This document shows positions 1 through 64,000 of a stretch of DNA of 64,000 bases, in pieces. The DNA is taken from assembly GCF_900111485.1 (NCBI RefSeq), contig NZ_FOIC01000009.1:1-64000 (forward strand), written 5' to 3'. A program made the position numbers and the translations under genes. The first letter of the stretch is position 1. Every line of letters begins with the position of its first letter. The notes below the pieces were generated by a model. It was not told the origin of the DNA, did no database searches, and was given only the letters and a program-made list of their open reading frames with translations. Source of the stretch: Natrinema hispanicum. Its GTDB lineage: Archaea > Halobacteriota > Halobacteria > Halobacteriales > Natrialbaceae.

Positions 1-2
1 AG

Positions 3-89
3 AAGTTACGCTCTCGGAGCTGGCACGGCCAGTTCCGAGAGCTCACGCGCAAGTGTATCGTGCATAACCTATCGCAGGCGGCGAGTTAG
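3..89 (+). CDS. C-terminal end of a probable IS transposase (partial)
   Basis: One frame is open from the window edge and ends at TAG 87-89. It encodes about 28 residues that include WHGQFREL and KCIVHNL. This W-x-x-x-F-R-E-L then hydrophobic-HN pattern resembles the C-terminus of haloarchaeal IS4/IS5-type DDE transposases; that is recognition by eye, not a search result. The stop lies inside the loop of the hairpin at 75-102. Another frame also reads to a TAA at 65-67, so the frame choice is uncertain. The shortened EamA gene that follows fits an insertion-sequence boundary here. Confidence 0.4.
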   Translation, partial: KLRSRSWHGQFRELTRKCIVHNLSQAAS

Positions 90-102
90 AGCTCGCCGCC
101 TG
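75..102 (+). terminator. 11-bp perfect hairpin followed by pyrimidine tract
   Basis: CAGGCGGCGAG at 75-85 pairs perfectly with CTCGCCGCCTG at 92-102 across a 6-nt loop. The next bases are a CT-rich run (CTCTCTTTCTCT). It sits at the 3' end of the gene entering from the left and probably ends its transcript or marks the end of the insertion element. Confidence 0.55.
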
Positions 103-295
103 CTCTCTTTCTCTGGACGTATCCGCCAGAGGCATCGCCGTCATCCACGTATGAATCCTCACAAAGTGACCTAATTCTGATGGTTGCAGAATCAACGGAC
201 TGTACTTCTCCCACATTATCCAGATCTCAAAACCAGCAGTACAGAAGTTCTAACGACATTAATCTGAATATCAAAATTCCAATACTGCCGCTGTC

Positions 296-697
296 TTGCG
301 TTCAACAGAGCATTTCCTGTCCTACAGCTTGGTCGCGCCGTTGCTCTCGATCGCGATGCTCGAACTGCCCAGCACGCTGGCAGTCTTCCTCTCGAACTCG
401 GTGATGTTCGTGACTGTCGGGCTCGTGATCCGCTATCGTGGGCTGTCGGTCCGGCCATACCTCTGGCATCCGCGCACCCCCTATATTCTCGCGATGGGTG
501 TCCTGCTGACGATCGGGCTGCTAACCTACTACCGGGCGCTCGCGCTTGGCCCGGTCAGTATCGTCGTGCCGATCTACGGGTTGTTCATCGTCGTCAGCTC
601 GCTGGTCGGTATCGTCGCCTTCGACGAGGCCGTTACCGCTCGCAAAATAGCCGCCATTGCGCTGAGCGTGCTGGCGATCGCGCTGATGTCCATGTAA
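296..697 (+). CDS. EamA-family small permease, possibly 5'-trimmed
   Basis: The 133-residue protein has four to five hydrophobic segments and the EamA signature region YYRALALGPVSIVVPIYG followed by a last helix after DEAVTARKIAAIALS. Haloarchaeal single-EamA-domain proteins are usually about 140 residues and begin with another half-helix before the SLVAPLL motif. Here the first residues (RSTEHF) look unrelated and no ATG or promoter lies at the expected place. The only in-frame initiators are TTG 296 or an internal ATG at 356. The upstream 150 bp are AT-rich and border the transposase tail, so the original 5' end may have been lost by insertion. Substrate unknown. Confidence 0.7.
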   Translation: MRSTEHFLSYSLVAPLLSIAMLELPSTLAVFLSNSVMFVTVGLVIRYRGLSVRPYLWHPRTPYILAMGVLLTIGLLTYYRALALGPVSIVVPIYGLFIVVSSLVGIVAFDEAVTARKIAAIALSVLAIALMSM

Positions 698-708
698 TCT
701 TCCCGCAG

Positions 709-921
709 TCACTTCGTCGTATCGACGCCAGCGGCGTCGTTGATCGGGCACTTCTGGGTCATCCCGGTCACTAGCAGGATCGCGCCGATGGCGAGTGCGA
801 TGACCGCGGTCACGATGCCGACGGCCCAGTACCCCATCAGCGCGACGATGCCAGCAAGCACAGCGATCGCGCCAATGACGATCCGTCCGGTACGATCGAT
901 CCCGCCGACGTTCTTTTGCAT
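709..921 (-). CDS. DUF2892 (YgaP-like) inner-membrane protein
   Basis: A 70-residue protein beginning MQKNVGGIDRTGRIVIG, with two transmembrane helices and a KCPIND tail. The N-terminal NVGxxDRxxRxxxG signature, the hairpin of two helices and the C-terminal CP motif are typical of DUF2892 proteins, which elsewhere stand alone or fused to rhodanese domains. I chose the ATG at 921 rather than the longer GTG start because family members begin just before N-V-G. The gene lies alone between the permease and the lysine cluster. Function is not known. Confidence 0.85.
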   Translation of the reverse strand: MQKNVGGIDRTGRIVIGAIAVLAGIVALMGYWAVGIVTAVIALAIGAILLVTGMTQKCPINDAAGVDTTK

Positions 922-1044
922 GGCATTCACCCACACTAAATTGGATTGCCGTTGACAAAATCGTTCGGTGTACCGCGTGAGCGGTACGTCTCGATGAGGA
1001 ACCGGTCACGGCTGACCAATGACAGAGCCTCCTCCTACTGCCAG

Positions 1045-2199
1045 TTACGCGAGCAACGTCGCGAGCGTCTCCTCGAGCGCCCGCGCCGCCTCGCGCACGG
1101 CCGCGACCCGCACGTACTCCCGTGGTGCGTGGGCGACCGCGCCCTCGTCGTCGGCGAGGACGCCGGGGCCGAAGACGACCGTCGGGGCGTCCGCCGCGAA
1201 ATACGAGGCCTCCGTCGCCGCGGTGAACGGCCGAACATCGCCACCGGACGCGTTCGCGAGCGTTTCCGCCACGTCCGCGTCGGGATCGGTGTCCCAGGCC
1301 TCGAGAAACGGCGTCGGCCGGTCGGTAAAGCGAAACTCGAGACCGATGTCGTCGGGAATCGCGGCCCGCAGATGGGCCGTCAGCGCCTCGTGGAACTCGT
1401 CGGCGGTTTCGGGCGGGACGCTCCGCCGGTCGACCGTCAGCGCGCAGTCGGCCGGCACCTGATTCGTGGCTTCGCCGCCCTCGACGACGGTCGGGGTCAG
1501 CGTCGCTGCACCGAGTTGCGGGTGGGTCGGCGGAGCGTCGTCGCGCTCGTCGAAGGTTCGGATCGCTTTGAGCGTCTCCTCGAGTGCCGCAACCGCGTTG
1601 ATCCCGGTGTCGGGTTCGGCGGCGTGGGCGTTGGCCCCCGAGAGGTGAATCGTTCCCTGGAACCGGCCTTTTGCCGCCGTGCAGACATCGAGATCGGTTG
1701 GCTCGCCGACGATCACTGCGTCCGCATCGCGCGTGGGCGAGTCGTCGTCCGAGACCAGCGCGTAGGCCCCCGTCGAGAGCACCTCCTCGTCGGGGGTGAT
1801 CGCAAGCGTAACGCGACCATCGGTCGGCTCGACAGCGAAAAACGCAGACAGCAGGGCCGCGAGCGGTCCCTTCGCATCACAGGAGCCGCGGCCGCGGATC
1901 ACGTCGCCTCTGTCCGCTTCAGCACCGTCCGCGTCGCGCTCGAACGGCACGTGGGGCGACACCGTGTCGATGTGGGTATTTAAGACGACGTGCGTCTCGG
2001 CGTCAGCTCTCGGCTGTCCGCGACTCGCCAGCACGTTCCCGGCAGCGTCGACGCGAGGGTCGACGCCGTGGGCTTCGAGCGTCTCACAGAGATACTCGCG
2101 CATCGGCTCGACGTCTTCGTGAGACGCGTGCTGGACGGCAGTCTCGAGAAACGCGACAGGATCGAACGCGTCGTCGCTGTCAGGCTCGTCGCCCGTCAC
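1045..2199 (-). CDS. dapE: succinyl-diaminopimelate desuccinylase (M20 family)
   Basis: A 384-residue M20 metallopeptidase-type enzyme. Metal ligands are visible in order: H76 in NTHIDT, D108 in GSCDAKG, the E138-E139 pair in TPDEEV and the acidic GEPTDLD segment, followed by the dimerisation domain. DapE removes succinate from N-succinyl-LL-diaminopimelate, using two zinc or cobalt ions. Assignment to DapE rather than another M20 hydrolase rests on its position as the last gene of the dapA-B-D-lysA-dapF run and on a 4-bp overlap with dapF. DapD upstream supplies the succinyl group, which supports the succinylase variant of the pathway. Confidence 0.85.
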   Translation of the reverse strand: MTGDEPDSDDAFDPVAFLETAVQHASHEDVEPMREYLCETLEAHGVDPRVDAAGNVLASRGQPRADAETHVVLNTHIDTVSPHVPFERDADGAEADRGDVIRGRGSCDAKGPLAALLSAFFAVEPTDGRVTLAITPDEEVLSTGAYALVSDDDSPTRDADAVIVGEPTDLDVCTAAKGRFQGTIHLSGANAHAAEPDTGINAVAALEETLKAIRTFDERDDAPPTHPQLGAATLTPTVVEGGEATNQVPADCALTVDRRSVPPETADEFHEALTAHLRAAIPDDIGLEFRFTDRPTPFLEAWDTDPDADVAETLANASGGDVRPFTAATEASYFAADAPTVVFGPGVLADDEGAVAHAPREYVRVAAVREAARALEETLATLLA

Positions 2200-3026
2200 G
2201 ACTCGACCGGCGACTCGAGGGTCACCTCGCCGTCGAACTCGTGTTCGACTGGCCCGGCAAGCGTCGGGCGGCCGCGCTCGTTGAAGCTCACCTGCAGGTC
2301 ACCGCCCGGCGGATGGACATCGACCGGGTCGGCGTCGGTGAGGCCGAGTCGGCGCGCCACGACGGCGATGGCGACCGCGCCGGTGCCACAGGAGTCGGTT
2401 TCGCCCTCGACACCACGCTCGTAGGTGCGCTGGTCGAAGCCACCCTCGCCGTCGGGACTGGCGATGGTGACGTTCGTCCCTTCCGGGAAGACGTCGGCGT
2501 GGCGTACCGGCGGCGCGACCGCCTCGAGATCGACCTCGTCGACGTCGTCGACGAAACTCACGGCGTGGGGGACGCCGGTGTTGACGACCGAGACCTCGAG
2601 GCCCTCGATCTCCGCTTCGAGGACCGGCTCGTCGGCCTCGACCGGTACCTCGTCGGGAGCGAACGTGAGGTCGGTCATCTCGACGACGACGTTCTCGCCG
2701 TCGCGGTCAGCCCGCAGCGTGCCCGCTTGGGTGTCGATCATCACGCTGTCAGTCCCGGTTCGCTCCATCGCCCACTCGGCGGCACAGCGCGCGCCGTTGC
2801 CACACATTTCGGCCGTCTTTCCGTCGGGCTGAAACAGCGTCATGACGACGCGTGGCGGGTTGAAGTCTTCCTCGAGCGCGAGGAAGAGAATTCCGTCGGC
2901 ACCGACGCCGTCGGTTCGGTCACACTCGCGTTTGGCGAGTGCGCCCCGATTGGGAACGTGTTCGTTCGCGTGGATGATCAAAAAGTCGTTGCCGGTGCCG
3001 TGGTACTTCTGGAATGGAACAGTCAT
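2196..3026 (-). CDS. dapF: diaminopimelate epimerase
   Basis: A 276-residue PLP-independent racemase. It begins with the family hallmark KYHGTGNDFLII. The two catalytic cysteines lie in MCGNGARC and in the late DSCGTGA motif, the usual arrangement of two mirror-image domains. It converts LL- to meso-diaminopimelate, the substrate of LysA encoded just upstream. The start is four bases after the lysA stop and the end overlaps dapE by 4 bp, so translation of the three genes is probably coupled. Confidence 0.95.
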   Translation of the reverse strand: MTVPFQKYHGTGNDFLIIHANEHVPNRGALAKRECDRTDGVGADGILFLALEEDFNPPRVVMTLFQPDGKTAEMCGNGARCAAEWAMERTGTDSVMIDTQAGTLRADRDGENVVVEMTDLTFAPDEVPVEADEPVLEAEIEGLEVSVVNTGVPHAVSFVDDVDEVDLEAVAPPVRHADVFPEGTNVTIASPDGEGGFDQRTYERGVEGETDSCGTGAVAIAVVARRLGLTDADPVDVHPPGGDLQVSFNERGRPTLAGPVEHEFDGEVTLESPVES

Positions 3027-3030
3027 CGTG

Positions 3031-4431
3031 CTATCGTACTCGTTGGTTGTCGGTGTCGCTCACCGCCGGGTGGTCGTCGGTCTTTCGATCCGTCTCCGAG
3101 CCATTGTGTGCCTCACGTTCGGGTTGTGTCACGTCGTCGACCGTCTCGCGACGGCGAGCGAGCCGTGCGTCGCCGTCCTCGAGGACGACAGATGCGGGCC
3201 GGGGTCGGGAGTTGTACTGATTTGCCATCTCGTAGCCGTAAGCCCCCGCGTTACCGATCGCGAGGACGTCGCCGCGTTCGGTTGCCGGCAGTTCGCGGTC
3301 TGCACAGAAAACGTCGCCGCTCTCGCAGATCGGCCCGGCGACAGTCTGGGGGATCGTCTCGCGCTCGTCGGCGTCCAAATCAGCCGTCAGGTTCCGGATC
3401 GGATGATACGCGTCGTACATCGCCGGTCGAATCAGCGTCGTCATCCCCGCGTCGACACCGACGACGGTCGTGTCGCGGGCCGCCTTGACGGTATTCACGT
3501 CGGTCAGCAACACTCCCGCGTCCGCGACAAAGTAGCGGCCAGGTTCGATCGTCAGCCGCGCGTCGATCTCACCGAGTGCCTCCCGCGTCGCGTCCGCGAC
3601 CGACGCGAGGTCGAGCGGCGCTTCGTCCTCGCGGTAGGGGACGCCGAAGCCACCGCCGACGTCGACGAACTCGAGCGGACCCACCGCCTCGCTGGCCTCA
3701 CGGGTCGCTTCGCTCCCCGTTCGGCTATCCGAGGCGCGTAGCGCCTCGCTCACCTCCCGTGCGAGATCCCCCATCCGTGCGACAAATTCTCGGTGGGAAT
3801 CGAGTTGATCGCTCGAGACGCCGGAGCCGACGTGGGAGTGGATGCCGACGACGTCGAAGCCGCGGTCGGCGGCATCTTCGAGTACGTCGACCGCACGCTC
3901 TGCGGGGACGCCGAACTTCGCGGCTGCACCCGTCTGCACTTTCTCGTGGTGGCCGGCACCAATGCCGGGATTGACCCGCAGACAGAGTCGGCCGTCGTAC
4001 CCACGGTCGGCCAGCCGGTCGATCGTATCTTCGGAGCCGACAGTGACCGTCAGTTCGGGATTGTCGTGCCAGGCGTCGACGATCCAGTCGAGGTCGCGAG
4101 CCGGCGGGTTGACCGCCGTGTAATGCACTTCGGAGCCGGACGCACCCGCCTCGAGCGCTCGCTGGACCTCCCCCGCGGAGGCACACTCGAGGCCAGCCCC
4201 TTCCTCGTGCAGCGCCGCGAGGGCGTCACCAAGCGCGTTCGCTTTCACCGCATACAGGATGTCGGCGTCGGGAAATGCGGCTGCGAGCCGCCGATAGTTC
4301 TGGCGGACACGCTCGAGGTCGAGGACATACAGCGGCGAGCCGTACTCATCGACGAGCGTCTGTAGTTCGGCCGCATCCCACGCGGAGAGGCGGCGGACGG
4401 ACGGTGAATCCGCAACGTCAGTCATTGTCAT
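3031..4431 (-). CDS. lysA: diaminopimelate decarboxylase with in-frame insertion
   Basis: A 466-residue group IV PLP decarboxylase. K63 in YAVKAN is the PLP lysine. HSHVGSG, GGGFGVPY, EPGRYFVADAG and CESGDVF follow in family order. The enzyme makes L-lysine from meso-diaminopimelate. The start at ATG 4431 (MTMTDV) is preferred over a longer ORF because family similarity begins there; ATG 4425 is also possible. Residues about 229-252 are an S/R/E/A-rich stretch placed just before the GGGF motif and look inserted. A charged tail of about 35 residues closes the protein. A 226-bp spacer with an inverted repeat separates it from dapD, so it may also have its own promoter. Confidence 0.95.
   Translation of the reverse strand: MTMTDVADSPSVRRLSAWDAAELQTLVDEYGSPLYVLDLERVRQNYRRLAAAFPDADILYAVKANALGDALAALHEEGAGLECASAGEVQRALEAGASGSEVHYTAVNPPARDLDWIVDAWHDNPELTVTVGSEDTIDRLADRGYDGRLCLRVNPGIGAGHHEKVQTGAAAKFGVPAERAVDVLEDAADRGFDVVGIHSHVGSGVSSDQLDSHREFVARMGDLAREVSEALRASDSRTGSEATREASEAVGPLEFVDVGGGFGVPYREDEAPLDLASVADATREALGEIDARLTIEPGRYFVADAGVLLTDVNTVKAARDTTVVGVDAGMTTLIRPAMYDAYHPIRNLTADLDADERETIPQTVAGPICESGDVFCADRELPATERGDVLAIGNAGAYGYEMANQYNSRPRPASVVLEDGDARLARRRETVDDVTQPEREAHNGSETDRKTDDHPAVSDTDNQRVR
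3676..3747 (-). repeat. low-complexity in-frame insert in lysA
   Basis: This 72-bp stretch encodes ALRASDSRTGSEATREASEA-type sequence and contains GAGCGA/GCGAAGCGA words and a short palindrome (GCGCTACGCGC). The composition resembles the GAGCGA-rich intergenic structured element found near 11.85 and 20.03 kb rather than the flanking enzyme sequence. Confidence 0.5.
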
Positions 4432-4507
4432 GTCTAAGTCACCGTGACGATTCAAGGGTTTGGGTTCTCGATTGCAGTTGGATGGTGGTCGGAACTCGGA
4501 CGACTGC

Positions 4508-4586
4508 AAACACCACGAAAGCCCCTTTCAGTCCCACCCGCTGTAGCCCGACCGGCCAGCCGACATGGGTAGGACTTTCGTGGTGT
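4508..4586. repeat. inverted-repeat element between dapD and lysA
   Basis: AACACCACGAAAG (4508-4520) is exactly inverted as CTTTCGTGGTGTT (4574-4586). Inside, GTCCCACCC and GGGTAGGAC form a second, near-complementary pair. The 79-bp unit sits in the 226-bp spacer before lysA. It looks like a small palindromic repeat or MITE-like element, or a transcript hairpin. No coding sequence is seen in it. Confidence 0.6.
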
Positions 4587-4657
4587 TCTCGAGAGTTCCG
4601 CGTCCGGAATCGAATACAGAGAAATGGTGTCCCGAAATTGCGATACTGCCGAGACGA

Positions 4658-5494
4658 CTATTCGCGCAGCGCGTCTTCGCGTTCGGTCGCCTCGAGCGTC
4701 TCCGTCTCGAGGTCGGTTGCGACGACGGCTGGCTTGTACGCGCCGCCGTCGAAGAGGTCGTGGTCGCTGACCGAGGACTCGACGAAGCGGGTAAAGGCGC
4801 GCCGGTTGGCGGGCAGTTCGCCGTACAGCACCTCTTCTTCGACGAGGTCGTAGACCGGGATGCGCGGGGTCAACAGCGTGTTCTCGCCGACGACGCTGTT
4901 CTCACCGACGACGAAGCCGCTGGTGACGCGACAGCCAGCGCCGAGCGAGACGTTGTCCTCGACGATGACCGGTGCGTCCTCGACCGGTTCGAGCACGCCG
5001 CCGATGAGCGTGTTCGCGCCGAGTTTGACGTTGTCGCCGATCTGCGCACAGGAGCCGACGGTATCACAGGAGTCGACGAGGGTGCCGTCGCCGACGCGTG
5101 CGCCGATGTTGACGAACGCGGGGCTCATCAGGATGCAGTCGGAGCCGATGTTCGCGCCGCGGCGGACGACGGTGCCGTCGGGCGTGTTGCGGCTGCCGCG
5201 GTCGCCGTACTCGCTCGAGTCCGCAAGCGGCAGGACGTCGTTGTACGTCACACCGCCGTACTCGCGGGGCTCGGTCGCGCGCAGGCCGAAGTTGAGCAGG
5301 ATGCCCTGCTTGACCCATTCGTTTGCCTCCCACTCGCCGCCCGATTTCTCGGCGGCACGGATTTCGCCGGCCTCGAGCGCGTCGAGGAAGGCATCCAGCG
5401 TCGCGTATTCGTCTTCGCCGGCGGTGTCGGCGTCGATCTCGTCGTTCTGCTTGCGCTCCCACAGCTCGTCGATCTCGGTTTCGAGTGCGCTCAT
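4658..5494 (-). CDS. dapD: tetrahydrodipicolinate N-succinyltransferase
   Basis: A 278-residue protein with an alpha-helical N-terminal domain and then a left-handed beta-helix built of hexapeptide repeats (IGSDCILMSPAFVNIGARVG and later NVKLGANTLIGGVL). This is the DapD layout. It adds a succinyl group from succinyl-CoA to tetrahydrodipicolinate. It overlaps dapB by 4 bp at its start, so dapA-dapB-dapD form one translationally coupled run. The window contains no DapC aminotransferase, so the next step must be encoded elsewhere. Confidence 0.93.
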   Translation of the reverse strand: MSALETEIDELWERKQNDEIDADTAGEDEYATLDAFLDALEAGEIRAAEKSGGEWEANEWVKQGILLNFGLRATEPREYGGVTYNDVLPLADSSEYGDRGSRNTPDGTVVRRGANIGSDCILMSPAFVNIGARVGDGTLVDSCDTVGSCAQIGDNVKLGANTLIGGVLEPVEDAPVIVEDNVSLGAGCRVTSGFVVGENSVVGENTLLTPRIPVYDLVEEEVLYGELPANRRAFTRFVESSVSDHDLFDGGAYKPAVVATDLETETLEATEREDALRE

Positions 5495-6258
5495 TCTGCG
5501 ATCACGTCCGCAAAGTCGTAGCTGCCTGCCTTCTGTCCAGCGATCCAGACTGCCGCGTCGACCGCGCCAGCGGCGAAGACGCCACGATCTTCGGCGCGGT
5601 GGGTTAGCCGGACCTCCTCGTGGTTGCCTGCGAGGATGATCTCGTGTTCGCCGGTGATGTCGCCCGCACGAAGCGCGTGGACTCCGATCTCGCCGGCTTC
5701 ACGCGGCGCATCGCCCTCGCGGCCGTGCGTGCGCTCGGTGAACTCGCCATTTTCCTCGATCTCCTCGAGCAGCCGGTTCGCGGTGCCACTCGGCGCGTCG
5801 CGCTTGCCGTTGTGATGTGTCTCGACGAGTTCGACGTCGTAGCCCGGCAGGTTCTGGACGGCTTCGCCGACGACGTTGACCAGTGCCTGGACACCGCGAG
5901 CGAAGTTCGGCGCGTGGAGGACAGGAACGTCCTCGCTTGCAGCCTCGAGCGCCTCGAGGCCGTCCTCGTCGAAGCCGGTCGTCCCGGTGACGTAGGCGAC
6001 GCCCGCGTCGGCACAGACCTCGGCGTACTCGACGGCCGATTCGGGGCCGGTGAAGTCGATGACGACGGTGGGCTCGCGGTCGGCGACCAGCGAGTCGAAC
6101 TCGGCTGCGGGTTCGATGTCGATACCGTCGACGGTTTCGCCGTCCGGGTCGCGGTTGACGGCGAAGACGATCTCGCAGTCCTCGCGGCCCGTCGCGGCGG
6201 CGAGTACTTCTCGCCCCATCCGGCCTGTTGCCCCGGTGACACCGAGCCGAACCGTCAT
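5491..6258 (-). CDS. dapB: 4-hydroxy-tetrahydrodipicolinate reductase
   Basis: A 255-residue NAD(P)-dependent reductase. The Rossmann motif GVTGATGRMG is at the N-terminus. The substrate-binding segment HHNGKRDAPSGTA and the GTTGFDE loop follow. It reduces the DapA product to tetrahydrodipicolinate. Both ends overlap neighbours by 4 bp (dapA before it, dapD after it). Length and motif order match the family. Confidence 0.95.
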   Translation of the reverse strand: MTVRLGVTGATGRMGREVLAAATGREDCEIVFAVNRDPDGETVDGIDIEPAAEFDSLVADREPTVVIDFTGPESAVEYAEVCADAGVAYVTGTTGFDEDGLEALEAASEDVPVLHAPNFARGVQALVNVVGEAVQNLPGYDVELVETHHNGKRDAPSGTANRLLEEIEENGEFTERTHGREGDAPREAGEIGVHALRAGDITGEHEIILAGNHEEVRLTHRAEDRGVFAAGAVDAAVWIAGQKAGSYDFADVIAE

Positions 6259-7178
6259 CGATCACCCTCCGCCGCGTCGGCAACTGCCGCCGAGTCGCGC
6301 TCTAAGTCGGCGAGGACGGCCTCGAGCCCCTCGCGGTACTCGTCGGCCAGCCGGGTCAGCGGCGAGCGCATGCGAGCGGGGCCGTAGCCGCGAATCTGCA
6401 TGGCTTCCTTGACCGGAATCGGGTTGGTCTCGACGAAGAGTTCGCGGAACAGCGGGCCGAGTTTGTGGTGGAGCCCCCGGGCGCGCTCGTAGTCGCCGTC
6501 GAGTGCTGCGCCGACCATCGCACACGTGCGTTCGGGTTCGATATTCGCCGCGACGCTGATCGTTCCGGTGCCGCCGACGGAGATCGTCGGCAGGGTGAGC
6601 GCGTCGTCGCCCGAGAGGACGGCAAAGTCCTCATCGGTCGTTCGTTCGGCGATCTCGCCGATTTGGCCCAGGTCGCCGCTTGCAGCCTTGAAGCCCGCAA
6701 TGTTCTCGTGGCTTGCGAGTTCGACGGCCGTATCTGGTTCGATGTTCCGGCCCGTTCGCGAGGGGACGTTGTAGACGATCTGTGGGAGGTCGACCGCGTC
6801 CGCAATCGTCCGGTAGTGTTCAATCAGCCCGCGCTGTTCGGGCTTGTTGTAGTACGGCGAAATCAGCAGGAGACCGTCTGCACCGGCGTCGGCAGCGCGT
6901 TCGGAGAGCTCGAGTGCCTCACGGGTGTTGTTCGAGCCCGTGCCCGCGATGACGGGGACGTCGTCGACGGCCTCGATGACCGCCTCGACGACGCGGACGT
7001 GTTCGTCGTGGGTCAGCGTCGCCGATTCGCCGGTCGAGCCGACGGGGACGAGTCCGTCGACACCTGCTTCCTCGAGCCGTTGTGCGTCTTGCTGCAGCGT
7101 TTCGTAGTCGATCCGTTCGTCTTCGTCGAAGGGCGTACACATTGCCGGGAAGACGCCCGAAAGGTCGAGTGTTGTCAT
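6255..7178 (-). CDS. dapA: 4-hydroxy-tetrahydrodipicolinate synthase
   Basis: A 307-residue class I aldolase of the DapA/NanA family. The Schiff-base lysine lies in IAGFKAASGD, the catalytic tyrosine in QIVYNVPSRTG, and the early GSTGE motif is present. It condenses pyruvate with aspartate semialdehyde, the committed step to diaminopimelate. It is the first gene of the minus-strand lysine run, preceded by a 340-bp divergent spacer shared with htpX. Because related aldolases have other substrates, the pathway context is the main support for DapA itself. Confidence 0.93.
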   Translation of the reverse strand: MTTLDLSGVFPAMCTPFDEDERIDYETLQQDAQRLEEAGVDGLVPVGSTGESATLTHDEHVRVVEAVIEAVDDVPVIAGTGSNNTREALELSERAADAGADGLLLISPYYNKPEQRGLIEHYRTIADAVDLPQIVYNVPSRTGRNIEPDTAVELASHENIAGFKAASGDLGQIGEIAERTTDEDFAVLSGDDALTLPTISVGGTGTISVAANIEPERTCAMVGAALDGDYERARGLHHKLGPLFRELFVETNPIPVKEAMQIRGYGPARMRSPLTRLADEYREGLEAVLADLERDSAAVADAAEGDR

Positions 7179-7518
7179 GGGATGTCGTTGGGTCGTGTCT
7201 CGGCCCCCAACCGGTAGGGTGTATCGGTTCCGGTCGGCGGGTGGTCAGCAATCGGTCGTGCGCGGTCGAATCGTACCCGAGACGGGGATGCCACGCCCGC
7301 CGCGAGCACATTCACGCACATTTACGTTTACGTTTAGAACGAGTGGCGACGCCGCTCACGACGGGACCGACGGTCGGATGAGCGACGTGGCGCATATCAG
7401 TTCCGTCGCGCTAATCTGCCTTATTTTTTCTGTCTTTGCTCGACAGCTGATTGGACCATGTTAGGGAATGACGACCGTCTTCACGTAATTTATCCCGTCT
7501 CACTACGTACTGGTTCCT
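7179..7518. other. 340-bp divergent spacer dapA / htpX
   Basis: No convincing gene lies here. It holds the promoters of the lysine run (minus) and htpX (plus). TTTACG is repeated in tandem at 7321-7326 and 7327-7332, followed by the near copy TTTAGA at 7333-7338. This array may be a regulator site, or the AT-rich core of a distal promoter for dapA. A 28-codon ORF at 7378-7464 that could make one membrane helix is too weak to call. Confidence 0.5.
7486..7493 (+). promoter_or_regulatory. TATA box of htpX
   Basis: TAATTTAT is centred about 29 bp before the htpX ATG, the spacing expected for a leaderless haloarchaeal transcript. Confidence 0.6.
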
Positions 7519-8343
7519 ATGACGGACTTTGGATTGAAAGTGCGAATGGCGATCGTCGGATCGATCCTGTTTGCCTTCTATATGCTGGTCGGTGCCTTCG
7601 GCCTAGCGATGTTCGGCCTTCGTATGTGGCCACTGGTCTTGCTCGGCCTACTCGTCTTGCCGGCCATCCAGTACAAGATCGGGACGTGGTCGGCGACCAG
7701 ACGGGCCCAAGAGATGCCCGAAGACGGTCAGTATCAGGACATCCATCGGATGACCGAGTCGCTGTCCCAGGACATGGGCATCGACAAGCCGAAGCTAATG
7801 GTCATGGAGATGGGCGTCCCCAACGCCTTTGCGACCGGTCGAAAGGGCAACGGCGTCGTCGTTGTCTCGACAGAACTCATCCGGCTGCTCCAGCGTGACG
7901 AACTCGAGGGTGTGATCGCTCACGAACTCGCCCACATCAAGAACCGCGACGTCCTCACGATGGTGCTCGGCCAGTCGGTCGGGATGATGGTCGGCTGGGT
8001 CGCCTACATGGTCTACATGATGGGCGACGACCGCAACATCGGCAGCATCTTCGTCGGGATGCTCATCTCGAACCTCGCCCAGATGCTCGTGATGGTGTTC
8101 GTGCTGGCTATCTCGCGTTATCGCGAGTACGTCGCCGACGACGATGCCCGCCAGTACATCGGCAGCGGCGATCCCCTCGCTCGCGCCTTAGAGAAGATCT
8201 CGAAGGGATCGCAGGGTCGTGAGTCACAGCTCGACGACAGCGTGAGCGCGCTGTGTATCTTCAACGCGGATCGCTCGCTCCTCCAGAAGGTGTTCGCGAC
8301 CCACCCGCCGACCGAAAAACGCATCGAGAAACTGCGCCGCTAA
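7519..8343 (+). CDS. htpX: HtpX-family membrane zinc metalloprotease
   Basis: A 274-residue M48 peptidase. Two N-terminal membrane helices (residues about 12-50) are followed by the zinc site HELAH at 135-139 and two more hydrophobic segments (about 150-200) before the third-ligand region SRYREYVADDDA. The family degrades damaged membrane proteins with its active site facing the cytoplasm. The C-terminal THPPTEKRIEKL motif is characteristic. The gene is probably monocistronic, with its own TATA box. Confidence 0.92.
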   Translation: MTDFGLKVRMAIVGSILFAFYMLVGAFGLAMFGLRMWPLVLLGLLVLPAIQYKIGTWSATRRAQEMPEDGQYQDIHRMTESLSQDMGIDKPKLMVMEMGVPNAFATGRKGNGVVVVSTELIRLLQRDELEGVIAHELAHIKNRDVLTMVLGQSVGMMVGWVAYMVYMMGDDRNIGSIFVGMLISNLAQMLVMVFVLAISRYREYVADDDARQYIGSGDPLARALEKISKGSQGRESQLDDSVSALCIFNADRSLLQKVFATHPPTEKRIEKLRR

Positions 8344-8414
8344 CCGAACAGCCGTCGTCGCCGGTCACGGACGACCGACGCGACTTTTTACATTGGCACG
8401 CGATATGCAGATAC

Positions 8415-8912
8415 GTGACGGAAATTCATCCCGGGCAGCGCGTCGCCGTGCTCGTCGACGCCCAGAACCTCTATCATACCGCACAGAGTCTCCACAGCCG
8501 TAATATCGACTACTCGGCCTTACTCGAGAAAGCCGTTCAGGACCGCCAGCTCACGCGCGCGATCGCCTACGTTATCCGCGCCGAGGCCCCCGAGGAGGAG
8601 AGTTTCTTCGAGGCGCTGATCGACATCGGCTTCGAACCGAAAATCAAGGACATCAAGACGTTCGCTGACGGCACCAAGAAGGCCGACTGGGACGTCGGCA
8701 TGAGCCTCGACGCGGTGACGCTGGCCAACCACGTCGACACGGTCGTCCTCTGTACGGGCGACGGCGACTTCTCGCGACTCTGCTCGCACCTGCGCCACGA
8801 GGGCGTCCGCGTCGAAGTGATGGCCTTCGAATCCTCGACGGCCGAGGAACTCATCGATGCGGCCGATTCGTTCCTCGACTTAGAAGAGCGCCACGAGACC
8901 TTCTTGCTCTAA
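8415..8912 (+). CDS. NYN/LabA-type nuclease-like protein
   Basis: A 165-residue PIN-like NYN domain protein. The motif VAVLVDAQNLY near the N-terminus, a mid-protein DWDVGMSLDAV and the CTGDGDFSRL strand supply the acidic metal-binding residues of the family. Such proteins are predicted ribonucleases; LabA itself affects circadian expression in cyanobacteria. I start it at GTG 8415 because the domain begins right after it and a T-rich TATA-like box (CTTTTTAC) lies about 30 bp upstream. Confidence 0.85.
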   Translation: MTEIHPGQRVAVLVDAQNLYHTAQSLHSRNIDYSALLEKAVQDRQLTRAIAYVIRAEAPEEESFFEALIDIGFEPKIKDIKTFADGTKKADWDVGMSLDAVTLANHVDTVVLCTGDGDFSRLCSHLRHEGVRVEVMAFESSTAEELIDAADSFLDLEERHETFLL

Positions 8913-8937
8913 CGCGTCTGCCCCACTCAAGGCAGGA

Positions 8938-9114
8938 CTACGTCGGCTGCTGGCGTTGCCACAGTCCGAACAACAGCGCAGCGACAGTCACAACCAACGT
9001 CGACCCGGTCACGAGATACGCAAGCGGTCCGGTGGCAAGTGTGGCGGGCCCGATCAGCGTCAGGGTCCCGATGACGAGCAGGGTGGCCCCGAGGCCGATT
9101 TGCGTAACGTCCAT
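8938..9114 (-). CDS. 58-residue two-helix membrane protein
   Basis: The minus strand encodes MDVTQIGLGATLLVIG and then two hydrophobic helices separated by GPATLATGPLAY, ending in LWQRQQPT. A good TATA box (CTTATAAG, 9142-9149) lies 28-35 bp before the ATG, fitting a leaderless transcript, and codon use is haloarchaeal. No family recognised. It lies divergently from the PUA protein. Confidence 0.75.
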   Translation of the reverse strand: MDVTQIGLGATLLVIGTLTLIGPATLATGPLAYLVTGSTLVVTVAALLFGLWQRQQPT

Positions 9115-9141
9115 GTCCTGCCGAGATCACTCGAGCGAACC

Positions 9142-9149
9142 CTTATAAG
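9142..9149 (-). promoter_or_regulatory. TATA box of the 58-residue membrane protein
   Basis: CTTATAAG is self-complementary and sits about 30 bp before the ATG at 9114. It could in principle serve the divergent PUA gene too, but that start is about 85 bp away. Confidence 0.6.
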
Positions 9150-9231
9150 TATCACTTTCCACCTATCGGGTCGATGCTCACCACGCCGGCAGGTCGAAGG
9201 GCTTTCGATCCGGCAGGCCACACTTCGGGTA

Positions 9232-9720
9232 ATGAGCGAGCCAGCAGACGGGAGTGCCGGCCTCCCCCAGCTTCGGACCATCGCTGACTATCAGTTCAGT
9301 GCCGGTGCGGGCGCGGCGCTGTTCCCGCCCGACGAATCGCTGACGATCAAACGCACCACCTCGGGGCGGCCACAGCAGGTTCACGCCGAGTCGGGACGGA
9401 TCGTCTCGTTTGGGACCGATGGCCGGTTTACGCTTGGGCTCGAGGGCGGTCACCGACTCGACGCTGCCCTCCCACACCCCGCTTATCGCGTCGTCGTCGA
9501 CGACGAGAGCGAGCCGTTCGTCCGCGACGAGAAGAACGTCTTCGCGAAGTTCGTCTGCGAGGCCGGCGACGAGATCCGGCCGGGCGACGAGGTACTGGTC
9601 GTTCACGAACGCGGCGAGTTGCTCGCGGTCGGCACGGCACGACTCGATGCCGGGGCGATCCGGGACTTCGAGACGGGAATGGCAGTGAACGTGCGTGAAG
9701 GCGCGCCCGCGGAGTCGTAA
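9232..9720 (+). CDS. PUA domain protein
   Basis: A 162-residue protein. After about 15 residues it has LRTIADYQFSAGAGAALFP, matching the segment that precedes the PUA domain in archaeal tRNA-guanine transglycosylase-related proteins. The PUA fold then runs over VFAKFVCEAGDEIRPGDEVLVV and GELLAVGTARLDA. PUA domains bind RNA, usually tRNA or rRNA. The ATG at 9232 is chosen because similarity begins there. Target RNA unknown. Confidence 0.85.
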   Translation: MSEPADGSAGLPQLRTIADYQFSAGAGAALFPPDESLTIKRTTSGRPQQVHAESGRIVSFGTDGRFTLGLEGGHRLDAALPHPAYRVVVDDESEPFVRDEKNVFAKFVCEAGDEIRPGDEVLVVHERGELLAVGTARLDAGAIRDFETGMAVNVREGAPAES

Positions 9721-9751
9721 TCGGATTCGGATCGACGGCGACTGCTGCCAG

Positions 9752-10375
9752 CTATAGCTGGCAGTCCCTTCCGATCTCCCGTTCGTATCGCGTTTTGGTC
9801 TCTTCAAACAGCCTTTCACCGATCTCAGTGTGGAGCCGCGGTGCGGCCGTGGCGAAGAACTCATCTAAGTTCTCGTACTGCGAGAAGGCGTCGTTCTCCT
9901 CGGCGTCACCGTATCGGTTTCCGCGTTCGTACTTGAGTGCCTGCAGGCAGTTGTCGATCAGATCCATGTCCTTGACGAACTGTGCGGTTGGCGTCTCGCG
10001 AGCCTCGTACGCTTCCCAGAGCGAGCGAAACTCGCCATCGGCGTCGGCATCGAACGGCTCGAGCAGCTCGGCGACCGCCGCCCGCTCGCGGGCCGTCTTC
10101 TCCTCGTCGGATATCCGCTGGTGTTCGTCGTCCGCGCGAGTCGCGATATCTCCCGTGCGTGCTTCCGCGAGATCGTGGACTAGCGCCATCGAGATCGCTC
10201 GATCTCGGTCGACGGCGTCGCCAGCCTGCGCTGCATAGAGCAGACACAGCGTCGCCATCCCCCACGTGTGTGCGGCCACCGACTCCGGCGTGTCGATCTT
10301 GCGGAGGACCCACCCCGTTCGCAGTTCGTCTTTCAGCTCGAGCGCCTCGAGCAGCGCGTCGAATTCGTCGGTCAT
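9752..10375 (-). CDS. HD-domain phosphohydrolase (YfbR/HDDC2-like)
   Basis: A 207-residue HD protein. The metal-binding pattern is clear: H in VAAHTWGMATL, HD in ALVHDLAEARTGDI, and a later D in KDMDLIDNCLQALKY. This pattern and length match the HDDC2/YfbR group of 5'-deoxynucleotidases acting on dNMPs. The ATG at 10375 is used because the longer reading needs a TTG. It faces the NAC gene divergently. Confidence 0.85.
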   Translation of the reverse strand: MTDEFDALLEALELKDELRTGWVLRKIDTPESVAAHTWGMATLCLLYAAQAGDAVDRDRAISMALVHDLAEARTGDIATRADDEHQRISDEEKTARERAAVAELLEPFDADADGEFRSLWEAYEARETPTAQFVKDMDLIDNCLQALKYERGNRYGDAEENDAFSQYENLDEFFATAAPRLHTEIGERLFEETKTRYEREIGRDCQL

Positions 10376-10512
10376 GGCCAAATGGCACGTACTAGCGCCG
10401 GTTGAACCCGTCGGTCATCGGCCCCGTTTCGAGCCCGATAGATCGGTTCGGCGACCCGGGCAGCGATCCTCGAACGACAAAGTAAAAGGTCGCTCACGGC
10501 GACGTGGCGAGT

Positions 10513-10890
10513 ATGTTTGGAGGAGGCGGCGGCGGACTCAATCCGCGTAAAATGGAACAGATGATGAAACAGATGGGAATCGACGTCGAGGACATCGACG
10601 CCGAAGAGGTAATCATTCGCACTGCAGAGCACGACCTCGTGTTCAGCGACGCCGAAGTTACCAAGATGGACGCCCGCGGCCAGGAGACCTATCAGGTCAT
10701 CGGCTCGCCCGAGAAAGTCGAAGCCGGCTCGGCCGGCGGCACTGAGGCAGACGCCGACGCTGGCTCGTCGATCCCCGACGATGACGTCGAACTCGTTGCC
10801 ATGCGAGCCGACGTCAGTGAGGACGAGGCCCGCGAGGCCCTCGAAGCGACTGACGGCGACCTCGCCGCAGCGGTCGAGTCCCTCGAGTGA
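10513..10890 (+). CDS. nascent polypeptide-associated complex protein (archaeal NAC)
   Basis: A 125-residue protein. The Gly-rich start [20 protein letters not shown] leads into the NAC domain ([20 protein letters not shown]). A C-terminal UBA-like segment ([24 protein letters not shown]) follows an acidic linker. Archaeal NAC homodimerises at the ribosome exit and binds nascent chains. Its stop overlaps the GTG start of the TrmI gene, so the two are co-translated. Confidence 0.93.
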
Positions 10891-11678
10891 CTCGCGTGAG
10901 CGGCGACGGCGACACGGCCGAGGGAGACGTCGAACCCGGCAGCGACCGTATGCCTGTCTTGCTCGTTCGCGGCGACCGCGAGTACCTCGTCGAACCCGGC
11001 GACGAGATGGGGACCGACCTCGGCGTGCTCGAGGTTCCCGAAGACGTCCAGCCGGGCGACACGCTCGAGACGCATCTGGGCGACGAGTTCCAAGTACGTC
11101 GACTGCGCGGCCCGGATCTCTTTCATCACTTCGAGCGAACGGGCGCGCCGATGGTCCCCCGTGACATCGGGCTGGTGATCGGCGAGACGGGCATCGCCGG
11201 CGGTGATCGAGTGCTCGACGCCGGGACCGGTACGGGCGTGCTCGCGGCAATGATGGGCCGCGCAGGTGCTGACGTAGTGACCTACGAGCGAGATGCTGAC
11301 TTCGCCGATGTCGCCCGGGAAAACATGGCCCTTGGTGGCGTTTCCGATGCTGTCGATGTCCGAACCGGCGATGTAACTGAGCAGCTCGAGGACCTCGAGC
11401 CCTCGTCGTTCGACGTCATGACGCTTGATACGGGCGATGCGGCGACGATGGTCGAACACGCACCCGAGCTGCTCGTCGACGGCGGCTTCGTTGCGGTCTA
11501 CAGCCCCTTTATCGAGTCGACCAGCGAGGTCGTCGAGACAGCCCACGAGGTCGGACTCTCGGACGTTACCACGCGCGAGACGATCCAACGCGAGATGCAG
11601 TTCGACGACCGTGGCACGCGGCCATCGACCGCACCTGTCGGTCACACCGGCTACCTGACGATCGCGCGCAACGAGTAA
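10887..11678 (+). CDS. trmI: tRNA (adenine-N1)-methyltransferase
   Basis: A 263-residue protein. An N-terminal beta-barrel-like part ([25 protein letters not shown]) precedes a SAM-binding Rossmann fold with motif [16 protein letters not shown] and motif [11 protein letters not shown]. This is the TrmI layout; the archaeal enzyme makes m1A at tRNA positions 57/58. Translation starts at a GTG inside the NAC stop region (GTGA overlap). The usual motif-IV acidic residue is present. Confidence 0.87.
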
Positions 11679-11750
11679 CGCGCTCTCGCGGTTTCTCTTC
11701 GCTCGAGCGACGGTACAATCGAATTTTTCCTAGTGGGTGCTGTCTCGAGT

Positions 11751-11868
11751 TGATACACTCTCGAGCGGTGGCCGGGAGCGGGCTCCGAGTAACGCGCGGA
11801 GCCCGCGACTCGGGGAAGGGCAGGCGTTTTACAGTATTTCACCGCGAGCGACCGTCGGGAGCGAGCGG
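11751..11868 (+). ncRNA. structured element, copy A (candidate ncRNA)
   Basis: The core is GCGGTGGCCGGGAG (11765-11778) and GGGGAAGGGCAGGCG (11812-11826). Between them, CGGGCTCCG (11779-11787) pairs perfectly with CGGAGCCCG (11797-11805) around the loop AGTAACGCG. CCGGG (11772-11776) can pair with CTCGG (11809-11813) using one G-U. After 14 variable nt comes a 27-nt helix (11842-11868) of alternating C-G pairs and tandem G-A/A-G steps. Copy B at 19.9-20.05 kb keeps all spacings while changing stem bases in a compensated way. It lies between convergent trmI and tfs. G-U pairs and G-A steps favour the plus strand as the RNA strand. Confidence 0.65.
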
Positions 11869-11908
11869 GCCGACGACCGACCCGCAGGGGAAGGAGGAGG
11901 CTTTTGAT

Positions 11909-11983
11909 CAACCTTTTACCGAAGGACATCGCGAGCGAGGCGCTGTGTGCCTCGCTCGCGATAGACTGCAGGGTAAAAGGTTG
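11909..11983 (-). terminator. long two-tier hairpin after tfs
   Basis: CAACCTTTTACC (11909-11920) pairs perfectly with GGTAAAAGGTTG (11972-11983). An inner 14-bp perfect stem, ATCGCGAGCGAGGC (11928-11941) with GCCTCGCTCGCGAT (11949-11962), closes a 7-nt loop. It abuts the tfs stop codon. On the minus strand it gives a T-run and a strong stem, suitable as the tfs terminator, and it would also block read-through from trmI. Confidence 0.7.
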
Positions 11984-12292
11984 TTAGTTGTCGTCCTCGC
12001 GCCACTTGTACTCGCATTCGGTACAGATGAAAAAGCGCGTCTCGGATTCGTCGGCCGAGCGGATCTGTTGCATATACCAGTAGGCGCGGTCGTTGCCACA
12101 CTCGGGACAGATGGCATCGGTTTCGGGCAGCGAGGTCTCCTCGGAGGACTCGATGATCTCGCTAGCTTCTTGGTCTTCGGTGAGCGTGTACTGGGCGGCG
12201 TCACCTTTCGGCTTCGTAAAGCCACAGCTGCCACACTCCCAGATGCCGTCGTCGGCTTTCATCATCGAACCGCATTCGTCGCAAAATTCCAT
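11984..12292 (-). CDS. tfs: transcription factor S
   Basis: A 102-residue protein with two zinc ribbons. The N-terminal ribbon has CDECG and CGSCG; the C-terminal ribbon has CPECG and CTEC. The C-terminal ribbon should carry the DE acid pair of TFIIS-type cleavage factors in its loop, and RSADESETRF has the D-E dipeptide at the right place. TFS stimulates RNA cleavage by backtracked archaeal RNA polymerase. The hairpin just after the stop is its likely terminator. Confidence 0.95.
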   Translation of the reverse strand: MEFCDECGSMMKADDGIWECGSCGFTKPKGDAAQYTLTEDQEASEIIESSEETSLPETDAICPECGNDRAYWYMQQIRSADESETRFFICTECEYKWREDDN

Positions 12293-12371
12293 CGTTGTCC
12301 GGGCTACGGGCGTCGAGTGACTTAAGGCACCCGTTTAGGGTTGCTGTGCGGCCTCCCGATTCGTAAGGCCT

Positions 12372-12626
12372 TCAGGCGTCGCCTTCCGACTGATACGGCT
12401 CCCCGACGGCTTCTCGCGGGAGGACGTTGTTCAGTTCCGTCCAGAGGTCCTCGACCGACTCGAAGCGGTCGCTGCCACTGCGTTCGATGAGTGCACCCAG
12501 ATTTCGCTCGCCGTCGGCCAGGAGGAGTGTGGTATCCTCGAGGGCGGCGGCCGCGCGGTCGGTCGTGATCGGGTACTCGAGGTCCGCGAGAGTGGTCTCG
12601 ATGCGGCTGAGTTTGACTGTTGGCAT
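12372..12626 (-). CDS. DUF5789-like haloarchaeal small protein
   Basis: An 84-residue protein starting MPTVKLSRIETTLADLEYP. The sequence TTDRAAAALEDTTLLLADGERNLGALI is followed by SFESVEDLW-like and LPREAVGEPYQSEG segments. The overall pattern resembles the DUF5789 family known from haloarchaea; the family assignment is from memory. No catalytic motif is visible. The start at 12626 is the first ATG of the conserved block. It stands alone next to the divergent MFS gene. Confidence 0.75.
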   Translation of the reverse strand: MPTVKLSRIETTLADLEYPITTDRAAAALEDTTLLLADGERNLGALIERSGSDRFESVEDLWTELNNVLPREAVGEPYQSEGDA

Positions 12627-12741
12627 GCGTAGAGAGACGCCATCCGGTGGCATGTACTTCTGCGACGGTTGCCCGTACTGTCGGCGGAACCGCGCTGATT
12701 CGTCGAAACTGTAATCGGGAGGGGGCACACAGCTAGGATCC

Positions 12742-14031
12742 ATGCGGAGTGTCCTCGAGCGGGTTATCGCGCCGTTTGCCGTGGATCGACGGATACTCGC
12801 ACTGGCGGGTGCCCGGATGGCAGACGGCATCGGCAACTCGTTTCTGATCATCGTTATTCCGCTGTATGTCACCAGCGGCATCGTCGGCGGGACGGCCTTC
12901 GGCCTCGGGGAGTCGCTGATTATCGGGTTGATCCTCTCGCTGTTTGGGTTTCTCAACAGCAGTTTCCAGCCGGTCACCGGGCGGCTGTCGGATCGGCTCG
13001 GTCGGCGCAAGCCCTTTATTCTGGTTGGGCTCGCCGGCCTTGCGCTGACGAATCTTGTCTACGTCTTCGCGGAGACGTACGTCTCACTGTTGGTTATTCG
13101 CGGCCTGCAGGGTGTCAGCGTCGCATTCATTATTCCCTCGTCGGTCGCGCTGGTCAACGAACTTGCCTCGAGTGGCGATCGTGGCGGGAATATGGGTGTC
13201 TACAACACCTTCCGGTTGGTCGGCTTCGGTGCCGGTCCTGCGGTCGCCGGTGCCGTCGTCAATCTCGGCCCGTATACGCTCCCCGGCGGAGTGACGATCA
13301 ATGGGTTCGACGCCGCGTTCTCTATCGCGACGGTCACGGCGACGATCAGCTACGTGCTGGTGACGGTGCTCGTCTCCGATCCCGAATCGACGGTGGCAAA
13401 CGCCGGTGCAGATCTCTCGATTCCGATCCGCGATCGGACGGGCCCGAACCTGCTCGATCCGATCTTTACGCTCGGCCTCGCGTCGTTTTTCATGGCCACC
13501 GGAATCGCGCTCTTTGCGACCATTCAACCCGAGGTCAACGCTCGGCTCGAGCAGGGCGCGACCTGGTTTGGCCTGCAGTTTGCGGCGTTTATCCTCGCGC
13601 AGGTCGCCCTCCAGACGCCGATCGGGCGAGCCTGCGATCGATACGGCCGCCGGCCCTTTATCGTCGGTGGGATGGTGTTGTTGATCCCGACGACGCTCGT
13701 TCAGGGATTCGTTCTCTCGTCGATACTCATGTTCGTCGCGCGGCTGTTTCAGGGCGTTGCGGCCGCGATGGTCTTTGCCCCGTCGCTTGCGCTGGCGGGC
13801 GATCTCGCCGGAAAAGGGGAATCGGGGTCGAAGCTCTCGGTGCTCACGATGGCCTTCGGCTACGGGATCGCTGCTGGCCCGCTCTCGTCGGGTGCGCTGG
13901 TCGGGTTCGGCTTCAGAGTGCCGTTCGTCTTCGGGTCCGTTCTCGCCGTCTTCGGGGCGATCCTGGTCTACACACAGGTCGAGGAAACGCTCGAGACGAC
14001 GGCCCCAGTGCCGGTTTTCGGCAGTGAGTGA
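12742..14031 (+). CDS. MFS transporter
   Basis: A 429-residue major facilitator superfamily protein with 12 predicted membrane helices. The loop-2 motif GRLSDRLGRRKPFILVG and its second-half counterpart GRACDRYGRRPFIVGG mark the two six-helix halves. The loop-4 region contains VIRGLQGVSVA and, in the second half, VARLFQGVAAAMVFAPS. This is the pattern of proton-linked exporters or drug/sugar permeases. Substrate cannot be told. The gene appears monocistronic. Confidence 0.9.
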   Translation: MRSVLERVIAPFAVDRRILALAGARMADGIGNSFLIIVIPLYVTSGIVGGTAFGLGESLIIGLILSLFGFLNSSFQPVTGRLSDRLGRRKPFILVGLAGLALTNLVYVFAETYVSLLVIRGLQGVSVAFIIPSSVALVNELASSGDRGGNMGVYNTFRLVGFGAGPAVAGAVVNLGPYTLPGGVTINGFDAAFSIATVTATISYVLVTVLVSDPESTVANAGADLSIPIRDRTGPNLLDPIFTLGLASFFMATGIALFATIQPEVNARLEQGATWFGLQFAAFILAQVALQTPIGRACDRYGRRPFIVGGMVLLIPTTLVQGFVLSSILMFVARLFQGVAAAMVFAPSLALAGDLAGKGESGSKLSVLTMAFGYGIAAGPLSSGALVGFGFRVPFVFGSVLAVFGAILVYTQVEETLETTAPVPVFGSE

Positions 14032-14085
14032 TCGGAACACGACGGGACGCAACGCAAAAGTAGCGGATACACATATGCTTCCACG

Positions 14086-14589
14086 ATGACGCTCTCGGAG
14101 GAGGCCACAGACCGGTTGGCGGACGTAGTGGAGCTACAGCCGACGAAGAACGCCGAGCTGCAGGAGCGCTGGGATATGGACAGTGGCAGCGAGGTCCACC
14201 AGTACTTGGAGAACGAACTCGGTGACTACTACTTTCGGGACGACAACAGCCTGATTCGGGCGACCGCCGAAGCGGCTGACCTAGTCGACGTCGAACCGGG
14301 CATCGAGAGCGATCCTGACGCCGACGGAATCCCCTCCAAAATCCGCGTCCCCGAGTTGCAAGCCCAGATCGTCGCGGTGTTGGCTGCCCCCGACGAGCGA
14401 TCCGAGAGCGTCGTCTCGGTGCTTCACAACCTTCGGGACGAATACGACGTCGACCCCGACGCCGAGGACGTCCGCTCGGGCCTCCAGAGTCTGCGCCGCA
14501 AGGGCGTCGTCGAGGTCGAGTACCGCACTGTTCCCACCTTCCGGCTGGCCGTCGAGCGCGACGACCTCGAGGTCGCCGTCGCCGAGTAA
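14086..14589 (+). CDS. DUF5797-like protein with winged-helix features
   Basis: A 167-residue acidic protein. MTLSEEATDRLADVVELQPTKNAELQERW opens it, a pattern I associate with haloarchaeal DUF5797. A second half (VVSVLHNLRDEYDVDPDAEDVRSGLQSLRRKGVVEVE) looks like a winged helix. No enzymatic motifs are seen. A TATA-like CACATATG lies near 14070. The family assignment is by memory. Confidence 0.75.
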   Translation: MTLSEEATDRLADVVELQPTKNAELQERWDMDSGSEVHQYLENELGDYYFRDDNSLIRATAEAADLVDVEPGIESDPDADGIPSKIRVPELQAQIVAVLAAPDERSESVVSVLHNLRDEYDVDPDAEDVRSGLQSLRRKGVVEVEYRTVPTFRLAVERDDLEVAVAE

Positions 14590-14622
14590 GTTCGTCACCT
14601 CCGATTGTGGCTGCCGGCTGCG

Positions 14623-15705
14623 TTACAGACCCGGCCGCCGACGGCGGCGACGCTCGGCGAGCAGTTGTTGGAGTCGTTTTCCGGGACCTCCTTCGATCGG
14701 CCAGCCGCGGGTCCGCCAGGTCGGCGGCTCGGGTTCGTAGTGAGCACAGGAACCGGCACACGCCGCGGCCGTCTGGCATCGATCCATGGCAGCACAGTAG
14801 GGCAGCGCCTGCTGGCCGTCTCGAGCGCGCAACTGGAAGTGCCGGCAGTCGGGACGCATGGGGTCGACAAAAGAGCGCCAGCCGCGCTCGTAGGCGCGTT
14901 CGGCGATCGCGAGCCGTGTGTCGGCTTTCGTCCCGGGATCGACGTACTCGAATCGGGCTGCCGATGCGTCGCGAGCGCCGCCGTCGGAGCGCTCGAGGAT
15001 CCGCGTCCCCGGTTCGTCGACCGCCAGCGTTCGGGGATACCAGGCGACCTCGGCGGTTAGGCTCTCGGGCTCGAGCGAGAGGATGCCCGCTTCGACCGGC
15101 AGGTCCTCGAAGAGCGCGGGCTCGACGGTGTCTCCTGTCGCCCGGGTTGCGACCCAGACCTCGTCGGCCAGTCCCATGGCGACGTCGTACGCGAGTTGTG
15201 AGCCGAGCGCGCGGGCGGCGCTGGCATCGAGGTCCGGTTTGTTCTCGATCGCGACGATCCGCTCGAGCCAGTCGGGATAGATCCACTTGCGGCGGATCTC
15301 GATTCGATTGCCGTTCTTTCGTGTCTCGATAATCTCGCGGTCGTCGGCGCGGTGGATCGCCTCGCGGACGTATCGCCACGGGTAGCCGGGGTGTGGGAGC
15401 GCGTCGCGGTAGTAGGCCCACTCGTCGGGGGCGTTTCGGACGATATGGAGGAGGTCGCTGTCGAGTCGGTCGGGACCGAATCGGGCGCGGCGACGGAGGG
15501 CATCGGGGTCACACTCGAGAACGATGGTATCCCAGCGTCGGCGTTTCGTGCCAAGCTGGCGGGCGACGATGATCGCGGTGCCGTCGCTGGTGGACGTGTC
15601 TCCTGGCGACCACGCCAGTTCGGCCCAGCGACAGGTCCGGAGCTCGAAGCCGAATTCGTGTCCGGGGTCGCGCTGCACTGTTCGCGATAGGGTCGGGACC
15701 GACAT
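14623..15705 (-). CDS. DUF5787-like haloarchaeal protein (nuclease-like)
   Basis: A 360-residue protein. The N-terminal part carries FELRTCRWAELAW and AIIVARQLGTKRRRWDTIVLEC. The middle has EIRRKWIYPDWLERIVAIENKPDLDA, an E-x-K-type strand seen in PD-(D/E)XK folds. The C-terminus has spaced cysteines (CRHFQL, CAAMDRC, CAGSC) ending in an Arg-rich tail. It matches the haloarchaeal DUF5787 pattern as I remember it. A nuclease role is only a guess from the E-x-K motif. It converges on the DUF5797-like gene. Confidence 0.75.
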   Translation of the reverse strand: MSVPTLSRTVQRDPGHEFGFELRTCRWAELAWSPGDTSTSDGTAIIVARQLGTKRRRWDTIVLECDPDALRRRARFGPDRLDSDLLHIVRNAPDEWAYYRDALPHPGYPWRYVREAIHRADDREIIETRKNGNRIEIRRKWIYPDWLERIVAIENKPDLDASAARALGSQLAYDVAMGLADEVWVATRATGDTVEPALFEDLPVEAGILSLEPESLTAEVAWYPRTLAVDEPGTRILERSDGGARDASAARFEYVDPGTKADTRLAIAERAYERGWRSFVDPMRPDCRHFQLRARDGQQALPYCAAMDRCQTAAACAGSCAHYEPEPPTWRTRGWPIEGGPGKRLQQLLAERRRRRRPGL

Positions 15706-15803
15706 GTGTACTACGGTGTGCTCATTTCGGTTTCGACGCGTCGCTGTCGGGATCGAGTCATCAACGAAACCGGAAGCGGCGTTCGACCGTAGTCGATCCG
15801 GCC

Positions 15804-16493
15804 TCAGAACGTGGTGGGTGTCGAAGTCGACCGCGACGTTTCGGTCGTGGTGGCTGTTACGAACGCATGGCCGAACATGCGGAAGATCGCGACGTTCGCA
15901 TAGAACCCAACGAACGGCACGAGTAACGCGCCGACAAGGGTAAATATCAGTGCCGAGTTGACGATCGTGAGCACGACGGCCACGGCCATCGGAAAGAGCG
16001 CCGCCAACAGATAGTCGGTGCTCAGCAGGACGGGCTTGATCGCGCTCATGTCGAACGCTGCGCTGATCGACCCTTCGCGAGCATAGTTGGTCAGCCCCGC
16101 GGGAACGATGTAGTAGATGAGCAGCATCAGTGGAATGTTTGCAAAGACTGTCATGAACCCAATACCGGCGATCAGCCCACCACCGTCACCGCTAAGCCCC
16201 ACCCCAACGCCGATCAAGCCGAATACGACCACCGAATAGATGACCGTCGGCACGATCGCATACGCCAGTCCGATGACCGTTCCGGCTAGACCCTTCACGA
16301 AGAGGTCGCCCCACTCAGTGAACTCCGGTGGGCTCTCGTCGCCGGCAACCGTCTTCTCGAGCACCCGGATCCAGTAGCCGGTCAAGAGAATCGCAGGAAA
16401 CAGCAACACTGAGAGGATTACGAGTCCGCCACCGATCAGTATCCGTCCGACCCAGTCGCCCCGAACTGGATATGAGAGTCCATCTTCTAACAT
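15804..16493 (-). CDS. DUF4013 membrane protein
   Basis: A 229-residue integral membrane protein starting MLEDGLSYPVRGDWVGRILIGG, with about six hydrophobic helices. The opening SYPxRGDWVGRxLIGG and the PPEFTEWGDLFVKG loop are typical of haloarchaeal DUF4013 proteins. The ATG at 16493 is used because the family block begins there. The Thr/Ser-rich tail is disordered. Function unknown. Confidence 0.85.
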   Translation of the reverse strand: MLEDGLSYPVRGDWVGRILIGGGLVILSVLLFPAILLTGYWIRVLEKTVAGDESPPEFTEWGDLFVKGLAGTVIGLAYAIVPTVIYSVVVFGLIGVGVGLSGDGGGLIAGIGFMTVFANIPLMLLIYYIVPAGLTNYAREGSISAAFDMSAIKPVLLSTDYLLAALFPMAVAVVLTIVNSALIFTLVGALLVPFVGFYANVAIFRMFGHAFVTATTTETSRSTSTPTTF

Positions 16494-16540
16494 GTCTCGT
16501 TCACAACCAGTGGACCCATTGACGATAAGAAACACTTTCG

Positions 16541-16693
16541 ATGAGAGGAGAGTACGGAGCGGTAGCGAGTTCCGTACTGATCAGTGACGTGGCTAATCAG
16601 CAGCGCTACTATCGGTGGTCCAATAAGGTTGCAACTGCGGACGACAGCGACGATCAGGACATCGACTTGTCCGATGTCGGCATCGTGGTCTGA
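16541..16693 (+). CDS. possible small ORF (50 residues)
   Basis: An ATG-initiated ORF encodes a 50-residue peptide containing VANQQRYYRWSNKVATADD and a very acidic tail DSDDQDIDLSDVGIVV. The acidity is haloarchaeal, but third-position GC is weak and no family is recognised. It occupies the 210-bp spacer between two minus-strand genes. It could equally be noncoding or a gene fragment. Confidence 0.25.
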   Translation: MRGEYGAVASSVLISDVANQQRYYRWSNKVATADDSDDQDIDLSDVGIVV

Positions 16694-16705
16694 GCCGTCG
16701 TCACC

Positions 16706-17140
16706 CTACTCTTCCTCGTCCTCGAGTTCGTCTAAGAACTCGTGGGCGTCCTCCAAGATCTCTCGTGGTCCGTCCTGCGTGACGGTGTTGATCGCCTGTT
16801 CGTAGTCGCGCCACTGGAGGTCGCGGTGTTCGTTTGAGAGTTCCGCGCTGGCCTCGAACGATTTCGCAATAAAGAGGTGAACGGTCTTGTGAATCGTCTT
16901 GCCGTTCGCCTCGAAGACGTAGTCGTAGTCCTTGCGAAAGCCGTCGAGTAACCGGAACTGTTCGATACCTGCCTCTTCCTTTACTTCGCGGATCGCCGTC
17001 TGCTGTAGCTCTTCATCTCCTTCGACACCGCCCTTGGGAAACTCCCAATCGCCTGGGCGGCTCTTGAGTAGAAGATACTCGCGCCGGCCCCGCGTATCGC
17101 GGAAGAGGATCGCGCCTGCGCTCGTAGCTTCGACTGCCAT
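16706..17140 (-). CDS. Nudix hydrolase, diadenosine tetraphosphatase type
   Basis: A 144-residue Nudix protein. The box GGVEGDEELQQTAIREVKEEAGI fits GX5EX7REUXEEXGU exactly (quoted in segments: GGVEGDEEL, REVKEEAGI). The preceding WEFPKG and the overall length match bis(5'-nucleosyl)-tetraphosphatases. The enzyme would hydrolyse Ap4A-type dinucleotides. The acidic C-terminus (DELEDEEE) is a salt-in adaptation. A single gene with its own spacer on both sides. Confidence 0.85.
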   Translation of the reverse strand: MAVEATSAGAILFRDTRGRREYLLLKSRPGDWEFPKGGVEGDEELQQTAIREVKEEAGIEQFRLLDGFRKDYDYVFEANGKTIHKTVHLFIAKSFEASAELSNEHRDLQWRDYEQAINTVTQDGPREILEDAHEFLDELEDEEE

Positions 17141-17327
17141 TAAGTAGGCTAACAGATGCGACGTTAAGAGAATATCGGACTGTTCGTCCAGCGTATGCTG
17201 ATTGTGGGCGTGATTTTCACGCCATCACCGGCCGATCGACCGCAGTCGTTCACCACGCCTGATCGGCATCGACCGATCTCAGCAACTTTTTACGCGCCCA
17301 CCGTCGACCTATTCGACAGCACCAGCC

Positions 17328-17663
17328 ATGACCTTCGTCACCCGTCTGACGCTCCAGAGCGGCGATCGAGCCGCACTCGATGGTATCGTCGAGGACATCA
17401 AAACCACCGCCGAGCGAAAGGGCGCAGCGCTCAAAGGCCCCCACTCGCGTCCGCCGGAGCGACTCTCGGTTCCCCAGCGCTGCCGACTCCACGCCGACGA
17501 CGATCGGCGGTTCTCCTCGTGGGACTACACTGTCTTCACTCGTGAACTCGAGATTCACGGCCACGACAATCTCGCACGAAACATCGCCTCGCAGAACTTC
17601 CCCGATTCGGTCCATATCGAGGCCGAAGTCGAACAGATCCACGGCGCTGGCCGCGGAAACTGA
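17328..17663 (+). CDS. uS10-like ribosomal protein paralogue
   Basis: A 111-residue protein of the uS10 fold: LTLQSGDRAALDGIVEDIKTT, then KGPHSRPPERLSVPQ with the family loop, then YTVFTRELEIHGHDNLARNIA. The canonical archaeal rpsJ normally lies next to EF1A; this copy stands alone near an M20 hydrolase. It is therefore likely the extra uS10 found in haloarchaea, either an alternative ribosomal subunit or an RNA-binding derivative. A TATA-like TTTTTAC lies about 40 bp upstream. Confidence 0.85.
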   Translation: MTFVTRLTLQSGDRAALDGIVEDIKTTAERKGAALKGPHSRPPERLSVPQRCRLHADDDRRFSSWDYTVFTRELEIHGHDNLARNIASQNFPDSVHIEAEVEQIHGAGRGN

Positions 17664-17728
17664 TCACAGTTTTGCGTCGTGACGAGATCGCCGCCAGAGC
17701 TTTTTATTAGTCTCGCAGAGAGTGTACC

Positions 17729-19012
17729 ATGACCGCGGACGACCTCGTAACCCTCCGGCGAGACCTGCATCAGCGGCCAGAACCTGCCTGGCGCGAATTC
17801 TATACGACTGCACGGATCGTCGACGAACTCGAGTCGCGACTCGGCGACGACCTCGACCAGCTTTTCGTCGGCCCCGAGGCGATTGCTGGCGACCACCGGC
17901 TGGCGGTCCCCGACGATGCGGAGCTAACTCGCTGGTACGAGCAGGCCCAAGAGTCGGATGTTGATGCTGCCACGCTCGAGCGACTCGAAGGCGGCTACAC
18001 GGGTGCCGTCGCGGTCATCGAACGCGGCGAGGGGCCGACCGTCGGCCTGCGCGTCGACATCGACGGCCTCCCACGACCCGAATCCGAGGAACTGAGTCAC
18101 AAGCCCGCCGCAGCCGGCTTTCGCTCCGAACACGACGGCGCGATGCACGCCTGCGGCCACGACGCCCACGCGACGATCGGGATCGGCGTCCTCGAGCGGA
18201 TCGCCGACGACAGCGACTTTGCAGGCACCCTGAAGGTGTTCTTCCAGCCCGCCGAGGAGGTCGTCGGCGGCGGCAAGTCGATGGCCGAAAGCGAGTACAT
18301 CCAAGACGTCGACTCCCTGCTCGCGATGCACATCGGGCTCGACCACCCGACCGGCGAAATTGTCGCAGGGATCGACGGCTTTCTTGCGGTCTCGCATCTC
18401 GAGGCCGCGTTCACGGGCGAATCGGCTCACGCCGGCGGCCACCCCGAACAGGGACGCAACGCCGTGCAGGCGATGGCGACGGCCGTCCAGAACCTCTATG
18501 CTATCCCACGGCACAACGACGGCAAAACGCGGGTCAACGCGGGCGTCGTCGAGGGCGGTAGCGCCGCCAACGTCATCCCCGACGAGGCCCGCATCGTCGC
18601 CGAAGTGCGCGGCGAAACGACAGAACTGATGGAGTACATGAAACACCGAGCCGAGCAGGTGCTCCGGAGTGCCGCCGAGATGCACGACTGTGAGGTGTCG
18701 GTCGAGACCGGTGCCGAAGCACCCAGCGCGAGAAGTGACGACGACCTCGTTTCGACCGTCGCCGACGTGGCCGGCGAGACGGCGGGCGTCGAGCGCGTCC
18801 TCGAGCGCGACGAACTCGGCGGCAGCGAGGACGCGACCTACCTGATGCGGGCGGTCCAGGAACGCGGCGGTAGCGCCTGTTACGTCGGTGTCGGCACCGA
18901 CCACCCTGGCGGCCACCACACTGCGACGTTCGACGTCGACGAAGCGAGCATCGGCCACGGGATCGACGTGCTGGCCGGGGCGATCGAGCGGGTCAGCAGC
19001 GAGCAGCGCTGA
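17729..19012 (+). CDS. M20-family amidohydrolase
   Basis: A 427-residue enzyme of the HipO/AbgB/IAA-amino-acid hydrolase type. The metal cysteine-histidine motif MHACGHDAHATIG is present, as are the catalytic glutamate pair in FFQPAEEVVGGG and a dimerisation domain opened by GESAHAGGHPEQGRNAV. A DLHQRPEPAWREF start is typical. It should hydrolyse an N-acyl or amide-linked amino acid derivative in the cytoplasm. It differs from the dapE-type M20 at 1-2 kb in using a Cys metal ligand. Natural substrate unknown. Confidence 0.88.
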   Translation: MTADDLVTLRRDLHQRPEPAWREFYTTARIVDELESRLGDDLDQLFVGPEAIAGDHRLAVPDDAELTRWYEQAQESDVDAATLERLEGGYTGAVAVIERGEGPTVGLRVDIDGLPRPESEELSHKPAAAGFRSEHDGAMHACGHDAHATIGIGVLERIADDSDFAGTLKVFFQPAEEVVGGGKSMAESEYIQDVDSLLAMHIGLDHPTGEIVAGIDGFLAVSHLEAAFTGESAHAGGHPEQGRNAVQAMATAVQNLYAIPRHNDGKTRVNAGVVEGGSAANVIPDEARIVAEVRGETTELMEYMKHRAEQVLRSAAEMHDCEVSVETGAEAPSARSDDDLVSTVADVAGETAGVERVLERDELGGSEDATYLMRAVQERGGSACYVGVGTDHPGGHHTATFDVDEASIGHGIDVLAGAIERVSSEQR

Positions 19013-19039
19013 CCAGCCGCTCGAGCCGCTATCGCTCGG

Positions 19040-19819
19040 TTAGGCGTCCATCACGACCTCGAGGTCGAACGGCGCGTCGGCGGGGGCCGATTCGGGCTCG
19101 AGGTAGCCGACCGCGAAGGCGGTGTAGACGCTGCCGGCTTCTGGTGCCACGTCGAAGGTCGCGACCACGTCGCCGTCGTTGGTTTCGGTCGCCGGTCGGA
19201 CCTCGAGCGTGTAGTCCCCGCCGGGGACTTCGGTCGCCGCTGCCTCGCCATAGGCCACGTCGTCGAACAAGACCGTCTCGCCGTCACCAACCGTGACATC
19301 GACAGCGGGTGCGTCCGGCGAGGCATGCACAAGGCGGACGCGTGCGTTGTCACCCGGGTCGCTGAGATCGTCTTCGAGAACTGTCGGTGCAAACGGCTGG
19401 TTCGTCTCACTCAGTTCGCCAAGCGCCGCAATGGTGAATGCCCCGTCCGTGAGCTCGAGGTCGTCCTCGAACACGACCGTCTCAGGGTCACCTGCAGCCG
19501 TGATCATCACTGTGTAGGTGCCCGGCGCGAGCTCGAGGAAGTCGCTGACGTCCCGGTAGGGGACGTCCTCGAGGACCGTGTCGCCGTCTATGAACACGTC
19601 GACGTTCGGCGCGTCCGGCGAGAGGTGCGCGACGCGGACGTTCGCCATTGTCTCGTCGCTTCCGCCGCTCTCGTCCATCTCGTCGTCGTTCATCTCCCCT
19701 TCCGACCCGTTGCCCATCTCGCCGCCGTCGTCACTCCCACCCATACAGCCGGCAAGTGCGATCCCGCCCGCAGTTCCGATCAGTGTCAGTGCGCGTCGGC
19801 GTGTGTGGATTCGTGCCAT
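19040..19819 (-). CDS. Tat lipoprotein with two DUF4397 repeats
   Basis: A 259-residue exported protein. The N-terminus MARIHTRRRALTLIG is a twin-arginine signal and the lipobox LAGC follows. An acidic Gly/Asp/Glu linker leads to two tandem DUF4397 units, recognisable as VRVAHLSPDAPNVDVFIDG and VRLVHASPDAPAVDVTVGDG. The protein should be anchored on the outer face of the membrane. I start at the ATG 19819 because the Tat motif follows immediately. Role unknown; DUF4397 occurs in cell-surface proteins. Confidence 0.9.
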   Translation of the reverse strand: MARIHTRRRALTLIGTAGGIALAGCMGGSDDGGEMGNGSEGEMNDDEMDESGGSDETMANVRVAHLSPDAPNVDVFIDGDTVLEDVPYRDVSDFLELAPGTYTVMITAAGDPETVVFEDDLELTDGAFTIAALGELSETNQPFAPTVLEDDLSDPGDNARVRLVHASPDAPAVDVTVGDGETVLFDDVAYGEAAATEVPGGDYTLEVRPATETNDGDVVATFDVAPEAGSVYTAFAVGYLEPESAPADAPFDLEVVMDA

Positions 19820-19884
19820 GCTTCCAGGTACTTGATGGGTAGGAAAGACGAAAATCCCTAACAACGTAGGGGTATTTTCACACG

Positions 19885-19892
19885 AATTTATA
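19885..19892 (+). promoter_or_regulatory. TATA box upstream of structured element copy B
   Basis: AATTTATA preceded by CACG lies about 30 bp before the first paired bases of copy B at 19921-19932. The motif is near-symmetric and could also serve the minus-strand DUF4397 gene, whose ATG is about 70 bp away. Confidence 0.45.
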
Positions 19893-19920
19893 ACTCACCG
19901 ACCAGTAATATCGTCTTACT

Positions 19921-20056
19921 CGGATGTAGCCGTCTCGAGCAAGCGGTGGCCGGGAGGATGGCTCGAGCAACGCGAGAGCCGTCCGACCCGGGGAAGGGCA
20001 GGCGGCTACCCAATTCCGACCGCGAGCGACCAACGGGAGCGAGCGGCCTTTTTTGG
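19921..20056 (+). ncRNA. structured element, copy B (candidate ncRNA)
   Basis: It has the same core as copy A: GCGGTGGCCGGGAG (19943-19956) and GGGGAAGGGCAGGCG (19990-20004). The stem arms GATGGCTCG (19957-19965) and AGAGCCGTC (19975-19983) differ from copy A at most positions yet still pair, around loop AGCAACGCG. CCGGG (19950-19954) pairs fully with CCCGG. An outer stem GTAGCCG (19926-19932) with CGGCTAC (20003-20009) closes it. The 27-nt helix with tandem G-A steps is at 20020-20046, again 14 nt on. A run of six T (20049-20054) follows and could end the RNA. A TATA box lies in front. Confidence 0.7.
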
Positions 20057-20062
20057 TCGAGA

Positions 20063-20117
20063 TTTTTTGCCCGGGTTCGAGCGCGGCCGATAGCCGCGCG
20101 AGGGCTCGGGTAAAAAA
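20063..20117 (-). terminator. hairpin after the reductase gene
   Basis: TTTTTTGCCCG (20063-20073) can pair with CGGGTAAAAAA (20107-20117) with one G-U. GCGCGGC (20081-20087) pairs with GCCGCGC (20093-20099) around a 5-nt loop. It lies just beyond the stop codon of the minus-strand reductase gene. It has the same place and two-tier form as the hairpin after tfs, though the sequence differs. Confidence 0.6.
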
Positions 20118-20125
20118 GGTCGGTT

Positions 20126-21529
20126 CTAGTATTTGGGCTCTGCCCCAGTCGTCTCGTAGACCTGCTCCATAATGTCGTCACGGCGTTGCTGCCAGTGCTC
20201 GAGTGCAGCGGGATGGTGGGGATACCCTTCGTAGAGCTCGAGGAGGTCGTCGGCCCGGCGTTTGGTCTGGAAGAGCGTCCAGATCGTCCCCCAGTGGCCA
20301 CGACTGTTGAGCAGACTCTCCGCGGCGAGTTTCGGGCCGATGCTCGTACTGCCCGAATACAGTGCCTCCGCGAGTTTCTCGCCGGGCATCGCGGCGAGCA
20401 GCCCCATCAGGTCGTCGACGTCGACGGCCGTCGAGAGGATGTTGTAGACGTCCAGCGCAGCGTACCGTGCGCCGAAGTGGTCCATAACGCGCTCGTTGTA
20501 CTCCCAGAGGGCTTTCTCGCTGACGTCGCCGGTCTCGAGCGCCTCGATTGCGGCCTCACCGGCGTACTTGCCGCCGTAGGCAGCACCGGCGATCCCGCCG
20601 CCGGTCGTGGGGTTGACGTGGCCGGCAGCGTCACCGATAGCCATGTATCCCGGATGAACGGCCGAGTCGTAGGGTCGTCGGGTGGGGAGGGCTGCGCCGA
20701 GTTTGTCCTCGACCTCGGCATCCCGGAACTCGGGGCGGGTCTCGAGATCGCGTTTGAGATCGTCGACGAGCTTCATCGGTTCCTCGGTCATCTGGAAGCC
20801 CAGGCCAGCGTTAATCTCCGTCTCCGTGCGTGGGAAATACCAGAGGTAGCCTGCGGCCCGTTCGGTCGGCTTGAAGACGAGCGCGTCGTCCCACTCGACC
20901 GGTTCGTCGACGTGGACGATCTCGCGGTAGGCAGAACAGAAGTGGGTGTAGTTAACGTTCGTGTCGAACGAGGAGGCCGAGAAGTCGACGTGATCCTGGA
21001 GGACGGACAGCGAGCCCGCGGCGTCGATGACGATGTCAGCCTCGTAGGTGCGCGGATCGCCCGCGCGGATCGCTTCGACGCCAGTGACGCGGCCGTCGTC
21101 ATCCTGCAGGACGTTTTTGACGACGGTGTCATAATGAAAGTCGACGCCGACGTCGTCGGCCCCGTCGATGATCCGGCGGCCGTACTCCCAGCGGTCGATG
21201 ACTGCCAGTTCGCCGGGGATCGGGATCTCGAGGACGGTATCTTCCTGTGGGATCTCGAAGCGACCGTGATCGACGTCCGTATTCGTAAACGCGGGCTCGA
21301 GTTTCGACTTCGGAATCGCCTCGGGGAAGCTGTCGGCACCCTTCAGTGCGTCGCCGCAGGCGATGTGGCCTGCTTCGGATTCGGGCTTTCGCTCGAGAAT
21401 GACAACGTCGTACCCCTCCCGTGCGATGGTCGCTGCGGCGTAGCACCCTGCGGTTCCGGCACCGACGACGACCACGTCCGGCGACTGCGTCTTCGGCGTC
21501 GTGGCGGCCGACTGCTCCTGCGTACTCAT
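20126..21529 (-). CDS. geranylgeranyl reductase-family FAD enzyme
   Basis: A 467-residue flavoprotein. The FAD-binding motif VVVVGAGTAGCYAA is at about residues 19-33. ACGDALKG and the late FAD motif YMAIGDAAGHVNPTTGGGI match the geranylgeranyl/digeranylgeranylglycerophospholipid reductase family. These enzymes saturate isoprenoid double bonds, in archaea those of membrane lipids or the menaquinone side chain. Several paralogues are usual in haloarchaea, so the exact substrate is open. A divergent 2Fe-2S ferredoxin gene begins about 155 bp away and could be its electron donor. Confidence 0.88.
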   Translation of the reverse strand: MSTQEQSAATTPKTQSPDVVVVGAGTAGCYAAATIAREGYDVVILERKPESEAGHIACGDALKGADSFPEAIPKSKLEPAFTNTDVDHGRFEIPQEDTVLEIPIPGELAVIDRWEYGRRIIDGADDVGVDFHYDTVVKNVLQDDDGRVTGVEAIRAGDPRTYEADIVIDAAGSLSVLQDHVDFSASSFDTNVNYTHFCSAYREIVHVDEPVEWDDALVFKPTERAAGYLWYFPRTETEINAGLGFQMTEEPMKLVDDLKRDLETRPEFRDAEVEDKLGAALPTRRPYDSAVHPGYMAIGDAAGHVNPTTGGGIAGAAYGGKYAGEAAIEALETGDVSEKALWEYNERVMDHFGARYAALDVYNILSTAVDVDDLMGLLAAMPGEKLAEALYSGSTSIGPKLAAESLLNSRGHWGTIWTLFQTKRRADDLLELYEGYPHHPAALEHWQQRRDDIMEQVYETTGAEPKY

Positions 21530-21685
21530 ATCAACACTGTGGACGCCGCGGTAAGAAAACGTTTTATCAAGCGATTGGCCGCGAGTTGCGGCCCCTCCGG
21601 TGGCGAATCTGCGCGTTGGAATCGGCCGGTTCGCTCCGCTTGAGTGAAATAAAGAGTTTTAGTGAGGTCCACCGTACCGGACCGT

Positions 21686-22021
21686 ATGACTGAGTATACG
21701 GTCGAGTTCGTCGGAACGGGTGAGACGATTACCTGTACCGACAAGGAGACGATCCTCAGCCGGTGTCTCGAGGAGGGGATCGCCCAGGAGTACTCCTGCC
21801 GAGTGGGGATGTGTCTGGCCTGTTCTGCCGAAATCGTCGAGGGGGAGGTCACCCAACCCGCTGCCCGCGGCCTGACCGAAGCAGAGGCCGAACGCTACGC
21901 GCTGACCTGCATGGCGCGCCCGCAGTCAGATCTGAAACTCGACCGTGGTAAATATCCGCCGAGCATCGAGGACGACCTTGAGGCCGATAGCCGACACGAC
22001 GGCGCAGTCGCCGACGACTGA
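21686..22021 (+). CDS. 2Fe-2S ferredoxin
   Basis: A 111-residue plant-type ferredoxin. The cluster ligands are in CRVGMCLAC (C-x4-5-C-x2-C) and the fourth cysteine in ALTCMARP. The acidic C-terminus is typical of halophiles. The ATG at 21686 is chosen because the beta-grasp domain starts there (MTEYTVEFVGTGE). It probably carries electrons in the cytoplasm. It is divergent from the geranylgeranyl reductase gene, which needs a low-potential donor, so a partnership is plausible but unproven. Confidence 0.9.
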   Translation: MTEYTVEFVGTGETITCTDKETILSRCLEEGIAQEYSCRVGMCLACSAEIVEGEVTQPAARGLTEAEAERYALTCMARPQSDLKLDRGKYPPSIEDDLEADSRHDGAVADD

Positions 22022-22037
22022 GACGGGCTGCTGTCCC

Positions 22038-22089
22038 GCTGTCCCGGCCCGACCGCAGTGCGGGTCGCGGGTGTGCCGGGACTGACAGC
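22038..22089. terminator. stable hairpin between convergent ferredoxin and ftsZ
   Basis: GTCCCGG (22041-22047) pairs with CCGGGAC (22076-22082). Inside, CGACC (22050-22054) pairs with GGTCG (22063-22067) and GC/GC extends it. It could end both convergent transcripts. No T-run is obvious. Confidence 0.45.
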
Positions 22090-22189
22090 GATGTGTCTCG
22101 AAGCGTGGTGACTGAACGACGAAATAGCACGCGAGAGAAACGCGGAGGCTGGGACTCGAGTCGCCGACGCGGCGCGCCTCGAGGCGTGA

Positions 22190-23353
22190 TTACTCGACGA
22201 AGTCGATGTCGTCACCGCCTGTGCCCGCGGGCTGGACGGCCTCGCCGTCCTGACGACCGTAAATCTGTGGCGACTCGACGCCCGTGACGACGATCATCGT
22301 CCGCATGCTGCCCTCGAGACTCTCGTCGATCGAGGTCCCCCAGATGATGCGGGCGTCGGGGTCGATCCGGTCGTAGATCTCCTCGACGACGCCTTCAGCT
22401 TCCTCGATGGCCATGTCGTTGCCGCCGGTGACGTTGACGAGTGCGGAACTCGCACTGGAGATATCGACGTCCAGCAGCGGCGAGCGAAGCGCGGTTTTGA
22501 CCGAATCTTCGGCTTTGGCTTCGGAGTCGGCTTCGCCGAGACCGATCATGGCGACGCCACCTCGTTCCATGACAGTACGCACGTCGGCGAAGTCTAGGTT
22601 GACGAGTCCGGGTTTCGTGATGAGTTCCGTGATCCCCTTGACGCTCCGCATCAGGACCTCGTCGGAGACCTTAAACGCCTGGCGGACGGGCAGTTTGCCC
22701 ACTGAATCGAGCAGGCGGTCGTTGGGAACGACAATGACGGTGTCGGAGACATCGCGCAGGCGCTCGAGGCCGGCTTCCGCGTTGGTTCGGCGGACCTCTC
22801 CCTCGGCGGTAAAGGGCGTCGTGACGATCGAAATCGTGAGTGCGCCAGCCTCGCGGGCGGCTTTGGCGACGACGGGCGCAGAGCCAGTGCCGGTGCCACC
22901 ACCGAGGCCGGCCGTGACGAAGACCATATCGGAGCCGTCGATGGCGTCGTAGATGTCCTGCTGGCTCTCGAGGGCGGCTTCCTCGCCGACCTGTGGCAGG
23001 GAGCCAGCCCCGCGGCCGCCGGTTTTCTCCTCGCCCATCAGAATCTTGGTGTCGGCGTCGATCTCGACCAAGTGCTGGACGTCGGTGTTGGCGGCGACGA
23101 GTTTCGCGCCGTGGATTCCCTCCTCGTGCATGCGGTTGATCGTGTTTCCGCCGGCACCGCCACAGCCGACGACCGTGATGTCGGTCTGGAGGTCCTGGAG
23201 AACGTCTTCCAGTTCGTCGTCGGTCATCGTCCCGGTCTGTCGGCCGTCCGACGATCCGCCGCCGGACGACTGCCCGTCCTGGGGCGCGTCGTCGGGAGCC
23301 GTGGCCGCCCCGTCTTCGGCCTCGTCGATTGCGTCGTCGATGAGAGAGTCCAT
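22190..23353 (-). CDS. ftsZ1: cell division protein FtsZ (FtsZ1 type)
   Basis: A 387-residue tubulin-like GTPase. The signature [13 protein letters not shown] is intact and the opening [22 protein letters not shown] is that of archaeal FtsZ. The catalytic T7-type loop ([12 protein letters not shown]) is present. A 45-residue acidic/Gly-Ser N-terminal region precedes the fold and ends in [13 protein letters not shown], as in haloarchaeal FtsZ1, which differs from FtsZ2. FtsZ1 is a ring assembly scaffold. A TATA box on the minus strand is at about 23380-23388. Confidence 0.93.
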
Positions 23354-23378
23354 TCTTGCTCCTGTCTAAACAATGGAG

Positions 23379-23388
23379 CATAATTACC
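23379..23388 (-). promoter_or_regulatory. TATA box of ftsZ
   Basis: On the minus strand the sequence reads GGAAAGGTAATTATG, a BRE-like purine run then AATTAT, about 28-33 bp before the ATG at 23353. A GGAG sits 8-9 bp before the ATG, but the spacing favours a very short or absent leader. Confidence 0.5.
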
Positions 23389-23511
23389 TTTCCCCTACAC
23401 GTCAGCCGCCTGTCTGACACGTTCGGACGATCGCACGAGTCTCATCACGTGAACGTCGAATCCCCTCGCAGTACTCGAGTAATACCGTCTTACTGTCGGT
23501 TTCCCGTTTAG

Positions 23512-24864
23512 TCAGATCCGAAACCGGCGCGTTCGCTCGGTTCGAACTCTCTCGGGACTGACCGTTTCTCCGTCGACGGTCACTGACTCGCCGTCGGCGA
23601 GTGCACCGAACTTCGGCCCCTCTGGAACGCCGGCCTCGCGCGCCAGTTGTGGATCGAAGGCCGTCTCCTCGGCAACGATTGCGTCGTCGTCGATCCACAC
23701 GGCGTCGTACTTTTCCGCGAGGACGGCAGCCAGATCCTGAATCATCTTCTCTCTGGGTCCACTCGAGTCGCCGGTGGCGATGTCGTCAGCATCGGGAATG
23801 GCCACCGGCGAGCCGACGCGGCTCCCACCGTTTTCGGTGGCAAACGCCACCGTGTTCGCCGCGACGATTTCATAGACGCGGTCGGGATCGATCCCCTGTG
23901 CGACGCTGAGGAGATCGGCCGGAAGCTCGACGACAGTAAACGACTCGGCGAGTCGCTCCCCGAAGCGGATTCCATCGTCGACGGCACCGAGTTCGGTTTC
24001 GACCGCGTCGACGACCGCAAGCGGTCGGTCGTCGACCTCGCGGAGCCACGTCTCGCTGACGAGCCGGCAGTCCAGCTCGTCGAGTGTTTCCTCAAGCACC
24101 GGCCACTCGCCATCGAGCAGCGCGATTTCGGCATCGCTCGCCTCGAACGCGCGCTCGAGTACGTCGCGGTGGGCCGTCGGATGGCCCATCGCCTCGAGCG
24201 CCCAGTCGGCCGCGACGTGGCCGACTGCCCACGAAGTCTCGCGGACGACCCGCCCGAACCGGGGTGCGTAGTGGTTGCCGCCGAAGCCGACGAGCTGTCT
24301 GTCACGATGTGGCGCAACGTTTCGTAGCTCGAGGATGGCGCGGGCGACGGCGTCGGCACCGGCGGGATCGTCCCACTGCTCGTCGCCGCTGCCGAGTTCG
24401 GCAAAGAGCGACGGACATCCTACCTCGGAGGGGCCGTGGTGGGTACATTCCATGCCTACGTCGTACTCGGCGGGTGCGTACTCCTCGAAGGCTGCGAGCA
24501 ACTCGGCCAAGGCGTTCGGCGCGGCGTCGGCCAGCGCGTCGGGCTCGCCGCCGAACTCGGCCGGGCCGAAGTTGCCCGTGAAATGGCCGGTCAGCAGCGG
24601 GCCGGTATCTCCCGAATGTCGCGAGGCGAAGACGAGCAGGTCGGGATCGCAATCGAAGGCGTCGGCAGGACGCTCGAGATCGATATGCAGCGCGTCGAAC
24701 GACCGCAGGACGGCACCCTCGGTCCGGTAGTAGGTGCCGCCGCCGTCGGCTGCCGGCCGGCTGTCGTCGGTTCGTTGGGTCCAGTCGGCGCGCTCGCGGA
24801 GTCGGTCACAGATGTGCTCCGAGGCGCGGTCGGCGTGGCTTTCGACGATCGCGAGCGTGGTCAT
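23512..24864 (-). CDS. dtdA: D-aminoacyl-tRNA deacylase (DtdA/GEK1 type)
   Basis: A 450-residue protein. The family hallmark segments are LLVFASRHSGDTGPLLTGHFTGNFGPAEFGG near residue 80-110 (HSGD and GHFTGN), the GMECTHHGP motif, and VGFGGNHYAPRF in the middle. These residues form the zinc-dependent active site of archaeal and plant-type deacylases. It removes mischarged D-amino acids from tRNA. A long acidic C-terminal part follows the catalytic region. It is divergent from the PAS/HTH_10 regulator gene. Confidence 0.93.
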   Translation of the reverse strand: MTTLAIVESHADRASEHICDRLRERADWTQRTDDSRPAADGGGTYYRTEGAVLRSFDALHIDLERPADAFDCDPDLLVFASRHSGDTGPLLTGHFTGNFGPAEFGGEPDALADAAPNALAELLAAFEEYAPAEYDVGMECTHHGPSEVGCPSLFAELGSGDEQWDDPAGADAVARAILELRNVAPHRDRQLVGFGGNHYAPRFGRVVRETSWAVGHVAADWALEAMGHPTAHRDVLERAFEASDAEIALLDGEWPVLEETLDELDCRLVSETWLREVDDRPLAVVDAVETELGAVDDGIRFGERLAESFTVVELPADLLSVAQGIDPDRVYEIVAANTVAFATENGGSRVGSPVAIPDADDIATGDSSGPREKMIQDLAAVLAEKYDAVWIDDDAIVAEETAFDPQLAREAGVPEGPKFGALADGESVTVDGETVSPERVRTERTRRFRI

Positions 24865-24953
24865 ACCCGTGCTCGTGGGTTGTCGGCGTTAACGTCGCCG
24901 GTTTCCATCTGCTGGTGACGGCGACCCGCAACGTTTCATATGTGTGGGCAACA

Positions 24954-24966
24954 TACATTGAATGTA
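24954..24966. promoter_or_regulatory. 13-bp palindrome before the PAS/GAF regulator
   Basis: TACATT-G-AATGTA is a perfect 6-bp inverted repeat with a one-base centre, ending 14 bp before the ATG at 24980. Such a site over the transcription start is a likely repressor or autoregulatory operator, or part of the core promoter. Confidence 0.4.
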
Positions 24967-24979
24967 GGATAGCTGACCA

Positions 24980-27013
24980 ATGGCCAATGACTCGTCGGAT
25001 CGAACTGTCACGTCCGGGGAGCAGTCGTTCGCGTTCGACCTCGAGATCAGCGAGTTGAGCGCACTCGTCAGCGATTGTGCCATCGCGCTGTTCGATGCCG
25101 ACGGGGTCATCACCGCGTGGAACGCGGGCGCGCGCCACCTTACGGGATACGACGCGGAGACGATCGTTGGCGAACACTACCGGTCTCTCTTTCCGGCAGC
25201 CGCTCGTGAGGACGGCCGTCCGGACCAGTTGCTCGAGCAAACACGAGCCGAGGGGACCGTCGAAGACGACGGCTGGCGACTCGGGGGCGGCGACAGTCGG
25301 CTGTGGGTCTGTGAGGCCGTCGCCACGATCCATGCAGATGGCGACGTCGGCGTTCCGGTCGCGTCCGCAGCCGACTTGGACGGGTATCTCTGGTTCGTTC
25401 GCGACCGAACAGCTGATCACGAGCGAGCACGCGAACTCCGCGAGGAGAAGGCGTTCACAGAGAGCGTGCTCCGCGCACAGCCGGATATCCTCTATGCCTA
25501 CGACACTGACGGGAATCTGATCCAGTGGAACGATCAGTTCGAGCGCGTCACCGGCTACGAACCTGAAACGTCCGCTGCTATCGATCCGGTGACGTTCATC
25601 GCACCCGAAGACCGCGACCACATCGGCGACACGATCGAGCGCATCCTCGAACACGGCGAGCGTCTCACCGCTGAAGGTCGGGTTCTCACGACCGACGACG
25701 ACCGAATCCCCTACGAGTTCAACAGCGCTAGAATCGTCGACGACGGCGATGTCCTCGGCTTTACCGGCGTCGGCCGCGACATCAGCGACCGCAAGGCTCG
25801 TGAACGTGAACTCGAGCGTCTCGAGCGCCTCAACGCAGTGATTCGGACGATCGACGACACGATGGTCACGGCAGACACCCGCGACGAGGTCGAAACTGCG
25901 ATCGTCGAAACGTTCGCCGCCAACGACGCCTACCGGTTCGGCGTCATCGGTCGGGCCCGAGGTGTCGCGACTGGGGAGGGGGACTCGTGGGAGCCGACTG
26001 CTCGAGCCGGAATCGACGCGGCTGCCGCGGACGTGTGCTCGTCGTTCGTCGATCCACCGGTCGATGCCGACGGCGAGTCGGCACTCGAGACGCGAACCGT
26101 CCGGCGGTATCGAGCGCTCCGCGAGAGTTCGATCGAGCAGTGGCGACACCACGCACGCGAGCACGACTACGGCGCGGTCGCCGTCGTCCCGATCGCTGCG
26201 AGCAATCAGCCCCTCGGCGCGCTCGTAATCGGCGCGGCCGAGCCGTCGGCGTTTCCCGATCGGGAACGCGAAGTGCTACATGAGTTTGGCGGCACGATCG
26301 GACACGCGATCAACGTGATGGCAGTCCGTCGGCTGCTCTATCAGGATACCGTCGTCGAACTCGAGTTCGAGTCGACCGATCGGGGCGACGCCTGTATTCG
26401 GCTCTCCGACGAACTCGGCTGCGAGCTGTCGGTCGACCACGTCCTGCCGCTGACCGGTGAGGTGTTCATCTATTATCTGACCGCATCCAACGTCGATCCC
26501 GATCGTGTACGCGAACTCGCTCGCGACGACGAGACGATTACAGACTACCGGCTCATCGACGCCGATAGCGACGAAAGCTACTGGGAGTGTGTCGTGCGCA
26601 ACGCGACGATCGCCGAAACCGTCACCGGGTATGGCGCACGGCTGCGGTCGAAGACCGTCCGCGACGGCGTCGCGAAACTAACGGTTCAGGTCAGTTCCGA
26701 TGTAGCGCTCCAGGAATTCGTCAACACGATCACGTCGGCCTATCCCGACAGCAGGCTCCGCTCGAAACGAACCGTCGAGCGACCGGTCGAGACGCGCGGC
26801 GACTTTCGGCGCACCGTCGAATCGATGCTGACCGACAAACAGCGCATAGCACTCGAGTCGGCGTATCACGGCGGCTACTTCGAGTGGCCATCCCGACACA
26901 GCAACGCAGAAGAGATCGCCGACCAACTCGGGATCGCTCGGCAAACCTTTCACCAGCACCTCAGAGTCGCACAGGCGAAGCTGCTCTCGGCGTATTTCGG
27001 AGACGCCGACTGA
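24980..27013 (+). CDS. PAS-PAS-GAF regulator with HTH_10 (bacterio-opsin activator type)
   Basis: A 677-residue sensor regulator. PAS1 spans about residues 25-130 (DCAIALFDADGVITAWNAGAR). PAS2 spans about 150-265 (PDILYAYDTDGNLIQWN, GVGRDISDRK). A GAF-like domain spans about 280-445, followed by a bacterio-opsin-activator-type domain. The C-terminal HTH_10 is LTDKQRIALESAYHGGYFEWP and TFHQHLRVAQAKL. The ligand is unknown; no heme or LOV cysteine signature is seen. It is divergent from dtdA and has a palindrome before its start. Cytoplasmic: no membrane helices. Confidence 0.9.
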   Translation: MANDSSDRTVTSGEQSFAFDLEISELSALVSDCAIALFDADGVITAWNAGARHLTGYDAETIVGEHYRSLFPAAAREDGRPDQLLEQTRAEGTVEDDGWRLGGGDSRLWVCEAVATIHADGDVGVPVASAADLDGYLWFVRDRTADHERARELREEKAFTESVLRAQPDILYAYDTDGNLIQWNDQFERVTGYEPETSAAIDPVTFIAPEDRDHIGDTIERILEHGERLTAEGRVLTTDDDRIPYEFNSARIVDDGDVLGFTGVGRDISDRKARERELERLERLNAVIRTIDDTMVTADTRDEVETAIVETFAANDAYRFGVIGRARGVATGEGDSWEPTARAGIDAAAADVCSSFVDPPVDADGESALETRTVRRYRALRESSIEQWRHHAREHDYGAVAVVPIAASNQPLGALVIGAAEPSAFPDREREVLHEFGGTIGHAINVMAVRRLLYQDTVVELEFESTDRGDACIRLSDELGCELSVDHVLPLTGEVFIYYLTASNVDPDRVRELARDDETITDYRLIDADSDESYWECVVRNATIAETVTGYGARLRSKTVRDGVAKLTVQVSSDVALQEFVNTITSAYPDSRLRSKRTVERPVETRGDFRRTVESMLTDKQRIALESAYHGGYFEWPSRHSNAEEIADQLGIARQTFHQHLRVAQAKLLSAYFGDAD

Positions 27014-27151
27014 GAGCGCCGGCTGGCCGTCGTTTGCAGACTCGGTGTAAGGAGTCGCAGTTACACCGAGGTCACTGGTGGTATACCGAATTTGTCGATA
27101 CCAGAGCATGCTGGTACACACCTTTCCCCCGCCCGGTGTCTCTATCCGGCA

Positions 27152-28141
27152 ATGAGCCCGCCACCGTCCACCGAGCTGACAACCGCGCTGGACGTGCTCG
27201 CAGAGCCACGACGCCGATATCTCCTTGCGACGCTGCGCGAGCGCGCAGACGCATCCGAAACGGACGCCCCGCCGGCGTCGGAAGGAATGTCGATCGACGC
27301 GCTTGCAACCGCGGTCGCGACGATGGAACACGGCTCCGCGACCGTCACTGACGAGCAGACCGGTCGCGTCCGACTCACGCTGGTCCACGCTCATCTCCCG
27401 CGGCTGGTGGACGCCGGGCTAGTGGTGACACACACTGACGGCGACGCGACAACAGTCGCTCTTACCGACCACCCACTGCTCGAGGCCGAGTGGGTTCAGT
27501 CGATCCTCGCCGACCCGACCGGCGAAGCGTTTCCTGCCGATGAGACGGCGCTGAACCGAACACTCGAGGCGCTTCGCAGCCCGCGTCGTCGAACCGTCTG
27601 TGCTGCCCTCGCGAAGCAGCGCGAGGCCGTCCCCGTTTCTGACCTTGCCGCGACGGTCGTCGCGCGAGAGGCCGACAACGGGGCGAGGAAAGCCAACGTC
27701 ACAGAGTCGGCACGTACTGCTGTCGAGACGTCACTCGTCCACGAGCATCTGCCGGCACTATCGGCAGCGGACCTCGTCGAGTACGACGCGGCGGCACGAA
27801 CGGTCGCGCTTGCGATCGACGCACCCTTGTGGCAAGCCGACTGGGCGACCGACGGACCGCTTGCAGCCGTTGCCGAGTTCGTCCGCCACCGTGCCGAGCA
27901 AGGCGGTGTGGCTACTGCAGCTCACGATTCGGATCGAATAACGGCTGACGCGACGCCATCGGCCGAGCCACCCACAGACGTCACGCCAACGGAGACAGCG
28001 GCCGCATCGACGACGGGATCGTCGGCAACGACCGACGATCGGCTGCTCTGGACGCTAGCACGACCGCCTGCTGGCCGCTCGTCATCGCGATCGGATCAGG
28101 TCACGAATGCCCCGTCGATCACGGAACGAGAAGAGCGATAA
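27152..28141 (+). CDS. tandem DUF7344-type HTH protein
   Basis: A 329-residue protein with two copies of the winged-helix-like DUF7344 domain. The first opens with ALDVLAEPRRRYLLATL and includes VHAHLPRLVDAGLV. The second opens with TLEALRSPRRRTVCAAL and includes VHEHLPALSAADLVEYD. A Thr/Ala-rich disordered tail of about 80 residues follows. These domains are common in haloarchaeal transcription regulators. The ATG 27152 begins right at the domain. Its 3' end overlaps the convergent exchanger gene by 23 bp. Confidence 0.8.
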   Translation: MSPPPSTELTTALDVLAEPRRRYLLATLRERADASETDAPPASEGMSIDALATAVATMEHGSATVTDEQTGRVRLTLVHAHLPRLVDAGLVVTHTDGDATTVALTDHPLLEAEWVQSILADPTGEAFPADETALNRTLEALRSPRRRTVCAALAKQREAVPVSDLAATVVAREADNGARKANVTESARTAVETSLVHEHLPALSAADLVEYDAAARTVALAIDAPLWQADWATDGPLAAVAEFVRHRAEQGGVATAAHDSDRITADATPSAEPPTDVTPTETAAASTTGSSATTDDRLLWTLARPPAGRSSSRSDQVTNAPSITEREER

Positions 28142-29069
28142 AGCCGACGTAGCTGCCGACGAGAATTACGCCGTCGAGTCGCGTAAGCTGTCGCCGATAG
28201 CCCATCAGTCCGACCAGCAGGACAGTGAAGGCGATCATAATCGGCAGCTCAAACCGGAGCGTCGCAGGGTCGATCTCGATCGGCGTGATCAGGGCCACGA
28301 CTCCAAGCACCGCGAGGATGTTGTAAATGTTCGAACCGACGACATTCCCGACAGCGAACGACTCGTGGCCGCGGATCGCGCCGACGACCGAGGCCGCAAG
28401 CTCCGGCAGCGACGTCCCGAGTGCGAGCACCGTCAGCCCGATAACGAGATCCGAGACCCCAAGGGCCGATAGCAGTCCCGTCCCACCGGCGACGAGCCAT
28501 CGCGAGCCGATCACGAGCATGAGCAGCCCGCCAATGACGAGCGCTCCATCCCGGGCCGAAACTCCCGGCGCCGCTGCCGCGTCGGGTTCGTCGACCATCG
28601 GAGCGGACTCCGCGTTCGCGTAATGGAGGATCATCGCCGTAAACCCCGCGAGCACGACCAGCAAGAGGACACCCTCGAGCCGGCCGAGCCGTCCGTTCGC
28701 GCCGAGTGCGACCAGCAAGAGCGCGGCAAGCACCATGACGGGGACGTGGCGACGGATCACCTGATCGCTGATCTGCAACGGCTTGATGAGCGTGGCGACG
28801 CCGAGTACCAGCCCGATGTTCGCGATGTTCGAGCCGACGATCGTCCCGAGGCCGATGTCGCTCGAGACACGTACGGCACCGATTGCCGAGACGAACAGTT
28901 CGGGCGCGGTCGTTGCGAAGGCAATCACCGTCACGCCGACGGTCGCCGCACGAAGCCCGATGCCGAGCGCCAGCCGCCCCGCACCTGCGACCAGCAACTC
29001 GGCACCGCCATACAACGCGACGATCCCACCCACGAGCAAGAGGAGATCGAGGGGGGTTCCGGAGAGCAT
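28119..29069 (-). CDS. CaCA family Ca2+/Na+ (cation/proton) exchanger
   Basis: A 316-residue membrane protein with ten helices in two inverted halves. The paired alpha repeats are visible: TVIAFATTAPELFVS and GTIVGSNIANI in the first half, LTVLALGTSLPELAAS and VGNVVGSNIYNI in the second. The acidic residue in each PEL motif binds the cation. This is the YrbG/CaxA-like group. The first 41 codons of the long ORF are unlike the family, so ATG 29069 is used. The linker between halves is acidic and cytoplasmic. Confidence 0.9.
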   Translation of the reverse strand: MLSGTPLDLLLLVGGIVALYGGAELLVAGAGRLALGIGLRAATVGVTVIAFATTAPELFVSAIGAVRVSSDIGLGTIVGSNIANIGLVLGVATLIKPLQISDQVIRRHVPVMVLAALLLVALGANGRLGRLEGVLLLVVLAGFTAMILHYANAESAPMVDEPDAAAAPGVSARDGALVIGGLLMLVIGSRWLVAGGTGLLSALGVSDLVIGLTVLALGTSLPELAASVVGAIRGHESFAVGNVVGSNIYNILAVLGVVALITPIEIDPATLRFELPIMIAFTVLLVGLMGYRRQLTRLDGVILVGSYVGFIALLVP

Positions 29070-29246
29070 GGCGGCGGCTACTCGTGACGGGGCTAAAAGC
29101 GACGCGAAACCGCCACCGGTCGCGAACACGGCTCGCGTGCACCATTGTGGGTGCGCACATGATAAGTCGCACATGAGCGATACCGGCAACACCGCCGGAA
29201 AGCCAGACCGATTATAGTCCTACCACCCCGACTGTCAGACCGAGAG

Positions 29247-30056
29247 ATGGCTATGGACGTGTACGGCTTACTCGGCAATCCGGTCGGCCACTCGCTGTCG
29301 CCGCCGATGCACGAGGCCGCCTACGACGAACTCGGACTCGAGGCCCGCTACGTGACCTTCGAGCCCGACGAAGACGATATCGAAGACGCGATCGCCGGAG
29401 CCGACGCCCTCGGGATCGCCGGGCTGAACGTGACGATCCCGTTCAAACAGGACGCCCTCGAGATCGTCGCCCCCGAGGACTTGGCAGCTCGAATCGGCGC
29501 AGTCAACACGATCGACTTCTCGGGATCGGGCCCGCCGACGGGCTACAACACCGACGCTGTCGGCGCGTTACGTGCGCTGCGCGACCACGACGTCACGATC
29601 CAGGACGCGCGGGCGGTCGTCGTGGGTGCCGGTGGTGCCGGCCGGGCGATCGCGTTCGGACTCGCCGACGCTGGCGCACGCGTCGCCGTCGCCAATCGAA
29701 CCGAGTCGAAAGCACACGACCTCGCCGACGAGGTACCGCGTGCGAGCGGTCACGGACTCGGGGACCTCGAGCGACTGCTAGCCGACGCCGACGTGCTGGT
29801 CAACGCCACGAGCGTGGGCATGGAATCGGACGCGACGCCGGTTCCCGCCGACGCACTCCACGAGGATCTGGCTGTCCTCGATGCGGTCTACAGCCCGCTC
29901 GAGACGCGACTGCTGCGCGATGCGGCCGACGCCGGCGCGACGACTGTCGACGGCGCATGGATGTTGCTCTATCAGGGCGTCGAGGCGTTCGAGATCTGGA
30001 CCGGTCGGGACGCACCTGTCGACGTCATGAACGATGCACTCCGCTCGCGGCTGTAG
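29247..30056 (+). CDS. aroE: shikimate 5-dehydrogenase
   Basis: A 269-residue enzyme. The substrate-binding start [17 protein letters not shown], the LNVTIPFKQ motif with the catalytic lysine, and the NADP motif [15 protein letters not shown] are all present. It reduces 3-dehydroshikimate, a step toward chorismate, which the pab genes about 1 kb downstream consume. Two in-frame ATGs (29247 and 29253) could start it. Confidence 0.94.
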
Positions 30057-30096
30057 GCTGACGGCGGGTACGACGGGAACGCTGACAGTATCAGGC

Positions 30097-30105
30097 GAAT
30101 TTAAG
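30097..30105 (+). promoter_or_regulatory. TATA box of the helix-hairpin-helix gene
   Basis: GAATTTAAG is centred about 29 bp before the ATG at 30131, suiting a leaderless transcript. Confidence 0.55.
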
Positions 30106-30130
30106 TGTCGGAACAGACTACGTCGATACA

Positions 30131-30790
30131 ATGGCACTCCTCCAGAAGCTGAAGTCCCTGTTGGGGTTCGACGGGGCGGACTCGGAGCGGGGGCGCTCTC
30201 GAGAGGTCGGCGTAACGGTCGAACGAGAAGGGACGGCGGACGACGGAACCGAGACCGCCGACACGGCTCGAGACCGGACGGAGGGCGTGCGTGCCGAACC
30301 GCCACAGTCGGCTACTGCGGGGACGGCAGACGAAGCACCTGAGCAGACGACCGACGGTGACACGTCCACGGAACCTACTGTCGATTCCGAGACGGCGGCT
30401 GCAGCCGAGTCGGCCGACGACACTGACACTGACCTCGAGGCTGACGCCGAACCAGCGGTGGACGCCGAATCCGAACAGGTCGACTCGGAGTTGGACGACG
30501 AGACGGAACCGGACGTGGAGCCAGAACCGGAACCAGAACCAGAACCGGCTGTCGAACTCGAGTCCGAGCCGGACGTTGAACCGGAACCAGACATCGAGGC
30601 CAAGGAACCCGAACCCGAACCAGTCACCGAAATCAAAGGTATCGGCCCGGCCTATGCCGACCGCCTCGCCGGAGCGGGCGTCGAAACCGTCGCCGAACTC
30701 GCCGTCTCGGACGCCGCCGAACTCGCCGACCAGACCGACATCTCCGAGAAACGCATTCAGGGCTGGATCGACCGCGCCGAAGTCCGGTAA
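30131..30790 (+). CDS. helix-hairpin-helix protein with long acidic linker
   Basis: A 219-residue protein in three parts: a short N-terminal amphipathic segment (MALLQKLKSLLGF), about 130 residues of Glu/Asp/Thr-rich linker with repeated EPEPE runs, and a C-terminal double helix-hairpin-helix (TEIKGIGPAYADRLAGAGVETVAELA, given in parts). The C-terminal unit is like those of DNA-binding or repair proteins. The EPEP linker is low complexity and could vary in length. The role is not known; it is transcribed from its own TATA box. Confidence 0.8.
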   Translation: MALLQKLKSLLGFDGADSERGRSREVGVTVEREGTADDGTETADTARDRTEGVRAEPPQSATAGTADEAPEQTTDGDTSTEPTVDSETAAAAESADDTDTDLEADAEPAVDAESEQVDSELDDETEPDVEPEPEPEPEPAVELESEPDVEPEPDIEAKEPEPEPVTEIKGIGPAYADRLAGAGVETVAELAVSDAAELADQTDISEKRIQGWIDRAEVR

Positions 30791-30931
30791 CGAATCGACC
30801 AGACACCCGTCGAATCCGACCTCACGTCAGAGTTTCACTGGCCACATCACTGCCCGCTTGTTTTTTGCGCTGTCGCCCACAACAGCCCCGAAATCGCAAG
30901 AGGATTACCCACCCACTCCCTCCCGCTCGAC

Positions 30932-32641
30932 ATGAGCGATCCGCGCGTCGTCACGACGCTCGACTCGTTTCGCGCCGCCGCATCCAGCTGCAGTGGGGCG
31001 GCTGCGGATCGGGCCGCATCGTCGGTGCCGAGCGGCTGCCGCGTTCCCGTCGAAGTCCGCGTACCCGTCAGCGATCCATTTCTCGCCTATCGTCGCGCAC
31101 GTGACGGCGACGGTGGTGCGTTCCTCGAGACGACCGGCGGCCAGCCCGGCTGGGGCTATTTCGGCGTCGATCCCGTCGAGCGACTCACGGTCGGCCCCGA
31201 CGCCGTTTTACGAGCACAGAACGATCGATCGCCGACGCTGGCCGCACTCGAGGGGCTGCTCGCGGACGACCAACTCGCCCGCGGAGCGTGTGACGTTCCC
31301 TATCCCTGCGGAGCCATCGGCTGGCTCTCCTACGACGTGGCCCGCGAACTCGAGTCACTGCCCGAGTCTGCCGTCGATGACCGAGGATTGCCTCGGCTCG
31401 AAGTCGGAGTTTACGACCGGCTCGCTACCTGGGAAGCGCCGACTCAGGGCGAGGTGACGCTGCGGATCACGGCTTGTCCGCGAGTCGGCGACGACGTGAC
31501 CGGCCCCGATGACGCCGCCCTTGAGGCAGCCTACGAGCGTGGGCGCGAGCGAGCACTTGAACTGGCTGACGCCGTCCACGATGGCGATTCCGAGATCGGC
31601 GAGCCGCCTGTTTCACGCCCCGAAGCGACCTTCGAGAGCGACTGTGGTCGCGAGGCCTTCGCCGACCGCGTGCGGCAGGTCAAAGAGTACATCCACGACG
31701 GGGACACCTTTCAGGCGAATATCTCCCAGCGGCTGGTCGCACCCGCCGCGGTCCACCCTGTTGCCGCCTACGACGCCCTGCGGAGGGTCAATCCGGCACC
31801 CTACTCCTGTCTGCTCGAGTTCCGGGCAGCCGATCTGGTGAGCGCCAGTCCCGAGCTCCTGCTCGAGTGCGAGGGGCCACGGCCCTCGGAATCCGCGAGC
31901 GGTGCGGGGCGCGACCGAAGTGAGCGACTCGATGAGACGAGCGGGGAGGAACGACCCGCGAGCGGGCAGCGACCGCGAGCGCGCGACGGCGCGTTCGTCC
32001 GAACGGAACCGATCGCGGGGACGCGACCGCGCGGTGAGACGTCAGCCGAAGACGACGCGCTCGAGGCCGACCTGCTAGCCGACGAGAAGGAACGCGCCGA
32101 ACACGCGATGTTGGTCGACTTGGAGCGCAACGACCTCGGGAAGGTCTGTGCGTACGGCTCCGTCGACGTCGCGGAGTACCGCCGGATCGACCGCTACTCG
32201 GAAGTGATGCACCTCGTCTCGAACGTCACAGGGCGATTGCGCCCGGAGGCGACCCTGTCCGACGCCATCGCGGCGGTCTTCCCCGGCGGGACGATCACCG
32301 GCGCGCCGAAACCACGGACGATGGCGATCATCGACGAACTCGAGGCGACCCGTCGCGGTCCCTACACCGGCAGCGTCGGCATCTTCGGCTTCGACGGCCG
32401 CGCCACGCTGAATATCGTCATCCGGACGCTGGTCCGTCACGCAGATGAGTACCATCTGCGGGTCGGCGCAGGAATCGTCCACGACTCAGATCCGACCAGC
32501 GAGTACGACGAGACACTCGCTAAGGCTCGCGCACTCATCACGGCGGTCGACGAGGCACTCGGTGAGCGAGCCGAACTGGGCCTCGAGGCGCAAGGCGGCG
32601 CTCCGTCTGAGCGCTCGGCGGGAGGTGAGCCGCGTGAGTAA
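30932..32641 (+). CDS. pabB: chorismate-utilising synthase, PabB type, with low-complexity insert
   Basis: A 569-residue enzyme of the TrpE/PabB family. [30 protein letters not shown] (residues 360-368) and [14 protein letters not shown] are visible, the last favouring PabB. The genes after it (glutaminase, then class IV aminotransferase) indicate aminodeoxychorismate synthesis for folate or pterin cofactors. The catalytic Lys of E. coli PabB is Ala here (PIAGT), as in TrpE and some PabBs, so TrpE activity cannot be excluded. Residues about 314-354 are a Ser/Arg/Glu-rich insert. It ends 8 bp inside pabA. Confidence 0.85.
31871..31993 (+). repeat. low-complexity in-frame insert in pabB
   Basis: About 120 bp between the [10 protein letters not shown] and PIAGT motifs encode Arg/Ser/Glu-rich sequence. 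The DNA has GCGCGACCGAAGTGAGCGAC and CCGCGAGCGGGCAGCGACC, words that resemble the CGCGAGCGACC...GGGAGCGAGCGG arms of the intergenic structured element. It resembles the lysA insert in composition. Confidence 0.5.
32621..32628 (+). promoter_or_regulatory. Shine-Dalgarno for pabA
   Basis: GGAGGTGA, inside the pabB 3' end, lies 5-6 bp before the pabA GTG at 32634. It supports this start in a gene that has no leaderless promoter. Confidence 0.65.
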
Positions 32642-33329
32642 TCCCGAAGCCGTGGCTGAAACACGAATTCTCGTTGTTGACAACTACGATTCGTTCGCGT
32701 ACAACCTCGTCCAGTACGTCGGTGAGCTCGCAGATGAGGTCGTCGTCCGGCGCAACGACGAGATCGACCTTGCGGGCGTACACGATCTCGAGCCAACGGG
32801 AATCGTCGTCTCGCCGGGGCCGGGGACCCCACAGGAGGCCGGGATCTCGATCCCGCTGTTCGCCGAGACCGACTACCCCATTCTCGGGGTCTGTCTCGGC
32901 CATCAAGCGCTGTGTGCAGCCGAAGGCGCGCCAGTTGTGCATGCGCCCGACGTCGTCCACGGCAAGCCGTCGACGATCAGCCACGACGGGACCGGGATCT
33001 TCGCGGGACTTCCGTCGACGTTCCAGGTCGGGCGCTATCACTCGCTTGCGGTCGACCGCGCCGATCTGCCGGCCTCGCTCGAGGAAACTGCCCAGACGGC
33101 AGACGAGCGTGGCGTCCTGATGGCGGTGCGCCACCGCGAGAAACCCCACATCGGCGTGCAGTTTCACCCCGAAAGCATCCTCACGCGAGGACAGCCGGAT
33201 ACGGCGACCGAGGCAGGTGACGACGGCACTGGCGAGGAAATCTCGCTCGCGCTCGGTAAACGACTGATCGAAAACTTCTGTCGGTTCGCCGCAACGGCCG
33301 ACCGGAACACGGAGGCTCACGATGGGTGA
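32634..33329 (+). CDS. pabA: glutamine amidotransferase component (PabA/TrpG)
   Basis: A 231-residue class I glutaminase. The catalytic cysteine lies in [11 protein letters not shown] and the His-Glu of the triad in [10 protein letters not shown]. It begins [21 protein letters not shown], the family opening. It supplies ammonia to the PabB subunit. I start it at GTG 32634, with GGAGGTGA just upstream; the stop of pabB and the start of pabC both overlap it by 8 bp. The order pabB-pabA-pabC points to p-aminobenzoate. Confidence 0.9.
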
Positions 33330-34194
33330 GGAACTGCGCTACCACGTCGACGGCGACCTCGTTCCTGCCAGCGAGGCTACCGTCAGCGTCGACGATCGGG
33401 GCTTTCGCTACGGCGACGCCGCCTTCGAGACGCTACGGGCCTACGGCGGGACGATCTTCGCGTGGGACGCCCATTTTGAGCGCCTCGAGCGTACCTGCGA
33501 GGCCCTGTCACTCGAGCACGGACTGACGGCGGCTGATCTCCGGAACCGAATCGACGAGACGCTCGTGGCGAACGACCTCGCGGACGCCTACGTCCGCCTC
33601 TCGATCACGCGCGGCGTCCAGCCGGGTAAACTCACGCCCCAGCCCGATGTCGATCCGACGGTCGTCGTCTACGCCAACCCGCTGCCTCGCGGTGGGCTCG
33701 CGGGCGAGTCCGTCTGGGACGAGCCGGCGACGGTCGAGACGGTCACAACCCGGCGGGTGCCAGACGAGGCAATTCCGGCCGCGGCCAAGACCCACAACTA
33801 CCTGAACGGGATCCTCGCGCGCGCAGAACTCGAGGCCGACGCGGACGAAGCGCTCATGTGCGATCTCGAGGGCCACATCGCGGAAGGGGCAACGAGCAAC
33901 CTCTGGTTCGTCCGCGATGGCGAACTCTACACGCCGACGACCGACGGGCCGGTGCTGCCGGGGATCACCCGAAAAATCGTACGCGACCTCGCTCGCGAAG
34001 CTGGAATCGAAGTCCACGAGGGCTCGTACGAGCCAGCCGACGTTCACGGCGCTGCCGAGGCGTTTTTGACCAATCGGACCTGGGAACTGCGGCCGATCGC
34101 GACGCTTGACGGCCACACGGTCGGTGGCGGGCCTGTTACGGAACGACTCGCACGGCGTTACGACGAACGCGTCGAACGGACGTGTTACGAGTAG
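33322..34194 (+). CDS. pabC: class IV aminotransferase, aminodeoxychorismate lyase type
   Basis: A 290-residue fold-type IV PLP enzyme. It opens with VDDRGFRYGDAAFETLRAYGG. The PLP lysine is in AAKTHNYLNGILA and the downstream EGATSNLWFV and LPGITRKIV motifs are typical. The same family includes branched-chain and D-amino acid aminotransferases. Its place directly after pabB and pabA, with an 8-bp overlap, indicates aminodeoxychorismate lyase, releasing pyruvate to give p-aminobenzoate. Confidence 0.87.
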   Translation: MGEELRYHVDGDLVPASEATVSVDDRGFRYGDAAFETLRAYGGTIFAWDAHFERLERTCEALSLEHGLTAADLRNRIDETLVANDLADAYVRLSITRGVQPGKLTPQPDVDPTVVVYANPLPRGGLAGESVWDEPATVETVTTRRVPDEAIPAAAKTHNYLNGILARAELEADADEALMCDLEGHIAEGATSNLWFVRDGELYTPTTDGPVLPGITRKIVRDLAREAGIEVHEGSYEPADVHGAAEAFLTNRTWELRPIATLDGHTVGGGPVTERLARRYDERVERTCYE

Positions 34195-34223
34195 CCGTCA
34201 CGATTCGTCTTCGACGGAGTGAG

Positions 34224-35333
34224 TTACTCGGATTCGACGAGCACCCGCACTGACTCGCTCGAGTCATCGTCGGGCGTCTCGATCAGTTCCCGTTCCGTCC
34301 CCGAGAGCTCGAGGACGAACTCGCTGCCGAACGCGCTCGCGGGCGTCTGGAATCCGTCCGGAACACGGGCTCTGTCCTCGAGCATCCGTTGGGCGGCTAC
34401 CACCGCCGCTTCGGCGGTCAGCGCGTAGGGGTTGGGGGTTCGCAGCCGGGCTCGTGCCTGCTGGCCAGTGGCGTCGTCGGTGACCTCGCCCCAGACGACC
34501 GCGCTGCCGGTCGCCAGTTGTGCTCCGTCCGGCCCGTCGAGACGGGCGTCGATGAGCCGCTTCAGCAGGCGTTCGACCGGCTGCCGCTCGAGCAGCCACC
34601 CCAGCGAATCGACGGCCGCCAGTCCGCTCGTCGCCCACGGCGGCGCGGCGGCGTAGACTTCGATCGATTCGATGCCGGTGCTGTGAGCGGCGGTGACGAC
34701 GTCGCCCCACGGGATCGTGACGGCGTGTTCGGGGCCGTCGCCGAAGTCGATCTCGCGTGTTCGGAACGCAGCCGGCACCTGAATGAGTCGGCCGTTTCGG
34801 CGGACGACACCGCCGCTGCCGAGGTGTTCGACGAGCGTTCGGGCGGTGCCCCGCGAGAGCCCGCCGCCGCTTTTGATCCCCAAGCGAAGTGTATCGGCAG
34901 TGGGGAGGTGGTCAGCGAGGAAAACCGCCAGACAGTCCGAGGGCACGACGTCGAAGCCGACCCCGGGCAGGAGCGTGATCCCCGCTTTGCGGGCCGCGTC
35001 GTCGCGCTGGCGGAGACGCTCGAAGACCGGGAACTCGCCGGTGATATCCAGATAGTCCGTCCCCGTCTCGAGACAGGCTGTGACGAGTGGCTCGGCGGTG
35101 TCGACGAACGGCCCCGCACAGTTGACCACGGCATCGAAGCACTCGAGGTGAGACGCGAGGTCGGCCGCCTCGAGATCGATGACGCGACCTTCGACGCCGA
35201 GGGCGTCGGCCTGGCGTGCGACCGCGCGACCGTCCCGGCCGGCGACGACGGGCGAACCGCCTTGTGCAACCGCCTCGCGGGCGATCAGCCGCCCCGTATA
35301 GCCGTAGGCCCCGTAGATGAGAAGGGCGTCCAT
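34224..35333 (-). CDS. saccharopine dehydrogenase-like NAD(P)-binding oxidoreductase
   Basis: A 369-residue protein. The Rossmann motif LIYGAYGYTGRLIAREA is at the N-terminus, and VVNCAGPFVDTAEPLVTACLETGTDYLDITGE (in parts) is the hallmark of trans-acting enoyl reductase/saccharopine-dehydrogenase-like proteins. Substrate unknown; in haloarchaea such proteins are sometimes near lipid genes. It is divergent from the Rieske protein gene, with a TATA-like GTTTAAAC in the spacer. Confidence 0.87.
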   Translation of the reverse strand: MDALLIYGAYGYTGRLIAREAVAQGGSPVVAGRDGRAVARQADALGVEGRVIDLEAADLASHLECFDAVVNCAGPFVDTAEPLVTACLETGTDYLDITGEFPVFERLRQRDDAARKAGITLLPGVGFDVVPSDCLAVFLADHLPTADTLRLGIKSGGGLSRGTARTLVEHLGSGGVVRRNGRLIQVPAAFRTREIDFGDGPEHAVTIPWGDVVTAAHSTGIESIEVYAAAPPWATSGLAAVDSLGWLLERQPVERLLKRLIDARLDGPDGAQLATGSAVVWGEVTDDATGQQARARLRTPNPYALTAEAAVVAAQRMLEDRARVPDGFQTPASAFGSEFVLELSGTERELIETPDDDSSESVRVLVESE

Positions 35334-35430
35334 AGACCGCCTTTGTTGGAGAAGGGTTTAAACTTCAGTCAGACACGTGCTCGATCGATGGCGTAACGTT
35401 CAGGCCCGCAGATCAGTAACGGATGCAGTG

Positions 35431-35886
35431 ATGGACACAGGACGGATCACGGCGCTGTCGGATGTCCCCGGCGACTCGACGGTCTGCTTTCGTGTGGCCG
35501 ATGAGTCGGATGAGATACGGGAGGCGATTCTCGTCAGGAACGAGGGTGTGGCGACCGACGGCGGCGATACGACCGCCGCCGTCGAGGACGCGGTCTCTTG
35601 CTGGTTGAACTACTGCCAGCATCTGACGCACATCAAACTCGACAAGGGATCAGGCGCGCCAATGCGAGATGGGGAACTCATCTGTGCAAATCACGGCGCG
35701 TACTTCGAGGCCGACTCCGGTCGCTGTACGTTCGGTCCCTGTGAAGGTGCCTATCTCACCGACCTCGAGGTGACCGTCGAGGATGGCGACGTCTATCTGA
35801 CTGACGACGACTACGCGTTCGTCGGTCTCGGCCCGGTCGAGACTGACGACTGTGATCGCGCCTCGAGCTCGAACGTCGAGTTCTAG
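35431..35886 (+). CDS. Rieske 2Fe-2S protein
   Basis: A 151-residue soluble Rieske protein. The two cluster motifs are C-x-H in NYCQHLTHIKLD and C-x2-H in CANHGAYFEAD, with CTFGPCEGAYL after it. There is no membrane anchor or oxygenase catalytic domain, so it may be a ferredoxin-type electron carrier. ATG 35431 is the start used. Its stop codon overlaps the stop of the convergent HTH gene (shared CTAG). Confidence 0.9.
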   Translation: MDTGRITALSDVPGDSTVCFRVADESDEIREAILVRNEGVATDGGDTTAAVEDAVSCWLNYCQHLTHIKLDKGSGAPMRDGELICANHGAYFEADSGRCTFGPCEGAYLTDLEVTVEDGDVYLTDDDYAFVGLGPVETDDCDRASSSNVEF

Positions 35887-36251
35887 ATGGAGGCTGGCGC
35901 GACCAGGTCCCGCTCCTGATCGTACTCGAGCAGGCCAGCGTCGACCAGCCGCGGCAGATGGTCGTGATAGAGAGACAGATAGACCTCTTTGACGCGTTCG
36001 GCCGAGATGTTTCGCACGGTGTGGCCCGTTTCGCGGGCCGCGACTTCCTCGGCTGCGTCCGGCAGCGTCACCTCCTCGCCGTAGCTGCGCATCACCGACA
36101 ACAGCAGTCGGCGACGCTGGTCGGCAAGCAGGGAGAACACGTCGTCGAGCGTTTTGGCCGCCGGATCCGGCCTGTCGGCCTCATCGAGCCAGTCGAGTAC
36201 CGTCCGTACGATCTCGACGCAGTCACGCTCCGAATGAGATCTGGAAGTCAT
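35883..36251 (-). CDS. DUF7344-type winged-helix protein
   Basis: A 122-residue single-domain protein. LDDVFSLLADQRRRLLLSVM and YLSLYHDHLPRLVDAGLLEYDQ are the two ends of the DUF7344 fold. Compared with the double-domain protein at 27.2 kb it has one unit and no long tail. It likely acts as a small transcription regulator. The ATG 36251 lies at the start of a plausible N-terminal extension; an upstream reading frame of about 100 codons without matching sequence was not used. Confidence 0.8.
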   Translation of the reverse strand: MTSRSHSERDCVEIVRTVLDWLDEADRPDPAAKTLDDVFSLLADQRRRLLLSVMRSYGEEVTLPDAAEEVAARETGHTVRNISAERVKEVYLSLYHDHLPRLVDAGLLEYDQERDLVAPASI

Positions 36252-36439
36252 GTGTGGTCCGTCGTCCTCGAGCAGTTGCGACTGAACCGAGCCGAACGCC
36301 GCTTCGGCGGGCCGTGACGCCGCCACTCGCTCGAGAGTTCGTACCGGGTTCTCACCTGCACCACAAATATTAGTATCGGATCCAGTTGACAACCCCCATG
36401 GGAGAGTGACAGTTGATCGTCGATGAACGTCTGGTTCAG

Positions 36440-36730
36440 TCACTCGATCGTAAACGTCGGCTCGTCGATGGACTCGCTTTTGCACTCGGGACACCGCGAA
36501 GGGAGGTTCAGCAGGTCGTCGTAGCCGTCGAACCCGCAGTCTCGACACGTCGGCGGTGCAACGAGTAGTTGCTCGTCAGTGCCGTCGACCGATCGGGAGA
36601 CGTGTTCGACGTGGCGGACAACCGCGTGTGGCGTCAGATCGAGCTGGGTGGCCAGTTCGCTCGGCGTCGCCGGCTCGGCACGGAGTGCATCGGCGAGTTT
36701 CTGTCGCGTCGTTTCGTCGGCCTCGCGCAT
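36440..36730 (-). CDS. HTH plus zinc-ribbon regulator
   Basis: A 96-residue protein. The first half is a helix-turn-helix (LRAEPATPSELATQLDLTPHAVVRHVEHV, in parts), the second a zinc ribbon with CRDCGF and CPEC. This combination is a predicted archaeal transcription regulator (COG3357-like, from memory). The start ATG 36730 precedes the HTH. Target genes unknown; it is divergent from the sugar nucleotidyltransferase gene. Confidence 0.85.
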   Translation of the reverse strand: MREADETTRQKLADALRAEPATPSELATQLDLTPHAVVRHVEHVSRSVDGTDEQLLVAPPTCRDCGFDGYDDLLNLPSRCPECKSESIDEPTFTIE

Positions 36731-36903
36731 ACGTCCCCTCAGGCGGTGTGTATTTTTATACTGTCGGACAGCAGTCACGGCACAGGCCGTTCGTCTCTGT
36801 CGTCGATACCAGTTTTTCCTCTTGCTGTGGGGTTTCGGGCGTGTTAGACCCTCTCACTCGAGAAAGGACAAGTGACTTGGACCCCGCAGGTGAACACCGG
36901 CGT

Positions 36904-37875
36904 ATGAAGGCAGTCGTCCTTGCAGGCGGATACGCGACGCGTATGTGGCCAATTACCAAACATCGGCCCAAAATGTTCCTCCCGATCGGCGAGTCGACCG
37001 TCATCGACCGCATCTTCACGGAACTCGAGACCGACGACCGGATCGATGAGGTCTACGTCAGCACCAACGAGCGGTTCGCGCCCGACTTCGAGGCCCACCT
37101 CGCCGACAGCGAGTTCGACAAGCCCCGGCTCTCGGTCGAGGAGACGACTGAAGAAGACGACAAGTTCGGCGTCGTCGGCGCACTCGCCCAGCTAATCGAC
37201 CGCGAGAACGTCGACGACGACCTGTTGGTCATCGCTGGCGACAACCTGATCAGCTTCGCCGTGTCGGACTTTCTCGACTATTTTGAGGCCCACGACGCGC
37301 CCACGCTCGCCGCCTACGACGTCGGCTCCCGCGAGAAGGCCAAATCCTACGGGCTGGTCGACCTCGACGGCGACCGCGTCGTCGATTTCCAGGAGAAACC
37401 CGACGACCCGAAAAGTACGCTCGTCTCGATCGCCTGCTATGCGTTCCCGCAGGAATCACTCGACTTGCTGCCGACCTATCTCGAGGACGGCAACAACCCC
37501 GACGAGCCGGGCTGGTTCGTCCAGTGGCTCCAGAACCGCGAGGCGACCTACGCCTACACGTTCGAGGGGGCGTGGTTCGATATCGGTACTCCCGAAAGCT
37601 ATCTCGACGCCGTTGCCTGGCACCTCGATGGCGACTCGCTGGTCGCCGACTCGGCGACGCTCGAAGACGCCACGATCGGGGAAAACGTCCACGTCATGGA
37701 CGACGTCACGCTCGAGGGGACCAACCTCGAGCACACCGTTATTTTCCCGGACGCGACGGTCACGAACGGCGATATCCGCCGCTCGATCATCGATGAGGGC
37801 ACTCGGATCGAGGATCTCGACCTCGCCGGGGCGCTCATCGGAGCCCACACGACGATTACGAACGGCACAGAATAG
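36904..37875 (+). CDS. sugar-phosphate nucleotidylyltransferase
   Basis: A 323-residue enzyme. The nucleotide-binding motif VVLAGGYATRMWPITKHRPK starts the protein, and the metal/substrate segments VIAGDNLI and FQEKP are in place. About the last 70 residues form left-handed beta-helix repeats (ATIGENVHVMDDVTLEGTNL). The type is that of glucose-1-phosphate thymidylyl/uridylyltransferases, supplying nucleotide sugars for surface glycans. The exact sugar cannot be read. Codon bias is typical; no operon partner is seen. Confidence 0.9.
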   Translation: MKAVVLAGGYATRMWPITKHRPKMFLPIGESTVIDRIFTELETDDRIDEVYVSTNERFAPDFEAHLADSEFDKPRLSVEETTEEDDKFGVVGALAQLIDRENVDDDLLVIAGDNLISFAVSDFLDYFEAHDAPTLAAYDVGSREKAKSYGLVDLDGDRVVDFQEKPDDPKSTLVSIACYAFPQESLDLLPTYLEDGNNPDEPGWFVQWLQNREATYAYTFEGAWFDIGTPESYLDAVAWHLDGDSLVADSATLEDATIGENVHVMDDVTLEGTNLEHTVIFPDATVTNGDIRRSIIDEGTRIEDLDLAGALIGAHTTITNGTE

Positions 37876-38143
37876 CTCGACGGCGCGTACCAGCGAGCCG
37901 CCGAGTCCGCTTGCGACTGGACCGTCGGCTCCCGCGCCCGCTCGAGGCGTTCGATCTCGTCGCAGATCGACTCGAGTCGGGCCAGCTGGTCGGTCGTCCG
38001 TCTTCTGTGGACGCTGAAAATACCTCGTGAGCCTCGTCGGTTGCAGCTCCGACTCACGACACTGGACTTTAACGGATGCCGATCGACAGCTGGTCTATGA
38101 GACGTGGTTTCACTACTCGGAGACCGGTCGTGGGTGAGTCGGC

Positions 38144-39505
38144 GTGATCGACGATCGGGACGCCCTCGCGTCGACTGCGGCCCGCGAGGTCGCTCTCGAC
38201 TGTCTCGAGGCGGGGATCGAAGCCGGCCATCCGCGGACGGTCATCCGTGATGCCGTCACACTCGAGGACGAAACCTTCCGTATCGCCGAGACGACGTACG
38301 ACCTCAAGGCCTACGACGACCTCGTCGTCCTCGGCGGGGGCAACGCTGCAGCTCACGTCGCCGCCGCGCTCGAGGAGATACTGGGCGATCGGATCGACGG
38401 CGGCGTGGTCGTTACGGACGATCCAGTCGACACGGAGCACGTCGAGGTTCGCGAGGGCGATCATCCCGTGCCGAGCGAGCGCGGCGTTGCGGGGACGCGC
38501 CACCTGCTCGAGGCGGCGGACGCAGCAACCGACGAGACGCTCGTCGTGACGGCGATCACCGGGGGCGGCAGCGCGCTCATGCCCGCACCCGCCGGTGAAC
38601 TCTCGCTTGCGGACCTGCAAGCGACCACCGACGCGCTGCTCGCAAGCGGAGCCGACATCGGCGAGATCAACGCAGTCCGCAAGCACCTCTCGGCGCTGAA
38701 AGGCGGCCGGCTGGCCCGCCGTGTCGCCCCAGCGACGGTCATCTCGCTCCTTTTCAGCGACGTCGTCGGGAACGATCCAAGCGTTATCGCGAGCGGCCCT
38801 GTCGTGCCCGACGAGTCGACGTTCGACGATGCGCTCGCGGTGCTCGAGCGCGACGGAATCGACGCGCCCGCGGCCGTTGTCGACCGCCTCGAGCGCGGTG
38901 TGGCCGGCGAGGTTTCCGAAACGCCGGGTCCCGACGATCCCGCCTTCGAGCATGTCTCGACGCATGTCGTCGCCGACGGAATGACCGTCCTCGAAGCGGC
39001 CCGCGAGGCGGCAGCCGAGCGCGGGTACGAGCCGCTCGTCCTCTCCTCGCGGATTCGCGGGGAGGCCCGTGAGGCGGCCACGACTCACGTTGCGATCGCC
39101 GAAGAGGTCCGCGCTACGGGGAACCCCGTTTCACCGCCGGCTGTCCTTCTCTCGGGTGGCGAAACGACGGTGACGATCCGCGGCGACGGGACGGGCGGCC
39201 CGAATCAGGAGTTCGCGACGAGCGCAGCGCTCGAACTGGCGGCCGAGCATGCGGGCAGTGGCCGGGACGATGACCCCAACAAAATCACGGTCGCCGCGAT
39301 CGACACCGACGGCATCGATGGCGTAACCGATGCGGCCGGCGCGCTCGTCGATGGAACCACCGTCGAAGATCCTGACAGCGCACGCGCGGCACTCGCCGAA
39401 AACGACGTCTCCCCGTTCCTCGAGGCGCGACACGCGCTGATTCGGACGGGGCCGACGGGAACGAATCTAAACGACCTGCGGATACTGGTCGTCGAGCAGT
39501 CCTAG
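38144..39505 (+). CDS. glycerate 2-kinase (MOFRL family)
   Basis: A 453-residue protein of the GckA/TtuD type. LVVLGGGNAAAHVAAAL near the N-terminus, TGGGSALMPAPAGELSLADL and INAVRKHLSALKGGRLA are the DUF4147 signatures, and the MOFRL C-terminal domain carries NQEFATSAALEL and AIDTDGIDG. It phosphorylates glycerate to 2-phosphoglycerate, used in glycerate and semi-phosphorylated sugar routes. Initiation is at GTG 38144, as no in-frame ATG fits. Confidence 0.9.
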   Translation: MIDDRDALASTAAREVALDCLEAGIEAGHPRTVIRDAVTLEDETFRIAETTYDLKAYDDLVVLGGGNAAAHVAAALEEILGDRIDGGVVVTDDPVDTEHVEVREGDHPVPSERGVAGTRHLLEAADAATDETLVVTAITGGGSALMPAPAGELSLADLQATTDALLASGADIGEINAVRKHLSALKGGRLARRVAPATVISLLFSDVVGNDPSVIASGPVVPDESTFDDALAVLERDGIDAPAAVVDRLERGVAGEVSETPGPDDPAFEHVSTHVVADGMTVLEAAREAAAERGYEPLVLSSRIRGEAREAATTHVAIAEEVRATGNPVSPPAVLLSGGETTVTIRGDGTGGPNQEFATSAALELAAEHAGSGRDDDPNKITVAAIDTDGIDGVTDAAGALVDGTTVEDPDSARAALAENDVSPFLEARHALIRTGPTGTNLNDLRILVVEQS

Positions 39506-39719
39506 CCCACTGCGATCGCAAGGCTGTGACTTCCCAGTAGAGAGGATGGTAGCGCGATTTCTTTATTTCAAATTCTGCCTGAAACTGAACCGGGCGGTTC
39601 GGTCACTACACGTGCGAAGTGAACAGAGCACATCTTGGCATTCCGTTATCCATAGGCGAGCATCGAGGGTCTATGCTTAAAATGAAAATAGGTAAATATT
39701 TCAGTGGTTTCTCACCGAT

Positions 39720-39905
39720 ATGAACCGGACAGAATACTTCCTTGCCATAATCACGTTCCTCTTAGCATCGGTTGTGTACGTGATCGGCGATGGAAATACT
39801 CCGCCGATTATTGTATTGCCCGTCCTCGTTCTCCTCTATGGCACACCGGTCTATCTTCTTATAGCCATTATAAGCGACCTCAGTGAGAATTCTGACCAGC
39901 AGTGA
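39720..39905 (+). CDS. small two-helix membrane protein in an AT-rich patch
   Basis: A 61-residue protein starting MNRTEYFLAIITFLLASVVYVIGDG, with two hydrophobic helices and a short polar tail. The flanking 39540-40000 is much poorer in GC than its neighbours, and the protein lacks the usual acid bias, so it may be of foreign origin. AT-rich boxes (TTAAAATGAAAAT, AAATATTT) precede it. No family recognised. Confidence 0.6.
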   Translation: MNRTEYFLAIITFLLASVVYVIGDGNTPPIIVLPVLVLLYGTPVYLLIAIISDLSENSDQQ

Positions 39906-40000
39906 TTTTCCTTTCTGCGCTGAATGTTATGTGCTTCGACTGTACTGAACGCGAGTTTCACGATCCACTCCGAATAACGAAACTGTATTACCAACTACTG

Positions 40001-40828
40001 TTACGGCTCCACGCTCGGCCCAAGCGCGTCGATTACACGACAGGCGTTTTTCGAGAACGCCCGACGCAACAGATCTTCCGAGACATCGAGCGTGAGAATC
40101 TCCATGACCGCGACGTTGGGATGACAGGCGGGCGCGCCGCTGCCGAAGAAGACGCGATCCGGATGCTCGAGCAGTGCGCGCTCGAGTTGGTCGCGATAGC
40201 GGACGAAACTCGTCTCGAGGTAGCAGTCGTCGTACTCCGCCAAGAGATCGATCATCCGGTCCATGAGCGAGCGATTCAGCGGGTGGCCGCCGAAGTGGCC
40301 GACGATGATGGGAAACGAACGCTCGAGGAGGGTTTCGGTGAGGGTTTCGGGCGGTGCATCAGTGCCACCGCGAACGATCACGGGGAGGTTGACGTCTTCG
40401 AGCGCCGTGAGAACGTCGTCGTCGGGGTAGTCGTCGACAGTGGGATCGAGGACGAAGCCGTGGAAGCGGTCGTCGTACGCGTATTTCTCGATATCGCTTG
40501 GAGTGGTGTGGTGGTCATCGCGGCGGCTGACGGCGTTGCGGAGTCGGCCGGTCGTTTTCTGCCCCGCCGTCTGGGTCCCGTTGATCCGGGCGACGGCGAC
40601 GAACGGTCGGTCGACGCTGCGTCGGGCCACGCCGTTGTTCGGCGCGACGTAGCTTGTCTCCGGTGCCGACGGCGGGAAGACAACCGCCTTGGTGATCCCG
40701 GCTTGGTGCAGCTCTCGCTCGAGGCGATCTGCCGTAATCGTGTGTCCCTGTGGGGGGGTCCCGCCACCAGTTGACGGCAATCGCGTCGACAGGTCCACAA
40801 CGCGAAACCCATGTTCCAACTCCAGCAT
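40001..40828 (-). CDS. amidohydrolase-2-like protein lacking metal ligands
   Basis: A 275-residue TIM-barrel protein that follows the amidohydrolase-2 plan: VVDLSTRLP, then FHGFVLDP...YPDDD, LPVIVRGG, IIVGHFGGHP and FFGSGAP. In active members the first motif is D-x-H-x-H, the third carries His, and the last is GSD. Here these are DLSTR, VRGG and GSG, so most metal-binding residues are absent. Start ATG 40828 is chosen because a TATA box lies 26-32 bp before it. Probably a pseudoenzyme with a structural or binding role. Confidence 0.75.
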   Translation of the reverse strand: MLELEHGFRVVDLSTRLPSTGGGTPPQGHTITADRLERELHQAGITKAVVFPPSAPETSYVAPNNGVARRSVDRPFVAVARINGTQTAGQKTTGRLRNAVSRRDDHHTTPSDIEKYAYDDRFHGFVLDPTVDDYPDDDVLTALEDVNLPVIVRGGTDAPPETLTETLLERSFPIIVGHFGGHPLNRSLMDRMIDLLAEYDDCYLETSFVRYRDQLERALLEHPDRVFFGSGAPACHPNVAVMEILTLDVSEDLLRRAFSKNACRVIDALGPSVEP

Positions 40829-40852
40829 TCCCACCAGACTGTTCCGAGCCGA

Positions 40853-40860
40853 CATATATT
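40853..40860 (-). promoter_or_regulatory. TATA box of the amidohydrolase-like gene
   Basis: CATATATT on the plus strand (AATATATG on minus) lies 25-32 bp before the ATG at 40828 and overlaps a more distal ATG at 40855. This decides for the shorter start. Confidence 0.55.
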
Positions 40861-40935
40861 GTGCTACCGGCCGGTGTCGTCCGGTTGTGTGGCTCAGAGG
40901 CCCGTAGAATCGCAAGACGGAGCGGTGGTTCGAGG

Positions 40936-40949
40936 GAAAGAATTATATA
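40936..40949 (+). promoter_or_regulatory. BRE/TATA of the thermosome gene
   Basis: The GGAAAGAA purine block followed by TTATATA (40943-40949) is an excellent archaeal core promoter, about 38 bp before the ATG at 40984, leaving a leader of roughly ten bases. Confidence 0.75.
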
Positions 40950-40983
40950 GAAGTGCTGACGACATGGTTAGTGAGGATAAACG

Positions 40984-42561
40984 ATGGCACAACAGCGACG
41001 CATGGGCGGACAGCCTATGTTCATTCTGAGCGAGGACAGTCAGCGAACGCAGGGCCGCGACGCCCAATCGTCGAACATCATGGCCGGCAAGGCCGTCGCC
41101 GAGTCGGTACGCACCACACTCGGGCCCCGTGGCATGGACAAGATGCTCGTCGACTCCGGCGGGGACGTCGTCATCACCAACGACGGCGCGACCATTCTCA
41201 ACGAGATGGATATCGAACACCCCGCGGCCCAGATGATCGTCGAAGTCGCCGACTCCCAGGAAGAGGAAGTCGGTGACGGCACGACGACCGCGGCCGTCCT
41301 CGCCGGCAACCTGCTCGGCGAGGCCGAGGACTTGATCGAGCAGGACGTCCACGCGACGACCATCGTCGAGGGCTATCACGAGGCCGCTGAGATCGCCCTC
41401 GAGGCCATCGCCGGAGAGGTCGGCGAGGCCGACGTCGACGACGAGGTGCTCAAGCAGGTCGCCGAGTCGAGCATGACCGGCAAGGGCACCGGTGGGCTCA
41501 CCGCTGCCTCCCTGGCCGAGACGGTCGTCGAGGCGATCAGCCACGTCGACACTGACGCGGGCGTCGCACGCGACAACGTCACCGTCCACACCCAGATCGG
41601 TGCCTCCTCGAACGCCACTGAACTCGTCCCCGGAATCATCGTCGACGAGGAACCCGCCCACGACGGCATGCCGAGCACGGTCGAAGACGCGTCGATCGCC
41701 ATCCTGGACGTCGAACTCGACGTCCGGACCGGCGACGTCGACGCTGAGTACGCCATCGACTCGATCGACCAGCTCAACGCCGCCATCGACGCCGAGGAAG
41801 GCGAACTCGAGGGCTACGCCGAAACCATCGCCGACAGCGGGGCTGACGTCGTCTTCACGACCGAGGACGTCAACGACCGCGTCGCCACCGCGCTCGCCAA
41901 CGAGGATATCCTCGTCTTCGAGGGTCTCGGCGACAGCGACGCCCGGCAGGTCGCCTCCGCGACCGGTGCACGCCGCGTTGGCGCACTCGACGACCTCGAG
42001 GAATCGGACTTCGGCTCCGCCGACCGGATCCACACGGAAACCTTCGGCGGTGACGACCTCGCGTTCGTCGAAGGCGGTGCGGCCGCCGAGACAGTCACCG
42101 TCTTCGTCCGCGGCGGTACCGAACACGTCGTCGACGAACTCGAGCGTGCCATCGGCGACGCACTTGACGTCGTCGCGACGGCGCTCGAGTCCGGCGAAGT
42201 CGTCCCCGGTGCGGGCGCGACCGAGATCGCCATCGCGGACAAGATCCGGCAGGAAGCCGCCGGTATCGAGGGCCGCAAGCAACTCGCCGTGACGGCGTTT
42301 GCAGACGCACTTGACGTCGTCCCACGGACGCTGGCCGCCAACACCGGCCGTGACCCCATCGACGCCCTCGTGGACCTTCGTGCCGCCCACGAGTCCGAAG
42401 GTCGGGCCGGCCTGATCACCGACGGTGACGAGGTCACGATCGCCGATCCCTTCGAGTACGGCGTCGTCGACCCCGCCGACGTCAAGCGCGAGGCTGTCGA
42501 GAGCGCGACCGAAGCCGCGACGATGATCGTCCGCATCGACGACGTCATCGCTGCCGAGTAA
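40984..42561 (+). CDS. thermosome (group II chaperonin) subunit without GGM tail
   Basis: A 525-residue CCT/thermosome subunit. [27 protein letters not shown] and [16 protein letters not shown] form the ATP site (the catalytic D is in GDGTT). The C-terminus ends [10 protein letters not shown], without the Gly-Met-rich tail that many archaeal subunits carry into the central cavity. This is the tailless form, like the third (Cct3/ThsC-type) haloarchaeal paralogue. A strong TATA box precedes it. It folds cytoplasmic proteins with other subunits encoded elsewhere. Confidence 0.95.
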
Positions 42562-42641
42562 CGCCGTCGCCACACCCGTTTTATTCCGCTGTTCGACTAA
42601 GACTGACCGTCGACGAGTTATATTATCGATCGGCCAACAGC

Positions 42642-42654
42642 GTTAAGTGTTAAC
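42642..42654. promoter_or_regulatory. GTTAA-GTG-TTAAC inverted repeat
   Basis: Five-base arms with a three-base spacer lie about 20-32 bp before the HalOD1 gene ATG at 42675. A TATA-like GTTATATTAT lies 25 bp further up. This is either the core promoter itself or an operator overlapping it. Confidence 0.35.
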
Positions 42655-42674
42655 GTGTGTTATTTGGGTACATT

Positions 42675-43046
42675 ATGTCGGGGGCCACACCACGTGACAA
42701 TCTGATGTCGGTCGGCGAAGCGAGTGGGCGCACGGTCTACTACGACGAAGACCGCGGCACCTACCACACGTGGTGTGACGACAATTCGCACGAGCCGGTG
42801 AGTACGGCGCTACTGTTGACGGTCTCGTCGGTGCTCGAGGTCGATCCTAACGACCTCGAGATGCTCTCGAAGTACATCGAACCCGACGCGCTGAACGCGT
42901 TGTTCGGCCACTGGCAGCGCGCCGAGCCACGGGGCGGTGACGGCTCGGTCAGCTTTACGTTCTCGGAGTGTACTGTCACAGTCCACGCCAACGGGGAGCT
43001 AGTGATCGATCCAGCATACCGGCACGCTGCCCCGACAGGCAACTAA
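42675..43046 (+). CDS. HalOD1 output-domain protein
   Basis: A 123-residue haloarchaeal protein. The core TALLLTVSSVLEVDPNDLEMLSKYIEPDALNALF (in parts) and SVSFTFSECTVTVHANGEL match the HalOD1 output domain found at the end of haloarchaeal response regulators. Here it stands alone. Its role is unknown but it is thought to be a signalling output module. It follows the thermosome gene by about 115 bp. Confidence 0.85.
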   Translation: MSGATPRDNLMSVGEASGRTVYYDEDRGTYHTWCDDNSHEPVSTALLLTVSSVLEVDPNDLEMLSKYIEPDALNALFGHWQRAEPRGGDGSVSFTFSECTVTVHANGELVIDPAYRHAAPTGN

Positions 43047-43084
43047 TAACGGAGTGATCGCGGGCAGTAAGCGGCCCGATCAGG

Positions 43085-43927
43085 TCAGCTGTCGCCACCT
43101 GACACGGGTTCGAGGACGACCCGGTCGCCGGGCTCGAGGCCGAAGGCGTCGTCGCCCCGTCCTTGATTGACGTCGAGTTCCACGTAGCCGTGGCTGCCGA
43201 CGGTCGCCAGTCGCTCACCGACGGGGACGGCCGCGAATGTCTCGCCGACGGGGACGGACTCGCCGTTGGCTCGGACCCGTTCTCGGCCCTCGAGTGCCGA
43301 CCCCGGCACGTTCGTAATGACGTTCCCGAAACCGTCCACGGCCAGCACTTCGCCGATCGCCCGCTCGTCTTCGAACGTCGGCGTCGGTAGTTCGAGGTCG
43401 ACATCGACCGTCGTCGGCTCGAGCCATGCGAGTGACTCGAGAGTCGCGCTGTCGACGTCGTGGACCGCGGCGGCAGCCGGTGCGAAGACGTCTCGCCCGT
43501 GGAACGTATTGCTTCGGCCCTGTGGCGGGTGCTGGCTGTGGCTGTTGGGATTGGACTGGTCAGTTGTCGGCTCGACGGGGTCGAGACCGGCCTCGTCGAT
43601 CAGGAAGGACTCGAGTCGGCCTGTATCGCCTGCGAGCCGCCGCGCAGCAGGCAGCAACACGCCGTTGTCCGGGCCGACGAGCGTGTGATCGCCAGCACGG
43701 ACGACGATCGCGTCGCGGTCGGTCCCAACACCGGGGTCGACGACTACGAGATGCGTTGCAGGCGGAAAATAGGGGAGTACTTCGCGAAGCCAGAAGGCGG
43801 CCGTCCGGACGTCCTGTCGGGGGAAGTCGTGGGCGACGTCGACCAACCTAGCGTCCGTTCGCTGTCGCAGGACGCCTTTCATCACTGCCGGATACGGCGT
43901 GCCGAAGTCCGAAGCGAGCGTGATCAT
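43085..43927 (-). CDS. SAM hydroxide adenosyltransferase (DUF62 family)
   Basis: A 280-residue enzyme. ITLASDFGTPYPAVMKGVL with its catalytic aspartate, VVVDPGVGT, LVGPDNGVLLPAA and NTFHGRDVFAPAAA are the family motifs. The group splits S-adenosylmethionine with water into adenosine and methionine, and is related to fluorinases. A Gln/Asn/His-rich loop of about 20 residues before NTFHGRD is unusual. The ATG 43927 is used. It is followed by NMNAT on the same strand, 118 bp away. Confidence 0.9.
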   Translation of the reverse strand: MITLASDFGTPYPAVMKGVLRQRTDARLVDVAHDFPRQDVRTAAFWLREVLPYFPPATHLVVVDPGVGTDRDAIVVRAGDHTLVGPDNGVLLPAARRLAGDTGRLESFLIDEAGLDPVEPTTDQSNPNSHSQHPPQGRSNTFHGRDVFAPAAAAVHDVDSATLESLAWLEPTTVDVDLELPTPTFEDERAIGEVLAVDGFGNVITNVPGSALEGRERVRANGESVPVGETFAAVPVGERLATVGSHGYVELDVNQGRGDDAFGLEPGDRVVLEPVSGGDS

Positions 43928-44045
43928 AGGTACCGCTACGAACTGCCGTCCCATAATGCCGGTTGGAACTGTCTCGCTTCACGACCGCACGACGGGCCGC
44001 GAGTATACCGGAACGAACGTCCACCCGGCGGTCTCACGTCGGTCG

Positions 44046-44570
44046 TCAGCTGTTGGTTGCGTTCGAGTCCGAGTCACTGACCATCTGAATGCGCTCGATG
44101 CCGTTCATTTCCTCGACAACGTCGACGACGGCTTCGGGAACGAGCGACTTCCAGTCGCCGCCGGAGATCATCCGCTCGCGAACCTCCGATCCCTCGAGGA
44201 CCTCGCGATTGAACATCGGTGACTGGCGGATCTCGATCCCGGCTTCCCGAAAGAGTTGGATGACGAGCGGGTTATTCGAGTAGGCGACATCGAAATCCGG
44301 GCTCATGCTCTGGACGTGGCTGACCCATACCGAATTGCGCTCTAAGTCTTCGATCGGGACGGCATAGGTCACGAGGTCGTAGCCGACCAATGACTTCGTA
44401 ATCATCATGATCCGCTCGCCGGCAGTAAACGGGTTTCTAGTCGTGTGGGAGTCGTCGGCGCTCCCGATCCCGAGAACGAGTTCGTCGACGTCGTCAGCGA
44501 TCTGTTCGACCATGTTCAAGTGACCGTTGTGAAACGGCTGGAAGCGGCCGATGTAGAACCCCCGAGTCAT
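44046..44570 (-). CDS. nadM: archaeal nicotinamide-nucleotide adenylyltransferase
   Basis: A 174-residue nucleotidyltransferase. The motif FYIGRFQPFHNGHL has the GxFxPxHxGH signature, and ISGGDWKSLVPEAVVD is in the C-terminal part. The length and motifs match the archaeal NadM, which makes NAD from NMN and ATP. It begins at ATG 44570, next to an AT-rich promoter region shared with lonB. Confidence 0.95.
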   Translation of the reverse strand: MTRGFYIGRFQPFHNGHLNMVEQIADDVDELVLGIGSADDSHTTRNPFTAGERIMMITKSLVGYDLVTYAVPIEDLERNSVWVSHVQSMSPDFDVAYSNNPLVIQLFREAGIEIRQSPMFNREVLEGSEVRERMISGGDWKSLVPEAVVDVVEEMNGIERIQMVSDSDSNATNS

Positions 44571-44875
44571 GCCGGATACTGCTCGAGCAGCACGCTTAAG
44601 CGTGGCGAGTCACCCCGAATCACGTCCTGTGCCATACGGTGTCATGTTAGGCATATTTTCACACATGTGTTTGCCACGCATGATACATTCGGCTACATAC
44701 CGGTTCTGAAACGATATATTCACATCAGTTTACACCTGTCTAAACACATCGGCGACTTCGCTTGATTTGCCCCGTCGACCGCTGTGCCTCCCGGTATCAA
44801 CAACTGACACCATCCTCCGTATGGAGAAAGTATATCAGTGCCAATCCCTTCGACACAGATACCGAACAGAGTTCT
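44571..44875. other. 305-bp divergent promoter region nadM / lonB
   Basis: It is AT-richer than its surroundings. It has TATA-like words in both directions (GATATATTC near 44730, GTATATCA near 44831) and no credible gene. The lonB promoter is annotated separately. Confidence 0.5.
44826..44836 (+). promoter_or_regulatory. BRE/TATA of lonB
   Basis: GAAAGTATATC lies about 42 bp before the lonB ATG at 44876, giving a predicted leader of about 15 bases. Confidence 0.55.
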
Positions 44876-46978
44876 ATGAGTAACGATACGAACGTTGACG
44901 ACCCTCCTGAAGACGCTCCGACTGGTCCCGACCAGGACCAATCCGAGCGTCAGGGAGAGCGGTCGCCGCTCGAGGAGGACGGCGACCGTCGTACCGACGT
45001 CGACGACGAAATCGAAACCGTCGAAGACCTCGGCAGTACGGTCGAGGTCGATCCCGGCGTCGAGGTCGACGAAGAGATCGCCGAGGACGACCTGCTAGGC
45101 GGTCTCAAGATCGACTCGACGGAGGACATCGAAGTCCCCGATCGACTCGTCGATCAGGTCATTGGTCAGGACGAAGCACGAGATATCATCATCAAGGCGG
45201 CAAAACAGCGCCGACACGTCATGATGATCGGCTCGCCGGGGACCGGCAAGTCGATGCTGGCGAAGGCGATGAGCCAACTGCTGCCGAAAGAGGACCTGCA
45301 GGACGTCTTAGTCTATCACAATCCCGACGACGGGAACGAACCAAAGGTCCGAACTGTCCCCGCCGGGAAGGGCGAACAGATCATCGATGCCCACAAGGAG
45401 GAAGCCCGCAAGCGCAATCAGATGCGGTCGATCCTCATGTGGATCATCATCGCAGTCGTCATCGGCTATGCGATCTTAAGCACCACCAGTCCGCTGCTTG
45501 GCATCCTCGCGGCAGGGATCATCTGGTTGATCTTCCGGTACACCTCCCGCGGGACCGACGCGATGGTGCCCAACATGATCGTCAACAACGGCGATCAGCG
45601 CGTCGCTCCCTTCGAGGACGCGACCGGTGCCCACGCTGGTGCGCTGCTGGGTGACGTCCGCCACGACCCCTTCCAGTCCGGTGGCATGGAGACCCCGAGC
45701 CACGACCGCGTCGAACCCGGCGCGATCCATAAATCGAACAAAGGCGTGCTGTTCGTCGACGAGATCAACACGCTCGACATCCGGACTCAGCAGAAGCTGA
45801 TGACGGCGATCCAGGAAGGCGAGTTCGCCATCACGGGCCAGTCCGAGCGCTCCTCGGGTGCGATGGTCCAGACCGAACCCGTCCCCTGTGACTTCATCAT
45901 GGTCGCTGCGGGGAACCTCGACGCGATGGAGAACATGCACCCCGCGCTCCGCAACCGGATCAAAGGGTACGGGTACGAAGTCTACATGGACGACACCATC
46001 GAGGACACCGCCGAGATGCGGCGCAAATACGCCCGCTTCGTCGCCCAGGAGGTCGAACGCGACGGCCGCCTGCCCCACTTCACCGACGACGCCGTCGAGG
46101 AACTCATCCTCGAGGCCAAGCGTCGCTCGGGCCGGAAGAACCACTTAACGCTGCACTTCCGCAGCCTCGGTGGCTTGGTCCGCGTCGCCGGCGACATCGC
46201 CCGCGCCGAGGATCGTGACTACACGACCCGCGAGGACGTCCTGCAGGCCAAACAGCGCTCCCGGTCGATCGAGCAACAGCTCGCCGACGACTACATCGAG
46301 CGCCGCAAGGACTACGAACTGCAGGTCACCGAAGACGGCGTTCAGGGCCGTGTCAACGGCCTCGCCGTCATGGGCGAGGACTCCGGTATCATGCTCCCCG
46401 TGATGGCCGAGATCGCCCCCGCACAGGGTGGCGGGCAGGTGATCGCCACCGGCAAACTCCAGGAGATGGCCGAGGAGTCGGTCCAGAACGTCTCCGCGAT
46501 CATCAAGAAGTTCTCCGACGTCGATCTCTCGGAGAAAGACATCCACATCCAGTTCGTCCAAGCCGGCCAGCAGGGCGTCGACGGTGACTCTGCCTCCATC
46601 ACGGTGGCAACCGCCGTCATCAGCGCGCTCGAGAACATCCCGGTCGATCAGTCGATCGCGATGACTGGCTCGCTGTCGGTGCGTGGCGACGTGCTTCCGG
46701 TCGGTGGGGTCACCCACAAGATCGAGGCTGCCGCGAAAGCCGGCTGTGATACGGTCATCATCCCGAAGGCCAACGAACAGGACGTGATGATCGAAGAGGA
46801 GTACGAGGAGATGGTCGATATCGTCCCCTGTTCGAACATCAGTGAAGTCCTGGATGTCGCCCTGATGGGCGAACCAAAGAAGGACTCGCTGGTCGACCGC
46901 CTCAAGTCGATCACTGACGCTGCGTTCGACCAGAGTGCCGTCGGCTCCGCCAGCGGGTCGAACCCGAGCCCGCAGTAA
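44876..46978 (+). CDS. lonB: membrane-bound ATP-dependent protease LonB
   Basis: A 700-residue LonB. Walker A GSPGTGKS is at about 119-126. Two membrane helices are inserted in the AAA domain (about 185-221). Walker B LFVDEINTL is near 292-300. The Lon peptidase domain has S572 in VDGDSASIT and K615 in THKIEAAAKAGC as the catalytic dyad. Family members have no long N domain, as here. The 75-residue acidic N-terminus is a halophile extension. It degrades cytoplasmic and membrane proteins and controls lipid enzymes in haloarchaea. Its stop is followed at once by the next gene's ATG. Confidence 0.96.
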   Translation: MSNDTNVDDPPEDAPTGPDQDQSERQGERSPLEEDGDRRTDVDDEIETVEDLGSTVEVDPGVEVDEEIAEDDLLGGLKIDSTEDIEVPDRLVDQVIGQDEARDIIIKAAKQRRHVMMIGSPGTGKSMLAKAMSQLLPKEDLQDVLVYHNPDDGNEPKVRTVPAGKGEQIIDAHKEEARKRNQMRSILMWIIIAVVIGYAILSTTSPLLGILAAGIIWLIFRYTSRGTDAMVPNMIVNNGDQRVAPFEDATGAHAGALLGDVRHDPFQSGGMETPSHDRVEPGAIHKSNKGVLFVDEINTLDIRTQQKLMTAIQEGEFAITGQSERSSGAMVQTEPVPCDFIMVAAGNLDAMENMHPALRNRIKGYGYEVYMDDTIEDTAEMRRKYARFVAQEVERDGRLPHFTDDAVEELILEAKRRSGRKNHLTLHFRSLGGLVRVAGDIARAEDRDYTTREDVLQAKQRSRSIEQQLADDYIERRKDYELQVTEDGVQGRVNGLAVMGEDSGIMLPVMAEIAPAQGGGQVIATGKLQEMAEESVQNVSAIIKKFSDVDLSEKDIHIQFVQAGQQGVDGDSASITVATAVISALENIPVDQSIAMTGSLSVRGDVLPVGGVTHKIEAAAKAGCDTVIIPKANEQDVMIEEEYEEMVDIVPCSNISEVLDVALMGEPKKDSLVDRLKSITDAAFDQSAVGSASGSNPSPQ

Positions 46979-47911
46979 ATGCCGCAGTGGGCGACGTTCG
47001 TCGGGCTGACGGGCGTCGTCCTCGTCTTGCTGCTCGTTTTATCTCATCTGACCCAATCTGCGTTTCACGACGAGACTGGCAACGCCAGCGACAGCGTCGA
47101 TGACCGATTCGACACAGTGGACCACGATGCCGACTGGACCGCTCGAGCGCCCGCTGAGTCGTCAGCACCCCACCCGTCCCCGAACGTGCCGGAGCCGATC
47201 GACGACGATCGCTCCACCACGGATACCGAGAGCCGACCACGAGATGGAGCCGCGTCGACTACCGCTCTGCCCGATCACGCCGACCGAGCGGTCGATCCGG
47301 CGTCGCTGTCGACGGGGGCGCTCCTCGCGAACGTGGCCTTCTCACAGGGGACGTTCGCATTGCTGTTGGTCGGCGCGGCAATCTACACCGCGATCCCGGC
47401 TGCGGCGCTTGGTATCGAGTTTTCGGCGGCGTATCTCGAGACGGGACTCGTAGTGGGGGCAGCCGCGGGGATCGGCGTCTACATCGCGAACGAACTCGCC
47501 GCGGCGACGGCGACTCACTTCGGTTTCGACCACGACGAGACGCTTCGGGAGCTGCTTGCCCCCGACTCGATCGGCGGCTGGCTCGCGTTGTTACTGGGCG
47601 TCTTGCCGATCATCGCCGTCTTCGAGGAGTTTCTCTTCCGCGCGGCACTGATCGGTGTCCCTGCCGCCGGCTTCGGCCTCTCACCGTGGCTGCTCGCGGT
47701 TGGCTCCTCGGTTGCGTTCGCCCTCGGCCACGGCATGCAGGGCTCGGTCGGCATCGTCGTCACTGGCCTCCTCGGGTTCGTCCTCGCGGCGATCTTCATC
47801 GTCACCGGGAGCCTGCTGGTCGTCGTCGTCGCTCACTACCTCATCAACGCCCTCGAGTTCGTCGTCCACGAGGGCCTCGGTCTCGAGTGGGCCAAGACCC
47901 TCGAATACTAA
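46979..47911 (+). CDS. CPBP intramembrane glutamic protease
   Basis: A 310-residue membrane protein. An N-terminal helix (residues about 8-24) and an acidic Asp/Ser-rich loop of about 75 residues come first, then about seven helices. The ABI/CPBP motifs are FEEFLFRAALIG (EExxxR), LGHGMQGS and VAHYLINAL. It starts directly on the base after the lonB stop (TAAATG), so translation is probably coupled. In other archaea such enzymes process prenylated or membrane substrates. A joint role with LonB in membrane-protein turnover is inference. Confidence 0.88.
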   Translation: MPQWATFVGLTGVVLVLLLVLSHLTQSAFHDETGNASDSVDDRFDTVDHDADWTARAPAESSAPHPSPNVPEPIDDDRSTTDTESRPRDGAASTTALPDHADRAVDPASLSTGALLANVAFSQGTFALLLVGAAIYTAIPAAALGIEFSAAYLETGLVVGAAAGIGVYIANELAAATATHFGFDHDETLRELLAPDSIGGWLALLLGVLPIIAVFEEFLFRAALIGVPAAGFGLSPWLLAVGSSVAFALGHGMQGSVGIVVTGLLGFVLAAIFIVTGSLLVVVVAHYLINALEFVVHEGLGLEWAKTLEY

Positions 47912-47935
47912 GGCCGGCGAACGGGTGGATAGGGT

Positions 47936-48280
47936 ATGGACGTGACCGCCGGGTCGACGGCCCGCTCTCGAGCGATTAGTGCCCTAATTCTCGGGTATTT
48001 CGTCGTGCTGATTTACGCGACGATCGCGAACGACCCGCTGGCGGCCGCCGTCGCCGAAGTCGGCTTCGGCGTCATCGCGATCGCCGTCGGGGCGATGCTG
48101 TACGATAGCGCTGCGGGCTGGCGCTCAGCGCAAACGTTGGCTGCGGGCTGTCTCGTCGCCGGTGGCATCCTCGCGTTCGGGAGTGTTCTCACGGGGGTGG
48201 CTGCCGTCGACCTGCTCTCGTCGGTCCTCGTAGTGCTCGGCGTCGGCAGCTACGTCTACGCCGTCTGGACTGCGACCTGA
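47936..48280 (+). CDS. four-helix membrane protein
   Basis: A 114-residue protein with four hydrophobic helices (SALILGYFVVLIYA, GFGVIAIAVGAML, LAAGCLVAGGILAFG, LLSSVLVVLGVGSYV). It lies 25 bp after the CPBP protease gene on the same strand, so it may be the third gene of the lonB operon. No family recognised. Confidence 0.75.
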   Translation: MDVTAGSTARSRAISALILGYFVVLIYATIANDPLAAAVAEVGFGVIAIAVGAMLYDSAAGWRSAQTLAAGCLVAGGILAFGSVLTGVAAVDLLSSVLVVLGVGSYVYAVWTAT

Positions 48281-48379
48281 TCGATTGAGGACAGCGCTCG
48301 AGGATACGATCAACTCTCGAGCCACTTGTGATGACAGTTGTCGATGGCCATTAGAAGCACGATACCGAACGCAACGCTG

Positions 48380-49051
48380 TCAGAACTGCTCGAGTCCCAT
48401 CTGTTCAGCCTCGGCAAGCGCGTCCTCACAGGTCGACCACGACTCACGCGCAAACGGCGGGAGTTCGCCGTGTGCGTCAGTGTAGGACGCAAGAAACTCA
48501 CGAGTGGTCGAATCGCTCGGATAGCCGCTGCCGATCGGGCCGTACTCGTCGGCCAGCGCAGCGACGTGAGCGTCACGTTCGACCTTGGCGATAATGCTTG
48601 CCGCGCCGACCAGCGGCGAGTCGTCATCGGCTTCGTGGCGAGCATCGACTGAGAGAGTCTCGAGCGAGCAGGCGTCACTGACCCGGCGGGCAAAGCGCTC
48701 GGCGTCGGTGTCACAGGCGTCGCAGAGCCCCGGAATCGGGTCGCTCGAATCCTCGGCTCGCTCGAGATCCGCGACGGCGTCCTCGATCGCCTCGGCATGG
48801 GCCGTGACCGCAAGCGAGTTCATGTCCGTTTGGGGGTCGTCGATCCGTGGTGGCGTGATTTCGGCGACGCCGATCGTGATTCGGTCGTCATCCCGCAGGA
48901 TTGCCGCCAGTTCCTCGCGACGCTCGGGCGTGAGTCGCTTCGAGTCCCTGATGCCGTCGGGGAGGTCGTCGGGAGTCTCGAGATAGACGGCGGCGGCGAA
49001 CATCGATCCCAGTGCGGGGCCCTTGCCGGCCTCGTCGACGCCGAATGGCAT
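48380..49051 (-). CDS. rnhB: ribonuclease HII
   Basis: A 223-residue enzyme. The N-terminal GVDEAGKGPALGSM provides the first catalytic Asp-Glu pair (DEAGRGP with Lys). VDARHEADD and ASIIAKVERD supply the remaining acidic residues. The family removes RNA from RNA-DNA hybrids and single ribonucleotides. The ATG at 49051 gives the standard N-terminus. It is downstream of pus10 on the same strand, separated by a strong hairpin. Confidence 0.94.
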   Translation of the reverse strand: MPFGVDEAGKGPALGSMFAAAVYLETPDDLPDGIRDSKRLTPERREELAAILRDDDRITIGVAEITPPRIDDPQTDMNSLAVTAHAEAIEDAVADLERAEDSSDPIPGLCDACDTDAERFARRVSDACSLETLSVDARHEADDDSPLVGAASIIAKVERDAHVAALADEYGPIGSGYPSDSTTREFLASYTDAHGELPPFARESWSTCEDALAEAEQMGLEQF

Positions 49052-49088
49052 ACCACGAGGGTCGACTGCGGAGACAAAAGTCGTTGTG

Positions 49089-49169
49089 ATACGGACACCT
49101 GTCAGTGGGTTCCGGTGCACCCGCGACCGCCCTTCGGGCACACCGGAAACCCGTGACAGCAGTCCGTAT
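49089..49169. repeat. 81-nt dyad between pus10 and rnhB
   Basis: ATACGGAC (49089-49096) pairs with GTCCGTAT (49162-49169), CTGTCA with TGACAG, GGGTT with AACCC (one bulged A), and CCGGTG with CACCGG. GCCC-TTC-GGGC lies near the tip. The stem is close to continuous across 81 nt. It fits a terminator, an attenuator or a small palindromic element. Neither strand has a T-run. Confidence 0.6.
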
Positions 49170-49178
49170 GACTCGTCG

Positions 49179-50558
49179 TCAGTCGGCCGTCTCCGCGAGT
49201 TCGTCGTCGGACGCCGCTCGCGGCTCGTCGCGGAAGTACTCCTCGAGCTCGAACGGCTCGTCTTCCCCTTCGACGCCGGTGACGTCGAGTGCCGTCACTT
49301 CGGCGTCGGTCTCGAGCAAGCCCGCAAGACTCGGTTCGGTACGGCCGTTGTCGCTGCTGATCAACTCCTTGACGTAGAGCCCACCCTCGCCGTGGAGGCG
49401 CACCTCGGCCTCGGTCGGCTCGTGGAGGTCGCCGTCGATCTCGTAGACTGTCCGCTGGCGGGTCAGCCCCGCCCGCCGGTGGTCGACCCGCTCGGGGGTG
49501 TACTGATCGACGGTCGTCCCCTCGAGTTCCGCGAGTGCGGCGTCGAACGCGGCTTCCTCGATTGGCTCCTCGAACGCCACGTCGGCGCGGTAGTGCTTGC
49601 TCGCGTCGTGTTCCTTGACGCGTTCGACCATCTCGTAGGTTGCGAGTCGCAGGCCCTCGACCTCGACTGCGCCCTCGGCGGCGTCGTTGATCTCGCGCTC
49701 GAGCGCTTCGACGTCGGGGTCACGGACACGGGGTCGTTTCACCTCGAGGACGAAGGGCCGCCCGTCCTCGAGCATGCGGGCGTCGACGTCTTCGCGGCCC
49801 GCGCCGTGGAAGGTGCCCTCGTCACCGTCCATCGCCGCGACGACGTGGGGGCGGACGACCTGCTCGACGCTGGTGTCGTACATATAGCCGGAGCCGCCAC
49901 AGTAGTCACAGGGCTCTTCGCCGTCATCACCCAGCTGGACGCCGCTGCCGCCACACTCCCGGCAAGGCCACTCCGTCTGCGGGATGTCGCGCTCGAGTTT
50001 GCGATAGCGGCCGTAGACAAAGGCGGGATTGATCTGGACATCGACCGCATGGCTCGTGACGGTATCCGATTCGAGCGCTTCGAGCGGGTCGAACCCCTCG
50101 AGGTCGACGACGGCGAGTACGTCAGGCCGGTCGAAGTCGACGTCGGTCTCGGTCATCGCGCCGACGCGCCGGCCGACCTCGCGGTTCATTTCGCGCTTCA
50201 TCGATTCCCCGACGTCTGGCTCGAGGCCGGCGTCTTCCCGAAGTAGGCGCTCGTTTTCCTCGACCAGCGGCGGGACGCGGGTGCCGACCTGGTAGGTCGC
50301 GAAGTCGACGCCCTCGAGGGCGTCGACGATCGTCTCGGCGATGGCATCGAAGGTGCCACAGTACCCGTCACAGACCCAGCAGTCCGCGGGCTCGGTGGGC
50401 TCGAAGTCCTCGTCGTCGGCCAGCGCGACCGTCGTGCGCAACGCTCGGCCGCGCTCGGCGTTTGTCAGTCCGAAACTCCGGTCGGCGAAGGGCCGGCCGA
50501 GACAGGAATCGCAGATGGAGCCCGTCGAAAGCAACTCGCGGGCGTCGTCCGTGATCAT
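49179..50558 (-). CDS. pus10: tRNA pseudouridine(54/55) synthase Pus10
   Basis: A 459-residue enzyme. The N-terminal zinc-binding part has CDSCLGRPF and CWVCDGYC. The middle carries a DnaJ-like pair CRECGGSG and CDYCGGSG (residues about 199-224). The catalytic segment is AGREDVDARML with the family aspartate at about 257-259, followed by GRPFVLEVKRPR. The enzyme makes pseudouridine at tRNA positions 54 and 55. The ATG 50558 gives the conserved N-terminus. TrmY, which acts on position 54, is at 53.6 kb. Confidence 0.94.
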   Translation of the reverse strand: MITDDARELLSTGSICDSCLGRPFADRSFGLTNAERGRALRTTVALADDEDFEPTEPADCWVCDGYCGTFDAIAETIVDALEGVDFATYQVGTRVPPLVEENERLLREDAGLEPDVGESMKREMNREVGRRVGAMTETDVDFDRPDVLAVVDLEGFDPLEALESDTVTSHAVDVQINPAFVYGRYRKLERDIPQTEWPCRECGGSGVQLGDDGEEPCDYCGGSGYMYDTSVEQVVRPHVVAAMDGDEGTFHGAGREDVDARMLEDGRPFVLEVKRPRVRDPDVEALEREINDAAEGAVEVEGLRLATYEMVERVKEHDASKHYRADVAFEEPIEEAAFDAALAELEGTTVDQYTPERVDHRRAGLTRQRTVYEIDGDLHEPTEAEVRLHGEGGLYVKELISSDNGRTEPSLAGLLETDAEVTALDVTGVEGEDEPFELEEYFRDEPRAASDDELAETAD

Positions 50559-50727
50559 GTTTCGGGAGTGGGGCGGCGCGGGTAACACGTTTTCCCTTCG
50601 AAGCGACGGCGTGAGACTTGATTTCAGCGGGTACCGCCCGTCTCGACTCGCGTTGCCGGTGTGCCCGTGTTTGCTTGTGCAAGTCACAGCCAGGTGATTC
50701 AAATGGATCGGGTCCTACCCTCCACGC

Positions 50728-51837
50728 ATGAGCGATCACCGACTGGATCGTCGATCCTTTCTTGGAGCTGCGGGTGCCGGACTCGCCGGTGTCGTCGCCG
50801 GCTGTGCCGAGCCCCGCGCCGAGAATTCGATCGAGGGAGACTCCTCAGCCACCATCGATCGGGGCGATCTCGCCGACGGTTCGGCGTTTACCGATATCTA
50901 TAACGCGGTCATCGAATCGGTCACGCAGGTTCGCGTCTTCGGCGTCGAGAACCCGACCACCGGTGCCGAGGGACGCGGGCAGGGATCCGGTTTTCTCTAC
51001 GACGACCGCCACGTCGTCACCAATGACCACGTCATCGCCAACGGTGAGGCGGCGGATCTCCAGTACACCAACGGCGACTGGACGAGCACCACACTCGTCG
51101 GTCGCGATGTCCAAAGCGACCTGGCTGTCCTCGAAGTCGACCACGTCCCGGATGGGGTCACGCCGCTTTCGATAGCCGACGAGCGCCCGGTCGTCGGCCA
51201 GCAGGTCGTCGCCGTCGGGAACCCCTACGGACTCAACGGGTCGATGTCGACAGGGATCGTAAGCGGCGTCAACCGAACACTCGACCATCCACAGCAGCGG
51301 TTTTCGTATCCGAACGTCATCCAGACTGATGCTGCCGTCAACCCCGGGAACAGCGGTGGTCCACTCGTCGACCTCGACGGGGAAGTTGTGGGCGTCATCA
51401 ACGCTGCCGGTGGCGACAACATTGGCTTTGCCATCTCTGCGGCGCTGACCGAACGTGTCGTGCCGGCACTCATCGAGAACGGCGAGTACGAGCACTCGTA
51501 TATGGGAATCGGCCTGCGAACCGTCGATCGACTCGTCGCCGAGGCAAACGACATTTCCGAGGCGGCCGGCGTCATGGTCACCGGCGTCATCGACGGCTCG
51601 GCTGCCGATGGCGTCCTCCAACCGGCTACGCGGGCCGTTCAGCGACGCGACGAACGGATCCCAGTCGGCGGTGACGTCATCCGCGAACTCGACGGCACGC
51701 CGATTCCCGACCGACACGCTCTCTCGACGTATCTCGCGCTCGAGACCAGTCCCGGCGACACGATCGAGGTTCGACTCCTGCGAAACGGACGGCTGCGTAC
51801 GCAGGACCTAACGCTCGATTCCTGGCCATCGATGTAG
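50728..51837 (+). CDS. Tat-exported HtrA-like serine protease
   Basis: A 369-residue S1C protease. A twin-arginine signal (DRRSFLG) and a lipobox-like VVAGC (residues 22-26) open it. The catalytic triad is H101 in VVTNDHVI, D131 in QSDLAVLEV and S209 in PGNSGGPL. A single PDZ domain follows (from about 255, YMGIGLRTVD). It should be anchored on the outer face and degrade misfolded exported proteins. A perfect 7-bp hairpin follows the stop. Confidence 0.93.
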   Translation: MSDHRLDRRSFLGAAGAGLAGVVAGCAEPRAENSIEGDSSATIDRGDLADGSAFTDIYNAVIESVTQVRVFGVENPTTGAEGRGQGSGFLYDDRHVVTNDHVIANGEAADLQYTNGDWTSTTLVGRDVQSDLAVLEVDHVPDGVTPLSIADERPVVGQQVVAVGNPYGLNGSMSTGIVSGVNRTLDHPQQRFSYPNVIQTDAAVNPGNSGGPLVDLDGEVVGVINAAGGDNIGFAISAALTERVVPALIENGEYEHSYMGIGLRTVDRLVAEANDISEAAGVMVTGVIDGSAADGVLQPATRAVQRRDERIPVGGDVIRELDGTPIPDRHALSTYLALETSPGDTIEVRLLRNGRLRTQDLTLDSWPSM

Positions 51838-51844
51838 GCGGCTG

Positions 51845-51863
51845 GCGACGCTGCATGCGTCGC
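51845..51863 (+). terminator. short hairpin after htrA-like gene
   Basis: GCGACGC (51845-51851) pairs with GCGTCGC (51857-51863) around loop TGCAT, 7 bp after the stop codon. There is no T-run, so it is a weak terminator candidate. Confidence 0.4.
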
Positions 51864-52101
51864 GTTCGGCCGATGGCGCTACGCTGGTCGTGCCCCGCCG
51901 AAACAAGTCGTTACTGTCGCTACTGTGTGTTCGTTTCTGACTATAGCACGATCATACACATTAGGACTCGTTACGTTCTTTCTCATGCGATCGATCAAGC
52001 TGGAACCGAACGCTACCATTGGGACCTGCATAGTAGTGGCTTGATAACAATGTACATGGTTGTGGCAATCACATTCGGTGCGAGTACCCACCTGATGTCG
52101 C

Positions 52102-52293
52102 ATGACCGACGCCGACACCTCCTACACCGATAGCACGGAACCGACGTTCGAACTCGACCACGTCGTGGTCGAAAACGACGGCGCGCCGGACGAGTGTGCG
52201 ATCTTTCCGCTCGAAGCCAACGAGACGGAGCTGCTGACCGCCTGGATCTCGGCGCACGAAGGCGACTTCGTCGACCTCGAGTCGATGCACTAG
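52102..52293 (+). CDS. DUF7511-like small haloarchaeal protein
   Basis: A 63-residue acidic protein. Its core FELDHVVVENDGAPDECAIFPLE and TELLTAWISAHEGDFVDLESM resemble the protein at 56.5 kb and match what I know as DUF7511. No cysteine pairs or catalytic motif are seen. The upstream 264 bp contain no other gene. A small membrane protein follows 6 bp after its stop, perhaps co-transcribed. Confidence 0.7.
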   Translation: MTDADTSYTDSTEPTFELDHVVVENDGAPDECAIFPLEANETELLTAWISAHEGDFVDLESMH

Positions 52294-52299
52294 CCCAGT

Positions 52300-52488
52300 A
52301 TGTACCTGAATCACTCCGTTACCGCTGTCGGCTTCTGGCTCGGCACCCTGCTGCCGATCGCCTACGTGCCCGTTATTCTGGCCGGAATCGATTCGATCGG
52401 GCGACTCTCGCTGCTCATCGCCCTGCTGGCGGTGCACGCACTCGCTCTCGTCGTCGGCCACGACTATGCGGGATCGCGATCGCGCTGA
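52300..52488 (+). CDS. two-helix small membrane protein
   Basis: A 62-residue protein starting MYLNHSVTAVGFWLGTLLPIAYVPVILAGI, with a second hydrophobic stretch LSLLIALLAVHALALVVG. It lies 6 bp after the DUF7511-like gene and is likely in the same transcript. Family unknown. Confidence 0.6.
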   Translation: MYLNHSVTAVGFWLGTLLPIAYVPVILAGIDSIGRLSLLIALLAVHALALVVGHDYAGSRSR

Positions 52489-52567
52489 CCGCCTCACGAA
52501 CCGGTTGCGCTCGCTCTCTCAGTTCGTCTGCCACACTCGCCTTCGAGACACGGTTCGACGGGACCGC

Positions 52568-52753
52568 TCACTCGAGCGAGGCCGACCAGACCTGCGCTCG
52601 CGGCGTTCCACAGCAGTCACAGACGACCGCTTGGTTGTCTTTGTACCTGGCTCGCTCGAGTTTGCCGTCGGGACAGTCGGGACAGGGCCGACCCGTAAGA
52701 ATCGCGAGCAACTGCTGCGTACCGCCGGACTGCGACGACTCTGATTTCGCCAT
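52568..52753 (-). CDS. small zinc-finger protein (HVO_A0556-like)
   Basis: A 61-residue protein starting MAKSESSQSGGTQQLLAIL. The zinc site is CPDC and CDCC (CPDCPDGKL, AVVCDCCGTPR). It fits the small haloarchaeal zinc-finger proteins of this family as I remember them; these are thought to act in regulation. The ATG is 52753. Confidence 0.75.
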   Translation of the reverse strand: MAKSESSQSGGTQQLLAILTGRPCPDCPDGKLERARYKDNQAVVCDCCGTPRAQVWSASLE

Positions 52754-52937
52754 ATAGTCACTGCATACCGAAGACTGGGGTAACGGTTGGCCATGCCTAT
52801 GCAGCCTCAACGGGACCCTGATACCGTCGGGTGGCTGCCAATCCCGGCACGACCGCGACCCGCGGTGCAGGTCTTTCGCCTCCGACCGGCAGGACGAGTC
52901 GAAGCAGCTATGGCCGCGTCCGGTGAACGGCCGTTCG

Positions 52938-53495
52938 ATGTGGCCCTGGGGACACCTCGCCGTCGCCTACCTGTTCTTTACCGTCGTCACACACCGCCGG
53001 TTCGGCCGCCCGCCGCGTGCCTGGCCGGCGATCGCACTCGCCGTCGGCTCGCAGACGCCGGATCTGATCGACAAGCCACTCGCGTGGAATTTCGGCGTCC
53101 TGCCCGGCGGTCGGACGCTGGCTCACTCGCTGTTCGCTGTCGCCTGTCTCGTCCCGGTCGTCCTGTTCGTCGCCGATCGACTCGAGGCTCGCGTGATCGG
53201 CGTCGGCTTTCTCGTCGGCTACGGTTCGCACCTGCTTGCGGACATCCCGCCGGCGGTCCTCTCGGGGGAGTTCGCATACGCTGCGTATCTCCTTTGGCCG
53301 GTCCTCGAGCAACCACCCGAGGACCCCGTCGCCGGCATCTTCGATGCGATCCTTCACTACTACACGATGGGGCCCTACGAGTGGGTGCAGTTCGGCCTCT
53401 TTGCGGTCGCCGCCCTCGTCTGGTATCGCGACGGGATGCCGGGGCTCGGCCTGATCTCGGCCTCGCTCGAGCGCCGACTCGGCGTCGAGTCCTGA
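52938..53495 (+). CDS. membrane metal-dependent hydrolase (YdjM-like)
   Basis: A 185-residue integral membrane protein. It begins MWPWGHLAVAYLFF, with G-H-L near the N-terminus. VGSQTPDLIDKPLAW and LLWPVLEQP fit the YdjM/DUF457 family, whose conserved His and Asp residues bind metal. GYGSHLLADIP supplies another His/Asp pair. The substrate is unknown. Start ATG 52938 is used, since the preceding 5 codons need a GTG. Confidence 0.8.
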   Translation: MWPWGHLAVAYLFFTVVTHRRFGRPPRAWPAIALAVGSQTPDLIDKPLAWNFGVLPGGRTLAHSLFAVACLVPVVLFVADRLEARVIGVGFLVGYGSHLLADIPPAVLSGEFAYAAYLLWPVLEQPPEDPVAGIFDAILHYYTMGPYEWVQFGLFAVAALVWYRDGMPGLGLISASLERRLGVES

Positions 53496-53567
53496 TAGCC
53501 GGCGGCCGCGCCCGTCGCTCGATCGTCGGATCGTGGGGGCTATCCCGACGGCCGGTAACGCTTTGAT

Positions 53568-54170
53568 ATGCGCCAGTTCGTACTCATCGGTCACGACGTG
53601 CCGACGACGCCTGACTTCTCACTCGACGATCTCGCGGGCGGAGCCGGTCGCCTCGACGCGCTCTGTCGGTCGATCACCGCCGCGTTCGTCACCTCCCACG
53701 GCATCCGCGAGGACGTCCGCGTCCACCTGATCGCCCAGGACGAACTCACCATCACCTTCGACGGCAGCGAGCTCCAGCGGCTCAACCCCGACGAGCGAAG
53801 CACCGCCGCGTTAGTTCGCAAGGCCCTCGAGCACCGCGACGAAGCCATCGGTGCGCTGCCTGCAGAGCCCAGTCCGGGGGTCGAACTCTACCGACGCGGG
53901 TTCGCGGGAACGCTCGAGGAACTCGCCGACGATGGCCCGATCGTCCAGCTCCACGAGGATGGCGAGGCGGTCGTCGACGTCGGCACAGAGCGGCTTGCGG
54001 ACGCGGTGTTCGTGCTCTCGGATCATCGTGATTTCACCGCGGACGAAGCCGATGTGCTCGAGGCGGATGCCGATCTGCGGCTTCGACTCGGACCGCAGTT
54101 GCTCCACGCTGATCAGGCGATTACGGTCGCCCACCAGTATCTCGATACGGACGGCTACGAGCGGTTTTGA
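53568..54170 (+). CDS. trmY: tRNA (pseudouridine(54)-N1)-methyltransferase
   Basis: A 200-residue SPOUT-fold enzyme. The opening MRQFVLIGHDVPTTPDFSL and the C-terminal LLHADQAITVAHQYLD are the family signatures, the latter being the trefoil-knot region with SAM. ADAVFVLSDHRDF lies between them. It methylates pseudouridine-54 made by Pus10, giving m1-pseudouridine in the archaeal T-loop. The presence of both genes within 4 kb fits the pathway. A tRNA gene follows about 95 bp downstream. Confidence 0.95.
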   Translation: MRQFVLIGHDVPTTPDFSLDDLAGGAGRLDALCRSITAAFVTSHGIREDVRVHLIAQDELTITFDGSELQRLNPDERSTAALVRKALEHRDEAIGALPAEPSPGVELYRRGFAGTLEELADDGPIVQLHEDGEAVVDVGTERLADAVFVLSDHRDFTADEADVLEADADLRLRLGPQLLHADQAITVAHQYLDTDGYERF

Positions 54171-54263
54171 GCGGGGTTGTGCGAAGAGAAGACGACCACG
54201 CTGGCGGTTCGACGAGTGTGCATTCGGAAGCGTTAAAGGATCCGCCCCATTCCGTTCGAATGC

Positions 54264-54336
54264 GGGCCGGTGGGGTAGCTTGGTATCCTTCGGCCTTCGG
54301 GTGGCCGTAACCGCAGTTCGAATCTGCGCCGGCCCA
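54264..54336 (+). tRNA. tRNA-Pro(CGG)
   Basis: A complete cloverleaf. Acceptor GGGCCGG pairs with CCGGCCC and A is the discriminator. Anticodon stem CGGCC/GGCCG holds loop TTCGGGT, so the anticodon is CGG and the tRNA is proline. The T-stem CGCAG/CTGCG encloses TTCGAAT. There is no intron and no encoded CCA. It is preceded by a weak AT box (TTAAAGG) and its 3' end is copied 153 bp further on. Confidence 0.93.
54322..54336 (+). repeat. 3' end of tRNA-Pro, left copy of a direct repeat
   Basis: ATCTGCGCCGGCCCA, the T-arm and acceptor end of the tRNA, recurs exactly at 54475-54489. Similarity goes on after it: both copies have CTCCCGCA followed by TTCA and CGAGCG. This is the pattern of an attachment site used by a tRNA-integrating element. 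Confidence 0.6.
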
Positions 54337-54602
54337 TACTACTCCCGCACTTCAAACCGCCGAGCGGCGCGGCTGCGACGCGAGGCATCCGAAGTGCGAG
54401 AGTCGATGACAGCGCGCAGATTCGAATTAGACCGAGGTTCTGCGCGGAGCGCAGGTTCTCGGGCGTCGTTCGACATCTGCGCCGGCCCACTTTCTCCCGC
54501 ATTTCACGACGACGAGCGAAGCAAACAGATCAGAGACACGGTTCTCGGTGGGTAGACACAGTCGATGCCGACCGGCGGCAATAGGGCCGATCGGATGGTT
54601 GC
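54337..54602. other. spacer after tRNA-Pro holding T-arm fragments
   Basis: No gene is seen. The stretch contains duplicated tRNA pieces (see repeats) and the 3' end of the minus-strand PPOX gene's region. It may be a collapsed integration site. Confidence 0.45.
54475..54489 (+). repeat. duplicated tRNA-Pro 3' end (possible att relic)
   Basis: The second exact copy of ATCTGCGCCGGCCCA. Between the copies are another partial T-arm-like stretch (GCGCAGATTCGAATT, about 54413-54427) and a GC-rich hairpin CTGCGC/GCGCAG. No integrase is seen in the window. Confidence 0.6.
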
Positions 54603-54992
54603 TCACATGACCCGTGCTGGCCGAATTCGCAAGATCACCCGCTCGGATTCGATCGGGTTTGGGTACTCGTCGACGTCCATGTATCGCTGGGCGAGTTCGT
54701 CGATGTGTGCTCGAGCGCCGTCAGTCGTCCGTTCCTCGACGTCACCGATCACTGAAAGGCGTCGGTAGGGGTCGTCGGGATCGGTCATGCTGACGCCGAC
54801 AGCGGGGTTGTGTTCTACGTTCTTCGCTTTTTGTCGATGCCGTTCGGTATTGACCAACAGGCGTTCGTCGTCGGCGTCGTAATCGATCCACACCGGTGTG
54901 ACGTGTGGCAACCCCTCCTGTGTCAGCGTCGCGACGTGGGCGAACGTTTTCTTCTCGAAGAGGTCGTGGAAGTCGTCGGGGATTGCGGTCAT
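54603..54992 (-). CDS. PPOX-class F420/FMN-dependent oxidoreductase
   Basis: A 129-residue split-barrel protein. FEKKTFAHVATLTQEGLPHVTPVWIDYD is the usual start of the pyridoxamine-phosphate-oxidase-like fold; EERLLVNTERHRQKAKNVEHNP and YMDVDEYPNP follow. The group includes F420-dependent biliverdin reductases and related enzymes. The cofactor in this case is probably F420 or FMN. Start ATG 54992 fits the family length. A longer ORF upstream has no supporting similarity. Confidence 0.85.
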   Translation of the reverse strand: MTAIPDDFHDLFEKKTFAHVATLTQEGLPHVTPVWIDYDADDERLLVNTERHRQKAKNVEHNPAVGVSMTDPDDPYRRLSVIGDVEERTTDGARAHIDELAQRYMDVDEYPNPIESERVILRIRPARVM

Positions 54993-55172
54993 GGCACCGT
55001 ATCGTTCACCCGCATCGGCCTTGTGTATGGTACCAACACCCACGCCGGTCGAACAGACAGTGAGACTGATTGTTTTTGGCGGCGTGGAACGGGGCCACTC
55101 GAGAGAGACGGATAGCGACCACGCAGATGACGGCTGACGGCTTATGATCTCTGAAAGTGTCTGTAATCTCGT

Positions 55173-55412
55173 ATGACTGACCAGCAGTCGCCAACTCGCC
55201 GTCGAGTACTGAAACTCACAGGAGCCGCCGCATCGACCGCTCTCGTGGCCGGCTGTGGCGGTCCTGGGAACGGGAACGGAAACGAGACGGAAGAGGATGG
55301 GGACGGCGAGGACGAAGCTGACAATGAGACTGAAATGAACGAGACGAATGAAACGAATGAGACGAACGAAACCAACGAGACCGGGATGAACGATACCAAC
55401 GACACTGAGTAA
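55173..55412 (+). CDS. small Tat lipoprotein with N-E-T repeats
   Basis: A 79-residue exported protein. Its signal has TRRRVLKLTG and lipobox VAGC, placing it on the outer membrane face. The mature part is Glu/Asp/Asn-rich and ends in NETNETNETNETNET-type repeats, each a potential N-glycosylation sequon. The NET run is DNA-repetitive (AACGAGACGAAT and similar), so copy number could slip. No domain is recognised. Confidence 0.75.
   Translation: MTDQQSPTRRRVLKLTGAAASTALVAGCGGPGNGNGNETEEDGDGEDEADNETEMNETNETNETNETNETGMNDTNDTE
55323..55400 (+). repeat. N-E-T codon repeat array
   Basis: Near-perfect 9-bp units (AAYGARACN) coding for Asn-Glu-Thr are repeated in tandem, with synonymous changes between units that suggest selection on the protein rather than recent slippage. 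Confidence 0.7.
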
Positions 55413-55530
55413 GCGCTTTTTCTCCGGCACCCATCTGAATTCGGTCGAGTCCACAGCCCGTCTTGCTAGCCGCCCGTCGAACTGCCGGCGATCGTCAGGT
55501 CGGCACCCTGCCGTTAGCAAGGGTAGCCAC

Positions 55531-55559
55531 CGGACCGGGACGCAACCGTTACCGGTCCG
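55531..55559. repeat. inverted repeat before the duplicated-domain gene
   Basis: CGGACCGG (55531-55538) pairs with CCGGTCCG (55552-55559) around a 13-nt loop. A second pair, CTTGCTA with TAGCAAG, lies just upstream. They are about 20 bp before the ATG at 55578 and could be operator or terminator structures. Confidence 0.4.
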
Positions 55560-55577
55560 CGTCTCGTCGCTCGAGTA

Positions 55578-56306
55578 ATGACCGACGGACTCGAGGCGGA
55601 CGTCGAACGACTGGACGGAATCGCCGAGCGACGAGACGAGTTGGCTGCTCGCGTACGGACCCACGCTGGCGAAATCGCACGAGAACTCGCCGTGTTACAG
55701 GGTGGCGATTACGGGCAGGAAACGTTCGATACCGACGGCGGTAGCTGGACGATCAAGTACGAGGCCGGCGACGTCCAGTATCTGCGATTCGATCCCACTT
55801 CGGGCTCGGAGACGTACGTCGTCTCGAGCAAGCAGCCACCTGAACCCGAGGCCTTAGAGACGGCGATGGCCGACTACGGGGCGTTCGTCGCGGCGTACAA
55901 CGAGTACGTTCGCTCGTTCGACGGGCTGTTCGCGGACGTACCCGAGGCGTTTCCGGCAGTCGAGTCGACGGCGGAGCTGGTCGCCGAACGGGACCGGATC
56001 GTCGACCGGGTTCGCGAGGTCTGTGACGCGATGGCGGCCCAACTGCATCGGTACGACGGCGAGTACGGCACCTACGCGACGACGGTGTCGGGCACCCGCT
56101 GGGAGCTGAAGTGGGACGGCGACGTGGCTTCGTACCTACGCATCGGCGGCTCCAACGGTACCTACCTCCTCTCACAGTACGGGCCGCCAGCAGCTACTGA
56201 CGTTCGCCAGTTTGCTGCCGACGTCCCGGCGTTCGTCGCCGCGTTCAACGACCACGTCGACGATCTCGAGGCGGATCTCGCGCAGGTCAGTTTCGGTGAC
56301 GACTGA
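55578..56306 (+). CDS. unrecognised protein with an internal duplication
   Basis: A 242-residue protein. A helical N-terminal part (VERLDGIAERRDELAARVR) precedes two related units of about 55-60 residues. Unit 1 has GGSWTIKYEAGDVQYLRF and AMADYGAFVAAYNEYV. Unit 2 has GTRWELKWDGDVASYLRIG and FAADVPAFVAAFNDHV. Each unit looks like a beta-hairpin strand set plus a helix. No family recognised and no signal peptide. Other proteins downstream on the same strand are not clearly linked. Confidence 0.7.
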   Translation: MTDGLEADVERLDGIAERRDELAARVRTHAGEIARELAVLQGGDYGQETFDTDGGSWTIKYEAGDVQYLRFDPTSGSETYVVSSKQPPEPEALETAMADYGAFVAAYNEYVRSFDGLFADVPEAFPAVESTAELVAERDRIVDRVREVCDAMAAQLHRYDGEYGTYATTVSGTRWELKWDGDVASYLRIGGSNGTYLLSQYGPPAATDVRQFAADVPAFVAAFNDHVDDLEADLAQVSFGDD

Positions 56307-56485
56307 CTCTCACACAGTCGTTCAGCGGCAACGAGCGAGCCGCTGTGGAGGACACGACTGCGTCGGCTCTCGAGGTTGCTTCGGAGTGATATACAGCGGA
56401 CCCAACCCCTCTATACCGGAACTAGCAGCCGTTTTGTACCGTCTGGGCATAGAAAGCGGTGGCGACGACGGTCGCCAGGACTACC

Positions 56486-56716
56486 ATGGATGGCTCTGCT
56501 GACGGAATCGATGAGGGTACTGCCCACGAGCATGCGGCTGCCACCGACGCGGTCGACGCCGACGAGACGGTACTGTTCGATGCCATCGTCGTTCGATACG
56601 AATCCGGCAGCGATCGCTGTACGCTCGTTCCCCACGAGGGATCGACAACGGAGAAACTGAACGCCTGGCTGACCGCCGACCTCGAGCTGGTCGTCGATCT
56701 CGACGAGGCCCGCTGA
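56486..56716 (+). CDS. DUF7511-like small haloarchaeal protein, second paralogue
   Basis: A 76-residue protein starting MDGSADGIDEGTAHEHAAATDAVD. Its core DAIVVRYESGSDRCTLVPHEG and TEKLNAWLTADLELVVDLDEA aligns with the 63-residue protein at 52.1 kb. Start ATG 56486 is preferred over the longer ORF. Function unknown. Confidence 0.7.
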   Translation: MDGSADGIDEGTAHEHAAATDAVDADETVLFDAIVVRYESGSDRCTLVPHEGSTTEKLNAWLTADLELVVDLDEAR

Positions 56717-56809
56717 CGACGGCTGCCGGAATCTCGCTGACTCTGTAGCCGGGACGGGGAGGAAGCGAGGCGCTGGCGGTAAAGCGGACTCGAAAACCGA
56801 TCCCAGAAG

Positions 56810-57085
56810 CTAGACGTCGACGTACTGGTCGACCCACTTCTGGCGGCGCTGGAGCGCGCGTCTGCCTTTCGGCGTCAGCGCGTAGTAGTTCGTTCGCCGG
56901 TCGAGTTCACCTTTCTCGACGAGTTCTTTCTCAACGAGCGTGTCGAGATTGGGATACAGCCGACCGTGTGTGACCGGCTGGTCGATGTAGTCGTTGATGT
57001 CGTCGAGGATCTCTTGGCCTGACGGCCGATCTTTTCCTGCGATCACGTACAGCAAGTCGCGTTGGAAGCCAGTTAGCTGATCCAT
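56810..57085 (-). CDS. PadR-family transcription regulator
   Basis: A 91-residue winged-helix protein. DLLYVIAGKDRPSGQEILDDI and HGRLYPNLDTLVEKELVEKGELDRRTNYYALTPKGRRAL (in parts) are the PadR pattern. The family usually represses a neighbouring transporter or enzyme gene; here the neighbouring Nudix gene is divergent. The protein ends soon after the domain and lacks the C-terminal dimerisation helix of some members. Confidence 0.88.
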   Translation of the reverse strand: MDQLTGFQRDLLYVIAGKDRPSGQEILDDINDYIDQPVTHGRLYPNLDTLVEKELVEKGELDRRTNYYALTPKGRRALQRRQKWVDQYVDV

Positions 57086-57281
57086 GGATCACCCTCTGAG
57101 TGACGACGTTCACCGCTCTGTGGTTTTGTTATAGAGCGGGTACACCCCCGCTTTGCCCCCGAATGCGCCCCATATGACTGCTGTCAGTCGAGAGAGCCAG
57201 CGAGAGCCGTCACACGACGCCATCAAATATACGCATCGGCGTGACGCGGCGCTTTTGACGATCACTGCCGTATCGGTCGCT

Positions 57282-57851
57282 ATGCCTACCGATGAACTGG
57301 CTTGGGAAACGCGCGAGCGCCGAGTAGCCTATTCTTGTCCTGGTTTCGACGTCGTTAACGAGTCCGTTCAACTGCCCGATGGCACGGAAACCGACTTCGA
57401 TTACCTCTCGGAGCCACCAAGTGTCTGCGTCCTGCCGTTTACACCCGATGACAACGTCGTCTGTATCGAGGAGTGGCGACAGGCTGTCTCCCGAATCAGT
57501 CGCGGACTCCCCGTCGGCGGCATCGAACCCGACGACGACGATCTCGAGGCTGCAGCTCATCGCGAACTCGCCGAGGAGACCGGCTACGAAGCCGAGCGAC
57601 TCGAGCCGCTTGTGTCCGTCGAACCGGCGAACGGAATCGCGGATACGCGCTTGCACGTTTTCGTCGCCGACGGCTGCCGGCCGACCGCCGAACAGCAACT
57701 CGATCACAACGAGAGCATTCGTCCGACGGAACTGTCGTTTGCGGACCTGACCGACGCGGTCGCAGCCGGCGAGATCCACGACGGTCGGACGGTGCTCGCC
57801 GTCTCCTACTATCGGCTGGTCGAGCCAGCGTGTGGGCCAGCCAACGAATAG
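57282..57851 (+). CDS. Nudix hydrolase (ADP-ribose pyrophosphatase-like)
   Basis: A 189-residue Nudix enzyme. The segment RGLPVGGIEPDDDDLEAAAHRELAEETGYEAE contains the intact REL-x-EETGY core. VCIEEWRQAVSR before it and ANGIADTRLHVFVADGC after it match ADP-sugar pyrophosphatases. The ATG 57282 is used since the upstream extension has no match. It is divergent from the PadR regulator. Confidence 0.85.
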   Translation: MPTDELAWETRERRVAYSCPGFDVVNESVQLPDGTETDFDYLSEPPSVCVLPFTPDDNVVCIEEWRQAVSRISRGLPVGGIEPDDDDLEAAAHRELAEETGYEAERLEPLVSVEPANGIADTRLHVFVADGCRPTAEQQLDHNESIRPTELSFADLTDAVAAGEIHDGRTVLAVSYYRLVEPACGPANE

Positions 57852-57909
57852 CGACCGATACCGACCCGCGGCGCGCGAGTGGCGTGTGCCAGCGGTGCCG
57901 CGTGGGTCG

Positions 57910-59085
57910 TCACGCCGTTTCGTTGTCGGTTGTATTGTCGGCGTCGTCAGCTTCGCTATCAGCCTCGTCCGTTACGTTGTCGGTCTCGTTGGCACCGGCA
58001 GCCGTCTCGTTGTCGGTGTCCTCGGTCTCGTTGTCAGCCTCGTCGGTTACGTTGTCGGCCGTTTCGTTGTCGGCCGTTTCGTTGTCGGTTTCGTTTGCCG
58101 TGTCCGCTGTCGGCTCCTGGAGTGCGTCGACGAGTCCCTGCGTTTCGCCAAGGGTGAGGGTGTCGACAGTACTCTCTTCGACCGTCATCGATCCTGCGGA
58201 GACCGACGCAATCGTTTCGCCCGAGTCCGTCTCGTTGTCGTCGGTTTCGTTGGTCTCGTTGTTGTCACTCTGCTGACTCTCGAGGGTACCGACGGTCATG
58301 GACTCGAGCGTGATCTCGTCGACATCGAACTCTTCGATGGTCAGCGAGTCGATCTCCTGGACGGTTTCGTTCTCGTCGGTTGTGGTGTCGTTCGTCTGGG
58401 TCTCGCCGTCACCACCATCACCGCCGAAGAGGTCGCTGATGAAATCCGAGATGCCAGCAAGGATCCCGCCGTCCTCGGTTTCTTCGACGGTCAGGTCCTC
58501 GATCGTCAGTTGCTCGGTGCTCATCGACTCGATCGTCATGTCCTGTACCACCACGGTGGTGGCGTTCTCGTCGACCACCTGCTGGAGACTCGTCGCGGAC
58601 TCGTTGTCGGTTTCGTTGTCGTCGAGTTCGGTCTCGACGACGTCCGTTTCGCCATCGACGATATCGGCATCGGTCTCGTTATCGTCGGTTTCGTTGACCT
58701 CGGTCTCGTTCCCGCCATCGAGTTCGGTCAGCGAAACGTTCTCGAGCGACAGCGATTCGAAGGCGACGTTCGAGATCGTCACCCCGGACTCATTGTCGGC
58801 GGGCTGACTTTCGTCGCTCTCGTTGAGTTGCGCTATGAGTTGCTCGTCGGCGTCCTGAACGTCGAGTTGCTCGGCAGAGAGTTCCTCGATCGTCGCGTTT
58901 TCGATCGTGATGTTCTCGAGTTCCAGCGTGCCAACCTGGACGTTTTGCAGCGTCGCACTATTGCTCATGTCTCCGGCGTCGTCGGTCGTCGCCGTGGTCG
59001 TGCCACCAACGAGGGCGGGACCCCCCGCGAGCATGACCAGCAGCGCGACGAACGCGACACCGAGTGTTTGCGGTTGTGAAGCCAT
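57910..59085 (-). CDS. secreted, N-glycosylation-rich beta-repeat surface protein
   Basis: A 391-residue protein. The N-terminal signal (LGVAFVALLVMLAGGPALVGG) is Sec-type. The body is repeats of about 10 residues such as VGTLELENITIENATIEELS and SLTIEEFDVDEITLESMTVGTLES, which look like a right-handed beta-helix. These alternate with low-complexity NETDDNETD runs. There are many N-x-T/S sequons. The acidic C-terminus has no cysteine or membrane anchor. It may be an S-layer-associated or secreted glycoprotein. No enzymatic motif seen. Confidence 0.75.
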   Translation of the reverse strand: MASQPQTLGVAFVALLVMLAGGPALVGGTTTATTDDAGDMSNSATLQNVQVGTLELENITIENATIEELSAEQLDVQDADEQLIAQLNESDESQPADNESGVTISNVAFESLSLENVSLTELDGGNETEVNETDDNETDADIVDGETDVVETELDDNETDNESATSLQQVVDENATTVVVQDMTIESMSTEQLTIEDLTVEETEDGGILAGISDFISDLFGGDGGDGETQTNDTTTDENETVQEIDSLTIEEFDVDEITLESMTVGTLESQQSDNNETNETDDNETDSGETIASVSAGSMTVEESTVDTLTLGETQGLVDALQEPTADTANETDNETADNETADNVTDEADNETEDTDNETAAGANETDNVTDEADSEADDADNTTDNETA

Positions 59086-59320
59086 ACGAACCGACTGACG
59101 ACGGTTCTCGAGCTAAAACGAGCCGACTGTTACGGGATTTCCGCCGCGAAAACGGTCGTTGTGTCAGCGACGACGCTCACCGCCGGTTTCAGGCTGGACA
59201 CCTCGTGACAGCGGCGATTCGTCAGGTTCAAACGAACCGCTTACTCACCATTCCCGGTCGAAACCGTTCGTTGTTCCGAACTGCAACGCCGTCGACTCGC
59301 CAGTGATCGATGCCGGTCGA

Positions 59321-59512
59321 CTACTCGAGTCGGAGTTCGCGCGTCTCGACGGCGTCACAGACCGGACAGACGAACTGGTAGCGCACCCTCCCGCCCGAGG
59401 TGGTGACGCGCCATTTACCGTCAGTATCGACGTAGCCACACGACGGACAGCGGAGTTCCGATTCGTCGAACTTCTCGCGGAGTCGCTCGAACGGCGAACG
59501 GTGTACTGACAT
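59321..59512 (-). CDS. small zinc-finger protein (HVO_0649-like)
   Basis: A 63-residue protein with two CxxC pairs (CPSCGYVD and CPVCDAVE) forming one zinc ribbon. MSVHRSPFERLREKFDESELRCPSCG is like the haloarchaeal HVO_0649 family as I recall it. A perfect inverted repeat (GACATATG-CACC-CATATGTC) straddles its start codon, and a TATA-like GTTATGTG lies about 25-30 bp up on the minus strand. Probably a small regulator. Confidence 0.75.
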   Translation of the reverse strand: MSVHRSPFERLREKFDESELRCPSCGYVDTDGKWRVTTSGGRVRYQFVCPVCDAVETRELRLE

Positions 59513-59527
59513 ATGCACCCATATGTC
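59508..59527. promoter_or_regulatory. 8-bp inverted repeat across the zinc-finger start
   Basis: GACATATG (59508-59515) and CATATGTC (59520-59527) are exact complements with a 4-nt spacer. They cover the minus-strand ATG at 59512 and the probable transcription start. An operator is likely. The LOV regulator gene starts about 90 bp to the right. Confidence 0.5.
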
Positions 59528-59619
59528 GTGGTATCACATAACATGCTAGGCTCGGCAGTGTCTCGCTGTGCCGTCTTCCGATCACAACGATTCTTAGGCA
59601 TCACTCCCTAGTACAACGT

Positions 59620-61518
59620 ATGGACGATGTCGACGCGGATCGCGGCGGTGGCCTCGATGATGCCGCCGGAGCGGCGCGTGCACTCGAGCACGTGGTCGAT
59701 CCGGTGGTAGCGGTCGCTGACGGGACGCTCACGTACGCCAATCCGGCCGCCCGTGACGCCTTCGAAATCGGTGACGCCGACCGCGACGCGGCGACCGCAC
59801 TCGGGACGCGCTGGAATCGACTCGCGACGGCGATCGACGAGACGACGGTTGGGACCGCTCGCCGGATCGATCTCGACGAAGACGGCGGTGCGCGCATCCA
59901 CCGCGGTGCCAACGGCGCGACGATCACGTTCGATCGCGGGCCGTCCGACACCCATGGCGACGCTGCCGACACACCGGCGGGGTCGCTGCCGGGAACGAGC
60001 GACCGGCTGGTGAAAGATCGCGCACTCGAGGAAGCTCCCGTCGGGGTCACCATCTCTGATCCCGACCTCGATGACAACCCGCTCGTGTATGTCAACGACG
60101 CCTACGAGGAGATGACTGGCTACGAGTACGACGAGGTCGTCGGCCGAAACTGCCGGTTCCTGCAAGGTGAGGAGTCCGACGAGAACGCGATCGCCGAGAT
60201 GGCGGCGGCCATCGACGAGGACCGGCCGGTCACTGTCGAGATCAAAAACTACCGCAAGGACGGCACCGAATTCTGGAACGAGGTTACGATCGCCCCCGTC
60301 CGTGACGAAGACGGCCGTGTGACCCACTACGTCGGCTTCCAGAACGATATCACTGCGCGCAAGAAGGCCGAACTCGAACTCGAGCGCCGAACCGAGGAAC
60401 TCGAGTACATCTTAGATCGCGTCGAGGGGTTGATGCAGGACGTCACCGACGTCGTCGCCGGCTCGACCGACCGCTCGGACCTCGAAGCCGAAGTCTGTGA
60501 CCGGATCGCCGCGGAAGACGCCTACGACGGGGCCTGGATCGGTGAGCGCAATCCGGCGACCGGCACGATCGACGTGCGCTCGAGTGCGGGGACCGGCCCC
60601 GAACGCGATCGACTCGAGACCGACGCCGATCATCCAGCCGCGGAGACGCTCATGACCGGCGAGCCCACCGTTGCTACCGTCGGCGGAACGACCCACATCG
60701 CGTTCCCACTCTCGTACAACGAGATCGAATATGGCGTGTTGACCGTCCGGACCGAGCGGACACGCGCCGTCGACGACCGCGAAACCGTCATCCTTTCCGC
60801 ACTCGCTCGTGCGGTCGCCAGCGGGGTCAACGCTCGCGAAACCAGTCGCGTGCTGACGACCGACGCCGTCGTCGCCGTCGAACTCGACGTGACCGATCGC
60901 TCTCTGGCTCCCGTCGCCCTCTCGGCCGACGCCGACTGCCAACTCGAGTATCGCCGGTCGGTCCACCGCACGGGCGACGAGACGGCGTCGCTGTTTACCG
61001 CAACCGGTGCGAGCGCGGACGAACTCACTGCGGCCGCCGCGGAGTTGTCCGGTGTCGACTGTCGCGTCGTCGTCGAACGCGACGAGGAATCACTGATCGA
61101 ACTGACCGGTGCGGACGACCTCGTTGGGTGGCTCTCCGAACGTGGCGTTCGCACCCAGGCGATCGAAAGTGACGCGGGCCGAGCGCGCATCACGCTCGAG
61201 GTCCCCCGCTCGGCGAACGTCCGTGCGGTCGTCGAAGCCATCGAGGACCGCTATTCGGGAACCGATATCGTCTCGTTCCAGCAGCGCGAGCGCGAGGCCG
61301 AGACTCGCGAGGAGTTCGCAGCCGGGCTCGAGGAGGCGCTGACCGACCGCCAGTTCGGCGCGTTACAGCGAGCCTACCTTGGCGGCTACTTCGAGTGGCC
61401 ACGACCGACGACTGGCGAGGAACTCGCCCAGTCGATGGGCGTCTCGCGGCCGACGTTCCACGAGCACCTGCGGACGGCGGAGGCGAAACTGTGTCGGGCG
61501 TTCTTCGGCGACGCATAG
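59620..61518 (+). CDS. LOV-GAF-HTH_10 regulator (blue-light Bat-type)
   Basis: A 632-residue regulator. A weak N-terminal PAS (residues about 18-100) precedes a LOV-type PAS at about 135-245. The LOV signature GRNCRFLQ has the adduct-forming cysteine C178, with NPLVYVNDAYEEMTGY before it and YVGFQNDITARK after it. A GAF-like part (about 290-420) and the bacterio-opsin activator domain follow. The HTH_10 is ALTDRQFGALQRAYLGGYFEWP and TFHEHLRTAEAKL. LOV domains bind flavin and respond to blue light. The regulon is unknown. Confidence 0.93.
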   Translation: MDDVDADRGGGLDDAAGAARALEHVVDPVVAVADGTLTYANPAARDAFEIGDADRDAATALGTRWNRLATAIDETTVGTARRIDLDEDGGARIHRGANGATITFDRGPSDTHGDAADTPAGSLPGTSDRLVKDRALEEAPVGVTISDPDLDDNPLVYVNDAYEEMTGYEYDEVVGRNCRFLQGEESDENAIAEMAAAIDEDRPVTVEIKNYRKDGTEFWNEVTIAPVRDEDGRVTHYVGFQNDITARKKAELELERRTEELEYILDRVEGLMQDVTDVVAGSTDRSDLEAEVCDRIAAEDAYDGAWIGERNPATGTIDVRSSAGTGPERDRLETDADHPAAETLMTGEPTVATVGGTTHIAFPLSYNEIEYGVLTVRTERTRAVDDRETVILSALARAVASGVNARETSRVLTTDAVVAVELDVTDRSLAPVALSADADCQLEYRRSVHRTGDETASLFTATGASADELTAAAAELSGVDCRVVVERDEESLIELTGADDLVGWLSERGVRTQAIESDAGRARITLEVPRSANVRAVVEAIEDRYSGTDIVSFQQREREAETREEFAAGLEEALTDRQFGALQRAYLGGYFEWPRPTTGEELAQSMGVSRPTFHEHLRTAEAKLCRAFFGDA

Positions 61519-61623
61519 CAGGACGAGACCGTCACTGCTCGAAACCGGTAGTCAGAGCTTAGCGTCGAGCACGGCCGTGGATGGTCGCCAGCGTTTATGT
61601 GGCCCGTCGTGGGAGCTGACGGC

Positions 61624-61809
61624 ATGTTTGCGTTTGCAACGCCCCTGCAGACCGGTGGTGGAGTCCTCTACTGGGCGCTCGTGTTTTTCGTCCTTGCGAT
61701 CATCGCCGCCGCGGTCGGCGCGCGTGGCGTTGCCGGGATCTCGATGGAGATCGCACGGATCTTCGTGTTGATCTTCATCATTCTTGCGGTGGTCGCGCTC
61801 CTGTTGTGA
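61624..61809 (+). CDS. DUF1328-type small membrane protein
   Basis: A 61-residue protein with two hydrophobic helices: VLYWALVFFVLAIIAAAVGARG and ARIFVLIFIILAVVALLL. The GVAGISMEIARI linker fits the DUF1328/YtjA family. The ATG 61624 matches family length, with a TATA-like GTTTATGT about 27-30 bp before it. A longer start at 61597 is possible. Confidence 0.8.
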   Translation: MFAFATPLQTGGGVLYWALVFFVLAIIAAAVGARGVAGISMEIARIFVLIFIILAVVALLL

Positions 61810-62032
61810 GACTGCCGGATACCGATCCACTGGGCAGACTCGAGATGTGATCGCTGCTGGTTACGTGTCTGCAACAGCTGCCACCGTCAGCGAGCGCACC
61901 GACAGAATTCTGTCCAGCGGCATTCGGCGATCGGGTCAGCCTCGAGACGCTGTCTTCAGTAACCGATACTGGTTACATCGGGTTGAGAACGCCTAACACG
62001 CTGGGCGTCGTAGATAACGGTGAGCGCTTACC

Positions 62033-63955
62033 ATGACTGAACTCGGCGGATTTCAAGATAAGGTTGCCCGCATCGATCTCTCGGAGGGGGATGTTGCCTA
62101 CGAGTCGATCGACGACGAGGACGCAAAGAAGTATATCGGTGCGCGGGGGCTCGGGGTAAAGTACGTCTTCGATCAGGGGCCGGAGGTAGATCCGCTCGGG
62201 CCGGATAACCTGCTTGCGTTCATGAACGGGCCGCTGTCGGGGACGCAAGTGACGATGAGTGGCCGGATCGCCGTCTGTACGAAATCGCCGCTGACCGGCA
62301 CCGTCACCGACAGCCACCACGGGGGCTGGTCGGGGGCCCGGCTCAAGTGGGCCGGCTTCGACGGCCTTCTCTTTGAAGGCCAGGCCGACGACCCTGTCTA
62401 CGCCGTCGTCGAGGACGGTGAGGTCGAACTCCGGGATGCCTCTCACCTCTGGGGGAACGGCGTCCACGAAACCCGTGATACGATCGAAGAGGAAGTTGAC
62501 GGCTCCTACGGCAAGAACCTCTCGATCATGGCGATCGGCCCTGGCGGGGAAAACGAGGTCAAGTACGCCTGTATCATCAACGAGGACGACCGTGCCTCCG
62601 GCCGGGGTGGGACGGGCTGTGTCATGGGGTCGAAGAATCTCAAGGCCGTTGTCGTCAAGTCCTCGACGAAGATGCCCCGGCCGGCTGACCCAGAGACCTT
62701 CCGGGAGGGCCACCAGCAGGCGATGCAGGCGATCCAGGAATCGGAGGTCACCGCGCCCAACGAGGGTGGCCTCTCGATGTACGGGACGAACGTCCTGATG
62801 AACATCGGCGAGGAGATGGACGGGCTCCCGACGAAAAACGGGAAGTATACCTCGACTGAAAGTATGCGAGAGGCGGAAGGCGTCGACATCGACGCCGAGC
62901 GCGTCTCCGGCGAGAACGTCCGCGAAAACATCCTCGTCGACGAGCCGACCTGTCACTCCTGTCCGGTCGCCTGCAAGAAAGAAGTCGAGGTCCAGACGAT
63001 GCACAAAGGCGAGGAGCTGAACGTCCGGACCGAATCCTACGAGTACGAATCGGCCTACGCGCTCGGCCCGAACTCCGGCCACACCGACCGCGACGCCGTC
63101 GCGGTGATGATCGAGCGCTGTAACGACATGGGCGTCGACACCATCGAGGTGGGCAACATGATGGCGATGGCGATGGAGATGTCCGAGGAGGGCAAACTCG
63201 AGGAAGGTGACCTCGAGTGGGGTGACACCGAGACGATGATCGACATGATCGACCGGATCGGCTACCGTGAGGACGACCTCGCAGACCTGCTGGCCGAAGG
63301 GCCACGCCGGGTCGCCGACCGTAAGGAGGCCCACGACAACTCGCTGGCGGTCAAAGGCCAGACCATCGCGGCCTACGACCCGCGCTGTATGAAGGGCATG
63401 GGCATCGGCTACGCCACCTCGAACCGTGGAGCCTGCCACCTGCGAGGCTACACCCCCGCCGCCGAAATCCTCGGCATCCCTGAGAAGGTCGACCCCTACG
63501 AGTACGAGGGTAAAGGCGAACTCACCGCCCAATTCCAGGACCTCCACGCCATCAGTGACTCCTTCGACATCTGCAAGTTCAACGCCTTCGCCGAAGGCAT
63601 CGAGGAGTACGTCACCCAGTACAACGGGATGACCGGCCGGGACGTCACCGAAGACGAACTCCTCGAGGCCGGTGAACGAGTGTACAACCTCGAACGGTAC
63701 TACAACAACCTCGTTGGCTTCGACGGCAGCGACGACTCGCTGCCCGAGCGCTTCCTCGAAGACGGTATCCGCGGCCAGGGTGCAAGCGAAGGCGAGTACT
63801 GCGAACTCGAGGAGATGAAAGACGAGTACTACGACTACCGCGGCTGGGTCGACGGCGTCGTCCCCGACGAGAAACTCGACGAACTCGGCATTGACATTGG
63901 CCCTGGAACGGGCGTCAGCAGCGAAAGCGGCACGGCGGTCTCGAGCGACGACTGA
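62033..63955 (+). CDS. aldehyde:ferredoxin oxidoreductase (tungsten/molybdenum pterin type)
   Basis: A 640-residue enzyme of the AOR family. The N-terminal domain has IGARGLGVKYVFDQGP and SGRIAVCTKSPLTGTVTDSHHGG. The 4Fe-4S cysteines are in PTCHSCPVACKKE, and later motifs include GMGIGYATSNRGACHLRGY. The family oxidises aldehydes to acids with ferredoxin as acceptor and uses a tungsten-bis-pterin cofactor. Which aldehyde is acted on cannot be told. It follows the LOV regulator and DUF1328 genes on the same strand, with its own spacer of about 220 bp. Confidence 0.93.
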   Translation: MTELGGFQDKVARIDLSEGDVAYESIDDEDAKKYIGARGLGVKYVFDQGPEVDPLGPDNLLAFMNGPLSGTQVTMSGRIAVCTKSPLTGTVTDSHHGGWSGARLKWAGFDGLLFEGQADDPVYAVVEDGEVELRDASHLWGNGVHETRDTIEEEVDGSYGKNLSIMAIGPGGENEVKYACIINEDDRASGRGGTGCVMGSKNLKAVVVKSSTKMPRPADPETFREGHQQAMQAIQESEVTAPNEGGLSMYGTNVLMNIGEEMDGLPTKNGKYTSTESMREAEGVDIDAERVSGENVRENILVDEPTCHSCPVACKKEVEVQTMHKGEELNVRTESYEYESAYALGPNSGHTDRDAVAVMIERCNDMGVDTIEVGNMMAMAMEMSEEGKLEEGDLEWGDTETMIDMIDRIGYREDDLADLLAEGPRRVADRKEAHDNSLAVKGQTIAAYDPRCMKGMGIGYATSNRGACHLRGYTPAAEILGIPEKVDPYEYEGKGELTAQFQDLHAISDSFDICKFNAFAEGIEEYVTQYNGMTGRDVTEDELLEAGERVYNLERYYNNLVGFDGSDDSLPERFLEDGIRGQGASEGEYCELEEMKDEYYDYRGWVDGVVPDEKLDELGIDIGPGTGVSSESGTAVSSDD

Positions 63956-64000
63956 TCGCGGTCGGCGTCGCACATATTTTGTGGTGCTCGGCTCGCGGCC

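Follow-up and report, generated by a model that had tools for sequence, protein, structure and literature searches.

The two copies of a structured element in the 64-kb stretch of DNA analysed here (the window) belong to a previously uncatalogued family of modular, non-coding structured repeats of haloarchaea. Its conserved core is a 65-nt domain, D1, which usually heads a longer unit, D1-D2-D3-D4. The best reading of the sequences is that this dispersed repeat may have been kept as a transcription-boundary RNA at the 3' ends of genes, a guess to which we give a probability of roughly 0.4. The element is a large, deeply conserved structure in one of the best-studied archaeal groups, and it offers a testable system for two questions: how transcripts of converging genes are kept apart in archaea, and how a repeat that disperses comes to serve a host function.

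Copies in the window

Copies A and B start at positions 11765 and 19943, where the first-pass annotation had placed them, and agree with its description base for base. The block GCGGTGGCCGGGAG was found at 11765 and 19943 and the block GGGGAAGGGCAGGCG at 11812 and 19990, with no third exact match of either in the 64-kb window, and the spacing of the blocks is identical in the two copies, as claimed. The stems, CGGGCTCCG/CGGAGCCCG and GATGGCTCG/AGAGCCGTC, were also correctly described: both bases differ at pairs 1, 2, 5, 6 and 7, T-G occupies pair 3 and G-A pair 9. The pairing of this stem stands, but its length of 9 bp does not, since the stem continues outwards with another G-C pair and a helix (CCGGG/CYCGG). 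In most homologues pair 9 and the next position form a tandem G-A/A-G step; a GC/GC stem lies above it and closes a loop of 3-4 nt.

Using cmsearch, copies A and B scored 88.3 and 88.1 bits (E about 6e-20), both being among the five copies from which the scoring model was built; the next-best match in the window reached only 11.7 bits, and the window holds just two copies. A recent duplication was ruled out, as A and B are 81% identical and no closer to each other than to the genome's other loci.

In copy A, on the + strand, D1 (11765..11825) consists of UGG, helix P1 (CCGGG/CUCGG), an A/GA internal loop, helix P2 (9-10 bp, an A-G step, GU/GC and an AAC loop) and the tail GGAAGGGCAGGC. D2 (11842..11868) reads CCGCGAGCGA-CCGTCGG-GAGCGAGCGG, with tandem G-A alternating with Watson-Crick steps and with covarying pairs d2a.11/d2b.2 and d2a.8/d2b.5. 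D3 (11867..11905; GGGCCGACGACCGACCCGCAGGGGAAGGAGGAGGCTTTT) has covarying seg4/seg5 pairs and a T tract at its end, and is followed by the D4 hairpin (11906..11983), whose arms are CAACCTTTTACC (11909-11920) and GGTAAAAGGTTG (11972-11983). The final base of D4 is the base preceding the stop codon of a convergent gene for transcription factor S (TFS; 11984..12292, - strand; TIGR01384 above cut-off).

In copy B, likewise on the + strand, P2 of D1 (19943..20003) is GGATGGCTC/GAGCCGTCC with tandem GA/AG, GC/GC and an AAC loop, and D2 (20020..20046) is CCGCGAGCGACCAACGGGAGCGAGCGG. D3 is reduced in this copy, a CCTTTTTTG tract (20047..20055) lying immediately 3' of D2. A D4-like hairpin (20058..20122) with 30-nt arms, 73% complementary, stops 3 nt short of the stop codon of a convergent gene for a geranylgeranyl reductase family protein (GGR; 20126..21529, - strand; TIGR02032 above cut-off).

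Structure of the D1 core

Throughout the family D1 is composed of UGG, P1 (CCGGG/CYCGG), an A/GA internal loop, P2 and the invariant tail GGRAGGGCAGGC, P2 having a variable part that is usually followed by the tandem G-A step and the GC/GC stem under its short loop. About 30 nearly invariant positions surround the variable helices, among them four GG tracts (model positions 8-9, 52-53, 57-58 and 61-62). The tandem G-A step is without a 3-nt bulge, and a kink-turn was rejected. A coding origin was also rejected, since stem length and sequence vary freely among copies and no gene was called across the element.

When the two conserved blocks were searched for with a free interior, three relatives proved to carry the element, and in each of them a stem is formed by the interior, with a sequence that mostly differs. 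Based on 83 distinct copies, 96.8% of the D1 pair cells are standard, and 202 cells are changed on both sides, against a mean of 50 when shuffled and at most 21 when slid. The covariation score was 0.490, compared with 0.191 shuffled and at most 0.075 slid. Because copies found by a model lean towards that model, the pairing test was repeated on copies chosen by their loops alone (62 copies, 42 different arms), in which own arms were paired at 92.3% and exchanged arms at 66.6%. The conserved structure with compensatory evolution that had been proposed from two copies is thereby confirmed, covariation exceeding chance and relatedness; homologues with no covariation in the stem, the contrary case named by the first-pass annotation, did not appear.

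In four partly overlapping sets the ratios of G-U to A-C in D1 were 75:13, 80:11, 22:5 and 21:1, the last in copies picked by loops only. G-U thus lies far above A-C, which shows that in D1 it is the + strand, lying antisense to the convergent gene, that folds on its own, in agreement with the strand first proposed. The same counts led to the rejection, for D1, of a structure on the opposite strand, in the 3' UTR of the convergent gene. The folded strand could be RNA or single-stranded DNA, and the original argument that only an RNA shows compensated changes was too strong, since hairpins recognised as single-stranded DNA can show them too.

The longer unit

The first-pass annotation described only the front of the unit. 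Unsupervised mutual information in 86 copies recovered the D1 helix and three further helices. These are D2 (CCGCGAGCGA...GAGCGAGCGG), in which Watson-Crick steps alternate with G-A pairs, D3 (GCCGACGACYGAYSTG...CGGAGGGAGGAGTGCTTTT) and D4, with the consensus NATCnnnnTTTTRCCGAGGG...GCAGNGYAAAAnnnnG. D4 is a near-perfect inverted repeat which starts at the stop codon and has T tracts on both strands. The pairs of D2-D4 are nearly all Watson-Crick with almost no G-U, and the folding-strand bias is absent there. Near-absence of G-U is expected of a DNA-level inverted repeat, which D2-D4 may be, and this counts against a boundary RNA, as does the separability of D1: units of D2-D4 occur without it, also on Natrialbaceae plasmids.

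Position at gene ends

Of 140 non-identical copies, 115 are followed by a convergent gene, an arrangement found in 39% of background gaps (200-700 nt), and the gene upstream of the copies runs either way. In 93 of the 95 copies that could be scored, a distance of 0-8 nt separates the end of the D4 arm from the stop codon of the convergent gene, a placement that is precise to a few bases and involves more than 17 gene families; genes were called by a codon-usage script, whose starts may be off by a few codons and whose stops are firm. Boundary genes include those for TFS (copy A), GGR (copy B), ribosomal protein L16/L10e, EngB, the regulator TbsP, phosphomevalonate decarboxylase and, by a weaker match, aCPSF1, the archaeal termination ribonuclease. 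The main exception is S6e, which has the element on its 5' side; these copies, 5' of their downstream gene, speak against a boundary role. At one locus (L037) a D1 copy is closely followed, at about 150-270 nt, by a candidate gene for RNase P RNA with a GAGGAAAGTCC box.

T4 tracts were located no more than 160 nt downstream in 113 of 143 copies and upstream in 34. At the sequence level the units therefore carry the features of a terminator, a hairpin and a T tract after the stop codon. In Haloferax, intergenic transcripts terminate at T stretches, and many termination sites have a hairpin on their upstream side (PMC7237163). The units resemble such haloarchaeal terminators in having T tracts and hairpins after genes, from the stop codon on, and differ from them in D1, which lies on the antisense side and whose size, conserved fold and fixed loop sequence go far beyond the needs of a terminator. 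Stop-codon position, the T tracts of D3 and D4 and this precedent together make the boundary role the best single guess.

According to this proposal, units in the window's family would by now be fixed as boundary elements at the 3' ends of conserved genes. RNA polymerase approaching the boundary gene from outside, in the antisense direction, would transcribe D1-D2-D3, and the nascent + strand RNA would fold into the P1/P2 hairpin with its invariant G-rich tail and then into the D2 and D3 hairpins. The T tracts of D3 and D4 would stop transcription ahead of the gene, and D4 would end the boundary gene's own transcript from the opposite side. The invariant loops of D1 are probably the binding site for a protein or part of a tertiary fold, and a quadruplex of two layers might be built from its four GG tracts, the cytoplasm of haloarchaea being rich in potassium. 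The boundary role stays a guess because promoters are not evident, because units in another family look mobile, and because transcription itself is something that we infer. TATA-like sites were found upstream of only 12 of 144 copies on the + strand, with no dedicated promoter signature seen in this set, and the source of a transcript is puzzling where the upstream gene runs the other way.

The missing promoter signature also weighs on a second RNA reading, in which the copies form a trans-acting small RNA family, each being the gene for an RNA of ~110-150 nt that ends in a hairpin/T-tract terminator and shares D1 as the core to which protein or RNA binds. The loops, invariant on freely varying stems, the folding of the + strand, the hairpin and T tract downstream and the many paralogues per genome would suit such genes. 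This reading leaves the abutment of D4 on the stop codons of the same convergent genes unexplained, and we consider it unlikely. Less probable again is that D1 is a metabolite-binding aptamer or small ribozyme controlling or cleaving read-through RNA at gene ends. The nearly invariant positions round variable helices and the four GG tracts are consistent with it, and several boundary genes encode transcription or translation proteins, including aCPSF1 and TFS; the boundary genes are nevertheless many and unrelated, with no common pathway, and the element matches no Rfam family and is not placed upstream of the genes of one pathway, as riboswitches usually are.

Distribution and inheritance

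The covariance-model search of haloarchaea proposed in the first-pass annotation revealed a widespread element. A first model, R1, was built from five copies, and its refinement, R2, identified the element in 88 of 242 Halobacteria genomes and 33 of 73 genera, at 0 to about 56 copies per genome and usually 5-17 in Natrialbaceae. Carriers include Natrinema, Haloterrigena, Natronococcus, Natronorubrum, Halopiger, Halostagnicola, Halobiforma and Natrarchaeobius, as well as Haloglomus, Salinibaculum and Halosimplex. With R1, most genomes of the window's genus had 6-17 copies, and the window's own genome had 10 at E <= 0.001 and 12 at a threshold of 0.1.

Between species of the genus, D1 identity at the same locus is 0.853, compared with 0.717 between loci of one genome, which shows that there is no concerted evolution. 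Within the genus, copies stay at fixed loci by vertical inheritance, and compensatory stem changes have accumulated there: among changed pairs, by pairwise counts that are not independent events, 127 are doubly compensated, 138 are one-sided and still paired, and 49 are broken. Compensation in place implies that the fold matters at fixed loci and not only during movement. Across genera, same-locus identity (69.5%) is no higher than that between different loci, reflecting either saturation or independent arrival.

At the TFS locus decay was observed, genome G003 being without the unit and other genomes retaining only D4 or D2-D4. Copies are few or absent in some genomes of the genus, which, together with the TFS gene of G003, shows the element to be dispensable, a further point against a boundary role. 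The coexistence of copy-rich, copy-poor and empty genomes in one genus makes the system suitable for following a repeat into a function. Four genomes of this genus (G003, G022, G023 and G017) have 0-5 copies against 6-17 in their sisters, which suggests wholesale loss, perhaps alongside loss of a partner protein.

Dispersal in another family

As many as 56 and 32 copies were found in two distant genomes, G169 and G193, both outside the window's family (in f4). Here the copies are randomly oriented relative to genes and mostly without T4 tracts, which is at odds with a boundary role. Aligned copies from G169 reveal a near-palindromic unit of ~450 nt (inverted D4, degenerate inverted D1, centre, D1, D4) with inverted ends (GAAAGCCCTCGG.../...CCGAGGGCTTTC); terminal inverted repeats were not found around copies A and B. 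An inserted and an empty site were seen at rnp4-yhbY, where the gap is 730 nt in G169, with the unit inside, versus 77 nt in its congener G086, and is also short in other members of the family of G169. Within G169, 23 copy pairs are at least 95% identical. The first-pass annotation had opposed a mobile DNA repeat to an RNA. Its description of a mobile repeat applies in part, since the core in f4 forms part of an inserted unit that is near-palindromic and MITE-like and some of whose copies are near-identical.

These observations, with the D2-D4 units on plasmids and the precedent of the PATEs of Haloquadratum (PMC3119063), favour the main rival to a boundary RNA. D1 would then serve as the hairpin by which a non-autonomous mobile element of a MITE-, PATE- or REPIN-like kind is recognised, one strand folding as single-stranded DNA during transposition, and the Natrialbaceae copies would be ancient remnants with a single arm, to which the same machinery still binds. 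Such an origin of the fold is possible but doubtful. Loci in the genus are fixed, vertically inherited and compensated in place, and neither a target duplication nor an autonomous partner or parent transposon was found, the insertion having indistinct ends. Y1 transposases do not track copy number, being absent from the copy-rich G006 and G193 and present in the copy-poor G003 and G023, and no D1 occurs at Y1 loci; a Y1 transposase as the mover is thus unsupported. A viral origin was rejected after no match was obtained in viral contigs or phage records.

The two readings could be joined: haloarchaea would then possess a structured RNA of a new class, in which a two-layer G-quadruplex that depends on potassium caps a hairpin. 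It would be placed at gene ends to stop antisense transcription, possibly be read by aCPSF1, and double as the core of a mobile repeat. The aCPSF1 gene itself carries a weak copy of the element at its 3' end. As a whole this combination seems improbable; were it true, a selfish element would have been caught becoming a transcription boundary.

Comparison with known families

No Rfam 15 family was found at the gathering threshold in the whole window, and a relaxed threshold at ten loci gave only weak matches, all outside the element, so that, as before, no named RNA family could be assigned. Covarying helices round invariant loops are nevertheless shared with Rfam structured-RNA motifs. A search for tRNA or tmRNA identity gave nothing, and no named haloarchaeal element of this kind was found in the literature.

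Among mobile repeats, MITEs are similar in being short, dispersed, without an ORF and, as in the f4 genomes, with inverted ends; for the present element no parent transposon or target duplication was found, and the genus copies described here are single-arm and vertically inherited. The REP/REPIN (BIME) repeats of bacteria, which are associated with RAYT transposases, are extragenic, often beyond gene ends, and form imperfect hairpins as singlets and inverted doublets. The present element shares these traits, but has a larger core with about 30 fixed bases and no Y1 transposase in copy-rich genomes. The PATEs and SMRs known from Haloquadratum walsbyi are likewise haloarchaeal, non-coding, multi-copy, hairpin-rich and modular (PMC3119063). 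PATEs have IS605-like near-terminal palindromes and no terminal inverted repeats (PMC3119063), whereas f4 units have inverted ends; in contrast to PATEs, Y1 transposases here do not follow copy number, and the genus copies are fixed with stem compensation.

Variation of the unit

Extra hairpins are inserted at fixed spots of the unit. These modules have their own conserved linkers (CCGAGCATCGCGG..CCGCTCAACGG, CTAAGCGG..CCGCGAGGTC) and occur at the same points of the unit, like nested elements, in D1 at L181, L183, L187, L068 and L089 and in D4 at L063, L064, L065 and L091. In D4 (e.g. 11906-11920 of the window) bases 1 and 8 of NATCnnnNTTTT vary together and stay complementary (G-C, C-G, A-T), although they do not pair with each other in the nested hairpin.

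Units of D2-D4 without D1 were identified in the window's own genome at C49:1587, C54:122506, C58:118359, C68:68564 and C68:158565, and also at L343, a plasmid copy in which D1 is replaced by TTAGTACAGGCGGAGAAGTGTA, resembling the GTACAG of the conserved left flank of G169 units. A second type of D4 (TGAAAGGGCGAG..CGAGGGCTTTC) adjoins the aCPSF1 gene at its 3' end, both in the window's own genome and in another family (L069, L048), and is the type found in G169 units.
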